Origin: Bacteroidales bacterium
GTDB lineage: Bacteria > Bacteroidota > Bacteroidia > Bacteroidales > Marinilabiliaceae
Assembly: GCA_024401355.1 (NCBI GenBank)
Contig: JAKSLF010000026.1
Coordinates: 1 to 45,629, forward strand
Length of the DNA: 45,629 nt
Direction of reading: 5' to 3'
Below the pieces are notes generated by a model. The model made no database searches, had not been told where the DNA came from, and saw nothing but the letters and a program-made list of their open reading frames with translations. Positions 1 through 45,629 of the stretch are shown one piece after another; within the stretch, counting starts at the first letter, position 1; each line of letters opens with the position of its first letter. Made by a program: the position numbers and the translations under genes.

Positions 1-1369
1 CACCAAGACGGTTAGCGCCGTGGTCAGAGAAGTTACACTCACCGATTGCGAAGAGACCCTTAACTGAAGTCTGGAGTTCGTAGTCAACCCAGATACCACC
101 CATAGTATAGTGGATAGCAGGGAAGATCATCATTGGGTTGTAGTACTTAACACCGTTGATCTCCTTAGCGAACTGACCTGGGTTAACGTCTGTGATTTCC
201 TCATACATATCGAAGAGGTTGCCATAACGCTGGCGAACAACGTCGATACCGAGACGGTTGATAGCCTCAGAGAAGTCGAGGAATACGGCCTTACCTGTGT
301 TGTTTACACCGAAGCCCTTGTCGCAACGCTCCTTAGCAGCACGTGAAGCAACGTCACGTGGTACGAGGTTACCGAATGCTGGGTAACGACGCTCCAAGTA
401 GTAGTCGCGATCTTCCTCAGGAATATCCGAACCCTTCTTCTTGCCAGTCTGAAGTGCCTTAGCATCCTCTTCCTTCTTTGGAACCCAGATACGACCATCG
501 TTACGGAGTGACTCTGACATCAAAGTCAACTTCGACTGCTTGTCGCCATGAACTGGGATACAAGTTGGGTGAATCTGAACGTATGATGGGTTAGCGAAAT
601 AAGCGCCCTTGCGGTATGCAGCGATAGCAGCAGAAGCGTTACAGCCCATTGCGTTAGTTGAGAGGAAGTAAGTGTTACCATAGCCACCAGTAGCGATAAC
701 TACTGCGTGAGCTGCGAAACGCTCAAACTTACCAGTAACAAGGTTCTTAGCGATGATACCGCGAGCACGGCCGTCGATCATAACGATATCGTGCATCTCA
801 TAACGGTTGAAGCTCTTTACCTTGCCAGCCTTAATCTGACGGTTGAGTGAAGAGTATGCACCGAGGAGGAGCTGCTGACCAGTCTGACCCTTTGCATAGA
901 ATGTACGAGAAACCTGTGCACCACCGAATGAACGGTTAGCAAGAAGTCCGCCGTACTCACGAGCGAAAGGTACACCCTGAGCGACACACTGGTCGATGAT
1001 GTTGTTCGACACCTCAGCAAGACGATATACGTTAGCCTCACGTGCACGGTAGTCACCACCCTTTACTGTATCATAGAAGAGACGATATACAGAGTCGCCG
1101 TCGTTCTGATAGTTCTTTGCTGCATTGATACCACCCTGTGCAGCGATAGAGTGTGCACGACGTGGTGAATCCTGAATACAGAAGTTCAATACATTGAAGC
1201 CCATCTCACCAAGTGTTGATGCTGCAGAAGCACCAGCCAAACCTGTACCTACAACGATGATGTCGAGCTTACGCTTATTAGCAGGGTTGACAAGCTTCTG
1301 ATGAGCTTTGTAGTTGGTCCATTTTTCTGCGACTGGGCCTTCTGGAATTTTTGAATCTATAGTGCTCAT
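1..1369 (-). CDS. sdhA: Succinate dehydrogenase / fumarate reductase flavoprotein subunit (partial, C-terminus outside window)
   Basis: Flavoprotein subunit of the membrane-bound complex that interconverts succinate and fumarate; in fermenting Bacteroidales it usually runs as fumarate reductase. Read on the minus strand from the ATG at 1369, the frame stays open to the window edge, giving about 456 residues. Visible signatures are the N-terminal FAD-binding glycine motif ([13 protein letters not shown]), the flavin-attachment region [15 protein letters not shown] with its histidine, the substrate-site stretch HPTCIPVHG, and near the edge [12 protein letters not shown] followed by [19 protein letters not shown]. 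The cytochrome b gene lies 65 bases upstream and is transcribed first; the iron-sulfur subunit is expected beyond the left edge. The order cytochrome b, flavoprotein, iron-sulfur is usual in this phylum. The physiological direction of the reaction cannot be told from sequence. Only the far C-terminus is missing. Confidence 0.95.
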
Positions 1370-1434
1370 AAAAATTCGTTTTCTTATTTTGATTGTTCTG
1401 TCAATTGTAATTTGTTATTGCAATTGATTGGCTA

Positions 1435-2118
1435 TTAACCGAAAATTGGGAATACTCCGAAGAAGAATCCGATAACGATTACAGCGAAAAGGCCACATAC
1501 GATTGTTGCATACCAGAATGATATGCACTCAAGGCGCTTAATCCATGCGTTGCCATTCCATCCAAGTGTCTGAAGGGCGCTCCAGAAACCATGTGTCAAG
1601 TGGAACCACAATGCTACGAACCATACGAGGTAAAGACCTGCATAGACAGGGTTCTGGAAGCATTCTGCAACCCAAGCAGCACCATCAGTAGCGCTGTGAG
1701 CGAGGCCCTCAACGTGAAGCAACTCTGCGCACATCATGTTGTACCAGAAGTTGAAGAGGTGGAGAGCGATGCCAAGGCATACGATAATACCAAGAACGAG
1801 CATGTTCTGTGAAGCCCACTCAACGTTCTTTGGCTTTGCAGTTACCTCATAACGGTCTGCGCCACGAGCTGCACGGTTCTTGAATGAAAGGATGAACGCA
1901 TACACTATGTGTACAACTACGCCCAATGCCAATACTGCTGTACCAGCAAGTGCATACCAGTTTGTGCCAAGGAAACCGCATACAGCATTGTAAGCGTCAC
2001 CTGAGAACACAGCGACCAGGTTCATCGACATGTGGAAGAGAAGGAAGAGTACGAGGAACAAACCTGAAATACTCATAATCAACTTTCTTCCGATTGATGA
2101 ATTTAATAATCCACTCAT
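1435..2118 (-). CDS. sdhC: Succinate dehydrogenase / fumarate reductase cytochrome b subunit
   Basis: A 227-residue integral membrane protein that anchors the flavoprotein and iron-sulfur subunits and passes electrons between them and menaquinone. Five hydrophobic helices are visible, at about residues 12-35, 57-80, 100-125, 150-175 and 200-225, as in the single-polypeptide di-haem b anchor of Bacteroidetes, Wolinella and Bacillus. Histidines suited to haem ligation lie in or near the helices (LLFHMSMNL, VVHIVYAF, IALHLFNFWYN, WFHLTHGFW). Length matches the family. It is the first gene of the operon, 65 bases before the flavoprotein gene, and has a good promoter upstream at 2199-2230. The first helix begins right after the short N-terminus MSGLLNSSIGRK, which supports the chosen ATG. 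Confidence 0.93.
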   Translation of the reverse strand: MSGLLNSSIGRKLIMSISGLFLVLFLLFHMSMNLVAVFSGDAYNAVCGFLGTNWYALAGTAVLALGVVVHIVYAFILSFKNRAARGADRYEVTAKPKNVEWASQNMLVLGIIVCLGIALHLFNFWYNMMCAELLHVEGLAHSATDGAAWVAECFQNPVYAGLYLVWFVALWFHLTHGFWSALQTLGWNGNAWIKRLECISFWYATIVCGLFAVIVIGFFFGVFPIFG

Positions 2119-2198
2119 AAAATTAATTGTTTTGTGTATTTATTGATTTTTGATTTTTTGTTCTTTGGCCATTAAAATACCATATAACATATTTTACT

Positions 2199-2230
2199 GC
2201 AAAAATACGTCACAAGTTTCCACTTACCAA
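2199..2230 (-). promoter_or_regulatory. Promoter of the succinate dehydrogenase/fumarate reductase operon
   Basis: On the minus strand TTG (plus 2228-2230) is followed after 20 bases by TATTTTTGC (plus 2199-2207), matching the Bacteroidetes -33/-7 consensus. Transcription would start near 2192, leaving a leader of about 70 bases before the cytochrome b ATG. The rest of the gene-free stretch 2119-2444 holds only this promoter and the terminator at 2311-2351. Confidence 0.65.
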
Positions 2231-2310
2231 CTGAATTAAAGAAAAAATTCTCTATTTAAAATTCTTCTAAATCATTTGCCCTTTCCGACGACCTTTTTGC
2301 CCTTCCGTCC

Positions 2311-2351
2311 ACAAACGAAAAGAACCATCACACTTCACAGCGGATGGTTCT
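2311..2351 (-). terminator. Rho-independent terminator after the DUF6266 gene
   Basis: On the minus strand AGAACCATC and GATGGTTCT form a 9-bp perfect stem around a 13-base loop, followed by TTTTCGTTTG. It lies about 95 bases past the stop of the minus-strand DUF6266 gene and separates it from the next operon. Confidence 0.6.
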
Positions 2352-2444
2352 CTTTCGAATATAAGCAATCTGTAAATGCATTCAAAATACCGTCACGGTT
2401 GATGCACACTCTTTAATTTATGATGAAAAGTTTTAAATCCATTC

Positions 2445-3062
2445 TTATTGCAACAAGAAATACTGGCTCGTCGAAGTCTCCTTCTCCTTGGCAGCAGCTG
2501 CCATAATCCAGCAATGGACCTTGCCACTCGGAATATTCATCTTCAGCTTGCCTGCCGACCTCTCGACCGGATCCGACACTCTCACATAAGTCTCGTCCTC
2601 CGAATAGATCACAAGTCTCACCTCGTCAGTACCGTCAGCAGGAGGAATATTTCCCTTTGGCGCCCATGTTACCAGAGCCGACTCCTTGCCGTCTCTCTTC
2701 ACCTCTGCTGCTGCAAGGTTCGGACGTCTTCCTTTGCTCACAATCACCTTCGAGAAGTCAATTGCACATTCAGGAGCATCGCCAACGACATTCAGCTTCC
2801 ACAACTCCGAAAATGCCACACAATGCACCATCTTCTCATCCAGCTGCGACCTGAAGCCGATGTTAAACGCAGGCACAAACGCCGGAATCATCCTTCTCAA
2901 AGCTCCGAAGCGCATTCTTGCCGACTTCTGGCCTTCTGAAGGTTCCGCCTGGCTTTTCTGTGGCAACGCCCTAATCACCGGCTGACCCTTTCTGATGTAG
3001 CCAACCACCGTTCCGACCTTGCCGCTGAAACCGCCTAATATGCCCATGTTCAACTTTGCCAT
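2445..3062 (-). CDS. DUF6266 family protein
   Basis: A 205-residue protein with no secretion signal. The N-terminus (GILGGFSGKVGTVVGYIRKG followed by QPVIRALP) is the hallmark of DUF6266, a Bacteroidetes family of unknown function that often occurs in many copies per genome. The middle has NIGFRSQLDEKMV and the C-terminal part looks like a beta-rich domain (about residues 110-200, with VTWAPKGNIPPADGTDEVRLVIY). It has its own -7 element and terminator, so it is a single-gene unit. The function is not known and none is proposed. The family assignment rests on recall of the N-terminal signature. Confidence 0.8.
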   Translation of the reverse strand: MAKLNMGILGGFSGKVGTVVGYIRKGQPVIRALPQKSQAEPSEGQKSARMRFGALRRMIPAFVPAFNIGFRSQLDEKMVHCVAFSELWKLNVVGDAPECAIDFSKVIVSKGRRPNLAAAEVKRDGKESALVTWAPKGNIPPADGTDEVRLVIYSEDETYVRVSDPVERSAGKLKMNIPSGKVHCWIMAAAAKEKETSTSQYFLLQ

Positions 3063-3086
3063 TTTTCCTTATCTCTTATTACATTA

Positions 3087-3094
3087 CAAAGATA
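3087..3094 (-). promoter_or_regulatory. Putative -7 element for the DUF6266 gene
   Basis: On the minus strand TATCTTTG fits TAnnTTTG and ends 25 bases before the ATG at 3062. No convincing -33 TTG is seen. The remaining gene-free stretch 3095-3341 is AT-rich and I see nothing else in it. Confidence 0.4.
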
Positions 3095-3341
3095 CAATTA
3101 ATACTTCAAATAACCAAATATAACGCAAAGAATATCAGTATAAAGTAAAATAAATTACATATCCAAATATTAACCGTTAAAACATAGCAACAATAACCAC
3201 ATTTTTCGACTCCATTACATCCATTTTATCGAACCTTCGCCCTTACCTTACCATAGGGATACCGTACCCATACCATACAATTGACCATCTTCCATAATCA
3301 ATTTACTAATCACCAAAAGTCAAATTTTTTTTCGTTTACTA

Positions 3342-3373
3342 TTGCAAAACAAAAATATCCTTCCTAACTTTGC
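3342..3373 (+). promoter_or_regulatory. Promoter of tRNA-Leu
   Basis: TTG at 3342-3344, a 20-base spacer, then TAACTTTGC at 3365-3373. The predicted start falls about 15 bases before the mature tRNA 5' end at 3396. Confidence 0.75.
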
Positions 3374-3395
3374 ACCGCAAAAACGCAAGCCACAT

Positions 3396-3477
3396 GCCCG
3401 GATGGCGGAATTGGTAGACGCGTTGGTCTCAAACACCAATGCTGCAAGGCGTGCCGGTTCGATCCCGGCTCCGGGTA
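3396..3477 (+). tRNA. tRNA-Leu (anticodon CAA)
   Basis: An 82-base type II tRNA. The acceptor arms GCCCGGA and TCCGGGT pair (one G-U at the end) with discriminator A. The anticodon stem TTGGT/ACCAA carries loop CTCAAAC, so the anticodon is CAA, reading UUG. The TTCGATC T-loop is closed by GCCGG/CCGGC, and a variable arm is present as expected for leucine. No CCA is encoded. Confidence 0.97.
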
Positions 3478-3486
3478 CTCTAAAGC

Positions 3487-3514
3487 AGGAGAACTTTACG
3501 GTTCTCCTCTTTTC
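3487..3514 (+). terminator. Terminator after tRNA-Leu
   Basis: AGGAGAAC and GTTCTCCT form an 8-bp stem with a 6-base loop, followed by CTTTTCGTTTTT. It lies 10 bases past the tRNA and isolates it from the outer-membrane gene downstream. Confidence 0.85.
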
Positions 3515-3561
3515 GTTTTTGCTCATCCCGTTCTTCGGTTCGTCAACTAATTCTATTCACT

Positions 3562-4308
3562 ATGTTCAAATATATAATCCTCTGTTCGCTCATGATAGTC
3601 TCGCTTGTTGCTTCTGCCAAAGGCAACTCTCGAGTGCGTACATCACCACTCTCAGGCGGACAAATATATGCCGGAGCACGACTTGGAGTTGGCGTCCCTC
3701 TATCTCTTGGACGTTCATCCGACGACATCTCATTCAAGGATGTGTCATCCGTAGGTTTCGCAGCCAAAGGCGACGTCTTCTGGCTGGTCAATTCAGTCGT
3801 GGGCGTCGGAGGTGAACTCGGATTTAACTCTTTCCCATATAAAGAACAATTCTGGGCGTCGCTCAACCGACGTGGCTCTTTCAACGCCTCATACCGCGAC
3901 ATGAGTGCCGGACTTACCGGACGACTCTTCTTCGGCACATACGACGTCAAGCCTTTCTTCGGAATAGCCGCAAACGCACATTATCTTCGCAACTCTCTCG
4001 ACTTCAAGTCGTCATACGTAGGCACCTCGCAAGACGAGTCGGTCTCTTACACATCCAATCAGATAAAACCAGGATTTGCACTCGAGGCAGGCATCTTCTA
4101 CCACATAGGTTCTGTTACTCAGCTCTCCGTCGGTATGCGACTTAACGTCTTGCCTTTTCTCGACGAGGACAAAATGACAACAGTCGACCCATACTCGTAT
4201 GTCGAACAGACCATTGTAGTCAATCCACATGGTAACCAGAATAATTTCGAAGTGGTCGTCGGACTACATTTCCTCACCACTTCATCCAAAAATCGCGTCA
4301 AGCATTGA
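3562..4308 (+). CDS. Outer-membrane beta-barrel protein (porin-like)
   Basis: A 248-residue exported protein. The signal peptide MFKYIILCSLMIVSLVASA is followed by alternating polar/hydrophobic strands with glycine and aromatic residues (YAGARLGVGVPLSLG, DVFWLVNSVVGVGGELGF, SAGLTGRLFFG, KPFFGIAANAHYL, PGFALEAGIFYHIG, LSVGMRLNVLPFL). The protein ends close to a last strand, FEVVVGLHFLT, consistent with an eight-strand barrel of the OmpA/OmpW-like type. No plug domain or periplasmic peptidoglycan-binding domain is present. It precedes the GH3-like gene by 61 bases on the same strand, with no clear terminator between them. No specific substrate can be inferred. Confidence 0.75.
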   Translation: MFKYIILCSLMIVSLVASAKGNSRVRTSPLSGGQIYAGARLGVGVPLSLGRSSDDISFKDVSSVGFAAKGDVFWLVNSVVGVGGELGFNSFPYKEQFWASLNRRGSFNASYRDMSAGLTGRLFFGTYDVKPFFGIAANAHYLRNSLDFKSSYVGTSQDESVSYTSNQIKPGFALEAGIFYHIGSVTQLSVGMRLNVLPFLDEDKMTTVDPYSYVEQTIVVNPHGNQNNFEVVVGLHFLTTSSKNRVKH

Positions 4309-4369
4309 TACTTCTGTTTTTTTTATTATTTTTGGTGCTTGGATTAATATCAGGTAGCATTTCGAAATA

Positions 4370-5872
4370 ATGTCGTTTCTTAATTCTATAGTAAAACTAT
4401 ATGGATCGCAACGTATGTCGCAGATTGCCGACTTTACTGTGCGACCTGTCGACATACAGCATGAGCAGTTCGACCATCTCGTCTCGAAGGCGGCAACAAC
4501 AGCCTTTGGTCGTGAATACGACTTCGCGTCCATCAGGTCATACGACGACTTTGCATCTCGCGTTCCTGTACGCGACTATGTTGCTTTCAGTTCCTACGTC
4601 GACCGAATGAAACAAGGCGAAGCCAACGTATGCTGGCCAGGCAAAGTCCGCTGGTTTGCCAAGTCGTCAGGAACAACCGACGCCAAAAGCAAATTCATAC
4701 CTGTAACCGACGACTCGCTCCAGAAGTGCCACTACCGTGGTGCCAAAGATACTGTCATCGCCTACGTCAATTCTCATCCCGATTCACGCATGGTTTATGG
4801 CAAATGCCTAACTCTCGGCGGAAGCAAGGAAATAAGCAAAATCAATAGCGGCATACAGACGGGCGACCTCTCGGCCATCCTTATTGGCAACGCCCCATTA
4901 TGGTCCAACTGGGCAAAGACTCCATCACGCGACATCGCCCTGCTTGCCAAGTGGGAAGAGAAACTCGTCAAGATAACAGATGTTGTAGTCAAGCAGAATG
5001 TGACATCTCTAGCCGGCGTGCCAAGCTGGTTCCTCATTCTCCTCAAGCACATCCTTGAAGTTACAGGCAAAAATAATCTTCACGAAATTTGGCCTAACCT
5101 CGAACTCTTCCTCCATGGAGGCATCAACTTCACGCCATACCGCGATCAATACAAGGCGCTATGTCCGAAAGGCATCAACTTCATGGAAAACTATAATGCC
5201 AGCGAAGGATTCTTCTGCATTCAGGTAGACGAAAACCACGACATGCAGCTCATGCTCGACTATGGCATCTTCTATGAGTTTATTCCGCTCAGCGAACTCG
5301 ACAACCCGTTCCCAAAGGCACGTACCGTTGATAATGTTGAAACAGGTGTCGACTATGCCATGGCCATCACAACCAATGGTGGACTTTGGCGTTATCTCAT
5401 AGGCGATACAGTACGATTCACGAGTCTCCGACCTCACAGGCTCATCATCTCTGGACGTACCAAACATTATATAAATGCATTTGGCGAAGAACTTATGATT
5501 GCCAACGCCGAACATGGACTCAACTCTGCATGTCAGGCAACAGGAGCAGTCATTAAGGAATATACAGCCGCACCTGTCTATATGGACATTTCATCTCAGG
5601 GATGTCATGAGTGGCTCATCGAGTTCGAGCGCGAGCCCGATTCTTTTGAGACATTCACCTCTGTTCTTGATAACGCGCTTCGCGAAGTCAATTCTGACTA
5701 TGATGCCAAGCGTTATAAAAATATCACACTCGCCGGTCCACGTGTCACCTTGGCACGCAACGGTCTTTTCTTCGACTGGATGAAGGAACAAGGCAAACTC
5801 GGAGGACAAAACAAAGTACCTCGCCTCTCCAACAACCGTCAGTATATAGACTCTCTTCTTAAACTAAACTGA
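4370..5872 (+). CDS. GH3 auxin-responsive-like acyl-adenylate-forming protein
   Basis: A 500-residue protein of the GH3 superfamily (here GH3 means the plant auxin-responsive family, not a glycosidase). In plants these adenylate a carboxylic acid and join it to an amino acid; Bacteroidetes homologues are common but have no settled function. The ATP/AMP-binding motif FAKSSGTTDAKSKFIPVT is at residues 96-112. Further conserved parts are the strand-rich centre (ELFLHGGINFTPYRDQY, ENYNASEGFF at about 265-285), the TTNGGLWRYLIGDTVRF motif with its acid and Arg near 350, and IISGRTKHYINAFGEELM near 365-380. It is the first of four closely spaced genes, with the kinase 7 bases downstream. Substrate is unknown. 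Confidence 0.88.
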   Translation: MSFLNSIVKLYGSQRMSQIADFTVRPVDIQHEQFDHLVSKAATTAFGREYDFASIRSYDDFASRVPVRDYVAFSSYVDRMKQGEANVCWPGKVRWFAKSSGTTDAKSKFIPVTDDSLQKCHYRGAKDTVIAYVNSHPDSRMVYGKCLTLGGSKEISKINSGIQTGDLSAILIGNAPLWSNWAKTPSRDIALLAKWEEKLVKITDVVVKQNVTSLAGVPSWFLILLKHILEVTGKNNLHEIWPNLELFLHGGINFTPYRDQYKALCPKGINFMENYNASEGFFCIQVDENHDMQLMLDYGIFYEFIPLSELDNPFPKARTVDNVETGVDYAMAITTNGGLWRYLIGDTVRFTSLRPHRLIISGRTKHYINAFGEELMIANAEHGLNSACQATGAVIKEYTAAPVYMDISSQGCHEWLIEFEREPDSFETFTSVLDNALREVNSDYDAKRYKNITLAGPRVTLARNGLFFDWMKEQGKLGGQNKVPRLSNNRQYIDSLLKLN

Positions 5873-5879
5873 TTCTATT

Positions 5880-6527
5880 ATGTATATCGGCATCGCAGGA
5901 AATATTGGTTGCGGTAAGACAACACTTACGCAGATATTGACTTCTACATTTGGATGGAAGCCTCATTATGAAATGGCAGACGACAATCCGTATCTTGTCG
6001 ATTTCTATGCCGATATGCAACGTTGGTCGTTCAACCTTCAGGTCTACTTCCTTACCCAGCGTTTCAAGACCATCCAACGCATACGTTGGTCGCCCGATAC
6101 TATTGTGCAGGACCGTACCATATATGAAGATGCCTATATCTTTGCCGAGAATCTCTATGCCATGAAGCTCATGAACTTCCGTGACTATTCGGCATATATG
6201 GATCTCTTCAAGATTATGAACTCTTTCCTCACTCCGCCCGATCTCCTGATCTATTTGCGTGCCTCTGTTCCGACCCTCATGCGTCAGATTGCAGCTCGCA
6301 ACCGATCATACGAGATTGGCATAAGTCCGCAATATCTCCAGCAGCTCAACGAGCGTTATGAGGCTTGGGTCGAGAACTACCAGGGAGAGCTCCTTATCGT
6401 TAATGTAGACGATATCGACTTTGCCAATAGCGATGCCGACAAGAAGAAGATTATCGATATAGTCGACCGTACTATCAAGAACGACATCAACAAACATCAG
6501 ATTGTCGACAGGCATGTCTTCCCATAA
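5880..6527 (+). CDS. Deoxynucleoside kinase
   Basis: A 215-residue cytoplasmic kinase that phosphorylates deoxynucleosides (probably dA/dG type in bacteria) to monophosphates for nucleotide salvage. The P-loop GNIGCGKT lies at residues 7-14, immediately at the N-terminus, which fixes the start. The family DRT motif appears as VQDRTIYEDA (Asp-Arg-Thr at 78-80). A lysine/arginine-rich lid region follows PPDLLIYLRASVPTLMRQIAARNRSYE, and the C-terminal half has YLQQLNERYEAWV. Length fits the dCK/dGK family. It starts 7 bases after the GH3-like gene and is probably co-transcribed. The precise base specificity cannot be read from sequence. Confidence 0.9.
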   Translation: MYIGIAGNIGCGKTTLTQILTSTFGWKPHYEMADDNPYLVDFYADMQRWSFNLQVYFLTQRFKTIQRIRWSPDTIVQDRTIYEDAYIFAENLYAMKLMNFRDYSAYMDLFKIMNSFLTPPDLLIYLRASVPTLMRQIAARNRSYEIGISPQYLQQLNERYEAWVENYQGELLIVNVDDIDFANSDADKKKIIDIVDRTIKNDINKHQIVDRHVFP

Positions 6528-6554
6528 CATCAAATTCATTAATAATAGACAATA

Positions 6555-7394
6555 ATGCACGATTCAAAAATATTACTTGCCGTTGTAGTTGTGGCGGTTC
6601 TGGCTCTTATCGGACGCATTTTAATCAACAAGAACAAGGACAACGATACGGTCAACATCCCCAAGCTATTGTCAATAGCCCTTGCTGTAGTATGTTTTGT
6701 TACAGGCTTCATGCTTTTCAATCCTCAGCGTTTCATGATGTGGTATGAAGGCGAAGCATCTCTCAGCGATGCCCAGAATGGATGTATCGCCGGACGCAAG
6801 GCAGCCAGAGACATCAACCGTTTTGCCGGACCATCTGACGATACTGGCGACCTCTACTATGCACTTCAGGTGAAGTCGCTTGTCCCAACTGGTTACTTCC
6901 GCATCAAGAAAACATACATGTCGAATGCCGATGTCGAACGCAAAGTTGAAGAGACGGAAAGCAACAAGGAGATAATCCGACACACGACAAATGTTTTCCC
7001 TATTACTCGCAACCCAGGTGACAAAGCCGATTTATATATTCCTCTATATTTGGCAAAGCTTGCCAACAAGGGAGCCGCGCTTGTTGCTATTGACGAATCA
7101 GACGTTCCTTCTGGTATTGTTGATTCGGACAATTCATCAACAGATGTTGTCGAGTTGCCTATTGCCATGATGCGTCTGACCGACGACCGTCTTCACGATA
7201 TAGCTCTCAAGACAGATTCGACAGCCATGTCGGACATCTATTTTGTTGCTTTTGATGAGGACCGTTATGCTCACAACGAAATGAATTATTATTTGCACAA
7301 GGGCATAGCCGGACTTATAGGTGCCATAATTGTGGCACTCATATATCTCGTCTTCGCGAGGTTTAACCGTAAAGGAAAAAAGATTGAAAAGTAG
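6555..7394 (+). CDS. Hypothetical membrane protein
   Basis: A 279-residue protein I do not recognise. It has two hydrophobic segments near the N-terminus (about residues 5-23 and 36-55), a soluble stretch of about 190 residues and a C-terminal hydrophobic helix (about 246-268) followed by a basic tail FNRKGKKIEK. The middle contains regularly spaced acidic and aliphatic patches (FRIKKTYMSNADVERKVEE, DKADLYIPLYLAKLANKGAA) but no catalytic motif that I know. It lies 27 bases after the kinase and 6 bases before the SGNH hydrolase. The tight spacing suggests a shared transcript and perhaps a role in the cell envelope with the hydrolase. The overall layout is an inner-membrane protein with a large periplasmic domain. 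Confidence 0.7.
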   Translation: MHDSKILLAVVVVAVLALIGRILINKNKDNDTVNIPKLLSIALAVVCFVTGFMLFNPQRFMMWYEGEASLSDAQNGCIAGRKAARDINRFAGPSDDTGDLYYALQVKSLVPTGYFRIKKTYMSNADVERKVEETESNKEIIRHTTNVFPITRNPGDKADLYIPLYLAKLANKGAALVAIDESDVPSGIVDSDNSSTDVVELPIAMMRLTDDRLHDIALKTDSTAMSDIYFVAFDEDRYAHNEMNYYLHKGIAGLIGAIIVALIYLVFARFNRKGKKIEK

Positions 7395-7400
7395 ATACCG

Positions 7401-8870
7401 ATGAAGTTATACCGTTCGATAATATTCATATTTTCTGTTCTGGCTTTGCTGGCAGTAATAAGCTTTTTCTTTCCGCAGCCATCGCTGAAGGTATGTGGTG
7501 TCGAACTTCATTTTCCTTCACCTGGAAAGATTTTCAATCCGTCAGAAGCCGATACGGCAAGAGCTGCTACGGCCGACGACATGATACTTGCCGCTGAAAA
7601 TGAATTGGCATTAAATGTCGACTCAGCTTCAATAGCCCGTTCGGATTCTATGGCATTCTACCAGAGGTTCTTTTCCGAAAGTCCTGTTCGCATCTGTTGT
7701 CCTGACAACGACCCGACATACCTATTTCCACTTTTCGACGCCTTGGATAGTGCCCGTTTGCGACCTATACATATCATGCATTATGGCGATTCGCAAATCG
7801 AAGGAGATCGCATCACGGGTTATCTACGTTCTGAACTTCAAAAACGTTTTGGTGGTTCTGGTCCCGGACTTATTCCGCTCAGACAGCCTATACCGGCCAT
7901 GTCTGTGCAGCAGTCGGTTTCGGATAGCGTGGCCATGTATTATGCTGGTGGCATGATTGGACCTCGAGCCGGGCACAAGCGTTATGGTGCTATGGCGCAG
8001 ATGGCTCAGCTCAGCAGGTCGGATACTTTGCTATGCAGCATCAAGAGCCGGAGTGGCCGTAATTTGCAGAGTGTTACAGTCTATGCTGGTAATATTGATT
8101 CGTTGCTTGCCTTCTCGGTAAATGGAGTGTATTACGACTTCAAGCCATCGGTTGGCACGTGCAAGGCTACGCTCGACCTGCCTAAACCAGTATCGTCGCT
8201 CTCTATGTCGTTTACTGGAAGAGGTGATGTCTATGGCATAAATATCGAAGGTGAGAAGGGAGTTGCCGTCACCAACATACCGTTGCGAGGTTCGGACGGA
8301 ACATTCTTCAGCCGTATCGATCCTGATGCCATGAAGTATATGCTCAACGATATAGACACACGTCTTATTATACTTGAGTTTGGTGGTAATGCCTTGCCAT
8401 CCATCAAGGACTCAGCTGCGGTCAATCGCTGGTGTAACTATTTCAAGGCTCAGATAGGTTATGTATGTCGCATGGTGCCTAAGGCAAAAGTGATGGTAAT
8501 AGGTCCTGCAGATATGTCGGTAAAAGTCGATGGCGAGTTCAAGACCCATCACCTGTTGCCATATCTAGTTGAGCAGATGAAGAAATCGGTAACGGAAAGC
8601 GGAGCTGCATTCTGGGATATGTTTTCGGTTATGGGTGGTAATGAATCGATGATGGCGTGGGTCAATCATAGACCGGCTTGGGCTGCGCCTGACTATATAC
8701 ATTTTACAAAGCGTGGTTCTGAGCGAATCTCACAGGTGCTTGTCGAGTCGCTCATGGTCTACTATTCCTACCGTTCTTTCTTGTCGTCGGCCGATGAGGC
8801 TGATGGTGAATCTGCTGATGTTAGTTCATCTGAGTGTTCTGCAAGCGGCACAGATGACAGTAGTATGTGA
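7401..8870 (+). CDS. SGNH/GDSL-family hydrolase, exported
   Basis: A 489-residue protein with an N-terminal signal anchor (LYRSIIFIFSVLALLAVISFFF). The SGNH catalytic serine is in HYGDSQIEGDR (Ser131), followed by GGSGPGLIPL. The oxyanion block is LEFGGNALPS and the C-terminal Asp/His pair is in PDYIHFTKRG (Asp431, His434). Such proteins are carbohydrate esterases or acetyltransferase partners; family members here often work on O-acetylated surface glycans. It is similar in layout to the SGNH protein at 41584-42975. The C-terminus is a low-complexity Ser/Asp/Glu tail (ADEADGESADVSSSECS). The final 50 bases overlap the tail of the convergent glycosyltransferase gene. The substrate is not determined. 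Confidence 0.82.
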   Translation: MKLYRSIIFIFSVLALLAVISFFFPQPSLKVCGVELHFPSPGKIFNPSEADTARAATADDMILAAENELALNVDSASIARSDSMAFYQRFFSESPVRICCPDNDPTYLFPLFDALDSARLRPIHIMHYGDSQIEGDRITGYLRSELQKRFGGSGPGLIPLRQPIPAMSVQQSVSDSVAMYYAGGMIGPRAGHKRYGAMAQMAQLSRSDTLLCSIKSRSGRNLQSVTVYAGNIDSLLAFSVNGVYYDFKPSVGTCKATLDLPKPVSSLSMSFTGRGDVYGINIEGEKGVAVTNIPLRGSDGTFFSRIDPDAMKYMLNDIDTRLIILEFGGNALPSIKDSAAVNRWCNYFKAQIGYVCRMVPKAKVMVIGPADMSVKVDGEFKTHHLLPYLVEQMKKSVTESGAAFWDMFSVMGGNESMMAWVNHRPAWAAPDYIHFTKRGSERISQVLVESLMVYYSYRSFLSSADEADGESADVSSSECSASGTDDSSM

Positions 8871-9726
8871 GTTTGTAGATGTTGAAAAGCAGGTGGCTTG
8901 GATTGTTGCCAAGCAGATTGCGTTCAATTAGTTTTCTTGCCGAAGTATAGAATATAGACATTGGGCCGTCGAGGTGAAGGCGGCGTACTTTTTTGTAGGC
9001 ATTTATTACATTAGATCTGTTGCCAATCTTGTCGGCAATCAGCAGCAAGTTTTCTGTAGCCGTGCGAGCCTTCGTCAGATATTGCTCGCTTGTGTCGTTA
9101 TCGTCGTGGAAAATGGCATTAGAAATATGTGCTATGCTGATGTGATGGTCTTCAAGTTGCTTGCCGAACAGAACATCTTCGTAGCCGTAGCGGGTTAGCG
9201 TCTCGTCAAACGGGAAACTCTTAAGAATGGTGCGTGTGGTCATGAAATTGGCCGAGCTGAATTTCCCGTAGGGATTGGCAGAACGTTGCTCTGCCGTGAA
9301 TGATTCGGCGGCATTACCTACGACATATCGCAGTCTGCATACCTTTGACTCCGCATCGCGTCTGTAGCAGATGCCTCCGCAGACGACATCGGCCATGGTT
9401 GCTGCTTCAGCATATTGGCTTACGAATTGATCGTTAGACGGGAAGACGTCGGAGTCGAGGAAAACGATATGCTCGTGCTGGGCAGATGCGGCAAGGAGGT
9501 TTCTGATGGCAGCCCTTCCTACGTTATGCCCGTTGATGATATAGCGACAATGGGGGAGGTTGTTTATCTCGTTGTTTTTGTTGACGCTATCTGTATCGTA
9601 CGAGCCGTCGTCCATCACAATAACTTCCGCCTCTATACCACATAACGATATTTGTCGCGACAATTCTGCCGCGAGGGGGATACATACGAAATTATACGTC
9701 GGTATCAGAAACGAAAGTGACGTCAC
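8821..9726 (-). CDS. Family 2 glycosyltransferase
   Basis: A 301-residue GT-A fold enzyme that probably transfers a sugar from a nucleotide-sugar to a surface glycan. It begins SLSFLIPTYN, followed by VIVMDDGSYD, GRAAIRNLLAA and the metal-binding FLDSDVFPSND (Asp-x-Asp). YGYEDVLFGKQLEDHH carries the expected catalytic Glu-Asp pair of this branch. A GTG start at 9726 is used; it follows the stop of the Pmp3-like gene by two bases, so translation is probably coupled. The last 17 codons are antisense to the SGNH hydrolase gene at 7401-8870. No transmembrane segment is seen, so it is probably cytoplasmic or peripherally membrane-bound. Acceptor and donor are not known. Confidence 0.85.
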   Translation of the reverse strand: MTSLSFLIPTYNFVCIPLAAELSRQISLCGIEAEVIVMDDGSYDTDSVNKNNEINNLPHCRYIINGHNVGRAAIRNLLAASAQHEHIVFLDSDVFPSNDQFVSQYAEAATMADVVCGGICYRRDAESKVCRLRYVVGNAAESFTAEQRSANPYGKFSSANFMTTRTILKSFPFDETLTRYGYEDVLFGKQLEDHHISIAHISNAIFHDDNDTSEQYLTKARTATENLLLIADKIGNRSNVINAYKKVRRLHLDGPMSIFYTSARKLIERNLLGNNPSHLLFNIYKLTYYCHLCRLQNTQMN

Positions 9727-9728
9727 TA

Positions 9729-9881
9729 TTATTTCTTATTGAGGAAGTAAAGTGCAGCAACAACGCCAGGTATCCATCCTACGATGGTAAGCGCAAAGAC
9801 GAGAAGTATAACACCACAACCCTTGTCGTATACAGCAAGTGGAGGGAGGATAACAGCCAAAAGAATTCTAAATAGAGACAT
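9729..9881 (-). CDS. YqaE/Pmp3 family membrane micro-protein
   Basis: A 50-residue protein read from the ATG at 9881 (minus strand), ending two bases before the glycosyltransferase GTG. It has the complete Pmp3/YqaE pattern: an N-terminal helix with ILLAVILPPLAVY, the DKGCG turn, then ILLVFALTIVGWIPGVVAAL and a short basic C-terminus. In yeast and plants Pmp3 proteins affect membrane potential and salt tolerance; the bacterial role is not settled. It is the promoter-proximal gene of a two-gene unit with the glycosyltransferase. Confidence 0.92.
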   Translation of the reverse strand: MSLFRILLAVILPPLAVYDKGCGVILLVFALTIVGWIPGVVAALYFLNKK

Positions 9882-9912
9882 AGCTTTTATAGTTTAATGG
9901 TTATGTAATAAT

Positions 9913-9944
9913 GCAAATGTAGAAAAAGTTGTAGTTAATGGCAA
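9913..9944 (-). promoter_or_regulatory. Promoter of the Pmp3-like/glycosyltransferase unit
   Basis: On the minus strand TTG (plus 9942-9944), a 20-base spacer and TACATTTGC (plus 9913-9921). It is divergent from, and overlaps by position, the plus-strand promoter at 9948-9975. Confidence 0.7.
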
Positions 9945-9947
9945 GCA

Positions 9948-9975
9948 TTGCTGTTTATAATTTGATTAACTTTGC
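9948..9975 (+). promoter_or_regulatory. Promoter of the acidic membrane protein gene
   Basis: TTG at 9948-9950, a 16-base spacer (short) and TAACTTTGC at 9967-9975, 22 bases before the ATG at 9998. Confidence 0.6.
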
Positions 9976-9997
9976 ATCAAAAATGACGATTATATAA

Positions 9998-10456
9998 ATG
10001 AGTACGACAATAATCCTAATATTAATAGTGGTTGTTACCGCGGTAATGATGGTTTATCTGATAATAAGTCATCGTCGAGACTTGCCTGAAATAAATGCGG
10101 AAGAAGAGGCGGCCAAGGCAAAGAAAGTCAATCCTAATCTTGAATGCTGCGGCGAGCATGAGGTATGTGAGGCTGAGACACTTCTGACGTTGAGCGAGGA
10201 GATAATCTATTATAGCGACGAGGAGCTTGATGAATACCGAGGACGTAAGTCGGACGAGTATAGCGAAGAAGAGGAGGAGGAATTCCGTGAGGTGCTTCTG
10301 ACGCTTCAGATGCATGAGGTTACAGGCTGGCTAAAGAGCATACAGCTGCGACAGATAGAATTGCCTGATTCCATACGTGAAGAGGCTCTTATGATAGTAG
10401 ACGACTTCAGGAAGATAAGACAGGAAAACCGCAAGGCGAAGGAGAAGGGCGAATAA
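9998..10456 (+). CDS. Hypothetical acidic protein with an N-terminal membrane anchor
   Basis: A 152-residue protein. One hydrophobic helix at about residues 3-24 (TTIILILIVVVTAVMMVYLII) is followed by HRRDLPE and a very acidic cytoplasmic-looking part. A Cys cluster, LECCGEHEVCE at about 49-59, could bind a metal. The stretch SDEYSEEEEEEFREVLLTLQ reads as a charged helix, and the C-terminus is a long amphipathic helix rich in Lys, Arg and Glu. I recognise this type as a conserved Bacteroidetes protein of unknown function but cannot name it. An upstream ATG at 9984 is closed after four codons, so 9998 is the start. Confidence 0.7.
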   Translation: MSTTIILILIVVVTAVMMVYLIISHRRDLPEINAEEEAAKAKKVNPNLECCGEHEVCEAETLLTLSEEIIYYSDEELDEYRGRKSDEYSEEEEEEFREVLLTLQMHEVTGWLKSIQLRQIELPDSIREEALMIVDDFRKIRQENRKAKEKGE

Positions 10457-10460
10457 CCCT

Positions 10461-10525
10461 ACTCATCAAGAGAAAAAGACATCAAGAGAAAGACATCAAG
10501 AGAAAAGATATCAAAAAACATCAAG
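10461..10525 (+). repeat. Tandem repeat CATCAAGAGAAAAG, about four and a half copies
   Basis: Units of 14-16 bases, CATCAAGAGAAA plus one to three purines, follow one another between the acidic membrane protein and the MATE gene; the last copies are degraded (TATCAAAAAA, CATCAAGCG). The strand is purine-rich throughout and would lie in the leader of the MATE mRNA. Confidence 0.85.
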
Positions 10526-10553
10526 CGATAATTCCAACAAAGACAAAAACAAG

Positions 10554-11924
10554 ATGACAACAACAGCAGAGACACGAAACAAGCGACAGCTGGAGCTGGG
10601 CACAGAGCGGATAGGCAAATTGCTCTTGCGCTATTCGATACCTTCGATTATAGCCATGACGGCGGCATCGCTCTATAACATGATCGACAGTATATTTATA
10701 GGTCGTGGTTGCGGACCGATGGCGATAGCGGGTTTGGCCGTTACATTTCCTTTGATGAATCTGAGTGCTGCGTTTGGCGCTATGGTAGGCGTTGGTAGTT
10801 CTACGCTTGTATCGGTCAAGATGGGGCAGAAGGATATAGAAGGAGCGGAGAACACGTTGGGGAACGTGGTAATACTGAATACGATTATAGGACTGCTCTT
10901 CATGGTAGTGGCGCTCATATTTCTTGATCCTATTCTGACATTTTTTGGTGCGAGTGAAAACACACTTCCATACGCACGAGAATATATGCAGGTGCTGCTT
11001 TTCGGCAACGTGCTGACGCATCTTTATCTGGGTTTGAACGACGTGGTGCGAGCTTCGGGCTATCCTCAGCGAGCCATGGCGGCAACACTAACATCGGTTG
11101 GCATAAATGCGGTATTCAACTATTTCTTCATATTCGTTCTTGACCTTGGCATCAAGGGAGCAGCTATTGGTACGTTGTGTGCTCAGTTTGTTGCGTTCTG
11201 CGGATTGTGCTACCACTATACACGCCCAGACACATACATTAAGTTCAAGCGTAAGATATTCAAGTTTCGCGCCAAGACGGCGAAGGAGATACTCTCCATT
11301 GGATGTGCGCCATTCTTTACCAACTTCTGCGCGTGCATTATAGTCCTTCTCATCAACAACGGACTGAAGAGCAACGGAGGCGACTATTATGTCGGAGCAT
11401 ACGGTATAGCCAACCGTATAGCATTTGTCTTCATCATGGTGGCGAATGGATTCAACCAGGGAATGCAGCCTATCTTGGGCTACAACTATGGAGCAGGACA
11501 GGTATATCGCTCGATAAAGGCTTATAAGCTGACTGTTGTGGCGACGGTTACGGTCACTACTTCATGCTTCCTGATGAGTATGTTCTTTCCAGAGTTGGCA
11601 GTAGGCCTATTCACAAGTGATGAGGAGATGATAGAGATAGCGTGCCATGCGTTGGCGGTCATGACATGTATCTTTCCGCTTGTCGGTTTCCAGATTACCT
11701 CTACGGGTTTCTTCATGTCGCTTGGCATGGCTCACAAGGCAGTCTTCCTTTCGCTTACGCGTCAGTTGCTGATGGTCATACCATTCCTTTTGATTCTTCC
11801 TCATTTCTTTGGAGTTGATGGAGTATGGTTCAGCATGCCGGCAGCCGATTTGATGTCAACTATCACGGTGGCTGTGATGATATTCTTCCAGTTGCGCAAG
11901 TTTAACCAGGCGAGTCAGAAATAA
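10554..11924 (+). CDS. MATE family multidrug/sodium exporter
   Basis: A 456-residue inner-membrane antiporter with about 12 transmembrane helices. Family signatures include LLLRYSIPSIIAMTAASLYNMID in helix 1 with the typical IFIGRGCGPMAIAGLAVTFP after it, LNDVVRASGYPQRAM near the middle, and the second half repeat starting CAPFFTNF with NGFNQGMQPILGYNYGAG. Length is normal. It would export toxic compounds or metabolites in exchange for Na+ or H+. It is followed by a cytidylate-kinase-like gene at 33 bases and folK, which may share its transcript. The substrate cannot be inferred. Confidence 0.93.
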   Translation: MTTTAETRNKRQLELGTERIGKLLLRYSIPSIIAMTAASLYNMIDSIFIGRGCGPMAIAGLAVTFPLMNLSAAFGAMVGVGSSTLVSVKMGQKDIEGAENTLGNVVILNTIIGLLFMVVALIFLDPILTFFGASENTLPYAREYMQVLLFGNVLTHLYLGLNDVVRASGYPQRAMAATLTSVGINAVFNYFFIFVLDLGIKGAAIGTLCAQFVAFCGLCYHYTRPDTYIKFKRKIFKFRAKTAKEILSIGCAPFFTNFCACIIVLLINNGLKSNGGDYYVGAYGIANRIAFVFIMVANGFNQGMQPILGYNYGAGQVYRSIKAYKLTVVATVTVTTSCFLMSMFFPELAVGLFTSDEEMIEIACHALAVMTCIFPLVGFQITSTGFFMSLGMAHKAVFLSLTRQLLMVIPFLLILPHFFGVDGVWFSMPAADLMSTITVAVMIFFQLRKFNQASQK

Positions 11925-11956
11925 AAAGTAAAAGGCATATAAAAACATAGATAATC

Positions 11957-12577
11957 ATGGAGAAGAGTAATATAATAATAACGATAGGTCGCCAGGTTGG
12001 AAGTGGCGGTAGGCTGATAGGCAAGATGATAGCCGACCGACTTGGGATAGCGTTCTACGATCATGAGATATTGAGCCGTGCGGCACGTGAGAGTGGCATA
12101 CGTGATGAGTTTTTTGTCAATAGTGATGAGCGAAATTCGCTGCTTTCGAGGTTGACGAGCTATTTTACGATGTCGCATTCGATAGTTGGTAGTGGCAGTT
12201 GCCTGACGTCGGAGAACTTGTTTAAGTTTCAGAGTGATGCGATACGGAAGGCGGCCGAAGAGGGTGGTGCGGTATTTGTCGGACGTTGTTCGGACTATAT
12301 ACTTCGCGAATATGCTAACAGGATTGATGTGTTTATCACGGCAGACATGGACGACCGTGTGAAGAGGGCATCGGAATATTTCAATCTCTCGGCCGAGGAG
12401 ACCCGCAAGAGAATAGAGGAGCTGGAGTCGGCCCGTGCGGACTACTATAATTTCTTCACAAACAAGACGTGGGGTGCAGCATCGTCATACGACCTGTGCA
12501 TTAATTCGACGGGCATATCGCTGGAGAAGTGTGCCGACATGATAATTGACTATATCGACAACAGGAGCGACAAATAA
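11957..12577 (+). CDS. Cytidylate kinase-like family protein
   Basis: A 206-residue P-loop kinase of the cytidylate-kinase-like family (a separate branch from housekeeping Cmk). The N-terminus ITIGRQVGSGGRLIGKMIA carries the variant P-loop with GSGG, followed by LGIAFYDHEILSRAA. FVGRCSDYILRE and VFITADMDDRVKRA mark the middle, and YYNFFTNKTWG with YDLCINSTG the C-terminal part; all are typical of this branch. It is soluble and cytoplasmic. The real substrate of this family is not established. It lies 12 bases before folK and probably shares its mRNA. Confidence 0.85.
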   Translation: MEKSNIIITIGRQVGSGGRLIGKMIADRLGIAFYDHEILSRAARESGIRDEFFVNSDERNSLLSRLTSYFTMSHSIVGSGSCLTSENLFKFQSDAIRKAAEEGGAVFVGRCSDYILREYANRIDVFITADMDDRVKRASEYFNLSAEETRKRIEELESARADYYNFFTNKTWGAASSYDLCINSTGISLEKCADMIIDYIDNRSDK

Positions 12578-12589
12578 AAACTTTGCATC

Positions 12590-13123
12590 ATGAAAAGGGC
12601 CGAGAATGTTTTCCATTATCTGATATTGCTAGGTGGCAATCTGGGTGACGTGCCGCAGACGTTGGCTAAGGCAGTTGAGCATCTTGGGATGCTTGGTTGT
12701 GTGGGACGGATGTCGTCGGTCTATTGTAGCGAGGCATGGGGATTTGAGGCGGAGAACGTGTTTTATAACCAGGTTGTTGAGCTGTCGACCTCTCTCACAC
12801 CATTTGACGTGCTGAAGCAGACGCAGGAGATAGAGCGTCTTATGGGACGAATGGAGAAGAGTAGTGGCGGTGTGTATCATTCGCGCCTTATTGACATAGA
12901 CATTCTGATGTGCCATGATGTGAGATTGGCAGATGGGGAGATGTCAGATATAGTAATAAATTCGGAGAGGCTGACGATTCCGCACAAGCTGATGCATAAG
13001 CGCCGATTTACGCTTGTGCCTTTGGCTGAGATGTGTCGGGAGATGATTCATCCGGTCTTGGGGAAGAGTGTTGCAGACCTGCTAGAGGAGTGTGAGGACG
13101 AAGGAAAAGTGTGGAAGATGTAG
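12590..13123 (+). CDS. folK: 2-amino-4-hydroxy-6-hydroxymethyldihydropteridine pyrophosphokinase
   Basis: A 177-residue enzyme of folate synthesis that transfers pyrophosphate from ATP to 6-hydroxymethyl-dihydropterin. It starts with YLILLGGNLGDVPQTL (substrate-binding loop), then SSVYCSEAWGF and FYNQVVELST. The two catalytic aspartates are in SRLIDIDILMC, and IPHKLMHKRRFTLVPLAEM is the C-terminal signature. Length is slightly above the E. coli enzyme. It is the last gene before a strong bidirectional terminator. The folate context is not extended by neighbouring genes here. Confidence 0.93.
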   Translation: MKRAENVFHYLILLGGNLGDVPQTLAKAVEHLGMLGCVGRMSSVYCSEAWGFEAENVFYNQVVELSTSLTPFDVLKQTQEIERLMGRMEKSSGGVYHSRLIDIDILMCHDVRLADGEMSDIVINSERLTIPHKLMHKRRFTLVPLAEMCREMIHPVLGKSVADLLEECEDEGKVWKM

Positions 13124-13154
13124 GCGAAAAAAAGTTTTTGATATAGGTGAAACA

Positions 13155-13193
13155 AAAAGTGCTACGCTCTGTTTTTTGAGCGTAGCATTTTTA
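13155..13193. terminator. Bidirectional terminator between folK and the zinc peptidase
   Basis: TGCTACGCTC and GAGCGTAGCA form a perfect 10-bp stem with an 8-base loop. An A-run precedes it and a T-run follows it, so it can stop transcripts from both convergent genes. Confidence 0.93.
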
Positions 13194-13227
13194 TTGTGTA
13201 CCTGACGAAGTGTGTCAGATGGTATTT

Positions 13228-14091
13228 CTACAATTCGCTGTAGCTTTGTGAGAAAGTGTCGCCCTGTCGGATGTCGCCTGTGCTGAGACCCTTGCGGAGC
13301 CATTGGAAGCGCTGAGACGAGGTGCCGTGGTTGAATGATTCAGGGACGGTATATCCGCGGCTCTTCTTCTGCAGGTAGTCGTCGCCGATAACCTTGGCAG
13401 CTCCGAGAGCTTCCTCGATGTCGCCATCTTCGAGTGACTTGTATTTCTGGTTTTCGTGGTATCCCCAGACACCGGCATAGAAGTCGGCCTGCAGTTCGAG
13501 TCGGACGCTAATCTGGTTGCTGACAGTTTCGCTAGAGCGAGCCATCTGATTGTGAGCAGCATCGAGAGTGCCGAGGAGATGCTGTACGTGGTGACCGACC
13601 TCATGAGCTATGACGTAGGCGTATGCGAAATCGCCATCGGCTCCGAGCTGTTTCTTCATAGAGGTGAAGAATGAGAGGTCGATATAGACGCGCTGGTCGG
13701 CCGAGCAGTAGAATGGTCCGGACGAAGCTGTAGCGCCACCGCATCCAGACTGAACGCTACCTGTGAAGAGGACGAGCGTAGGTGGCTGGTATGTGCGACC
13801 GATCTTCTTGAACTCGGCAGTCCAGACCTCTTCGGTGCTGGCAAGAATCTGCTTAGCGAAAGTGGCGAGTTCCTGCTCTTGTGCAGAAGGAGTGTAGTTG
13901 CTAGTCTGTACGGTCTGTTCGGAACCGCCCATGTATTGTAGTGCGTCGAGTGGATTACCGCCAGCAGCCCACATGAGGAGTGCGACAATAATGACTCCGC
14001 CGATGCCGAGTCCGGACTTTCTGACAACTCCACCACCGCTGCGGCGGCGGTCGTCGACGTTGGTGCTTTCTCTTCTTCCTGTAAGTCTCAT
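13228..14091 (-). CDS. Neutral zinc metallopeptidase (YpfJ family)
   Basis: A 287-residue membrane-anchored protein. The cytoplasmic basic N-terminus (RLTGRREST, DDRRRSGGG) is followed by a helix at about 27-44 (LGIGGVIIVALLMWAAGG) and a periplasmic catalytic domain. The zinc motif HEVGHHVQ is at residues 163-170 within YAYVIAHEVGHH. The family features VQSGCGGATASSGPFYCSADQRVYIDLSFF and ELQADFYAGVWGYHE (downstream zinc-ligand Glu) are present. Length and domain order match the putative neutral zinc metallopeptidase family PF04228. The physiological substrate is unknown. It is convergent with folK and 12 bases downstream of the barrel gene on the same strand, so the two may be co-transcribed. 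Confidence 0.92.
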   Translation of the reverse strand: MRLTGRRESTNVDDRRRSGGGVVRKSGLGIGGVIIVALLMWAAGGNPLDALQYMGGSEQTVQTSNYTPSAQEQELATFAKQILASTEEVWTAEFKKIGRTYQPPTLVLFTGSVQSGCGGATASSGPFYCSADQRVYIDLSFFTSMKKQLGADGDFAYAYVIAHEVGHHVQHLLGTLDAAHNQMARSSETVSNQISVRLELQADFYAGVWGYHENQKYKSLEDGDIEEALGAAKVIGDDYLQKKSRGYTVPESFNHGTSSQRFQWLRKGLSTGDIRQGDTFSQSYSEL

Positions 14092-14103
14092 AGTATAGGA
14101 ATA

Positions 14104-14781
14104 TTAGAAGTTAATACCGATAGTTACGTACTGAGTTCTGGTCTTCGAGTAATTGTCGCTGTCAATCTTCATATAGCGAATGAAGTCGGGCTGCAGCTTG
14201 TAGCCGACATAGAGTATTTTTCCGATGTTGACGCCGGCACCGATGTTCATACCGAACTGGAAACGCTTAGCGGTATTGTCGCCCATATCATCCTTGTCGA
14301 AGAGGTTCTGCTTATTTTTATAATCCTCTTCGGCAATCTGGCTAAGATCAGCTCGGGTTTTGCCGATGAGGTTGAACTTGAAGTTAGGACCTATGAAAGG
14401 GAGGATAGTGAAGTTGCTGCTAGAGAAGGCGAACTTGTATGCCACGTCGACAGGGATGGCGATGTTGGCCATAGTGAGTTTTGTAGTTATGCCGTGGTCT
14501 TCGTTCTTGTTGTGGAGGAAAGTGAAGTTACCGCCAAGTTCGAGGAAGAGAGGCATGTTGGTAGTGATGTTGATACCCTTGACATATCCGAGTTCGAAAC
14601 CCTTAGTTTTTTCGTCGTCTTTTTCGGTTAATCCCATGAGGTTAACTTCGCTATGCATGTTGCCGCTAGCGAAAGAGGCTTCGAAACGCTGGTATCCGTC
14701 GGTATCGTTGACGAGCTGTGCGTTGGCTTCAGCTGTGAAGAGTGCTGCGAAGGCAGCGAGGATGAATGTTATCTTTTTCAT
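14104..14781 (-). CDS. Outer-membrane beta-barrel protein
   Basis: A 225-residue exported protein. I chose the ATG at 14781, because the 16 residues of a longer frame come before an ideal signal peptide, MKKITFILAAFAALFTAEANA. The mature part has beta-strand periodicity (FEASFASGNMHSEVNLMG, LFLELGGNFTFLHNK, MANIAIPVDVAYKFAF, FTILPFIGPNFKFNLIG, FGMNIGAGVNIGKILYVGYKLQPDF) and ends with TQYVTIGINF, the C-terminal aromatic strand needed for outer-membrane insertion. It looks like the PorT/opacity-type barrels of Bacteroidetes. No ligand is inferred. Confidence 0.85.
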   Translation of the reverse strand: MKKITFILAAFAALFTAEANAQLVNDTDGYQRFEASFASGNMHSEVNLMGLTEKDDEKTKGFELGYVKGINITTNMPLFLELGGNFTFLHNKNEDHGITTKLTMANIAIPVDVAYKFAFSSSNFTILPFIGPNFKFNLIGKTRADLSQIAEEDYKNKQNLFDKDDMGDNTAKRFQFGMNIGAGVNIGKILYVGYKLQPDFIRYMKIDSDNYSKTRTQYVTIGINF

Positions 14782-14814
14782 GTGATGTTTTGTTTTAGCT
14801 ATATTATTATGTGA

Positions 14815-14822
14815 CAAAGGTA
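14815..14822 (-). promoter_or_regulatory. Putative -7 element of the barrel/peptidase unit
   Basis: On the minus strand TACCTTTG fits TAnnTTTG and lies 33 bases before the ATG at 14781. The -33 element is weak (TTTTC). Confidence 0.45.
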
Positions 14823-14879
14823 ACAACATTAATTGAAAATGTGTTACCTCTGCCGTTAAAATTATTAGTTAAGACGAAG

Positions 14880-15071
14880 CTAATTCTGCTTTAGTTCGAT
14901 GTCGAAGTGTCGGCAGATTAGTGCGGTTGTCGTTGGGTTGAAGAGTTTGTCGCCTTTGCGGTAGCCGAGAGCTATGAGCTGTGGCATGATGCGAGCGAGC
15001 CATCGGTTGATGGTTTTGGTGGATACGCCGGCGGCGAGTGCGAGTTCTTTTCTTGTTGTTGATTTTGTCAT
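14880..15071 (-). CDS. Small helix-turn-helix DNA-binding protein
   Basis: A 63-residue protein. RKELALAAGVSTKTINRWLARI is a clear helix-turn-helix (about residues 7-28), followed by a beta/wing-like part FNPTTTALICRHFDIEL. Its size and place, next to a primase-like gene, resemble the small DUF4248-type regulators that accompany primase-like genes in Bacteroides accessory loci, but the residues are not close enough for me to assign that family. It probably regulates the island genes. It is the last gene of the minus-strand run, 78 bases after the primase-like gene. Confidence 0.72.
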   Translation of the reverse strand: MTKSTTRKELALAAGVSTKTINRWLARIMPQLIALGYRKGDKLFNPTTTALICRHFDIELKQN

Positions 15072-15128
15072 GTTTACTCCTTTTTTTATGTTATTAGTTG
15101 TATTGTTGAGGCGAGGGGAAAGGTATGC

Positions 15129-15161
15129 TATCCCTTGCTTATCCCTTGCTCATCCCTTGCT
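15129..15161. repeat. Three perfect-length 11-bp tandem repeats, [T/C]ATCCCTTGCT
   Basis: Three head-to-tail 11-base units (15129, 15140, 15151), identical apart from the first base of the third. The stop codon of the primase-like gene lies at the junction of the second and third unit, so the gene ends inside the array. Confidence 0.95.
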
Positions 15162-16046
15162 GAATAGTTTTGCTGTGTAAGCCTCGGAATAGTCTTTGAA
15201 GTGTGGTGGCAGATCGTGGCGGACCAAGGTGGGGATCATGTTCCTGAGTTGCAGGAAGAGTTTTTCGCCGGGTAGGTCTCTGTCGGGGAACATGTGGAAT
15301 GAGATGCCACGTTGGGCGAGGCTGTTGAAGAGTGCGATGTCGAAAGGTCGGAGAAGAGTGGCAGACGGGATAGCGATAGCCTTGTGTCCGCTCGAGAGCA
15401 TGGCCCAGCAGTCGGAGCAACCTTCGGTGATGTAGAGTTCGTCGCCGGGACGAAGGAGGTTGGTCACGGGGAGGTTGTAGATGTTGCAAGTGGCTCCGCT
15501 GGGGAATCGGAATCGTGGGAGTGCTCCTGGTGTGAGGTTACGGTTCTGAAATCCGATGAGATTCCACGAGTTGTCGAAGTAAGGTATTTGCAGCCATGGG
15601 TTGTGGTTGCGATCGGTCCATGAGGTTAGTCGGCACCAACTGACGACGCGTGGGTCGATATGCCTCTGGTCGAAGAGGAAGTGCTGTGCCTGTGGATTGA
15701 GGAAAGGCTTTTCGAAGAACCGGAGATATCGTGAGGCGTCGAAGGGTTTAGGCGGTTCGATGGCGGACAGTGGTCGGTATTCGTCGAGAATGATGTTGCT
15801 ACCATTGGCGAGCCAGCGGCAGGCCTGGATGAATGGGAGGTGGAGGTGTTGCATGACGAGGTCGATAGGTCCACCTTTGGCGTCGCAGACGAAGCATCGG
15901 TAGGTGTTGCGTCGGACGGAGAAGGAGAGGCTGGCGTGGTGGTCGTCATGAAAAGGGCAGAGACTTTTGTGTCGTGTAACTCGGAGTCCGAGTCGGTCGG
16001 CAATGGCTTCGATGGGAAGCTGCCTTAATTGCTGTATGTTGGTCAT
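15150..16046 (-). CDS. Primase-like protein with CHC2 zinc finger and Toprim domain
   Basis: A 298-residue protein. The CHC2 zinc finger has Cys30, His33, Cys51 and Cys54 (LCPFHDDHHASL, YRCFVCDAKGG). The Toprim domain has the acidic ELYITEG (Glu208) and FPDRDLPG (Asp255, Asp257), the metal-binding triad of primases. The region between is short and there is no helicase-binding C-terminal domain, so it is not cellular DnaG but a mobile-element primase of the kind found in Bacteroides accessory loci. It lies 5 bases after the DUF3987-like gene and probably works with it in the replication or mobilisation of the element. The gene ends within an 11-bp repeat array. Confidence 0.9.
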   Translation of the reverse strand: MTNIQQLRQLPIEAIADRLGLRVTRHKSLCPFHDDHHASLSFSVRRNTYRCFVCDAKGGPIDLVMQHLHLPFIQACRWLANGSNIILDEYRPLSAIEPPKPFDASRYLRFFEKPFLNPQAQHFLFDQRHIDPRVVSWCRLTSWTDRNHNPWLQIPYFDNSWNLIGFQNRNLTPGALPRFRFPSGATCNIYNLPVTNLLRPGDELYITEGCSDCWAMLSSGHKAIAIPSATLLRPFDIALFNSLAQRGISFHMFPDRDLPGEKLFLQLRNMIPTLVRHDLPPHFKDYSEAYTAKLFSKG

Positions 16047-16051
16047 TGTAA

Positions 16052-17368
16052 TTAAGAATTAAGAGAGTTGCGTTTAAGGTATTCTTCTGTTTTGGTGTAG
16101 AGTCCGGTTTGTGGGGAGAAGGTGATGAACTTGCGTGAGACCCATTTATAGAGTTGATCTCTGGTACCTTCCTTAGTCTTGCCATAGGAGAGTCGGAGAG
16201 CTTCGAGCTGTGCCTGGTTGAAAGTGTCGGGCAGGTCGTCGAGGAGGTTTTTTGGTCCGCGTCGGTGTGTTTCGTCGACGAAGTTGGAATCTTTTATGAG
16301 AAGGTCGGCGAAAAGCTGCATTTTGGACCAGAGGTCGTGGTAGACCATCCACTCGACGAGTTCGCCCATGTGTTTGGTCCATGTTTGGTTGTTGAGTACC
16401 CACATGACGCATCCAGCCTTCCATGCGGAGACGAGTGCACGTTTGGATACATCCCAGAGAGTGTCGTCGTCGGTAAGGTCGGCAAGAGAAGCCATATCTT
16501 GTGCGAGTTTATCGACGAGAGAGTTGAGTCGGCTGATGATGAAACGTCCCTTGCAGGCGTTGAGTCGGATGATGTATTGGTCGAGCTGTGTGTAGAAAGC
16601 ATTATTGTATGTGCCCTGTCGTGGGATACGTCCATCGCGCGAAGTGCGAGGTTTGTAGGAGAAGACCATGCGTCCGAACGTGCCGTTGAAGAGGTCGTTG
16701 CGGTAGAACTTGCGTGAGGCGTAAGGAGTGGAGCTGGCAGTGATGTTGACTCTGAGCAGAGGGTTTCCGGTGACGCCGTCGGCGGTAGCTCGGAGAGCTC
16801 CGGCACGCTGTCGGTCGTATATGTTGCGCATCATCTGTGAAATCTGCTTATGTCCGCCACAGATGCGGTCGGCCATTTCGATCTCTGGCAAGTTGAGGTA
16901 TTGTGTACGTTCGCCGAGAGCTTCGCAAGCCATGGCGTTCTGTATGAAAGCGGCATTGGTGACGTCGGCAGGTGGAATCCAGAAAGCGACTTCTGGTCGT
17001 TGTGGCTTTTCCTTGTTGGCAGCCTTAGTCTTTATCTGCTTCTGCCATTCGACAAGTTTCTGCAGTTCGCTTTCGTCGTGTGAGCGGAAATCGCGGCAGA
17101 TGGCTTCGACGAGATTGGACAATTGTCCCTTGTTTCCACCACTTTCAGCGACTAGGTTGGCCATCATTCCGCAAGGTTCTTTCCAACTAAGGTCGGGATA
17201 TTGAAATTCAGCTCCGCTAAGGTGTGCGCCCAGTATAGGGAAAAGCATAGGAACGATAGGTTCGTACATATCTTTTGAGACCTGTGAGAGGAGGAGTTTG
17301 ATACATTCTGTGCCATTGCCGAGAGAGGGCATTGCAGGTGCAGTTGTTTTTGAAATGTTGTATTTCAT
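16052..17368 (-). CDS. DUF3987/BT4734-like protein, probable replication helper
   Basis: A 438-residue protein resembling the C-terminal DUF3987 part of the BT4734-type proteins of Bacteroides accessory loci. Visible features are the ESGGNKGQLSNLVEAI stretch at about residues 75-90 (a degenerate phosphate-binding loop place), VAFWIPPADVTNAAFIQNA, then GHKQISQMMRNIYDRQRAGALRA and NPLLRVNITASSTPYASRKFY, where a Walker-B-like strand would be expected. The N-terminal VirE-like half of the family is absent and is replaced here by the separate primase-like gene. The C-terminal 100 residues (TFNQAQLEALRLSYGKTKEG) look like a DNA-binding end. A structured inverted repeat lies directly upstream. Confidence 0.7.
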   Translation of the reverse strand: MKYNISKTTAPAMPSLGNGTECIKLLLSQVSKDMYEPIVPMLFPILGAHLSGAEFQYPDLSWKEPCGMMANLVAESGGNKGQLSNLVEAICRDFRSHDESELQKLVEWQKQIKTKAANKEKPQRPEVAFWIPPADVTNAAFIQNAMACEALGERTQYLNLPEIEMADRICGGHKQISQMMRNIYDRQRAGALRATADGVTGNPLLRVNITASSTPYASRKFYRNDLFNGTFGRMVFSYKPRTSRDGRIPRQGTYNNAFYTQLDQYIIRLNACKGRFIISRLNSLVDKLAQDMASLADLTDDDTLWDVSKRALVSAWKAGCVMWVLNNQTWTKHMGELVEWMVYHDLWSKMQLFADLLIKDSNFVDETHRRGPKNLLDDLPDTFNQAQLEALRLSYGKTKEGTRDQLYKWVSRKFITFSPQTGLYTKTEEYLKRNSLNS

Positions 17369-17406
17369 TATAAATGAGTATTTTAGATGAATAAATATTT
17401 TTAAAT

Positions 17407-17558
17407 TCTGACAGTTGACAGTTCTGACAATTAATAATTTGGTGTTATCCCTTTCTTTATATTCTTATATAATTAATTGATATACAATAAGTTATAAGAT
17501 GTATAAAGGGGGAGTTGTGACAGTTGTTTTATAATTGTCAGAACTGTCAGTTGTCAGA
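17407..17558. repeat. Long inverted repeat of TGACA motifs around an AT-rich core
   Basis: The 27-base arms 17407-17433 and 17532-17558 are inverted copies with two adjacent mismatches (GT against AC). Each arm itself holds three spaced TGACA elements, and one further TGACAGTT is at 17518. The 98-base core is AT-rich. It lies between the start of the DUF3987-like gene and the end of the unknown gene at 17564-18031. It could be an iteron-like origin, an operator or a recombination site; the sequence does not decide. Confidence 0.85.
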
Positions 17559-17563
17559 CGAGA

Positions 17564-18031
17564 TTACCATCCGATAGTATCTGTAGGGAAAAGTGCGTTG
17601 TTGTTTTTCTCTACGAGGCTACGGAATCCTTTGATGAGGTCGTGTGCGACGTGGCAAGCATACTGCTGGTAGTTGCTGTGCTGTGTAAGATTGAGCAAGC
17701 GGAGGTTAGGCCGGAGAGTGCCGTCGTCGCGTCTGGTGATGGTGACGAAAGATCCGACGTAGATGCGTGGATTGCGCTTGACAGGCCGTGGCAGGGTCTC
17801 GACGAAGAGGAAATGGTCTTCATCGTCGTTGACGAGAGTGCCGGTGTAGTTTTTACCTGCTACGGCGCTGCGGTCGGTGTGCAGGATGGTCTTGAGGTCG
17901 ACGCAGAGGTGGGTGTTGCGGTACGCCTTGGCGAAATTGTCTTCGCCGTTGTTGAGATAGTGGCGGATGATGTCGCCGATACACTTTGGCTCGTTGATGC
18001 AGGAGCCGGTGTTTTTATATTTGTTGTTCAT
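17564..18031 (-). CDS. Hypothetical protein of the replication module
   Basis: A 155-residue protein that I do not recognise. It starts MNNKYKNTGSCINEPKCIGD, with Cys at 11 and 17, then YLNNGEDNFAKAYRNTHLC. A beta-rich middle (YTGTLVNDDEDHFLFVETLP, RIYVGSFVTITRRDDG) has a shape compatible with a nucleic-acid-binding OB- or SSB-like fold. The C-terminal helix is YACHVAHDLIKGFRSLVEKNNNALF. It is expressed from a promoter near 18150 through a leader with inverted repeats. Being first in the minus-strand module of primase-like and DUF3987-like genes, it may be a DNA-binding accessory, which is inference only. Confidence 0.6.
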   Translation of the reverse strand: MNNKYKNTGSCINEPKCIGDIIRHYLNNGEDNFAKAYRNTHLCVDLKTILHTDRSAVAGKNYTGTLVNDDEDHFLFVETLPRPVKRNPRIYVGSFVTITRRDDGTLRPNLRLLNLTQHSNYQQYACHVAHDLIKGFRSLVEKNNNALFPTDTIGW

Positions 18032-18158
18032 TTAAAATTAACCGATGCGCAATGCCCGTGTGCCACACATGCGGTCGCCATCGGTATGGTCGCGCTTCGG
18101 GGTGGCACGTAGCCGACACCATGTCAGCTATCTCCCGAAGGTTGACATGGCAAAGATA
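18032..18158 (-). promoter_or_regulatory. Promoter, operator-like palindrome and structured leader of the island replication module
   Basis: On the minus strand TATCTTTGC (plus 18150-18158) is a -7 element. CCATGTCA (18119-18126) and TGACATGG (18143-18150) form an 8-bp inverted repeat over the predicted start, suited to a dimeric regulator. Further into the leader GTGCCAC (18060-18066) and GTGGCAC (18102-18108) can pair, with a small CCAT/ATGG hairpin between. The leader is clearly richer in G and C than the flanking DNA. Confidence 0.5.
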
Positions 18159-18171
18159 GGGGGATGGGGAA

Positions 18172-18216
18172 GAAAAAAATATGCCGTAACTGTTACGCGT
18201 AACTGTTACGGCATAT
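18172..18216 (-). terminator. Palindromic terminator after the unknown two-gene operon
   Basis: ATATGCCGTAAC and GTTACGGCATAT form a 12-bp perfect stem; the whole is nearly palindromic, with CGTAACTGTTACG occurring twice. On the minus strand it is followed by seven T, so it ends the transcript of the 19959-18246 operon, 30 bases past its stop codon. Confidence 0.85.
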
Positions 18217-18245
18217 GCTAAAATATTAAATATCAAAAATTTGTG

Positions 18246-19052
18246 CTATTGTATCTTTTTGAGTTTGTCTTGGAGTTCGCTTGTTTTTTTCTGATTTAAT
18301 GATCTATTGTAGTATGATCGTAGCGTTTCACCTTTAGTTCCCCATAGTTTTGCAAAAGCAGTCCATGGAGTATTTATTCCAAGACGTTCTGCTATCCAAT
18401 AAGCCAAATAGCTACTATTTGTTTTACTTCCGATAGGTTTATAATTTTGGTCGACTAATTTTGCATCTTGCAGTTTATGCCAAATGTCCATAGCTGCATC
18501 TGAAGCCAGCTCTTCGGGCAAGATTGTTCTTTGAATATCTTTATTGCCGTTCAAATACTGGCCTTGGCTGACATATTGATTGAGAGCGTTGATGAATGAT
18601 TCGTCGATAGAATTAAATAATGGTATGGCTATATCGTCTATGACAGAATGTTCGCTTATTTGATGTATCAGTTTATCTGTATATCGCGTTATCTCATAGA
18701 TATTCATAGCGATTATACATACAATTACCGAATAGACAATACATGAAGTGGCTGTTTCAAGTTCTGTTTCTTCATATTTTCTTCCCTCGTCATTTGCCTC
18801 GTCACGCAAGTCGCAATATATGTCATTCCAGAAATTCTCAATAATGTCGGCAGCCTCATTATGCTGTTTCAGCAGTTCATCAATCTTATACTTACAATTG
18901 ATGAATATCTCCTCGGTCGAGAAGCGCAGAACCTTCATGGATGCCTCTTTATCCTTGTACGCTTCGTTTATCGTTCGATAGATAGGATTGTTTTTATATT
19001 TTTCCCTAACGTTTCGCTTATTCTCTGTAGTCAACAATTTTTTCATAGTCAT
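18246..19052 (-). CDS. Unknown protein, second gene of a candidate defence operon
   Basis: A 268-residue protein. The N-terminal 100 residues are helical and charged (IDELLKQHNEAADIIENFW, DLRDEANDEGRKYEETELE). One hydrophobic segment, SCIVYSVIVCIIAMNIYEI, sits at about 104-122 and may touch the membrane. The C-terminal region from about 190 (AMDIWHKLQDAKLVDQNYKP, IAERLGINTPWTAFAKLWG, LRSYYNRSLNQKK) is a C-terminal helical domain I have seen at the end of many Bacteroidetes accessory proteins, without a known function. It overlaps the first gene by 35 bases, so the two are translationally coupled. A second in-frame ATG two codons on would also serve. No enzymatic motif is seen. Confidence 0.65.
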   Translation of the reverse strand: MTMKKLLTTENKRNVREKYKNNPIYRTINEAYKDKEASMKVLRFSTEEIFINCKYKIDELLKQHNEAADIIENFWNDIYCDLRDEANDEGRKYEETELETATSCIVYSVIVCIIAMNIYEITRYTDKLIHQISEHSVIDDIAIPLFNSIDESFINALNQYVSQGQYLNGNKDIQRTILPEELASDAAMDIWHKLQDAKLVDQNYKPIGSKTNSSYLAYWIAERLGINTPWTAFAKLWGTKGETLRSYYNRSLNQKKTSELQDKLKKIQ

Positions 19053-19959
19053 AGTCAGCTATTTCTTTTCTGATTTCATCAAGCCTTTCTATCAGCTCAT
19101 AAGTTTCACCATTGCCTCTGTTGCAAAGTTGTTTACATTCGAAATCATGGATGGTATTACTATTTATCGAACAGACAGCATAGGCTACATCCTTGAAATT
19201 AATCATAGGAGAATTGTAGAAATAATAACATAGCTTATAGTTGTTTTGAGCGCTTAATGCTATCATTTGAGCCAACTCATCCACCTTTTCTTCATCGATA
19301 AACATAGGTTCTTTTTTTGAACCATATAGCGTAATTTTACCTTTCAGAGCTTTGGTGGCTTGGGTTAATGAACTGAGATACTGAAGTTTCTTTTTCGTCT
19401 GATATGTTGCATCTATGCCTTTTATCTTGTCGGGATTAGGATATTCCCATACAATCTTTTTTACGTTATCATTATTTATGATGCGTCTTTCAACTAGTTC
19501 CTTAAACTTTCCTGCCTGATATTTATGCTTTATGATTATGCTGAGACCATATTCTGAAAGCAATTCATCGAGGGTGCGTTTTAGAAATCTTATAACCTGG
19601 TCGTTTTTGGAATAGAATGCTCCATTCTTCTCCACAAGTATCTGGCATACGTCTTTTCTATTGTCAAAGATGATATAACTACCAGGAAAAGACTCTAGGG
19701 GAGTTTTGTCATGACCTTCAAACTGATTAATTTTTTTCTGGTTGCAAAGAACGAATGTATAAATATCCTCGTCTTCATGACGCTCAAGACTCTTTAGTGG
19801 AATGTCTTGTGTATTTTTCTTTCCAATGATAGGCAATCCTTCATGCAGCAGATTGCCGATGATTTCGTGTGCTTTTTCTATGGTTTTAGTTTTAGTGTCT
19901 TTGTAGAATAGGCTGCGCTCGCCTTCTTGAATTTCGTATGAATATACAGCGTAATCCAT
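19018..19959 (-). CDS. Unknown protein, first gene of a candidate defence operon
   Basis: A 313-residue soluble protein. I chose the ATG at 19959 (MDYAVYSYEIQEGERSLFY); a longer frame only adds AT-rich leader translation. The first 110 residues look beta-rich (YTFVLCNQKKINQFEG). PGSYIIFDNRKDVCQILVEK leads to a helical middle (FLKRTLDELLSEYGLSIIIK, QAGKFKELVERRIINNDNVK). The C-terminal third has KITLYGSKKEPMFIDEEKVD and a charged helix. I recognise no known catalytic motif. The base composition is more AT-rich than the core genes around the island, which suggests transfer. It shares overlapping back-to-back promoters with a short RNA on the other strand. Confidence 0.65.
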   Translation of the reverse strand: MDYAVYSYEIQEGERSLFYKDTKTKTIEKAHEIIGNLLHEGLPIIGKKNTQDIPLKSLERHEDEDIYTFVLCNQKKINQFEGHDKTPLESFPGSYIIFDNRKDVCQILVEKNGAFYSKNDQVIRFLKRTLDELLSEYGLSIIIKHKYQAGKFKELVERRIINNDNVKKIVWEYPNPDKIKGIDATYQTKKKLQYLSSLTQATKALKGKITLYGSKKEPMFIDEEKVDELAQMIALSAQNNYKLCYYFYNSPMINFKDVAYAVCSINSNTIHDFECKQLCNRGNGETYELIERLDEIRKEIADYDYEKIVDYRE

Positions 19960-20026
19960 TTTTATTATTTTTATTAGATTAAGGTTTTTGTTTAATACAA
20001 TCGGTTGATGTTTATTCCTTTTTTTG

Positions 20027-20059
20027 TTTTGTAATGCAAAATAGAGTTTGTAATTTTGC
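20027..20059 (+). promoter_or_regulatory. Promoter of the short RNA
   Basis: TTTTG at 20027-20031, a 19-base spacer and TAATTTTGC at 20051-20059. It has both consensus elements with good spacing. Its predicted start (about 20066) falls inside the -7 box of the opposing promoter. Confidence 0.75.
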
Positions 20060-20064
20060 ACAAT

Positions 20065-20097
20065 CAAAGTTAAAGACAATTTTTGAATTATACAAAA
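20065..20097 (-). promoter_or_regulatory. Promoter of the unknown two-gene operon
   Basis: On the minus strand TTTTG (plus 20093-20097), a 20-base spacer and TAACTTTG (plus 20065-20072). The predicted start is near 20058, leaving a 100-base leader before the ATG at 19959. It overlaps the plus-strand promoter at 20027-20059 so that polymerases on the two would exclude each other. Confidence 0.65.
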
Positions 20098-20169
20098 TAA
20101 AGGGAGCGCATCACTCTAGTTTTGAGAACCTGGTGTTCCTTCGGTTTGATTATACCTCCCTTCTTTTAC

Positions 20170-20198
20170 AAGGACCTCAATTGAGGTCCTTTGTTTTT
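20170..20198 (+). terminator. Terminator of the short RNA
   Basis: AAGGACCTCAA and its exact inverted copy form a perfect 22-base palindrome (20170-20191), followed by TGTTTTTT on the plus strand. There is no T-run on the other side, so it acts for plus-strand transcripts. Confidence 0.88.
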
Positions 20199-20199
20199 T

Positions 20200-22321
20200 C
20201 TACTTCGTCAGCTTTTCGTACCTCTCCATGAGCCAAGCTACTATGTCTTCTTCGGGCATGTCGGGTTTGAGGGCGTAGGCGGCGAGGACGGCTTGGTCGT
20301 TATGGCGGTGGGCTTTGCGGAGCTCGGGTGGCATGGTGACTTCGTCGTAGAGGTCGGCTAGGGAGCTGTCGGGATAGAGGGCACGTGCATCGAGGATGGC
20401 TTGTGCGGTCTGCTCTATCTTCTGCTTCTGGGCGTCGGTCGGTTCGGGCCATGGGAAGTTGTTGTAGACGATAGTGTTCGAATAACTATAACGCATTTCC
20501 AAACGACCGCATACAGCACTCATCCATGCCATGTGCACGTTGCTGGTCAATATTCCGAAATGGTATAGTGTTGCTTCTTGTAACATAAAGAGCTTATCGC
20601 CAGGAATAATATCTTTTGGCAAATATTCCATTGGTATATAGCGCCGTCTCTCTGATGAGACTTTTGGAATGGCAACATAGTCTGTCGTACATTCACGAAC
20701 TTCATCGAAAAGCATCGGGGTTTCTGCTTTTTGACGAGTAGCAGCCTTGGGACTTGCCAGTCTGTAATTCCTGACATTTTCGATACGCTCCATCACTCGA
20801 TTGCATTTACGCAGCTCTGCTGGATTAGCTCCTACCATCCATAGGCAGAACCGTGTTTTACGATCAATGAAATCTTTACCCATCATGTAAGGTCTGAGCC
20901 ACTTTTGAGCAATAGGATTGGCTAGAACAAGGGCTTCTTTCTCTTCTTCTGTCATTATAAGAAATCCTCCTTCTGTAGGCTTACCTCCATTAAGCAGGGT
21001 TGGGACATTACAAATGGGTTTAGTCTTGGCCTCAATGAATATAATCGGACCTTCTGTCAAATAGAAATTGATTTGCTCACATATCTTGTAGTGACCATCG
21101 CTCGAATATAATACAAGAGAATTGTCACTTTTTATTACAGAGAACCCGATAATCACACAATGGACGTGAGCTTTCAAGGCCGACTCGCTATCCCATCGGA
21201 ATGTACGCCATGCGAAGTCGATATGTATGCCAAAGCGTGTCATGATAGGTTTCCAGATTGCAGCCACCTGCTCGCCTTGAGTTATAGAGTTGGTCGATAC
21301 GAGAGCCGCATGTATCTTGTCGTTTTTCTGCATTAATTCTGATGCCTTCCAATACCATGCACTCACGTAGTCTATCTTGCCTGCTGTCTTGTATGGTTTA
21401 CCTTTCTCGTCAACAAAGATGCTAAGCATATCTTCCTTTTGAGATGCACTTTGAAGCGAATACCCCACAAATGGAGGGTTACCGATGATATAATCGAGCT
21501 CTTCGGCCTTTATGACCTCGTTCCAATCTATGCGGAGAGCGTTGCATTCGCGGATGTTGTTGTAGGGTTTGAGTGGGAGGAAGTCGTTGTTGAAGCGGAT
21601 AATCTTTTCTGTTTCGCGCAGCATCTGGCTTTCGGCAATCCAGAGGGCTGTAGAGGCTACGGTAACGGCGAAGTCGTTGATCTCGATGCCATACATCTGC
21701 TGTATGCTGACCTTCACGGGGCTAGCCTCCTCGAAGCCGAGAATGGTCTGTCCGTCGGTCATCTGCTCGATGATGTCGTTTTCGAGTCGGCGGAGCGACA
21801 TATATGTTTCCGTCAGGAAGTTGCCCGAGCCACAAGCGGGGTCGAGGAAATGGAGGCTGGCCATATCGTCTTGCATAGCCTTGAGGGCGTTGGTCTTCTG
21901 CTTGCCGCGAGGCATAGCCTTGACGGTGCTGAAGCGGTCGCGCAGGCTGTCCATGAAGAGTGGGTCGATGACCTTGTGGATATTCTCTATGGAAGTATAG
22001 TGCATGCCACCGGAGCGACGAGTCTCGGGGTTGAGAGTGCTCTCGAACACGGCTCCGAAGATGGTAGGCGAAATCTCGCTCCAGTCGAAATCCATGGAAG
22101 CATGGTTGAGCAGCAGACTAGCCGTTTCGTCGGTAAGAGGTGGAATACTCTCGCCCTCGCGCTGGCGGAAGAGCGAACCGTTGACGTAGGGGAAGTCGGC
22201 CAGCTTCTTCTCGAGAAACTTGTCGCGCTTGTCAACAGGCGTGTCGAGCACGGCAAAGAGGTCGCGCAAGGCGATGCGCATATTTTCGGGCTTGAACGAA
22301 GCGAGGTAGTCGTGGAACTGG
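20200..22321 (-). pseudogene. DNA methyltransferase of the MmeI-like (type IIL) family, N-terminus deleted
   Basis: Methyltransferase and target-recognition parts of a large single-chain restriction-modification enzyme. The frame starts only at the junction near 22321. The first ATG (22281) gives 693 residues; whole members have about 900 or more with an N-terminal nuclease and helical spacer. The frame upstream of that ATG still matches the family (FHDYLASFKPEN) up to the break. FLDPACGSGNFLTETY is the SAM motif I, and IIGNPPFVGYSLQ is the adenine-methylase motif IV. The target-recognition region and C-terminal LADLYDEVTMPPELRKAH are intact. The break is a fusion to another gene, so this is a deletion remnant; it might still be expressed but would lack the nuclease and probably be inactive. 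Confidence 0.85.
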
Positions 22322-22462
22322 TATTACAGTCAATGATTCATCTATTTCCTTATAGTTCTTTTCACCATATATCTGAAATAGCTCTTTTGGAGTCATGAGT
22401 ATCGCTCCAGTTGACAATACTAACATGTATCTGTCTTCTTCTGTAAAATTAATTGCTTTCAT
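22322..22462 (-). pseudogene. 5' fragment of an unknown gene cut by the deletion
   Basis: From the ATG at 22462 the first 46 or 47 codons (MKAINFTEEDRYMLVLSTGA and on to IDESLTVI) look like a genuine N-terminus. Past the junction the frame runs into methyltransferase DNA out of phase and yields a meaningless Arg-rich tail (VPRLPRFVQARKYAHRLARP). It starts 4 bases after the ADP-ribosyltransferase-like gene, so it was the second gene of that pair. The original protein is unknown. Confidence 0.75.
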
Positions 22463-22466
22463 ATCA

Positions 22467-23204
22467 TTAAATATTAAAGTTATTTAAAATAGTAATAGCA
22501 GAAGGTGATATGGGTTCTCCCGTCCAAACTGCTACGTTATTTGGGACGTTTATATCTTTATAATAGACGTTTTTTGTCTTTGTAGTATCTATCTTTAGTA
22601 CAGTCCAACTATCATATCGTTTTTCAGACTGTTTTGCGTAATTTTTGCAAGCATTCACTACTATGTCTTCAGTAATATTCAAAAGATATACTCTTTCAGG
22701 ATAATTGAACACTGTTGCACATTGAGACCTAGCAGTCAAACCTACATTCATTATCTTTTTGACATTCTTCGTTGGTGTCACATGATATAATGTTTTTGGT
22801 ACAGATACTTCATTCTGAAACTTTGCTTCTATAAAGAATACACTTCCAGTGCTATTTTCAAAATTATAGTCCTTAGATGTTATGTTTCCTGTCTTTACTG
22901 TTGCTATGTACCATCCGTATGATGCCAGTTCTGATTTTAGATTATTAAATTTTTCTTTATCAAAACCAACGGTGAAAAGAGTGACTTCATACTCTGAATC
23001 TCTCATTACTACTCCATAGTGTTTCAACTTGGCGCTAACGAAACTTACGGGATATGATGACATGAGTCCTTCATTTATATCATAAGAACAAGGTATATGA
23101 TAGAACTCACAATTATCTATATAATAATCATTGCATGTTGGAATGAGCATAAACTCAAACTCATCATGAGATTGCATAATATTCAATTCTGATAATTTCT
23201 TCAT
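22467..23204 (-). CDS. Putative ADP-ribosyltransferase/Tpt1-like protein
   Basis: A 245-residue protein. The C-terminal half resembles the small ADP-ribosyl- or phosphotransferase fold (Tpt1/KptA, DarT-like, and related accessory proteins): LYHVTPTKNVKKIMNVGLTA (about 139-158, with His141) and FNYPERVYLLN (about 166-176) match the usual Tyr-His-x-Thr and Arg-Ile/Val-Tyr motifs. The N-terminal 120 residues are of another, unknown fold (FMLIPTCNDYYIDNCEFYHI). This is a motif-level call without a search. It may modify nucleic acid or protein in a conflict role, since it lies next to a broken methyltransferase. The next gene, now a fragment, could have been its partner or antidote. Confidence 0.55.
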   Translation of the reverse strand: MKKLSELNIMQSHDEFEFMLIPTCNDYYIDNCEFYHIPCSYDINEGLMSSYPVSFVSAKLKHYGVVMRDSEYEVTLFTVGFDKEKFNNLKSELASYGWYIATVKTGNITSKDYNFENSTGSVFFIEAKFQNEVSVPKTLYHVTPTKNVKKIMNVGLTARSQCATVFNYPERVYLLNITEDIVVNACKNYAKQSEKRYDSWTVLKIDTTKTKNVYYKDINVPNNVAVWTGEPISPSAITILNNFNI

Positions 23205-23239
23205 AGTTAATACTTTTTAGTGTAAGTATTTTATAAGTA

Positions 23240-23283
23240 AAATATAAAAAGACTGTCACATAATTTACTATTATGACAGTCTT
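23240..23283 (-). terminator. Terminator after the SprT-like gene
   Basis: AAGACTGTCA (23249-23258) and TGACAGTCTT (23274-23283) form a 10-bp perfect stem with a 15-base loop, followed on the minus strand by TTTTTATATTTT. It sits between the SprT-like gene and the ADP-ribosyltransferase-like gene. Confidence 0.85.
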
Positions 23284-23305
23284 ATTAATGTTAAAAAATT
23301 ATTTA

Positions 23306-23752
23306 TTATTCTTCTTCTCCGCCGTCAACTCCCATTTTACAGCCGCATACACATGTAGGCATACCCGGGTGCTCTTCAGCAGATTTCTTCGAGGTCTTAA
23401 GTTCAAAGCCACACTCTGGACAGAAATAGACTACGGTATTAGTCTTCTTTTCCTTTTCCTCTGAGTCCTTCTTTGCAGGCGTTGTGATGGCTACACCCGG
23501 CCACTCGCCATGAGCTGCAATAAGCTTCTCAAGAACACCATTCAACGTAGACTCCAGTATATCACTCATCTGATAGTCAGTCTTCTTATCAACAAAGCCA
23601 ACTTCCTCAGCTTTAAGTTTGAACTGCTTGGAATGACGAGAACTCATTGTCTCATACGCATGAATAAGCTCATGTGTTATAGCAGCCAAGATATGTATCG
23701 GCTCCTTGATAAGAGGTGAGATAAATACAGTAGGTGGGAAGAAGTCATCCAT
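23306..23752 (-). CDS. SprT-like zinc metalloprotein with a C-terminal zinc ribbon, probably N-terminally shortened
   Basis: A 148-residue protein. HELIHAYE at 27-34 is the zinc peptidase motif with a further His at 40 (MSSRHSKQF), as in SprT/Spartan-type proteins. The end has a zinc ribbon, CPECGFELK and CVCGCKMG. Whole family members have about 40-60 residues before the HExxH region; here it starts almost at the motif, and the frame upstream closes after a few codons, so the gene is probably cut at its 5' end. These proteins often occur in phages and mobile elements; the family digests DNA-protein crosslinks in the eukaryotic branch. The role here is not known. Confidence 0.7.
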   Translation of the reverse strand: MDDFFPPTVFISPLIKEPIHILAAITHELIHAYETMSSRHSKQFKLKAEEVGFVDKKTDYQMSDILESTLNGVLEKLIAAHGEWPGVAITTPAKKDSEEKEKKTNTVVYFCPECGFELKTSKKSAEEHPGMPTCVCGCKMGVDGGEEE

Positions 23753-23816
23753 ACTTACGTCTATTCCGTCTAGTTATATGGAAGACAAAAAAGAGTAATG
23801 TAACTATACAGACCTT

Positions 23817-23855
23817 GATGAGGACAGACAGAGCCCGATGAGGACGGATGAGGAC
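23817..23855. repeat. Three copies of GATGAGGAC at 20- and 10-base spacing
   Basis: GATGAGGAC occurs at 23817, 23837 and 23847, that is, on the same helical face. It lies 20 bases before the -7 element of the small-protein operon. A partial copy (GATGAGG) is near 23916. Spacing and location suit an operator. Confidence 0.7.
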
Positions 23856-23875
23856 AATGGTGGGGTGGGAAGTGG

Positions 23876-23884
23876 TAACTTTGC
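23876..23884 (+). promoter_or_regulatory. -7 element of the small-protein/smalltalk unit
   Basis: TAACTTTGC matches the consensus and lies 63 bases before the ATG at 23948. No TTG is seen about 20 bases upstream, where instead the GATGAGGAC repeats end, so expression may need an activator. Confidence 0.5.
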
Positions 23885-23947
23885 AATACCGAATCGGACA
23901 AAGGCCACGTCGCGATGAGGTGAAAGGAATTATTAACCCCAAAACAA

Positions 23948-24268
23948 ATGAAAGAAATGAAACTAGTACTTATCGACATGTTCAAGAGTGCCTCGGGCAA
24001 GGTGTGCCAGGACTCGGAATTCTACACGGCAACACGCAACGGCAAGACCTATACGGGTCGCATCTGCCACCCATCGAAGTCGGGCCCAACACCAGAACAG
24101 GCAGCCATGCGCGAGAAATTCAAGAAAGTGAGCGCCGATGTGATGATGATCATAAACTCGGGACCAGGCAACGACCTCTACGACTCGTACGCCTCGCAGT
24201 ATCACAATCATAAGCTGGAATATGCTACACTCCGTGGCTACATCTTTGCGGAATTGTGGAAGAAGTAA
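23948..24268 (+). CDS. Small island protein of unknown function
   Basis: A 106-residue protein with a second possible start at codon 4. It begins MKLVLIDMFKSASGK, followed by TATRNGKTYTGRICHPSKSG, then a helical half with AMREKFKKVSADVMMIINSG and KLEYATLRGYIFAELWKK. I do not recognise the family. It is basic and might bind nucleic acid. It occupies the place usually taken by a DNA-binding HU-like gene just upstream of the smalltalk gene in Bacteroides loci, which hints at a similar role, by position only. Confidence 0.7.
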   Translation: MKEMKLVLIDMFKSASGKVCQDSEFYTATRNGKTYTGRICHPSKSGPTPEQAAMREKFKKVSADVMMIINSGPGNDLYDSYASQYHNHKLEYATLRGYIFAELWKK

Positions 24269-24295
24269 AATTGTAACCCCCAAAAACCCCAAACC

Positions 24296-24439
24296 ATGAA
24301 GAAGGAAATAGTAAAGAAAGTGCTTAACATTATCGTGACAGTCATAACCTCGATATTGACGACCTTGGGCACCACATCATGCGTGGTAGACATCAAGCCC
24401 CCCAATCCAACACAGGTAGTGCCGATATATGCACAGTAG
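24296..24439 (+). CDS. Smalltalk-type micro-protein
   Basis: A 47-residue protein, MKKEIVKKVLNIIVTVITSI and on to LTTLGTTSC, then a polar tail VVDIKPPNPTQVVPIYAQ. It has the hallmark of the smalltalk family of Bacteroidetes: a basic start, one hydrophobic helix and a lipobox-like LGTTSC. The name reflects its frequent presence as a tiny gene; function is unknown. The tail is longer than in typical members of about 30-35 residues. It follows the small island protein by 27 bases. Confidence 0.8.
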   Translation: MKKEIVKKVLNIIVTVITSILTTLGTTSCVVDIKPPNPTQVVPIYAQ

Positions 24440-24482
24440 CTCCGTCGAGGGAGCAAGAGAGAAGATGAGAACAGGCAGAGCT

Positions 24483-24520
24483 GCGCAGGCGGCTTTGCCT
24501 TTTTTGCGTTTTTGCAAGCC
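24483..24520 (+). terminator. Weak terminator at the right end of the island
   Basis: GCGCA/TGCGT with an inner AGGC/GCCT pairing and short T-runs (TTTTTT, TTTTT). The stem is interrupted. The rest of 24440-24617 holds only this and the promoter-like element at 24586. Confidence 0.4.
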
Positions 24521-24585
24521 TCTTGTAATACGTTAATAATACGTAAACTGGGTGCTTGTTGGGTATCATGTGTGCTTTTTTTTTA

Positions 24586-24594
24586 TAAACTTGC
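24586..24594 (+). promoter_or_regulatory. Weak -7 element of the hydrogenase-like pair
   Basis: TAAACTTGC differs from TAnnTTTGC by one base and lies 23 bases before the ATG at 24618. The nearest TTG is 24 bases further up. Confidence 0.4.
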
Positions 24595-24617
24595 ACCTCA
24601 AATAGACTTTTATATAT

Positions 24618-26120
24618 ATGAAGGTAAAAAACGGTCAGTCGGTAGGCATAGATGAGATAGAGGTAGCGACATACGAGTCGTTCTATGCTGACGTGAACAA
24701 TTTGATAGAGCAGCAGCCATCGGCACATTGTGTAAATTACTTTGCGGTGCCACAGGATGGGGGAAAGTTTCAGCTCCTCTGCTGCATCGCCAATGATGAT
24801 GAGAAGATAATAGACGTGTTGTCAACAGTTGTCGAGAAGGATGCCAAGCTTCCGTCTCTGACAGCCATGCATCGTGCGTTTCATCCGTTTGAGCGTGAGA
24901 TGCATGAACTCTATGGACTCGACTTTGATGGTCATCCATGGCTGAAGCCTCTGCGCTTCCCACACGACAGAGCCAACAACGGTACGATCTATGACTATCC
25001 GTTTTTCAACATACAGAGCGAAGAGTTTCACAGGGTGGGTGTAGGTCCGATACATGCGGGCATCATCGAGCCTGGACATTTCCGCTTCATCTGCGAGGGT
25101 GAGAAGATTCATCACCTCGAAATACAGCTGGGATGGCAGCATAGAGGACTCGAGAACGTATTCCTGAAGAAAGATAACGTCTTGCAGAGGGCAACGCTAG
25201 CGGAGCAGATAGCAGGTGACACGGTAGTAGGACATAGCGTGGCATTTGCGCAGGCATACGAGTCGCTTGCCGGCATCGAAGTGGGCGAGAAGTTGTCGGT
25301 AGACCGAACCATAGCGTTGGAGCAGGAGCGCATCGCGATACATACGGGTGACCTTAGCGCGATCTGTACGGACATAGCCTATCAGCTTGGTAATGCCGTA
25401 TTTGGCAGACTTCGTACGCCTATGATCAACTACTTCCAGAAGTGGTGTGGCAACCGTTTTGCGAAGGGACTTATCCGTCCGGGCAAGACGAACTTCCCAT
25501 TCACACGTCAGCTGGCCGACGACTGGAAAGACACGATAGCAAAATATAAGCCTCACTTCATCGAGATGGCCGAGGAGATGTTTGACCTACCTTCGGTACT
25601 TTCGCGAATAGAGCGAACAGGTGTGGTGAGTGCGGAGACAGCCAAGAGTCTTGGCCTCGTCGGAATGCCTGCGAAGGCAGCAGGTGTAGCGCGTGACATT
25701 AGGGCTTCGCACCCATACGCAGCATACTCAAAAATAGATGTGAACCCAGTAGTCAAGAAGACTGGTGACGTATATGCACGAGCTCGTGTGCGCTATGAAG
25801 AAGTGCTTGCCTCGATAGAGAACATCGAGAAGCTCATAGGCATAGCAGACTGGAGCCAGGACAAGAGTGGCTATCAGCCGGTGATGGATGCGAAACTTGG
25901 TGCCAACCGCTTTGTTGTTTCGCTTACAGAAGGATGGCGTGGTGAGATATGCCATTGTGCCCTCACGGATGGGGAAGGCAAGATAAAGGCCTACAAGATA
26001 AAGGACCCTTCGATGCACAACTGGATGGGCTTGGCGTTGGCTGTGAGAAACAACGGTATATCGGACTTCCCAATATGCAACAAGAGTTTTGACTTGTCGT
26101 ATTGCGGACACGACCTTTAA
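24618..26120 (+). CDS. Group 4 hydrogenase/complex I-like large subunit (NuoC-NuoD fusion, HycE-like) without the N-terminal NiFe ligands
   Basis: A 500-residue fusion. Residues about 10-125 are NuoC-like (HPFEREMHELYGLDFDGHPW). Residues about 140-500 are NuoD/HycE-like (VGPIHAGIIEPGHFRFICEG, LEIQLGWQHRGLE). In working NiFe enzymes the stretch after that carries Cys-x-x-Cys (as in RVCGIC); here it reads LAEQIAGDTVVGHSVAFAQA with none. At the C-terminus DFPICNKSFDLSYCGHDL has Cys but not the canonical DPCxxC. It therefore resembles the energy-converting-hydrogenase-related (Ehr) group that lacks the NiFe centre, and it is unlikely to be a hydrogenase. The small subunit follows by 27 bases. Membrane subunits are not in this window. 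Function is unknown. Confidence 0.85.
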   Translation: MKVKNGQSVGIDEIEVATYESFYADVNNLIEQQPSAHCVNYFAVPQDGGKFQLLCCIANDDEKIIDVLSTVVEKDAKLPSLTAMHRAFHPFEREMHELYGLDFDGHPWLKPLRFPHDRANNGTIYDYPFFNIQSEEFHRVGVGPIHAGIIEPGHFRFICEGEKIHHLEIQLGWQHRGLENVFLKKDNVLQRATLAEQIAGDTVVGHSVAFAQAYESLAGIEVGEKLSVDRTIALEQERIAIHTGDLSAICTDIAYQLGNAVFGRLRTPMINYFQKWCGNRFAKGLIRPGKTNFPFTRQLADDWKDTIAKYKPHFIEMAEEMFDLPSVLSRIERTGVVSAETAKSLGLVGMPAKAAGVARDIRASHPYAAYSKIDVNPVVKKTGDVYARARVRYEEVLASIENIEKLIGIADWSQDKSGYQPVMDAKLGANRFVVSLTEGWRGEICHCALTDGEGKIKAYKIKDPSMHNWMGLALAVRNNGISDFPICNKSFDLSYCGHDL

Positions 26121-26147
26121 TTATTAAAGTAAAAAGACGAGGCTGAG

Positions 26148-26903
26148 ATGTTAGAAAGTTTAAAGATATGGCTTCATCAGGGCAAGCAGTATATACCTGA
26201 TGTAACAACGACAGACGTTCCGGGAGTGTTCCGTGGCCGTCCTGTTATTACCAACGCAGAAGTGGACGAAGAGGCTCTTGCCAAGATGTGTCCGATGGGT
26301 GCAATTGGTACGCATCCGATGACGATAGACCTGGGACGATGCTCGTTCTGTGGTGAATGTGCCTTTGCATGTCCGGAGAAAGTGAAATTCACAAAAGACT
26401 ATAAGCTGGCGTCCAACACACGCGAAGGACTTATCGTCAGGGCAGGAGAGGACAAGCCTATAGAGCTGGACGAGACTAAGATACGTCCGGAGATACGCAA
26501 GCTCTTCAGCAAGTCGATAAAGCTCAGACAGGTGTCGGCTGGTGGTGACGCGAGCTGCGAGATGGAGTTGAATGCCACGGGTAATGTCAACTTTGACATC
26601 GGACGTTTCGGTATAGACTTTGTTGCATCGCCTCGACATGCCGACGGCATCGTAGTGACGGGACCTATAAGTGAGAACATGGCAGCTCCGCTGGAAAACG
26701 CATACGACTGTACTCCAGACCCTAAAGTGCTGATACTGGTAGGCATGGATGCCATCAGCGGCGGACTCTTTGAAGATAGCGAAGCCGTCAACCGTAAGGT
26801 GCTAGACAAATATAAAGTAGACCTGTACGTGCCGGGCAACCCAACACACCCTTTGACATTCGTGAATGCGATGCTGAGCCTTTTAGGCAAGAAAAATCGA
26901 TAG
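26148..26903 (+). CDS. Ferredoxin-NuoB-like fusion (HycF/HycG-like) with most N2-cluster cysteines replaced
   Basis: A 251-residue protein. The N-terminal ferredoxin part has KMCPMGAIG and RCSFCGECAFACPEK at about 45-85, enough for a 4Fe-4S cluster. The C-terminal part (about 125-250) is NuoB/HycG-like: NFDIGRFGIDFVASPRHADG with VVTGPISENM is typical. Where the family has Cys-x-x-Cys-Glu, Gly-x-Cys-Ala and Pro-Gly-Cys-Pro, this has DASCEMEL, GMDAISGG and PGNPTHP. So three of four ligands of the proximal cluster are missing. Paired with the large subunit it may form a complex with no metal path to a NiFe site. It is probably co-transcribed with the large subunit, and a new promoter for the next gene lies 20 bases past its stop. 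Confidence 0.82.
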   Translation: MLESLKIWLHQGKQYIPDVTTTDVPGVFRGRPVITNAEVDEEALAKMCPMGAIGTHPMTIDLGRCSFCGECAFACPEKVKFTKDYKLASNTREGLIVRAGEDKPIELDETKIRPEIRKLFSKSIKLRQVSAGGDASCEMELNATGNVNFDIGRFGIDFVASPRHADGIVVTGPISENMAAPLENAYDCTPDPKVLILVGMDAISGGLFEDSEAVNRKVLDKYKVDLYVPGNPTHPLTFVNAMLSLLGKKNR

Positions 26904-26921
26904 AAGATTAAAAAGTTTTGC

Positions 26922-26930
26922 TACTTTTGC
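26922..26930 (+). promoter_or_regulatory. -7 element of the polyprenyl synthase gene
   Basis: TACTTTTGC is an exact match and sets the start at the ATG at 26951, since the ATG at 26918 lies upstream of it. Confidence 0.55.
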
Positions 26931-26950
26931 AGTCAAAAAGGAAAAATCGG

Positions 26951-27922
26951 ATGACACTCGACGACATAAAGAGACCTATAGAAAAGGAAATGGCAGACTT
27001 TGAGCCCTTCTTCAGGAAGAAGCTGAAGTCGCCAAACTCGTTGTTGTCGATCGTGACAAACTATCTCTTGCGCCGCAAGGGCAAGCAGATGCGTCCGATG
27101 CTTACATTCCTAGCGGCAAAAGCGACAGGCGAGATATCAGAGGCTACCTACGCTGCAGCGACACTCATCGAGCTATTGCATACAGCGACCCTTGTGCATG
27201 ACGACGTAGTAGACGAGACATATCAGAGACGAGGTCAGTTTAGCGTCAACGCGATATGGAACTCAAAGGTGGCCGTACTTGTTGGCGACTTTTTCCTTGC
27301 GAGAGGTCTGCAGATATCGCTCGAGACCAACCAGTATGATGTGTTGAGGATCGTCTCGGACGCCGTTAGTGAGATAAGCGAAGGTGAGCTTTTCCAGATA
27401 GAACATGCGAGAAAACTAGACATCACCGAAGAGACATACTTCGAAGTGATAAGGAAGAAGACGGCGACCCTCATAGCTGCATGTACGAAATCGGGTGCCC
27501 ACTCAACAAAGTCGTCGCCTGAGGTTGTAGAAGCCATGTACCAGTATGGCATGAACCTTGGCATCGCGTTCCAGATAAAAGACGACATATTTGACTTTGA
27601 GAAGAGCGACCTGCTAGGCAAGCCATCGGGCAACGACATAAAAGAGAGGAAGATCACCTTGCCGCTCATCTATGCTCTCTCTAATGCGGGCAAGAAAGAG
27701 GCATCGGAGATGATGAAGCTGATAAGCAAGCGCTATAAGGAAGACGAGACAGCCGCCAAGGCAACAGAATTTGTCATCGCGCATGGAGGCATAGAATATG
27801 CGAGGAAGAAGATGATGGAGTATGCGGAACAGTCGAAGAGATGTCTGGACATATTGCCGGATTCGGATGCGAAGAGTTCGCTTTGCGCGATAGTGGACTA
27901 CAACATGAGCAGGAAAAAGTAG
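26951..27922 (+). CDS. Polyprenyl diphosphate synthase (trans-isoprenyl, long chain)
   Basis: A 323-residue enzyme that joins isopentenyl diphosphate units head-to-tail, most likely making the octaprenyl or longer side chain of menaquinone. The two aspartate-rich motifs are LVHDDVVDE (about 82-89) and FQIKDDIFDFE (about 207-217). GKQMRPMLTFLAAKA is the usual Gly-Lys-x-x-Arg substrate site. Length suits the long-chain branch rather than farnesyl synthase. The start at 26951 (MTLDDIKRPI) is chosen because a promoter element overlies the earlier ATG at 26918. Chain length cannot be fixed from the residues before the first motif alone. Confidence 0.93.
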   Translation: MTLDDIKRPIEKEMADFEPFFRKKLKSPNSLLSIVTNYLLRRKGKQMRPMLTFLAAKATGEISEATYAAATLIELLHTATLVHDDVVDETYQRRGQFSVNAIWNSKVAVLVGDFFLARGLQISLETNQYDVLRIVSDAVSEISEGELFQIEHARKLDITEETYFEVIRKKTATLIAACTKSGAHSTKSSPEVVEAMYQYGMNLGIAFQIKDDIFDFEKSDLLGKPSGNDIKERKITLPLIYALSNAGKKEASEMMKLISKRYKEDETAAKATEFVIAHGGIEYARKKMMEYAEQSKRCLDILPDSDAKSSLCAIVDYNMSRKK

Positions 27923-27971
27923 GCTACAGAAATTAATATGATTCTTTTTCGCAACTTTTTCGGTCAATCGC

Positions 27972-28003
27972 TTGCATAATTCAAAATAACTTTCTACCTT
28001 TGC
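27972..28003 (+). promoter_or_regulatory. Promoter of tRNA-Asn
   Basis: TTG at 27972-27974, a 20-base spacer and TACCTTTGC at 27995-28003, 32 bases before the mature tRNA. Confidence 0.75.
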
Positions 28004-28035
28004 ACCGTCTTAGAAATAAGGCACGAACATAACAC

Positions 28036-28109
28036 TCTCCAGTGGCTCAGTTGGTTAGAGCGGCGGACTGTTAATCCGTAGGTCGTAGGTTCAAGTCCTA
28101 CCTGGAGAG
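28036..28109 (+). tRNA. tRNA-Asn (anticodon GTT)
   Basis: A 74-base tRNA. The acceptor arms TCTCCAG and CTGGAGA pair fully, with discriminator G. The D stem is GCTC/GAGC, the anticodon stem GCGGA/TCCGT with loop CTGTTAA gives GTT, and the T arm is GTAGG/CCTAC with TTCAAGT. No CCA is encoded. Confidence 0.97.
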
Positions 28110-28117
28110 CGAACTAA

Positions 28118-28147
28118 AAGCTTCATCAGAAATGGTGAGGCTTTTTT
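28118..28147 (+). terminator. Terminator after tRNA-Asn
   Basis: AAGCTTCATC and GGTGAGGCTT pair over 10 bases with two G-U, followed by TTTTT. Its tail overlaps the -33 element of the next promoter. Confidence 0.75.
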
Positions 28148-28177
28148 GTTTTCTATGCATATAATGACTATCTTTGC
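28146..28177 (+). promoter_or_regulatory. Promoter of the carbohydrate operon
   Basis: TTG at 28146-28148, a 20-base spacer and TATCTTTGC at 28169-28177, 34 bases before the ATG at 28212. Confidence 0.7.
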
Positions 28178-28211
28178 GAATAAACATTAAAGACATTAAA
28201 AAAAAATCTAC

Positions 28212-29498
28212 ATGAGAAAAGTACAGTTCTTACATCGTGGAATGTTGCTGATGGGTGCGATGGCGATAAGCCTTGTAGCGTCGGCACAGACTGCATTTGA
28301 AGAGATAAGCCAAAATCCAAACAAAGCGGGTGGCGTGTATTATGCCTATCCTGGACCGACAACAACGCAGACAGCAGCTCCGAAGGGATACAAGCCATTC
28401 TACATCAGCCACTATGGTCGTCATGGATCGCGATATCTGCTGAACGACAACGACTACAAGAGGACACTCGACATATTGCGCAAAGCCGACGAGGATAACG
28501 TGCTGACCGAAACAGGCAAGAGTGCCCTTGCCCGGATGGAGGAAGTGTGGAAAGAGGCAGAATTTCATGGTGACGAGCTTGCTCCGCTAGGCAAGCGCCA
28601 GCACAGGGGGATAGCCGAACGAATGTATAAAGCGTATCCGGAAGTATTCAAGGCGAAGGGACGGATAACAGCCCGTTCGACCACATCTATGCGAGTTGCC
28701 CTGAGTATGCTGGCCTTCTGCGAACGACTGAAGGAACTAGACCCGAAACTCAATATCGACTGGGAGACAAGCAGGAAGAACATGTCGTATCTCAATTATC
28801 ATACGAAGCGATATAATGACCTGAAGAAAGACCGCAACGGATGGGCCAAGAAGCACTTTGACTTTTCTGCACGCGGGATAAAGTCGGACCGATTTGTGTC
28901 GCAGCTGGTGTCGGACACATCATACTTCCGTCAGGCGAAAGTGTTCCCAGGAATGCTCATGAACGGTTTGTTTGACATCGCAGTCGACCTTCAGGACATG
29001 GAGACAGAAGTAACGTTGTACGACCTTTTTACCTCAGAAGAACTATATGAATGCTGGCGAAATGGCAACAGCTGGTTCTACCATTGTGACTCGGACAGTC
29101 CGCACAACCTGGGTACAGCCATAGAGAGCACACGACCTTTGCTGGCCAACATCGTCGAGCAGGCTGACCTGGCTATAGAGGGAAAGGGAGATGTGGCAAC
29201 ACTCCGCTTTGGACACGACGGCAACATAATTCCGCTGGCCGCAATAATGCAGCTCAAGGGATGTGACGCCCGAGAGGAAGACGTCTTCAAAGTGGACCAG
29301 GCATGGCACAACTATTACGTGTCGCCAATGGCAGCCAACATCCAGCTGATATTCTACAAGAACAAGAAGGGTGACGTAGTGGTGAAGTTCCTCCACAATG
29401 AGAATGAGACCTCGATACCGCTTGAAACCGACATGTTTCCATATTATCATTGGAAAGACGTCAGGGCGTTCTTCAAGAGCAAACTGGAGGAGAAATAA
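28212..29498 (+). CDS. Secreted histidine phosphatase (MINPP/phytase-like)
   Basis: A 428-residue exported phosphatase of the histidine acid branch, related to multiple inositol-polyphosphate phosphatases. The signal peptide MRKVQFLHRGMLLMGAMAIS and on to VASA is followed by ISHYGRHGSRYLL (RHG at 70-72, with the catalytic His71), and RFGHDGNIIPLAAIM (His-Asp at 335-336) is the acid-donor motif. The mammalian and many bacterial MINPPs have HAE instead of HD here. A role in releasing phosphate from inositol phosphates is likely but not proven; sugar phosphates are an alternative. It is the first gene of a plus-strand operon, 18 bases before the GH74-like gene. Confidence 0.88.
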   Translation: MRKVQFLHRGMLLMGAMAISLVASAQTAFEEISQNPNKAGGVYYAYPGPTTTQTAAPKGYKPFYISHYGRHGSRYLLNDNDYKRTLDILRKADEDNVLTETGKSALARMEEVWKEAEFHGDELAPLGKRQHRGIAERMYKAYPEVFKAKGRITARSTTSMRVALSMLAFCERLKELDPKLNIDWETSRKNMSYLNYHTKRYNDLKKDRNGWAKKHFDFSARGIKSDRFVSQLVSDTSYFRQAKVFPGMLMNGLFDIAVDLQDMETEVTLYDLFTSEELYECWRNGNSWFYHCDSDSPHNLGTAIESTRPLLANIVEQADLAIEGKGDVATLRFGHDGNIIPLAAIMQLKGCDAREEDVFKVDQAWHNYYVSPMAANIQLIFYKNKKGDVVVKFLHNENETSIPLETDMFPYYHWKDVRAFFKSKLEEK

Positions 29499-29516
29499 TC
29501 AAGAACAATATATAAT

Positions 29517-31754
29517 ATGAGAACATCGACAATAGCAACCGTAGCATGTATGGTCTTTTTGGCGGCATGTGCTGGGAAAAGAGAGACCAACAGAGACAGC
29601 CAGAAATATGACTGGTGTAGTGTGCCTATTGTAGGTGGCGGATTTGTCGATGGTTTCATCTTGCATCCGACCGACAAGGAAGTGCGCTATTGCCGTACGG
29701 ACATGGGCGGAGCATATAGATGGGATGCAGGAGAGGAGAAATGGGTGCAGATGCTCGATTGGGTATCGCTCGACGAATGTAATCTGCAAGGCGTGGAGAG
29801 TATAGCCGTCGACCCTACGGATTCACGCAAAGTATATTTGGCATGTGGCACCTATACCAACCAGAATGGAAGCATATTGAAATCTGCGGATGGAGGAAAG
29901 ACCTTCAAGCGAACTGATGTGCCGATACCAATGGGTGGTAATGAAAACGGTCGAGGTAACGGCGAAAGAATGATGGTTGACCCGAAGAACCCTTCGATAA
30001 TATACTTTGGCACACGTCAGAGTGGCTTGTGGCGTACGATAGATGAGGGTGAATCGTGGAGTCGTGTTGAGAGTTTTCCAGACGTAGAGGAGCAAACAAG
30101 TAGCAACGACTGGCATAAGCGTGGTAGCGGAATAATAGCTGTAGTATTTGACGAAGAGGGAGACGACGTCAGCGGATCACGCGGCATATATGTTGCCGTT
30201 TCGCTCAAGGGCAGAGAAAACCTGTTTGTGAGCCATGATGGTGGTATGACATGGGCAGGCGTTGAAGGTCATCCGCAGAGGCTAAGACCTACTCACATGG
30301 TGAAATCGTCAGACAGAAAACTATATATAACCTACGCCGACACTCCGGGTCCATCGCGCATGAATGATGGTGCCGTATGGTGCTACGACATAAATGCTGG
30401 GACATGGAACGAGATTAGTCCATTGCGTTTTGAAGAGGGGACAAATGCTGGTTTCGGGTATGCAGCCGTGTCGGTTGACAGCCATAATGCAAATCACTTG
30501 ATAGTATCAACACATGGGTTGTGGGGGAAACATGGCTATGGCGAAGAGGAGATGTTCCGTTCGACCGATGGCGGTAGTAATTGGACTCCATTATTCAAGC
30601 ATGGATACAGATATGACCACAGCAAGGCGCCATACACCAAGATGGCACCATTGCATTGGATGTTTGATATTGAAATAGACCCGTCGGATGCGGAACATGC
30701 CTACTTTACTACAGGCTTTGGTGGTTGGGAGACATTCAACCTCTCGGCAGGGGAGAGAGAAGGCGACACTATCGTCTGGAGCATAGCGACCGACGGCGTA
30801 GAGGAGACCGTGCCTCTGGAGCTGTATTGTCCGCCTTCGGGGGCAAGACTTGTGAGCGGAGTGGGCGACTATGGCGGACATACCCATTTTGACATCACCC
30901 GTCCGACCCCTCAGGGAATGCATTATGCGCCATACTTTGGTAATACCGATGGTGTGACTGGTGCGTGGAAACGTCCGGAACAGATGGTGCGAGTAGGTGT
31001 TATATTCAATCATCTACAAGACATACCAGCCATATCATATTCAGAAGATGGTGGCATGACATGGCAGGGGTGCAAGACATCGCCGATGGAGAAAGCTGAA
31101 AGTGGACATATAGCCGTGAATGCGGATGGAAGTGTGTGGGTGTGGACACCTCGTGGAGGCAAGCCATATTACACGACAGACAAGGGAGAGACGTGGGCAG
31201 AATGTCAGGGATTACCAGAAAACATACGTGTGGTGGCCGACAAGGAAAACCCGAAAAAATTGTATGCAGTCGATGTATTGGACAAAGCAATTTATCGAAC
31301 CTTCGACGGAGGAATAACATATAAAAGAGATAGTCTTGACATAGAGTTGACAACCACACAGCCAAGGAGACGAGGCGACAATCGAGGTGGACAAGACAGG
31401 ATATATGCCATGCCTGAAAGGGAAAGCGACTTGTGGCTGGCGGCCTACGACGGTCTCTATCACATAGATGGTGACAAACCAACAGAAAAGAAGGGACATG
31501 TAGAGACAATCTATGCATTCGGATATGGGAAAGCGGCAACTGATGGAGGTTATCCGTCGTTATATATAATAGGAGTTGTCGACGGCATATACGGCTTCTT
31601 CAGGTCAGACGACATCGCGGAATCGTGGACACGCATAAACGACGACGAACATCAGTATGGACTTGTGCTCCACATTTGTGGCGACATGCAGGAGTATGGA
31701 CGAGTATATGTCGGAACCCATGGAAGAGGAATTATAACAGGAAAGATAAAATAA
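29517..31754 (+). CDS. GH74-like lipoprotein (sialidase/xyloglucanase-type propeller)
   Basis: A 745-residue lipoprotein. The signal ends at LAAC (Cys18), so it should sit on the outer membrane or surface. VGGGFVDGFILHPTDKEVRY followed by CRTDMGGAYRWD is the signature start of the GH74 xyloglucan-active fold of two seven-bladed propellers, and VSGVGDYGGHTHFD matches the second conserved catalytic region. Repeated S-x-D-x-G-x-T/S-W motifs (SADGGKTF, SHDGGMTW, STDGGSNW, SEDGGMTW, TTDKGETW) are BNR/Asp-box turns. The aspartates in RTDMGG and in GVGDYGG are the likely acid and base. Activity on xyloglucan or another beta-glucan is inferred from family only. It is followed by two GH43 genes. Confidence 0.82.
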   Translation: MRTSTIATVACMVFLAACAGKRETNRDSQKYDWCSVPIVGGGFVDGFILHPTDKEVRYCRTDMGGAYRWDAGEEKWVQMLDWVSLDECNLQGVESIAVDPTDSRKVYLACGTYTNQNGSILKSADGGKTFKRTDVPIPMGGNENGRGNGERMMVDPKNPSIIYFGTRQSGLWRTIDEGESWSRVESFPDVEEQTSSNDWHKRGSGIIAVVFDEEGDDVSGSRGIYVAVSLKGRENLFVSHDGGMTWAGVEGHPQRLRPTHMVKSSDRKLYITYADTPGPSRMNDGAVWCYDINAGTWNEISPLRFEEGTNAGFGYAAVSVDSHNANHLIVSTHGLWGKHGYGEEEMFRSTDGGSNWTPLFKHGYRYDHSKAPYTKMAPLHWMFDIEIDPSDAEHAYFTTGFGGWETFNLSAGEREGDTIVWSIATDGVEETVPLELYCPPSGARLVSGVGDYGGHTHFDITRPTPQGMHYAPYFGNTDGVTGAWKRPEQMVRVGVIFNHLQDIPAISYSEDGGMTWQGCKTSPMEKAESGHIAVNADGSVWVWTPRGGKPYYTTDKGETWAECQGLPENIRVVADKENPKKLYAVDVLDKAIYRTFDGGITYKRDSLDIELTTTQPRRRGDNRGGQDRIYAMPERESDLWLAAYDGLYHIDGDKPTEKKGHVETIYAFGYGKAATDGGYPSLYIIGVVDGIYGFFRSDDIAESWTRINDDEHQYGLVLHICGDMQEYGRVYVGTHGRGIITGKIK

Positions 31755-31767
31755 AAAAATAGAAGAT

Positions 31768-33381
31768 ATGAAAAAGCAATATCAGAATATGGTCAGAATG
31801 CTGTCGATGGGAGCAATGGTCCTTGTTGCAGCAGACGCAGCGGCGCAGAATCCGTTTCTGCCTTTGTGGGAATATATTCCAGATGGGGAGCCATACGTCT
31901 TTGAAGATCCGGACAAGCCAGGCGAATATAGAGTCTATGTCTATGGTTCTCACGATTCGGCCATAAAGGAATATTGTGGCAGAGAGCAAGTAGTATGGTC
32001 GGCATCGACAAAAGACCTTCAGAACTGGCGCTATGATGGAGTCACTCTCAAGGTGACCCACGACCGTGACGGCAAATTGCTGCATGAAGACGGACGTGGC
32101 GATATGCTTTATGCGCCTGATGTAGCAGAACGTGTTGAAGCCGACGGCTCGAAGACATATTTCCTCTACCCGAACAACCAGGAGGGAGGTCGAAATGGCA
32201 TGGTGGCAGTCTCTAAGCGTCCTGACGGACCATTTGAAGTGATCAACTGGAGCAAGGAGAATCCGAGGGAGACCGTTGGCGAGCTCAGCTTCGACCCTGC
32301 GGTATTCATCGACGACGATGGCAGAGTGTATGCCTACTGGGGTTTCGAGCATTCGTATGCAGCCGAACTCGACCCTAAGACCATGACCACGATAAAGCCT
32401 GAAACCCTTGTTGACCCTCTTGTGCCTAGCCATAAAGACGATGAGGTGTTCAGATTCTTCGAAGCATCGTCGATGCGCAAGATAGAAGACAAATATGTGT
32501 TTATCTACAGCCGTTGGACACGTGAGGGTGAATTTGGCTTGCCAAGCATAAACTATACACTTGCCTATGCGTATGGCGATTCGCCACTTGGACCATTCAA
32601 GTATGGTGGAACAATAATCGATGGCCGAGCAAGAACAAAAGATGCGAAGACAGGCAAGACATTTGCTGCGGCAACACCATTTGGCAACACCCATGGAAGC
32701 ATATTCGAAGCCGACGGCCAATGGTGGGTAGTCTATCATCGTCAGACAGGACTTTCGGAGTATAACCGTCAGGCAATGGCAGCACCAGTAGAGGTAAAAG
32801 TAGAAAAGGGCAAAGGCGGCAAAGTGACCATATCAGAAGCCGAATATACATCAGAAGGATTTGCAAAGAATGGTTTGAATCCGCTTCATCGTACAGCAGC
32901 AGGTATAGCGTGCTACTACACAGGTCCGACTCCAGCCACACAGAGTTATCCTAACTTCTTCCATTCGGGTTCGCACATGGCGCCAACGCGTATAGACAGC
33001 ACATCCATGCAGAGACCGTTCAGCCTCAAGATGCCTATAACCCCGGTAGTCAACAATACGGCAGGTTCAATAGTTGGATACAAATATTTCGACTTCAGCA
33101 AAATGGGCAACGATGGCATAATTGTTGTGAATCTTAAGCCAGAAGGAGTTGATGGCACAGTCAGAATACTGCTGGGTGACCCTAAGGTAGAGAATGGTGG
33201 CAAAGAGATTGGTTCGTTTGAACTCTCGAAGGACATGGACCAGAAGGCAACCGAAATAAAATGCAAAGTGAGCAATCTTAAAGCCAGCAAGGGCAAGCAG
33301 GCGTTGTATTTTGTCTTTGACTCGTCGACCAAAGGCAAATCGCTTTGTGAAATGTATGATTTCATATTTAGAAACAAATAA
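31768..33381 (+). CDS. Secreted GH43-family glycosidase with a C-terminal carbohydrate-binding region
   Basis: A 537-residue exported protein with a signal ending at VAADAAA. The N-terminal five-bladed propeller carries GH43 signatures: YVFEDPDKPGEYRVYVYGS, then LYAPDVAE, SFDPAVFIDDDGRVYAYWG (the Asp of DDDG region) and FRFFEASSMRKIEDKYVFIY with the putative catalytic Glu. The C-terminal 170 residues (IACYYTGPTPATQSYPNFF, VGYKYFDFSKMGNDGI) resemble CBM6-like jelly-roll domains. The family removes arabinose or xylose from hemicellulose. It lies 13 bases after the GH74-like gene and 12 before the next GH43 gene, so all three are co-transcribed. Confidence 0.85.
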   Translation: MKKQYQNMVRMLSMGAMVLVAADAAAQNPFLPLWEYIPDGEPYVFEDPDKPGEYRVYVYGSHDSAIKEYCGREQVVWSASTKDLQNWRYDGVTLKVTHDRDGKLLHEDGRGDMLYAPDVAERVEADGSKTYFLYPNNQEGGRNGMVAVSKRPDGPFEVINWSKENPRETVGELSFDPAVFIDDDGRVYAYWGFEHSYAAELDPKTMTTIKPETLVDPLVPSHKDDEVFRFFEASSMRKIEDKYVFIYSRWTREGEFGLPSINYTLAYAYGDSPLGPFKYGGTIIDGRARTKDAKTGKTFAAATPFGNTHGSIFEADGQWWVVYHRQTGLSEYNRQAMAAPVEVKVEKGKGGKVTISEAEYTSEGFAKNGLNPLHRTAAGIACYYTGPTPATQSYPNFFHSGSHMAPTRIDSTSMQRPFSLKMPITPVVNNTAGSIVGYKYFDFSKMGNDGIIVVNLKPEGVDGTVRILLGDPKVENGGKEIGSFELSKDMDQKATEIKCKVSNLKASKGKQALYFVFDSSTKGKSLCEMYDFIFRNK

Positions 33382-33393
33382 AAAAGTATAACG

Positions 33394-34755
33394 ATGATAT
33401 CTCGAAAAATACTCTTTGCCTCATCAATGGCATTCAGCCTTAATGCTATGGCTCAAAATCCTGTGATAGATGCCATCTACACACCAGACCCGGCACCATA
33501 CGTCTATGGAGACAAGTTATACCTATTTGTTGACCACGACGAAGACGATGCAGTCTACTTCAAGATGAAAGACTGGATATTGTTCAGCACAGAAGACATG
33601 GTCAACTGGACATATCTGGGTACGCAGGTGACAACAGAGACCTTCGACTGGGCGGCACATGGTGACAGAGCCTGGGCGGCACAGGCAGTTGAGCATAAGG
33701 GCAAATGGTATTGGTATCTCTGTTGTAATACAGCCGACGGGAAAGATGCTCTTGCCGTAGCCGTAGCCGACTCGCCTCAAGGACCATGGAAAGATGCCAT
33801 AGGCAAGCCATTGGCTATTGGATATGGATTTATAGATCCGACAATATTCATCGACGACGATGGAACTCCATATTTGTTCTGGGGCAACAAAGGATTCTGG
33901 TATGGAAAGCTAAACGACGATATGGTATCGTTTGCCAATGGATATAAGCAAGTGCCAGGATATACCGACCCGAAAAGCTTTGGCGAACTGCAGTCGAAGA
34001 TGGACTGGAGCATAGGCAAAGAAAGAATGATGACCCAGTATGAGGAAGGTCCGTGGGTGACAAAGCGCAATGGCATCTATTATGCCGTATATCCTGCGGG
34101 AGGAGTTCCTGAATACATGGGCTACTCAACCGCGCCAACCATAGACGGACCATGGACATTCCGTGGACGAATAATGGACGAGGCTCAAAACAGCTTCACA
34201 ATTCATGGTGGCAACGTCAACTACAAAGGTCACGACTATATGTTCTATCACAACGGAATGCTCCATAATGGTGGTGGTTTCCGTCGTGCGACAGCCGTAG
34301 AGGAATTCACATTTAATGCCGATGGATCAATACCTTTCATACCATTTACCAAAGAAGGCGTAAAGCCATTGGGAACCTTGAATCCATACGAGCGAGTAGA
34401 GGCAGAGACCATGTCGTCGTCGTGGGGCATCAAGCTTGATCATAAAGCAGGTGTTGACCATTACGTCACATCTATCCATAATGGTGACTGGGTGAAGCTG
34501 CGCAACGTCGACTTTGGCGACAAGGAGGCGACAAAGATTACAGCCTGCTTTGCAAACGTGAAGAACAGCGGCGTGGTAGAATTCTATATAGACAACATAG
34601 ACGGGCGTCCAATAGCAAGTGTCGATGTGGACCGCAATAATGTCACAGAGGGAAAGATAATAAAAGCTGCGACAGGAATTCATGATGTATACGTGCTATT
34701 CCGTGGTGGCTATGAAGAACTATTCGACATGGACTGGTGGAAATTTACCCGCTAA
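33394..34755 (+). CDS. Secreted GH43 glycosidase with a CBM6-like domain
   Basis: A 453-residue exported enzyme, probably an arabinofuranosidase or xylosidase. The signal peptide ISRKILFASSMAFSLNAMA ends just before QNPVIDAIYTPDPAPYVYGD, where TPDPAP carries the catalytic base. YGFIDPTIFIDDDGTPYLFW holds the pKa modulator, and TQYEEGPWVTKRNGIYYAVY carries the catalytic Glu. From about 335 (YERVEAETMSSSWGIKLDHK, NGDWVKLRNVDFGDKEA) is a CBM6 domain. It is a classic two-domain GH43-CBM6 enzyme, whose natural substrate may be arabinoxylan. The small lipoprotein follows 40 bases on. Confidence 0.9.
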   Translation: MISRKILFASSMAFSLNAMAQNPVIDAIYTPDPAPYVYGDKLYLFVDHDEDDAVYFKMKDWILFSTEDMVNWTYLGTQVTTETFDWAAHGDRAWAAQAVEHKGKWYWYLCCNTADGKDALAVAVADSPQGPWKDAIGKPLAIGYGFIDPTIFIDDDGTPYLFWGNKGFWYGKLNDDMVSFANGYKQVPGYTDPKSFGELQSKMDWSIGKERMMTQYEEGPWVTKRNGIYYAVYPAGGVPEYMGYSTAPTIDGPWTFRGRIMDEAQNSFTIHGGNVNYKGHDYMFYHNGMLHNGGGFRRATAVEEFTFNADGSIPFIPFTKEGVKPLGTLNPYERVEAETMSSSWGIKLDHKAGVDHYVTSIHNGDWVKLRNVDFGDKEATKITACFANVKNSGVVEFYIDNIDGRPIASVDVDRNNVTEGKIIKAATGIHDVYVLFRGGYEELFDMDWWKFTR

Positions 34756-34795
34756 CAGAGATTCGGGCAAGAAGTTGAACTAAAATCGTTTTGTT

Positions 34796-35284
34796 ATGAA
34801 GAATAAGATAGGTTTGTTGGTTGCGGCACTCATGATGATAGTGGGGTTGTCGGGCTGTGATGACGACGAGAAGATGGCATTTAACCTTTCGGGTGAATGG
34901 CATGGATATTTCGGGACATCATATTCTATAAGCAACCGTCATGGCAAGGAGCAGGTATTCTATTCAGATGAGACATACTTGAAATTTGTACCTGACTATC
35001 CGTTTGCGACACATGGATATGGAATAGAAGTAGACTATTACTATGATGGTCCATACGAATACCAGTACTTCCATTTTGACTGGGAGATACGAGACGAACG
35101 ACTTGAATTGTCATATCCTCATAATCATGCTATGAATGCCGTCATCGACGACTACAAGATGAACTCATACCGCTTCAAGGGATATTGCGGCGGAGAATAT
35201 TTCAGTCTTCATCGCGTTGACGATGATTATGACTGGGAGTGCTACCACGACGACTATGGCTACATACGTCGCAGCTCATGGTAG
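34796..35284 (+). CDS. Hypothetical lipoprotein at the end of the carbohydrate operon
   Basis: A 162-residue lipoprotein with signal MKNKIGLLVAALMMIVGLSG and Cys21 of LSGC, then an acidic DDDEKM. The body is rich in Tyr, Phe and Trp (YEVDYYYDGPYEYQYFHFDW) and ends in SLHRVDDDYDWECYHDDYGY, a beta-sandwich-like layout. It may be a sugar-binding surface protein by context, but no family is recognised. Its stop codon is directly followed by the stop of the convergent histidine kinase gene, with no gap and no terminator hairpin. Confidence 0.75.
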   Translation: MKNKIGLLVAALMMIVGLSGCDDDEKMAFNLSGEWHGYFGTSYSISNRHGKEQVFYSDETYLKFVPDYPFATHGYGIEVDYYYDGPYEYQYFHFDWEIRDERLELSYPHNHAMNAVIDDYKMNSYRFKGYCGGEYFSLHRVDDDYDWECYHDDYGYIRRSSW

Positions 35285-36445
35285 TCAGTTGAGGACGATG
35301 CGGATAGTTGTCCCGATATTGGGTTCGGTATTAGCAACAAATATTCGGCCGTTGTGATATTCGTTGATAATGCGGCGGGTAAGCGTCAGTCCGATGCCCC
35401 AGCCACGTTTTTTGGTAGTATATCCGGGCTTGAAAATGTTGCGAGCAATATTGTGAGGCATTCCTTTGCCGGTATCGGTAACATCTATGATCATGTGTTC
35501 GCCTTCGGCGTATGATCGGATGGTAATAGTGCCGTCGCCTTCGGTAGCGTCAGTTGCGTTGCGGCAAAGATTCTCGATGGCCCATCCGATCAGGACAGGA
35601 TTGTGGCGGATGGGTATTGAGTCGGCTTCGAGATTGCATACAAGCTTTATGCGTTTCGGGAGTCGGCTACGCAGATATTCGGCAGTTGATGCAATAGTTT
35701 CGGAGAGTGGAGTCTCGAGCATTTCGGGTTGTGAGCCAATCTTTGAAAATCGGTCGGCTATATTGCGGAGTCGTTCTGCGTCGTTTTTGATTTCAGCAGA
35801 TGCCGTACGGTTGTCGATATCGCCTGACTCGAGCAGGTCGGTCCATCCGATAAGAGCAGTAATAGGAGTTCCCAACTGATGAGCAGTCTCTCGGGCAAGT
35901 CCGATCCAAACCTTGTCCTCCTCGGAACGCTTGATGCTGCTGAAAACGATATAGGCGAAGATGATGAAGAGAGCCACAAGCGCCAGTTCGACAAAAGGGA
36001 AGAAAGACAGTCGGCGGATAACTCGTGAGTCGCTATAATAAAGATGCTGGAATTGTCCGTTGGACACAGGGATGTCAATACGTTGTCCGTTGACCTTGAG
36101 CTTGGCAAGAGCCGATGCTATTTCCTTGGATGACAAAATAGTATCGTTTTCGGAGAGATTCCTGACCGAGATAACATTTTCGGCGCTATCAGTAACAATA
36201 ACAGGAATCGTATTATTGCTGTGGATGATCTGCAGAAGGAGATCGATGACATCACTTTCGTCGGGTGAGTCGGCAGCAATCATATTGGTGGCTTTGGCCC
36301 ATAGTTCTACTTTGCCATGTTCGTCAGCCTCCAAGTCGTTGACCATCCAGTTGGTATACCAGAGAGTGAGAGCGCACAGGATGAAAGCGGAAAAAAAGAG
36401 GATACTCTTAGACAAGGTGGAAGAAAAACGTCTGTTGTAAGCCAT
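35285..36445 (-). CDS. Sensor histidine kinase (orphan)
   Basis: A 386-residue inner-membrane sensor kinase. I chose the ATG at 36445 (MAYNRRFSS), since the promoter lies just upstream and a longer frame would run across it. Helix 1 is about 13-34, the periplasmic sensor about 35-147, and helix 2 about 150-171. The H box is RETAHQLGTPITALIGW (His189). The N box is WAIENLCRNATDATEG, the G1 box VDVTDTGKGMP and the G2 box KRGWGIGLTLTRRI. No response regulator is adjacent. The sensor domain is unrecognised. It may regulate the carbohydrate genes next to it, which is inference from position only. Confidence 0.92.
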   Translation of the reverse strand: MAYNRRFSSTLSKSILFFSAFILCALTLWYTNWMVNDLEADEHGKVELWAKATNMIAADSPDESDVIDLLLQIIHSNNTIPVIVTDSAENVISVRNLSENDTILSSKEIASALAKLKVNGQRIDIPVSNGQFQHLYYSDSRVIRRLSFFPFVELALVALFIIFAYIVFSSIKRSEEDKVWIGLARETAHQLGTPITALIGWTDLLESGDIDNRTASAEIKNDAERLRNIADRFSKIGSQPEMLETPLSETIASTAEYLRSRLPKRIKLVCNLEADSIPIRHNPVLIGWAIENLCRNATDATEGDGTITIRSYAEGEHMIIDVTDTGKGMPHNIARNIFKPGYTTKKRGWGIGLTLTRRIINEYHNGRIFVANTEPNIGTTIRIVLN

Positions 36446-36476
36446 TATGAAATAACAGTTATCATTTTGAATTGTC

Positions 36477-36507
36477 GCAAAGTTAGACAAAGATTTATGA
36501 AAACAAA
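36477..36507 (-). promoter_or_regulatory. Promoter of the histidine kinase gene
   Basis: On the minus strand TTTG (plus 36504-36507), an 18-base spacer and TAACTTTGC (plus 36477-36485). It is divergent from the element at 36529-36537. Confidence 0.7.
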
Positions 36508-36528
36508 CGTGACGTAAAAAATAATTGT

Positions 36529-36537
36529 TATATTTGC
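36529..36537 (+). promoter_or_regulatory. -7 element of the small lipoprotein gene
   Basis: TATATTTGC matches TAnnTTTGC. The -33 region has no TTG. It gives a leader of about 70 bases before the ATG at 36613. Confidence 0.5.
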
Positions 36538-36612
36538 GACCAGTAAACAGCCATAGAGGTGTGTAAGTATTCTTCGAGTGGCATAAGTAAAACAAAAACA
36601 AACCTTAGTCAA

Positions 36613-37023
36613 ATGAAAACTTTGAGCAAAGTATTTACAGTATTGTCCATAATGGTTATGGCATTAGCTATGCAGAGCTGCGGAAGAATAACAGCAAACA
36701 GCATTGCAGAAGATCTCAACAAGAAGTGTCCTATTAATCTTGGTGATGGCGTTGAGCTCACAAGCGTTACAGCAGAAGCAAACAATGTTGTATACCTCTA
36801 TTCAGTTGAGTTGTCAGAAGAGTATGATGTAGATGACATCATCTCGGACGAGAGCAAGCCAGCAGCAGTACAGAGCCTTCTGCAGAGTGCAAAGACTGAT
36901 CAAGAAGCTCAGGAGCTGGTTGATCTTTGCAAGACTGTAGACATGAACATTATATATCGTTATAAGAATCTTACTACAGGAAATGTAAAAGACCTTGTGA
37001 TTGCTTCTTCGGACTTGAAGTAA
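36613..37023 (+). CDS. Small lipoprotein of unknown function
   Basis: A 136-residue lipoprotein. The ATG at 36613 begins a proper signal, MKTLSKVFTVLSIMVMALAM, with MQSC as the lipobox; the first ATG upstream (36559) lacks it. The mature part (ITANSIAEDLNKKCPINLGD, ELTSVTAEANNVVYLYSVEL) ends in YRYKNLTTGNVKDLVIASSD. That arrangement, with a conserved Cys-Pro-Ile and an end strand, resembles small periplasmic lipoproteins of unknown role in Bacteroidetes. It is a single-gene unit with its own terminator. Confidence 0.8.
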   Translation: MKTLSKVFTVLSIMVMALAMQSCGRITANSIAEDLNKKCPINLGDGVELTSVTAEANNVVYLYSVELSEEYDVDDIISDESKPAAVQSLLQSAKTDQEAQELVDLCKTVDMNIIYRYKNLTTGNVKDLVIASSDLK

Positions 37024-37049
37024 GAATGACAAGAAATAAAATACGGCAG

Positions 37050-37082
37050 GCGTCCGCTCGGTAAAACGTGCGGGCGTTTTTG
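37050..37082 (+). terminator. Terminator after the small lipoprotein gene
   Basis: GCGTCCGC and GCGGGCGT form an 8-bp stem (with two G-U pairs) and a 12-base loop, followed by TTTTT. Confidence 0.7.
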
Positions 37083-37142
37083 GGTATTTGAAAAAGAGTC
37101 GCATAATAACATGTGGCGAATAGTAATAATAGAAAAGGACAA

Positions 37143-38405
37143 ATGGAAAAGACATGGCGTTGGTTTGGCAAGAAGGACAAGATTACTCTTGCTATGCTCA
37201 AGCAGATAGGTGTTGAAGGCATCGTTACAGCACTTCATGATGTGCCACTTGGTGAAGTGTGGACACGTGAGAAGATACGTGACCTCAGGGAGTATATCGA
37301 AAGCTATGGTATGCGCTGGAGTGTTGTTGAGTCGTTGCCAGTAACCGAGACAATAAAATATGGTGGCAAAGACCGCGAACAGCAGATAGAGGTATATAAG
37401 GAGTCGTTAGCAAACCTTGGCAAGGAGGGAATACATTGTGTATGCTACAACTTCATGCCTGTGCTTGACTGGGCAAGAACAGACCTTCTGCATGCCAATC
37501 CTAATGGATCGTCAAACCTCTACTTCAACTGGGCAGAATTTGCCTATTTTGATATCTACATCCTCAAGCGCAAGGGAGCAGAAGCCGACTGGAAGAAATT
37601 CCAGGAAGAGCATAAGCAATGGAACCGCGACATATTGGCCGAAGTGGCAGAGATAAAGGCAAAGGCAACACCTCAGTATGACCATGACCTTGTTGACACA
37701 ATAGTAATAAAGACACAGGGCTTTGTCAGCGGTAACTTTAAAGAGGGTGATGACAAGCCAGTAGAATTGTTCCGTGAGTTGCTCGCGCTCTATGATGGAG
37801 TTACGAAAGAGGATCTCCAGAACAACATGAAGACATGGCTCGAAGCAATCATGCCAATATGTGATGAGTATGACATAGACATGTGTGTACATCCGGACGA
37901 TCCACCATTCCAGATACTTGGATTGCCACGAATCGTGACATGTGATGCTGATGTAGAGAAATTCCTCAATGCTGTGCCAAATCCTCACAACGGATTGACA
38001 TTCTGTGCCGGTTCGCTTTCGGCAGGTGGACATAACAATATAGTAGAGATGGCAAAGAAGTACCATTCGCGTACACACTTTGTACACTTGCGTTCGTGCC
38101 ACATATTTGACAATGGCGACTTCACAGAGGCGAGCCATCTTGGCGGACGTGCAGACCTTATAGAGTTGGCCCGCATATTCGAGCAGGAAGAGCTTCACAG
38201 AATGGAGACACGACAGAAGGCGACACAGTTGCTTCCGATGCGAGTTGACCATGGCATGACCATGCTTGGCGATGAGGACAAGGGTTATAATGCAGGCTAT
38301 TCGTTCCTGGGCCGTATGTTTGCACTCGGTCAGGTGCAGGGAATCATAGCAACAGTAGACCGTGAACTTGGCAAGCCATATCACCAGCCAGGATTCTTTG
38401 ACTAG
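37143..38405 (+). CDS. uxuA: Mannonate dehydratase
   Basis: A 420-residue enzyme that dehydrates D-mannonate to 2-keto-3-deoxy-D-gluconate in glucuronate breakdown. It starts MEKTWRWFGKKDKITLAMLK with QIGVEGIVTALHDVPLGEVW, the classic UxuA N-terminus; the frame before 37143 adds only leader sequence. Metal and substrate residues are in CVHPDDPPFQILGLPRIV, FCAGSLSAGGHNNIVEMAKK, HFVHLRSCHIFDNGDFTE and RVDHGMTMLGDEDKGYNAGY. It is somewhat longer than the E. coli protein. The next gene is the partner oxidoreductase 37 bases on. A xylan side-chain source of glucuronate would fit the hydrolases upstream. Confidence 0.95.
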   Translation: MEKTWRWFGKKDKITLAMLKQIGVEGIVTALHDVPLGEVWTREKIRDLREYIESYGMRWSVVESLPVTETIKYGGKDREQQIEVYKESLANLGKEGIHCVCYNFMPVLDWARTDLLHANPNGSSNLYFNWAEFAYFDIYILKRKGAEADWKKFQEEHKQWNRDILAEVAEIKAKATPQYDHDLVDTIVIKTQGFVSGNFKEGDDKPVELFRELLALYDGVTKEDLQNNMKTWLEAIMPICDEYDIDMCVHPDDPPFQILGLPRIVTCDADVEKFLNAVPNPHNGLTFCAGSLSAGGHNNIVEMAKKYHSRTHFVHLRSCHIFDNGDFTEASHLGGRADLIELARIFEQEELHRMETRQKATQLLPMRVDHGMTMLGDEDKGYNAGYSFLGRMFALGQVQGIIATVDRELGKPYHQPGFFD

Positions 38406-38442
38406 GAGTGAGAAATGATTAACGAGTAAAGAAATAAACAAG

Positions 38443-39261
38443 ATGACATCTTTAAAGAACAAGATAGCTGTAGTAACAGGTGGCACAGGTGTGCTTGGCA
38501 GCAACGTGTCTGAGGGATTGCTTCAGGCATCGGCAACAGTAATAATCGTAGGTTCGCGTCAGGAGACCGTAGACAAGGCATTGGCAAAGCTTGAGCCAAC
38601 AGCTAAGGCAAATGGCACGACAGTTACAGGATTTGTCTGCAACGTGTTGAACCATGAAGAGATAGTTGCTCTTACTGAAAAAGTGAAGAAGCAGTTTGGA
38701 CGTGTTGACATTCTTGTAAATGCAGCTGGTGGTAATGTGGCAGGTGCCAACATCATGGATGACATGAACGTCTATGAATGTGACATGGAAGCCTTGAAGA
38801 AAGTGGTAGACCTTAACCTTTGGGGAACAGTATATCCATGTTTGTCATTTGGCAAGATTATGGCAGAGCAGAAGAGTGGCAGCATAATCAACGTCAGCTC
38901 GATGGCAGCATACGATGCGTTGTCGAGAGTGATGGGTTACTCAATAGCCAAGGAAGGTGTAAACGCACTCACAAAGTGGCTTGCCCAGGACTTTGCACGC
39001 AAGTATGGCGACAAGATACGTGTGAATGCCATAGCTCCAGGATTCTTCATCGGAGAGCAGAACCGCAAGGCTCTTCTTAATGATGACGGAAGTCTGACAG
39101 AGAGAAGCCATAAAGTGTTGAACAAGACACCTATGGGCAGATTTGGTGACATAAGTGAACTTAACGGCATAGTAAGATTCCTTGCTTCAGACGAGGCTTC
39201 GTTTGTTACTGGAACAATAATACCTGTAGACGGCGGCTTCAGTTCATTTGCTGGAGTATAG
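38443..39261 (+). CDS. SDR-family oxidoreductase, probable fructuronate/mannonate reductase
   Basis: A 272-residue short-chain dehydrogenase/reductase. The cofactor motif is VTGGTGVLGSN at about 12-22, NAAGG lies in mid-Rossmann, and the catalytic Ser is in IINVSSMAAY with Tyr-x-x-x-Lys in MGYSIAKEGVN. C-terminal PVDGGFSSFAGV closes the family. Its place directly after mannonate dehydratase suggests it makes mannonate from fructuronate. This role is done in E. coli by UxuB of a different (long-chain) family, so no symbol is given. The presence of an SDR in that role in Bacteroidetes is known. The terminator follows 23 bases past the stop. Confidence 0.88.
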   Translation: MTSLKNKIAVVTGGTGVLGSNVSEGLLQASATVIIVGSRQETVDKALAKLEPTAKANGTTVTGFVCNVLNHEEIVALTEKVKKQFGRVDILVNAAGGNVAGANIMDDMNVYECDMEALKKVVDLNLWGTVYPCLSFGKIMAEQKSGSIINVSSMAAYDALSRVMGYSIAKEGVNALTKWLAQDFARKYGDKIRVNAIAPGFFIGEQNRKALLNDDGSLTERSHKVLNKTPMGRFGDISELNGIVRFLASDEASFVTGTIIPVDGGFSSFAGV

Positions 39262-39283
39262 TCGTATCAAGAATAGAAAAAGT

Positions 39284-39317
39284 GGGCCTGCGGCACAAGC
39301 TTGCAGGCCTCTTTTTT
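39284..39317 (+). terminator. Terminator after the uronate genes
   Basis: GGCCTGC (39285-39291) and GCAGGCC (39303-39309) pair perfectly with an 11-base loop and are followed by TCTTTTTT. The stretch to 39494 shows nothing else. Confidence 0.88.
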
Positions 39318-39494
39318 CCTTATGTCATTTGAAGTATCATGACTGTTGATAGAAACATTTAATGCAGAATTAGGCAACAATAGTTGACGGGAAATGAAAT
39401 TCACAAAACATTTTTGGAAGGTGAAAAGTCCTTGTTATTAAAGTGATACGTCAAAAAATACATTATATGCCATTATTTAGACAATAAATCATGG

Positions 39495-39524
39495 TTGTCA
39501 TTTCATAAAAAAGATTAATTTTGC
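39495..39524 (+). promoter_or_regulatory. Promoter of the polysaccharide operon
   Basis: TTG at 39495-39497, an 18-base spacer and TAATTTTGC at 39516-39524, 30 bases before the GTG at 39555. Confidence 0.75.
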
Positions 39525-39554
39525 ATTGTGTAAACAAACAAAAACGGAAGCGCG

Positions 39555-40814
39555 GTGAAGATAGTTCACATAAATAAGACAGATGCGGGTGGCGGAGCGG
39601 CTGTAGCGGCTCTGCGAATCCATCGTTCGCTATTGCGTTCGGGTATTGACTCGCATATTCTTGTTCAGGAGCAGAGGCGCAATGAGGCGAATGAGCATAC
39701 GCTTGGAAAAGGAATGGTGTATGACTCAAAGAACTTCTATCGTTTTGTGAAAGAGAGACTGACGATTCTTCCTCAGGAGAGGGATTCGAATATGCGCTAC
39801 AACTTCTCGATAGCGAATACGGGACAGAGCATAGTTGACGCCAAGGTAGTTCAGGAAGCAGACATCATACATCTTCATTGGATAAACCAGGGATTCCTAT
39901 CACTTGAAAACCTCAAGGAGATATTTGAATTGGGTAAGCCAATAGTGTGGACGCTTCATGACATGTGGCCTTTTACAGGTGGATGCCATTATGCTGGTAC
40001 ATGTTTTGAGTTCAACGAACATTGCGGCTTCTGTCCGTTTCTGAAGAAGAAGGAGAAGCGAGACATGTCGTTTGAGACATACGCCAAGAAGCGTGAGATA
40101 TATGCAAATGGAAATCTTACGGTAGTCACATGTAGCCGATGGCTGGCTTCGATGGCGAAGAGTAGTTCGTTGTTGAAGAACACAAGAGTGACGACAATTC
40201 CGAATCCGATAGACACAAAATTCTACCGTCCGATGGACAGGGAAGTATGCAGGGAGGAACTTGGACTTCCGCAGGACAAGAAGCTGATACTATTTGGTGC
40301 GGCCAACATACTTGACGTGCGCAAGGGATTCAGGTATCTGGAGGAGGCGTTGACGATCATACAGGATAACTTCCCAGCGATTTCTGACAGGATAGAACTT
40401 GTAGTTTTTGGTAAGCTTGAAAAAGGATGGACCAACAGGTTCTCGTTCAAGATACACACGATGGACTTCATCTCTGACCCTATGAAGCTTGTTAAGCTTT
40501 ATAATGCGGCAGACACATTTATTCTTCCTTCGCTTCAGGACAACCTTCCAAATACGGTTGTGGAGAGTTTGTGTTGTGGAACGCCTGTGGTAGGATTTGG
40601 CATTGGTGGTATACCTGAGATGATAACACACATGCAGACGGGATTCTTGGCTGAGGTGAAGAATTCGTTGAGTCTGGCGAATGGTATATATAACATGTTG
40701 TTCTTCAACCAGCAGCAGCGAGATCAGGTGCGTGAGGCTGCGATAGCGACATTTGCTGAGAATATTGTATCGAAACAGTATATTGACCTATACAACAAGT
40801 TGCTTAATCAATAA
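39555..40814 (+). CDS. Family 4 glycosyltransferase
   Basis: A 419-residue GT-B enzyme for surface polysaccharide. A GTG start is used: it directly precedes KIVHINKTDAGGGAAVAALR, the N-terminal donor loop, and no ATG in that frame is close. The donor-binding C-terminal domain has LILFGAANILDVRKGFRYLE, then FILPSLQDNLPNTVVESLCCG with TPVVGFGIGGIPEMI, which carries the Glu-x7-Glu motif. A family-typical Cys-rich WTLHDMWPFTGGCHYAGTC lies near residue 140. It is the first of four overlapping or close genes, so it starts the operon. Donor and linkage are unknown. Confidence 0.92.
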   Translation: MKIVHINKTDAGGGAAVAALRIHRSLLRSGIDSHILVQEQRRNEANEHTLGKGMVYDSKNFYRFVKERLTILPQERDSNMRYNFSIANTGQSIVDAKVVQEADIIHLHWINQGFLSLENLKEIFELGKPIVWTLHDMWPFTGGCHYAGTCFEFNEHCGFCPFLKKKEKRDMSFETYAKKREIYANGNLTVVTCSRWLASMAKSSSLLKNTRVTTIPNPIDTKFYRPMDREVCREELGLPQDKKLILFGAANILDVRKGFRYLEEALTIIQDNFPAISDRIELVVFGKLEKGWTNRFSFKIHTMDFISDPMKLVKLYNAADTFILPSLQDNLPNTVVESLCCGTPVVGFGIGGIPEMITHMQTGFLAEVKNSLSLANGIYNMLFFNQQQRDQVREAAIATFAENIVSKQYIDLYNKLLNQ

Positions 40815-40837
40815 GCTGCGAGTCGGATAAGAAGATA

Positions 40838-41584
40838 ATGGACTGTCCCCGAATAACCATAATCACCATAACGTATAATGCTGAAGCTACACTTGAGAGG
40901 ACAATTGAGAGTGTGGAGAGACAGGACTATGCCAATATAGAATATATAGTGGTTGACGGCAAGTCGACAGATGGTACGATGTCGATAGTTGAGAGACATG
41001 CGGGACGAGTGGACCGATGGGTGAGTGAGCCTGATGGGGGATTGTATTATGCGATGAACAAGGGACTGGCGATGGCAAGTGGTGAGTATGTATGGTTTGT
41101 CAATGCAGGTGATGAGGTGGCGGAGCCGGACACGATAAGCAGGATGATGGCGACGGAGCCTGATGCAGACATATATTATGGTGACACGGTGATGACAGAC
41201 ATGGAGGGGAACGTAATAGGTGGACGCAGACTAGTGCCTCCTGACGAGCTGACATGGAAGAGTTTCAAGAATGGGATGCTTGTGAGTCATCAGTCGTTTG
41301 TTGTAAGGAAGGATATATGTGGCGAGTATGACACCCGATACAGATTTTCGGCAGACTTTGACTGGTGTGTGCGAGCCATGAAAAGGAGTAGCAAGAGAGT
41401 CAACACGAGGATGACGTTGTCGCGTTTTCTTGATGGGGGCATAACCAAGCATAATATAGCAGCCGGCCTCAAGGAAAGATTTGGGATAATGGTCAGGCAT
41501 TATGGAATTGTGTCGACGGTATGTCATCATGTGCCGATAGCGATAAAATTTTTCTATTTTTGGGCTACGAGGGGCAGATTCTGA
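40838..41584 (+). CDS. Family 2 glycosyltransferase
   Basis: A 248-residue GT-A enzyme. ITIITITYNAEATLERTIES begins it; YIVVDGKSTDGT gives the nucleotide site, and EYVWFVNAGDEVAEPDT takes the place of the Asp-x-Asp motif (Asn-Ala-Gly-Asp). YRFSADFDWCVRAMKRSSKR is the acceptor-side signature of the short WcaA-like branch. It ends with TGA overlapping the ATG of the SGNH gene by one base, so the two are coupled. It is likely to add one sugar of the repeat unit. Confidence 0.92.
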   Translation: MDCPRITIITITYNAEATLERTIESVERQDYANIEYIVVDGKSTDGTMSIVERHAGRVDRWVSEPDGGLYYAMNKGLAMASGEYVWFVNAGDEVAEPDTISRMMATEPDADIYYGDTVMTDMEGNVIGGRRLVPPDELTWKSFKNGMLVSHQSFVVRKDICGEYDTRYRFSADFDWCVRAMKRSSKRVNTRMTLSRFLDGGITKHNIAAGLKERFGIMVRHYGIVSTVCHHVPIAIKFFYFWATRGRF

Positions 41585-42975
41585 TGAAGGTGTCGTTGCG
41601 AAATAAAGTGATTAAAAGAATATTTGTAAGGTACAATCGTATACCTATGTGCGACAAGATCATATCGATAATAGCGTCAATAATGACAGCAGTCGTTGCC
41701 ATTGGGCAGTCGTATCCGGACATCGACATAGAGGCGGTGTTGGCAGATACGGTCAGCATATATGGTATAGAGCAGCGAGTGGCGGCGGATGTGGCTTTGC
41801 CTAGTTGTGCGCAGACCGACTCGAACATGATGAAGTTGCCTGGTGGTGAGTCGCGTGAGATGGCACGTTTTGTTGAGAAGATGGATTCGGTTGTGCTATT
41901 TGGTGAGGGGAGAGTAAATATAATACATATTGGTGGTTCGCACGTTCAGGCGGACATGTATACACATGTATTCAGACAGAATATTGATTCGCTGAATGGT
42001 AGTCTTACACCTCCGCGTGGCATGATATTCCCATATACTGTTGCGAAGACCAACAACCCTTCGAACTACAAAGTGAAGTATGGCGGGACGTGGACTCCGG
42101 CCAGGAATGCGTTGAAGCAGTATGCTTTGGATCAGGGTGCGTGTGGAATATTGGTCAGTACGACGGATACTACAGCTTGGGTAGGTGTGGACATGAATCC
42201 GGATTCGGTTATAAGATGGACAGCGACGAAAGTGCATTTGATATGTTCGTCGATGAAGGGGAGAGTGGAGCCTGTGTTGATAGTGAGGGATTCGGTTGAG
42301 GTAAGAGGACAAAAGGAGGAGACGGGCTATGTGTATGAATTGGGTGAGGGTATAGGTAGCTTAAGCATAGCTCCAAGGTTCGATAAAATGCAGTTTGCGG
42401 AGCCTGACACATTTGTGTTGAATGGGCTTGTTATGGACAGCGATGAACCTGGTATTGTCTATTCGACGATAGGTGTAAATGGAGCGTCGGTTCCGTCGTA
42501 TCTTGGGTGCAGGAACTTTTCGAGAGACTTGAAGCTTGTCAAGCCTGACCTTGCTATATTTGCTATTGGAATAAATGATGCGACAGCAGCGAACTTTACA
42601 GATTCGCTATTTGTGGCAAATTATGACAGCCTTATATATAATATAAGGAGTGTGGCGCCTGATTGTGCTCTGTTGTTTATTACGAATAACGACTCGTACA
42701 GGAGAGTGAGGAGAAAATACTATGTGAACAAGAATGGTGAAGTGGCTCGACGTGGTTTTTATGAGTTGGCGGAGAAGTGGCATTCGCCGGTTTGGGACCT
42801 GTATGAGATAATGGGTGGCGAGGGATCGATGCAGAAATGGCAGGAGGAGCATTTGGCGCAGAGGGACAAAGTGCATTTCACCAGGGCAGGTTATGAGGTG
42901 GTTGGAAAAATGTTCTTCAATGCATTTATGGACTACTATCTAAACTATGATGTGGAAAAGGAGGAAGAGAGATGA
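41584..42975 (+). CDS. SGNH-like hydrolase/acetyltransferase partner, exported
   Basis: A 463-residue exported protein. The ATG at 41584 overlaps the TGA of the preceding gene; a later ATG at 41647 would start a tidy signal peptide (MCDKIISIIASIMTAVVAIG), so the start is uncertain. The catalytic block is IHIGGSHVQADMYT (Ser119), with Gly in place of the usual Asp of GDS. FAIGINDA carries the Gly-x-Asn-Asp block, and DKVHFTRAGYEVVG gives Asp428 and His431. It lies just before an MBOAT gene, with which SGNH proteins form O-acetylation pairs (AlgI with AlgX/AlgJ, for example). It is likely to carry acetyl from the membrane protein to the polysaccharide outside. Confidence 0.85.
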   Translation: MKVSLRNKVIKRIFVRYNRIPMCDKIISIIASIMTAVVAIGQSYPDIDIEAVLADTVSIYGIEQRVAADVALPSCAQTDSNMMKLPGGESREMARFVEKMDSVVLFGEGRVNIIHIGGSHVQADMYTHVFRQNIDSLNGSLTPPRGMIFPYTVAKTNNPSNYKVKYGGTWTPARNALKQYALDQGACGILVSTTDTTAWVGVDMNPDSVIRWTATKVHLICSSMKGRVEPVLIVRDSVEVRGQKEETGYVYELGEGIGSLSIAPRFDKMQFAEPDTFVLNGLVMDSDEPGIVYSTIGVNGASVPSYLGCRNFSRDLKLVKPDLAIFAIGINDATAANFTDSLFVANYDSLIYNIRSVAPDCALLFITNNDSYRRVRRKYYVNKNGEVARRGFYELAEKWHSPVWDLYEIMGGEGSMQKWQEEHLAQRDKVHFTRAGYEVVGKMFFNAFMDYYLNYDVEKEEER

Positions 42976-44816
42976 TGGAGAAGTTGGCGGACATATTCTT
43001 ATATAATGAGCATGACCAGTTGCTTTTTACTCAGTTTTACTTCTGGGCATTTTTTGCTGTTGTTATGGTATTTGTTGCCATGCTTCAGAAGAAGTTGCTG
43101 ATGAGGAATGCGTTTCTGTTTGCTGCGAGTGTTTTCTTCTATTATAAGACGTCGGGTATATTTACTTTGATATTGCTTTTTGCGATAGTTGCCTCATTTA
43201 TTATAGGTAAGTGGGTAAGTACGGCCAGAGCTGGATGGCGAAAGAATAGTATACTTGGTGTGGGTGTGGTGGTCAACCTGTTGGTACTTTCGTACTTCAA
43301 ATATGCATATTTCATAACGGACATGCTGAATAACATGTTTGGGTTGAAGATGGAAGTTGTTGACTATTTTGCGATGATAGGCAACAGCATAGCTGGGGAC
43401 AACATATTCAGGGCTGACGTGATACTTCTGCCTGTGGGCATATCGTTCTTTACGTTCCAATGTATCAGTTATCTGATGGACATATACAGAGAGAGGATAA
43501 AGCCTGTGAGCAATATTCTTGACTATGGATTCTATGTGTCGTTTTTTCCTCAGCTTGTGGCTGGTCCGATAGTGAGGGCCAATGAATTCATCGGTCAGCT
43601 GTACAGACCATATTCGTTGTCGAGACGTCATTTTGGCATGGCGATATTCTGGATAATGAATGGCATGGCAAAGAAGATAATATTGTCGGATTACATAGCA
43701 GTCAACTTCATAGACAGAGTGTTTGAGAATCCAACGATGTATTCGGGCTTTGAGAACTTGGCGGCGTTGTTTGGATATTCGTTGCAGGTGTATGCGGATT
43801 TCTCGGGTTATACGGATATAGCGACAGGTGTGGCGCTGGCCATGGGATTCTATCTGCCGCAGAACTTCAACTCTCCATATAAAGCTCCGAATGCGGGAAA
43901 CTTCTGGAAGAGATGGCACATGTCGCTTTCGAGGTGGCTTCAGGACTACCTATATATACCTATGGGTGGAAACAGGAATGCGACGTTGGGTACATATATG
44001 GTTATAGCGACGGTGGCGGTAGTTGGAACAGTTTTGTCGGGTAACATCTGGGTGGCAATTGCTGTGATGACGATAGCATCGGGGTGTGCTATATTTGTGG
44101 TGCTGAACTCTGGAAAGAGAAAACTGATCACGACGAACATCAACTCGATGAATACGATGTTGCTTGGTGGCTTGTGGCATGGTGCGAGCTGGAACTTCAT
44201 GATATGGGGTGGCTTGAACGGCTTGGGCATGATAATCTTCAAAATATGGAAGAGCATAGGAATATATTGGAGGGCAGTTGTGTCGGTTGCTACATTGGGA
44301 TTGTGTTATGTTGTTGCTGAGATGACAGGATGGCCATTCTTCAATATTGCTGTGGTTTGGGCTGGTGTTACGGCGGCTGGTGCTACGTTGAGGGCGTTGT
44401 ATAACCTGATGAGAATCCCGATGGAATTGAAATGGCTGGAACATGCGTGGGCTATATTGCAGACCTTTGTATTTATAACCTTTACTCGTCTGTTTTTCAG
44501 GTCGGGCAGTAATCTTGACCCAGCAGAGGCAAATGAGACAGCATGGAACACAGCGAAGGACATGGTAGGGCAGATTGGTGGAAGCTGGAATGTGGATATG
44601 ATTGGTGAGATGGTGATGAATTATGCGAATGTGTTTGGTTTGATAGTAGCTGGCATGATAATACATTGGCTGCCTGAGAGGTTGAAACGCAGATATAGGA
44701 TATGGTTTGCGACAATGCCTTTGCCGGTCATGGTGATAGTGTCGGTTATTATAGTATTTGTAGTATATCAATTTGTCACGGCTGATTTGCAGAAATTCAT
44801 TTATTATCAATTTTGA
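42972..44816 (+). CDS. MBOAT family O-acyltransferase (AlgI-like)
   Basis: A 614-residue membrane protein with 10 or more helices that moves acetyl groups across the membrane for glycan O-acetylation. The invariant histidine is in LGGLWHGASWNFMIWGGLNG (His403). Upstream are FPQLVAGPIVRANEFI, VYADFSGYTDIATGVALAMG, NFNSPYKAPNAGNFWKRWHM and SLSRWLQDYLYIPMGGNR, all typical of the AlgI/DltB branch. It is longer than AlgI by extra C-terminal helices (from about 440). It overlaps the SGNH gene by four bases (ATGA), so the two are coupled. Acetyl as the group is inferred. Confidence 0.94.
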   Translation: MMEKLADIFLYNEHDQLLFTQFYFWAFFAVVMVFVAMLQKKLLMRNAFLFAASVFFYYKTSGIFTLILLFAIVASFIIGKWVSTARAGWRKNSILGVGVVVNLLVLSYFKYAYFITDMLNNMFGLKMEVVDYFAMIGNSIAGDNIFRADVILLPVGISFFTFQCISYLMDIYRERIKPVSNILDYGFYVSFFPQLVAGPIVRANEFIGQLYRPYSLSRRHFGMAIFWIMNGMAKKIILSDYIAVNFIDRVFENPTMYSGFENLAALFGYSLQVYADFSGYTDIATGVALAMGFYLPQNFNSPYKAPNAGNFWKRWHMSLSRWLQDYLYIPMGGNRNATLGTYMVIATVAVVGTVLSGNIWVAIAVMTIASGCAIFVVLNSGKRKLITTNINSMNTMLLGGLWHGASWNFMIWGGLNGLGMIIFKIWKSIGIYWRAVVSVATLGLCYVVAEMTGWPFFNIAVVWAGVTAAGATLRALYNLMRIPMELKWLEHAWAILQTFVFITFTRLFFRSGSNLDPAEANETAWNTAKDMVGQIGGSWNVDMIGEMVMNYANVFGLIVAGMIIHWLPERLKRRYRIWFATMPLPVMVIVSVIIVFVVYQFVTADLQKFIYYQF

Positions 44817-44875
44817 TTTTTTATGAAACAAAAACGAGATTGAAACGTAGGCATGAGTTACTGGACAAAACGGAA

Positions 44876-45406
44876 ATGGCAAAACTAGAATTGAGGAATA
44901 GTAAAGATTTGGCGAAAGCCAGACGAATGGTGCGTCGAGGCGGATGTTTCACTTTGACTGTGAGACATGGCAGGGTGTATACGTATAAGTTGAGTGAGCA
45001 GAGGCAGCCTAATAGTGTGAAGCAGGTGGAGCAAAGGAAAATATTTGAAAAAGCGAATGCCATAGTGTCGAAGGAGTTGAAGAAGAAGGAGAGACTTGAA
45101 TATTGGAGGAAAGTGGCCAAGGAGAGTGGGAAGAAGACAGCGCGAGGAGCTGCAATAGCCTATTGGTGCAAGCGTTTGAAGAGTGAGGCTGAAGAGGAAA
45201 CACATTTTAACTCTGATGTAATCAAGTGGCGGACAGAGCGTTGCCATGAAAGGCGTGAGTTGGTTCGAAATAATTTCTCACGAAATATTTGGATAGGATG
45301 TAAAAATCGTCTAATTTTGCACTCGCTTTCCAAGGGGGAAGTCGCCAGTGTGGTGAAGAGCCGCAGTGGTAGAGAGATTGAAAGGACTGAGTGCCAGACA
45401 GGTTGA
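44876..45406 (+). CDS. Basic hypothetical protein
   Basis: A 176-residue protein very rich in Lys and Arg, with predicted helices. I chose the ATG at 44876 (MAKLELRNSKDLAKARRMVR); an ATG at 44813 overlaps the MBOAT gene. A short beta part, GGCFTLTVRHGRVYTYKL, is followed by a long basic helix (VSKELKKKERLEYWRKVAKE) and AAIAYWCKRLK. I do not recognise it. The last 35 codons overlie a strong promoter and may not be needed. It might bind nucleic acid, since it is basic, but there is no motif. Confidence 0.55.
   Translation: MAKLELRNSKDLAKARRMVRRGGCFTLTVRHGRVYTYKLSEQRQPNSVKQVEQRKIFEKANAIVSKELKKKERLEYWRKVAKESGKKTARGAAIAYWCKRLKSEAEEETHFNSDVIKWRTERCHERRELVRNNFSRNIWIGCKNRLILHSLSKGEVASVVKSRSGREIERTECQTG
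45288..45320 (+). promoter_or_regulatory. Upstream strong promoter before the right edge
   Basis: TTTG at 45288-45291, a 20-base spacer and TAATTTTGC at 45312-45320. It lies within the end of the basic protein gene and points to the right edge. Confidence 0.6.
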
Positions 45407-45445
45407 GGCGGTTGAAAAAGATTTTTTAATTTTTCTCGAAAAAAG

Positions 45446-45478
45446 TTTGGTGGTTAGAAAAAAACAATCTAACTTTGC
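45446..45478 (+). promoter_or_regulatory. Downstream strong promoter before the right edge
   Basis: TTTG at 45446-45449, a 20-base spacer and TAACTTTGC at 45470-45478, preceded by an AT-rich stretch (45420-45445) suited to an UP-like element. It is one of the best consensus promoters in the window. Confidence 0.8.
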
Positions 45479-45629
45479 ATCCGCAACTCGAAAGAAACGA
45501 CGAGACACAGAATCGGGTTGATACTGAAAAGTGAAAAGATACGATCTTTGAAAATATTGTTATAGTGCAAGAATAAGGGAAAGGAAAGCAAGTTAATTCT
45601 GATTAACAGCCATAGTGACAGCTCTGAAA
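45479..45629 (+). other. Probable rRNA operon leader
   Basis: The 151 bases after the promoter have no open frame. They contain GATCTTTGAAAATATTG at 45542-45558, resembling the CTTTGA antitermination-like element that precedes 16S rRNA genes in this phylum, then purine-rich leader. The 16S gene itself would begin beyond the window edge. No mature rRNA sequence is visible, so this is a probable call. Confidence 0.5.

Follow-up and report, generated by a model that had tools for sequence, protein, structure and literature searches.

A conserved two-gene pair with an exchangeable tail in a restriction-modification setting, a candidate anti-phage module from a Bacteroidales bacterium

The window, a stretch of 45,629 nt from a Bacteroidales bacterium, contains a minus-strand operon of two genes. 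Gene1 (19018-19959) encodes a protein of 313 aa and gene2 (18246-19052) a protein of 268 aa, and the two reading frames overlap by 35 nt (19018-19052). Gene2 can be divided into a conserved N-domain (residues 1-172) and an exchangeable C-terminal module, the tail (residues 173-268). The operon ends in a minus-strand terminator hairpin (18179-18216), a 19+19 inverted repeat of 95% complementarity with an outer stem of 12 bp, a minus-strand T-run and a fold z of -5.4. Downstream lies a conserved block (15150-18031, minus strand) with genes for a 155-aa protein, a 438-aa protein and a CHC2 zinc-finger (primase-like) protein. Upstream, the minus strand encodes an MmeI-like type IIG protein (20200-22281) in which the methyltransferase, target-recognition and C-terminal domains are present and the N-terminal part is missing; the PADLOC model matched only from position 229 of 912. 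Since this gene is truncated in the window, the pair may have no active restriction system to guard here. The initial annotation had already reported the overlap, the 12-bp operon terminator and a broken methyltransferase next to the operon, and all three were confirmed. No direct repeats of at least 18 bases were found that would bound an element between the two tRNA genes.

Two opposed promoters lie between gene1 and the MmeI-like gene, and both fit the -33/-7 promoter consensus of Bacteroidota that the initial annotation had used. The operon promoter (20065-20096, minus strand) has its -33 box TTTG at 20096-20093 and, after 20 bases, the -7 box TAACTTTG at 20072-20065. The opposed promoter (20028-20058, plus strand) has TTTG at 20028-20031 and, after 19 bases, the -7 box TAATTTTG at 20051-20058. 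The consensus -33 elements at these distances and the adjacent opposed -7 boxes stand as first described, except that the plus box ends at 20058 and the two boxes are separated by six bases instead of five. The full pattern TTTG-N19-21-TANNTTTG occurs only eight times on both strands of the whole window, and these two promoters are two of the eight. In 5000 dinucleotide-preserving shuffles of 19960-20199 the plus match arose in 2.2%, the minus match in 0.2% and both together in none, and the opposed pair is therefore beyond chance. From their geometry it is predicted that polymerases on the two promoters exclude each other. The plus-strand promoter precedes a putative short transcript (20065-20198, plus strand) that ends in a terminator hairpin (20170-20191), a perfect 11+11 inverted repeat followed by a T-run, as had been claimed.

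The operon had been presented as unrecognised, and our searches agree. No convincing match to the operon proteins was obtained in Pfam (26 gene1 and 16 gene2 members), PADLOC (three gene1 proteins), NCBIfam (one gene2 protein) or PHROGs (the two window proteins), and no catalytic motif was recognised in gene1 or gene2. Four candidates were rejected as chance-level matches: iSTAND on gene2 of the window (E 0.0057), LegP (E 0.0016, one of 26 gene1 members), PglZ (E 0.0044, one of 16 gene2 members) and BSMAP (E 0.0085, one of 26 members). Comparison with solved structures gave no convincing match either, with best E-values of 0.9 for alignment A3 and 0.017 for alignment A4 (a Parp14 fragment). 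Low-confidence models depict gene1 as alpha/beta (mean pLDDT 37.6, two-sequence input) and gene2 as helical (mean pLDDT 40.4, single-sequence input); at these values they are unfit for a fold search. A literature search by keyword, not by sequence, surfaced no publication on the pair.

Relatives of gene1 were collected from 27 loci, and in 23 of these a gene2-family gene lies alongside, 16 belonging to alignment A4 and seven to A12 (for L021 and L032 the gene2 assignment was made by alignment only). The two alignments match over the N-domain (hhalign E 7.6e-7, probability 91.7%). In the closer A4 pairs, gene1 and gene2 overlap in 16 of 16 cases, by 26-92 nt. In three further loci the partner of gene1 is a small hydrophobic protein, and in L033 gene1 has no recognised partner; the two genes are divergent in L054 and in reversed order in L057. 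Two weaker gene1 matches, L002 and L009 (E 4.7e-4 and 8.1e-4), were rejected as relatives, since the genes that hold them read by eye as those of a histidine kinase and of a glycosyltransferase; both matches are left out of all counts and of A3 and were included in the working profile. Gene1 is present in 19 of 201 genomes sampled from one other family, compared with one of 71 genomes with gene2 in the window's own family, namely the window's own genome, which indicates a patchy spread. Scans of genome and viral contigs with single sequences found no relative, and with narrower alignments the one gain was the viral contig of L036/L068. Judged by these comparisons, the two genes are a conserved, so far unnamed gene pair.

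Identities of gene1 co-vary with those of the gene2 N-domain (Mantel r 0.94) and less with those of the tail (r 0.73), values each reached by 0 of 2000 permutations. The exchange is visible in single comparisons. L022 and L028 share 21% identity in gene1, 19% in the N-domain and 53% in the tail, and L030 and L031 share 57%, 44% and 73%; for L028 and L030 the order is turned around (74%, 60% and 22%). The window and five relatives with gene1 identities of 55-57% share 33-44% in the N-domain and 12-16% in the tail. The tail of the window also occurs on an unrelated N-terminus in L027 and in L006 of the window's own genome, the latter having entered the gene2 working profile through its tail. A few relatives (L019, L021, L024) encode the tail separately, in a third gene; that of L021 had no match to the tail profile of L022/L026/L028 (E 0.3). 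These identities indicate that the gene2 tail is swapped while the core diverges as a unit. The co-divergence suggests a conserved core made up of gene1 and the N-terminal half of gene2; the C-terminal half of gene2 would be an exchangeable effector or specificity module.

A toxin-antitoxin pair, in which one protein is toxic and the other neutralises it and the tail serves as toxin or as the toxin's address, would be in line with the tight gene overlap on an accessory island, the partner exchange and the operon's own promoter and terminator. However, both proteins are large and toxin and antitoxin models gave no convincing match, which makes this reading rather unlikely.

Restriction-modification (R-M) genes are frequent neighbours of the pair. 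A DNA methyltransferase gene (PF02384 or PF00145) lies within 3 kb in 13 of 26 genomic loci compared with 0.34 expected, an association with defence genes of the kind used to recognise anti-phage systems, in a statistic that treats the loci as independent where some are close relatives. In seven more loci another R-M gene is nearby (EcoRI methylase, N6_N4_Mtase three times, Eco57I, HSDR_N and, in the window, MmeI), as seen in scans that were chosen by hand and had no null expectation. No R-M gene was recognised close to the remaining six loci, although L010 among them has genes for a ResIII-type helicase and an AAA ATPase. Since R-M genes tend to cluster with other cargo in any case, the linkage points to a defence setting and not to a functional tie. 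The pair could be imagined as an accessory of the adjoining R-M or mobile block (a regulator, anti-silencing factor or DNA-replication helper) with no defence role of its own, and the same 438-aa and CHC2 genes do follow it at 11 of the 27 loci, where those beyond the window were identified by eye. Yet this block is absent from the fetched stretch in the other 16, and the R-M neighbours belong to many unrelated types; we hold such a role to be improbable.

We propose that the operon is a horizontally spread, R-M-linked module of two proteins that acts against phages and combines a conserved core with an exchangeable tail, and give this reading about an even chance. The idea of a possible new system in a defence-type setting, raised in the initial annotation, gains from the conservation of the pair, its methyltransferase linkage and the exchanged tails, and these features recommend the pair as a candidate for a new anti-virus system. 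In this view, gene1 would form a complex with the N-terminal half of gene2 that detects either infection or a breakdown of the adjacent R-M system. This sensing core would activate the tail of gene2 or a membrane partner, and the activated output would halt growth of the infected cell as a back-up defence. In distant relatives, gene1 may work instead with the small hydrophobic, probably membrane, protein. If protection against phages is true, the pair represents a defence family unnamed in the four scanned model libraries and present in 19 of 201 genomes of one family. The exchanged tails would be natural chimeras of core and output with which the sensing part could be told from the acting part, and a link between restriction and back-up immunity could be tested over many unrelated R-M types.

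Four known systems come closest to the proposed module. Firstly, PARIS (AriA/AriB) is a two-gene system found with R-M in mobile-element hotspots and forms a second line after anti-restriction (PMC9122126). The pair is likewise a two-gene module in an R-M setting, but this is a likeness of working only; AriA belongs to the AAA+ ATPases and AriB to the DUF4435 proteins, and neither Pfam match was found in the 26 gene1 or 16 gene2 members. Secondly, PrrC is genetically linked to the R-M enzyme EcoprrI and set free by an anti-restriction factor (PMC2610378). The likeness again lies in the R-M linkage and the way of working; PrrC is one ATPase/anticodon-nuclease protein, whereas the pair consists of two proteins without such a match. 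Thirdly, gene1 with a small hydrophobic protein in three relatives (including L069 and L070) recalls KwaB with KwaA of Kiwa, but the gene order is reversed. Profile comparison showed no similarity of gene1 to two KwaB proteins (hhalign probability 0.4%, a small template), nor of the hydrophobic partner of the three relatives to two KwaA proteins (0.2%). The KwaB domain PF16162 is absent from the 26 gene1 members in Pfam, a KwaB family search of the window's genome was blank, and gene2 is not hydrophobic, as a KwaA-type membrane partner would be.

Lastly, BASS (bacterial amyloid signalling sequence) pairs are characterised by paired motifs in co-located genes (PMC12261475). In L019, L021 and L024 a short motif near the C-terminus of gene2 recurs near the N-terminus of the separate third gene, with scores reached by 6, 29 and 38 of 1000 shuffles, respectively, which is weak statistically with three pairs; gene2 of L021 scored 43 with the tail of its own locus and almost the same, 42, with that of L019. 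The pair differs from BASS in having no NLR receptor. A bolder, and distinctly doubtful, version of the module is a combinatorial bacterial signalosome in which gene1 joins the gene2 N-domain in a universal sensing core that monitors R-M systems whatever their type and is wired to many interchangeable outputs. These outputs would be the fused gene2 tail, a third gene recruited via the short self-matching motif, or a membrane protein as replacement.

The putative plus-strand transcript was described initially as a structured RNA, part of a self-contained, RNA-controlled cassette with a possible toxin. Its fold is unremarkable outside the terminator: 20064-20200, terminator included, has a z of -3.2, compared with +0.16 for the terminator-free 20066-20166, no better than shuffles, and -0.98 for 20096-20166. 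Homologous operons lacking the RNA and its promoter had been named as evidence against the claim, and such operons were found. The 26 other gene1 loci contain no sequence relative of the RNA, so that it is not conserved there alongside the protein genes in the manner of type I/III toxin-antitoxin or Abi systems, and 0 of 25 other loci examined have the full promoter pair within 300 bp upstream of gene1. No search that was run found a relative of the RNA core. In 60 other genomes the matches listed included three partial ones with E below 1e-3, all within the first 42, AT-rich, bases, and in 294 other genomes there was only one 39-base match, read as lying inside a uvrA gene. Among plasmids and phages no record reached 80% coverage of the query, searching E. 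coli genomes gave no match and Rfam had nothing over threshold; the RNA is represented by a single sequence. Control of the operon by this RNA, as antitoxin or through promoter competition, is thus very unlikely: opposed promoters and terminator exceed chance and no other annotated gene needs the plus-strand terminator, but the RNA has no relatives at other gene1 loci, few matches elsewhere and no fold beyond the terminator, and the predicted transcripts are divergent and non-overlapping, which leaves no antisense pairing. Neither the RNA-controlled toxin nor the RNA-controlled cassette is supported. The nearest relative operon is 57% identical in gene1 and each species is represented by one genome, so the RNA may be special to the window's lineage. 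Most likely it is a short by-product of bidirectional promoter activity, insulated by its terminator, and probably no functional part of the gene1-gene2 module. The plus-strand terminator would shield the MmeI-like gene from antisense transcription. In L027 and L028 a full opposed promoter also lies within 300 bp upstream of gene1, directed at a divergent R-M-type gene.

The minus-strand operon in the window consists of gene1 (19018-19959, 313 aa) and gene2 (18246-19052, 268 aa). Searches with gene1, and then with a three-row alignment, matched 19 of the 201 genomes searched in a related family, 3 of 395 genomes sampled phylum-wide (two of them being the window's own and G393) and one viral contig. 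The gene1 search of the order sample matched 5 of 393 genomes, two of which were discarded as spurious, and in a set of 100 close relatives it found the window's genome and otherwise just one spurious hit. The gene1 set comprises 27 loci (the window, L007 and L012-L036), and a gene2-family gene adjoins gene1 in 23 of them. Sixteen of these genes are in alignment A4 and seven in A12, and the two alignments are linked by a profile match of the gene2 N-domain (residues 1-172; E 7.6e-7). In L007, L013 and L036 gene1 is paired with a hydrophobic protein some 150 aa long, by eye a probable membrane protein; L036 is a contig of the viral collection (IMGVR_UViG_2585427664_000001). L033 lacks a recognised partner. 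The two genes are divergent in L054 and in reversed order in L057. One genome, G980, holds three different gene1 loci (L019, L032 and L035).

Gene1 and gene2 overlap in all 16 A4 pairs, by 26, 26, 32, 35 (four pairs), 44, 47, 50, 68, 83 (four pairs) and 92 nt, lengths that depend on the start codons chosen. By our own arithmetic every one of these overlaps leaves a remainder of 2 on division by 3, and therefore the relative frame of the two genes is constant. Gene1 co-diverges with the N-domain of gene2 (Mantel r 0.94), against a Mantel r of 0.73 for the gene2 tail (residues 173-268); none of 2000 permutations attained either value. L022 and L028 share 21% identity in gene1 and 19% in the N-domain but 53% in the tail, and L030 and L031 share 57%, 44% and 73%, respectively. 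Conversely, L028 and L030 share 74% and 60% but only 22% in the tail, and the window and five relatives are 55-57% identical in gene1 but 12-16% in the tail. At E 0.01, fifteen A4 tails sort into four groups plus one tail that stands alone. Elsewhere in the window's own genome, L006 (667-1797, plus strand) carries the gene2 C-terminal module on an unrelated N-terminus (34% identity). These comparisons indicate that the tail moves independently of the conserved core.

The pair is found in a restriction-modification (R-M) setting. An N6_Mtase or DNA_methylase gene lies within 3 kb in 13 of 26 loci, whereas the density of such genes in these genomes predicts 0.34 loci. The nominal P is 1e-18, a value that assumes independent loci, which some are not. 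Further R-M neighbours, picked by hand, were EcoRI methylase, N6_N4_Mtase (three), Eco57I (one) and HSDR_N (one), and the window has an MmeI-like protein. This gives an R-M neighbour in 20 of 26 loci, the last seven without a null. The MmeI-like type IIG protein (20200-22281, minus strand) misses about the first 228 model positions. Beyond it, a 245-aa protein (22467-23204, minus strand) matches the RNA 2'-phosphotransferase phrog_5470 (E 5.3e-5) and, more weakly, PTS_2-RNA, and may have an ADP-ribosyltransferase fold; a 148-aa protein (23306-23752, minus strand) has a sub-threshold SprT-like match (E 0.0021). One and the same gene of 434-438 aa and a CHC2 zinc-finger gene follow the pair in 11 of 27 loci, and this block is a landing place that these loci share. 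In the window (15150-18031, minus strand) and ten other loci it adjoins changing R-M cargo. The landing region may be a mobile element, although neither an integrase nor end repeats were found.

Three traits, namely a conserved core whose tail can be exchanged, a hydrophobic protein that replaces gene2 in some loci and the proximity of R-M genes, fit a role in defence. We therefore propose that the pair is most likely a defence module, in which the core would sense and the tail or the hydrophobic partner would act. PARIS (PMC9122126) and PrrC (PMC2610378) are known R-M-linked back-up systems, but the pair is distinct from both, and also from Kiwa. L019, L021 and L024 are split versions with a third gene, gene3, after gene2. 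Here the C-terminal end of gene2 and the N-terminal part of gene3 have a short motif in common, with a score attained by 6, 29 and 38 of 1000 shuffles in the three loci. L021 gene2 scored almost equally against the L019 tail (42) and its own (43). This pairing resembles the paired amyloid signalling motifs of co-located genes (PMC12261475), and the likeness may serve as a lead.

The initial annotation was largely right about the layout: the operon, the opposed promoters upstream of gene1 and both terminators are present, save for one-base corrections. When the intergenic stretch was shuffled 5000 times with its dinucleotides preserved, 2.2% of the shuffles held one promoter and 0.2% the other but none held both, so a chance origin of the promoter pair is unlikely. 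The two predicted transcripts run away from each other without overlap, from starts separated by about 7 bases. The operon terminator (18179-18216) spans 38 bases, more than a terminator usually does, and is an almost perfect palindrome (19+19, 95%).

Its further reading, that a plus-strand RNA (20065-20198) accompanies and controls the operon, was not borne out, since the search found no relative of the RNA at any of the other 26 gene1 loci, and the RNA folded better than shuffles with its terminator at 20170-20191 (z -3.2) but not without it (+0.16; -0.98 for the core alone). The core is flanked by a 12+12 inverted repeat (83% complementary) that could form a loose closing stem. An Rfam scan gave no matches over threshold, and no record in the plasmid and phage collections covered most of the RNA. 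Of 60 other genomes, at least three had a match to the RNA at E below 1e-3, and the three listed all fall inside its first 42 AT-rich bases; of 294 other genomes of the order, one had a match, 39 bases long and located where, by our reading, a uvrA gene ends. Still, because a plus-strand terminator stands there without a plus-strand gene before it, its presence argues that something is transcribed on that strand. Most simply, these features are explained by a bidirectional promoter, the outward transcript of which would be halted before running antisense into the MmeI-like gene.
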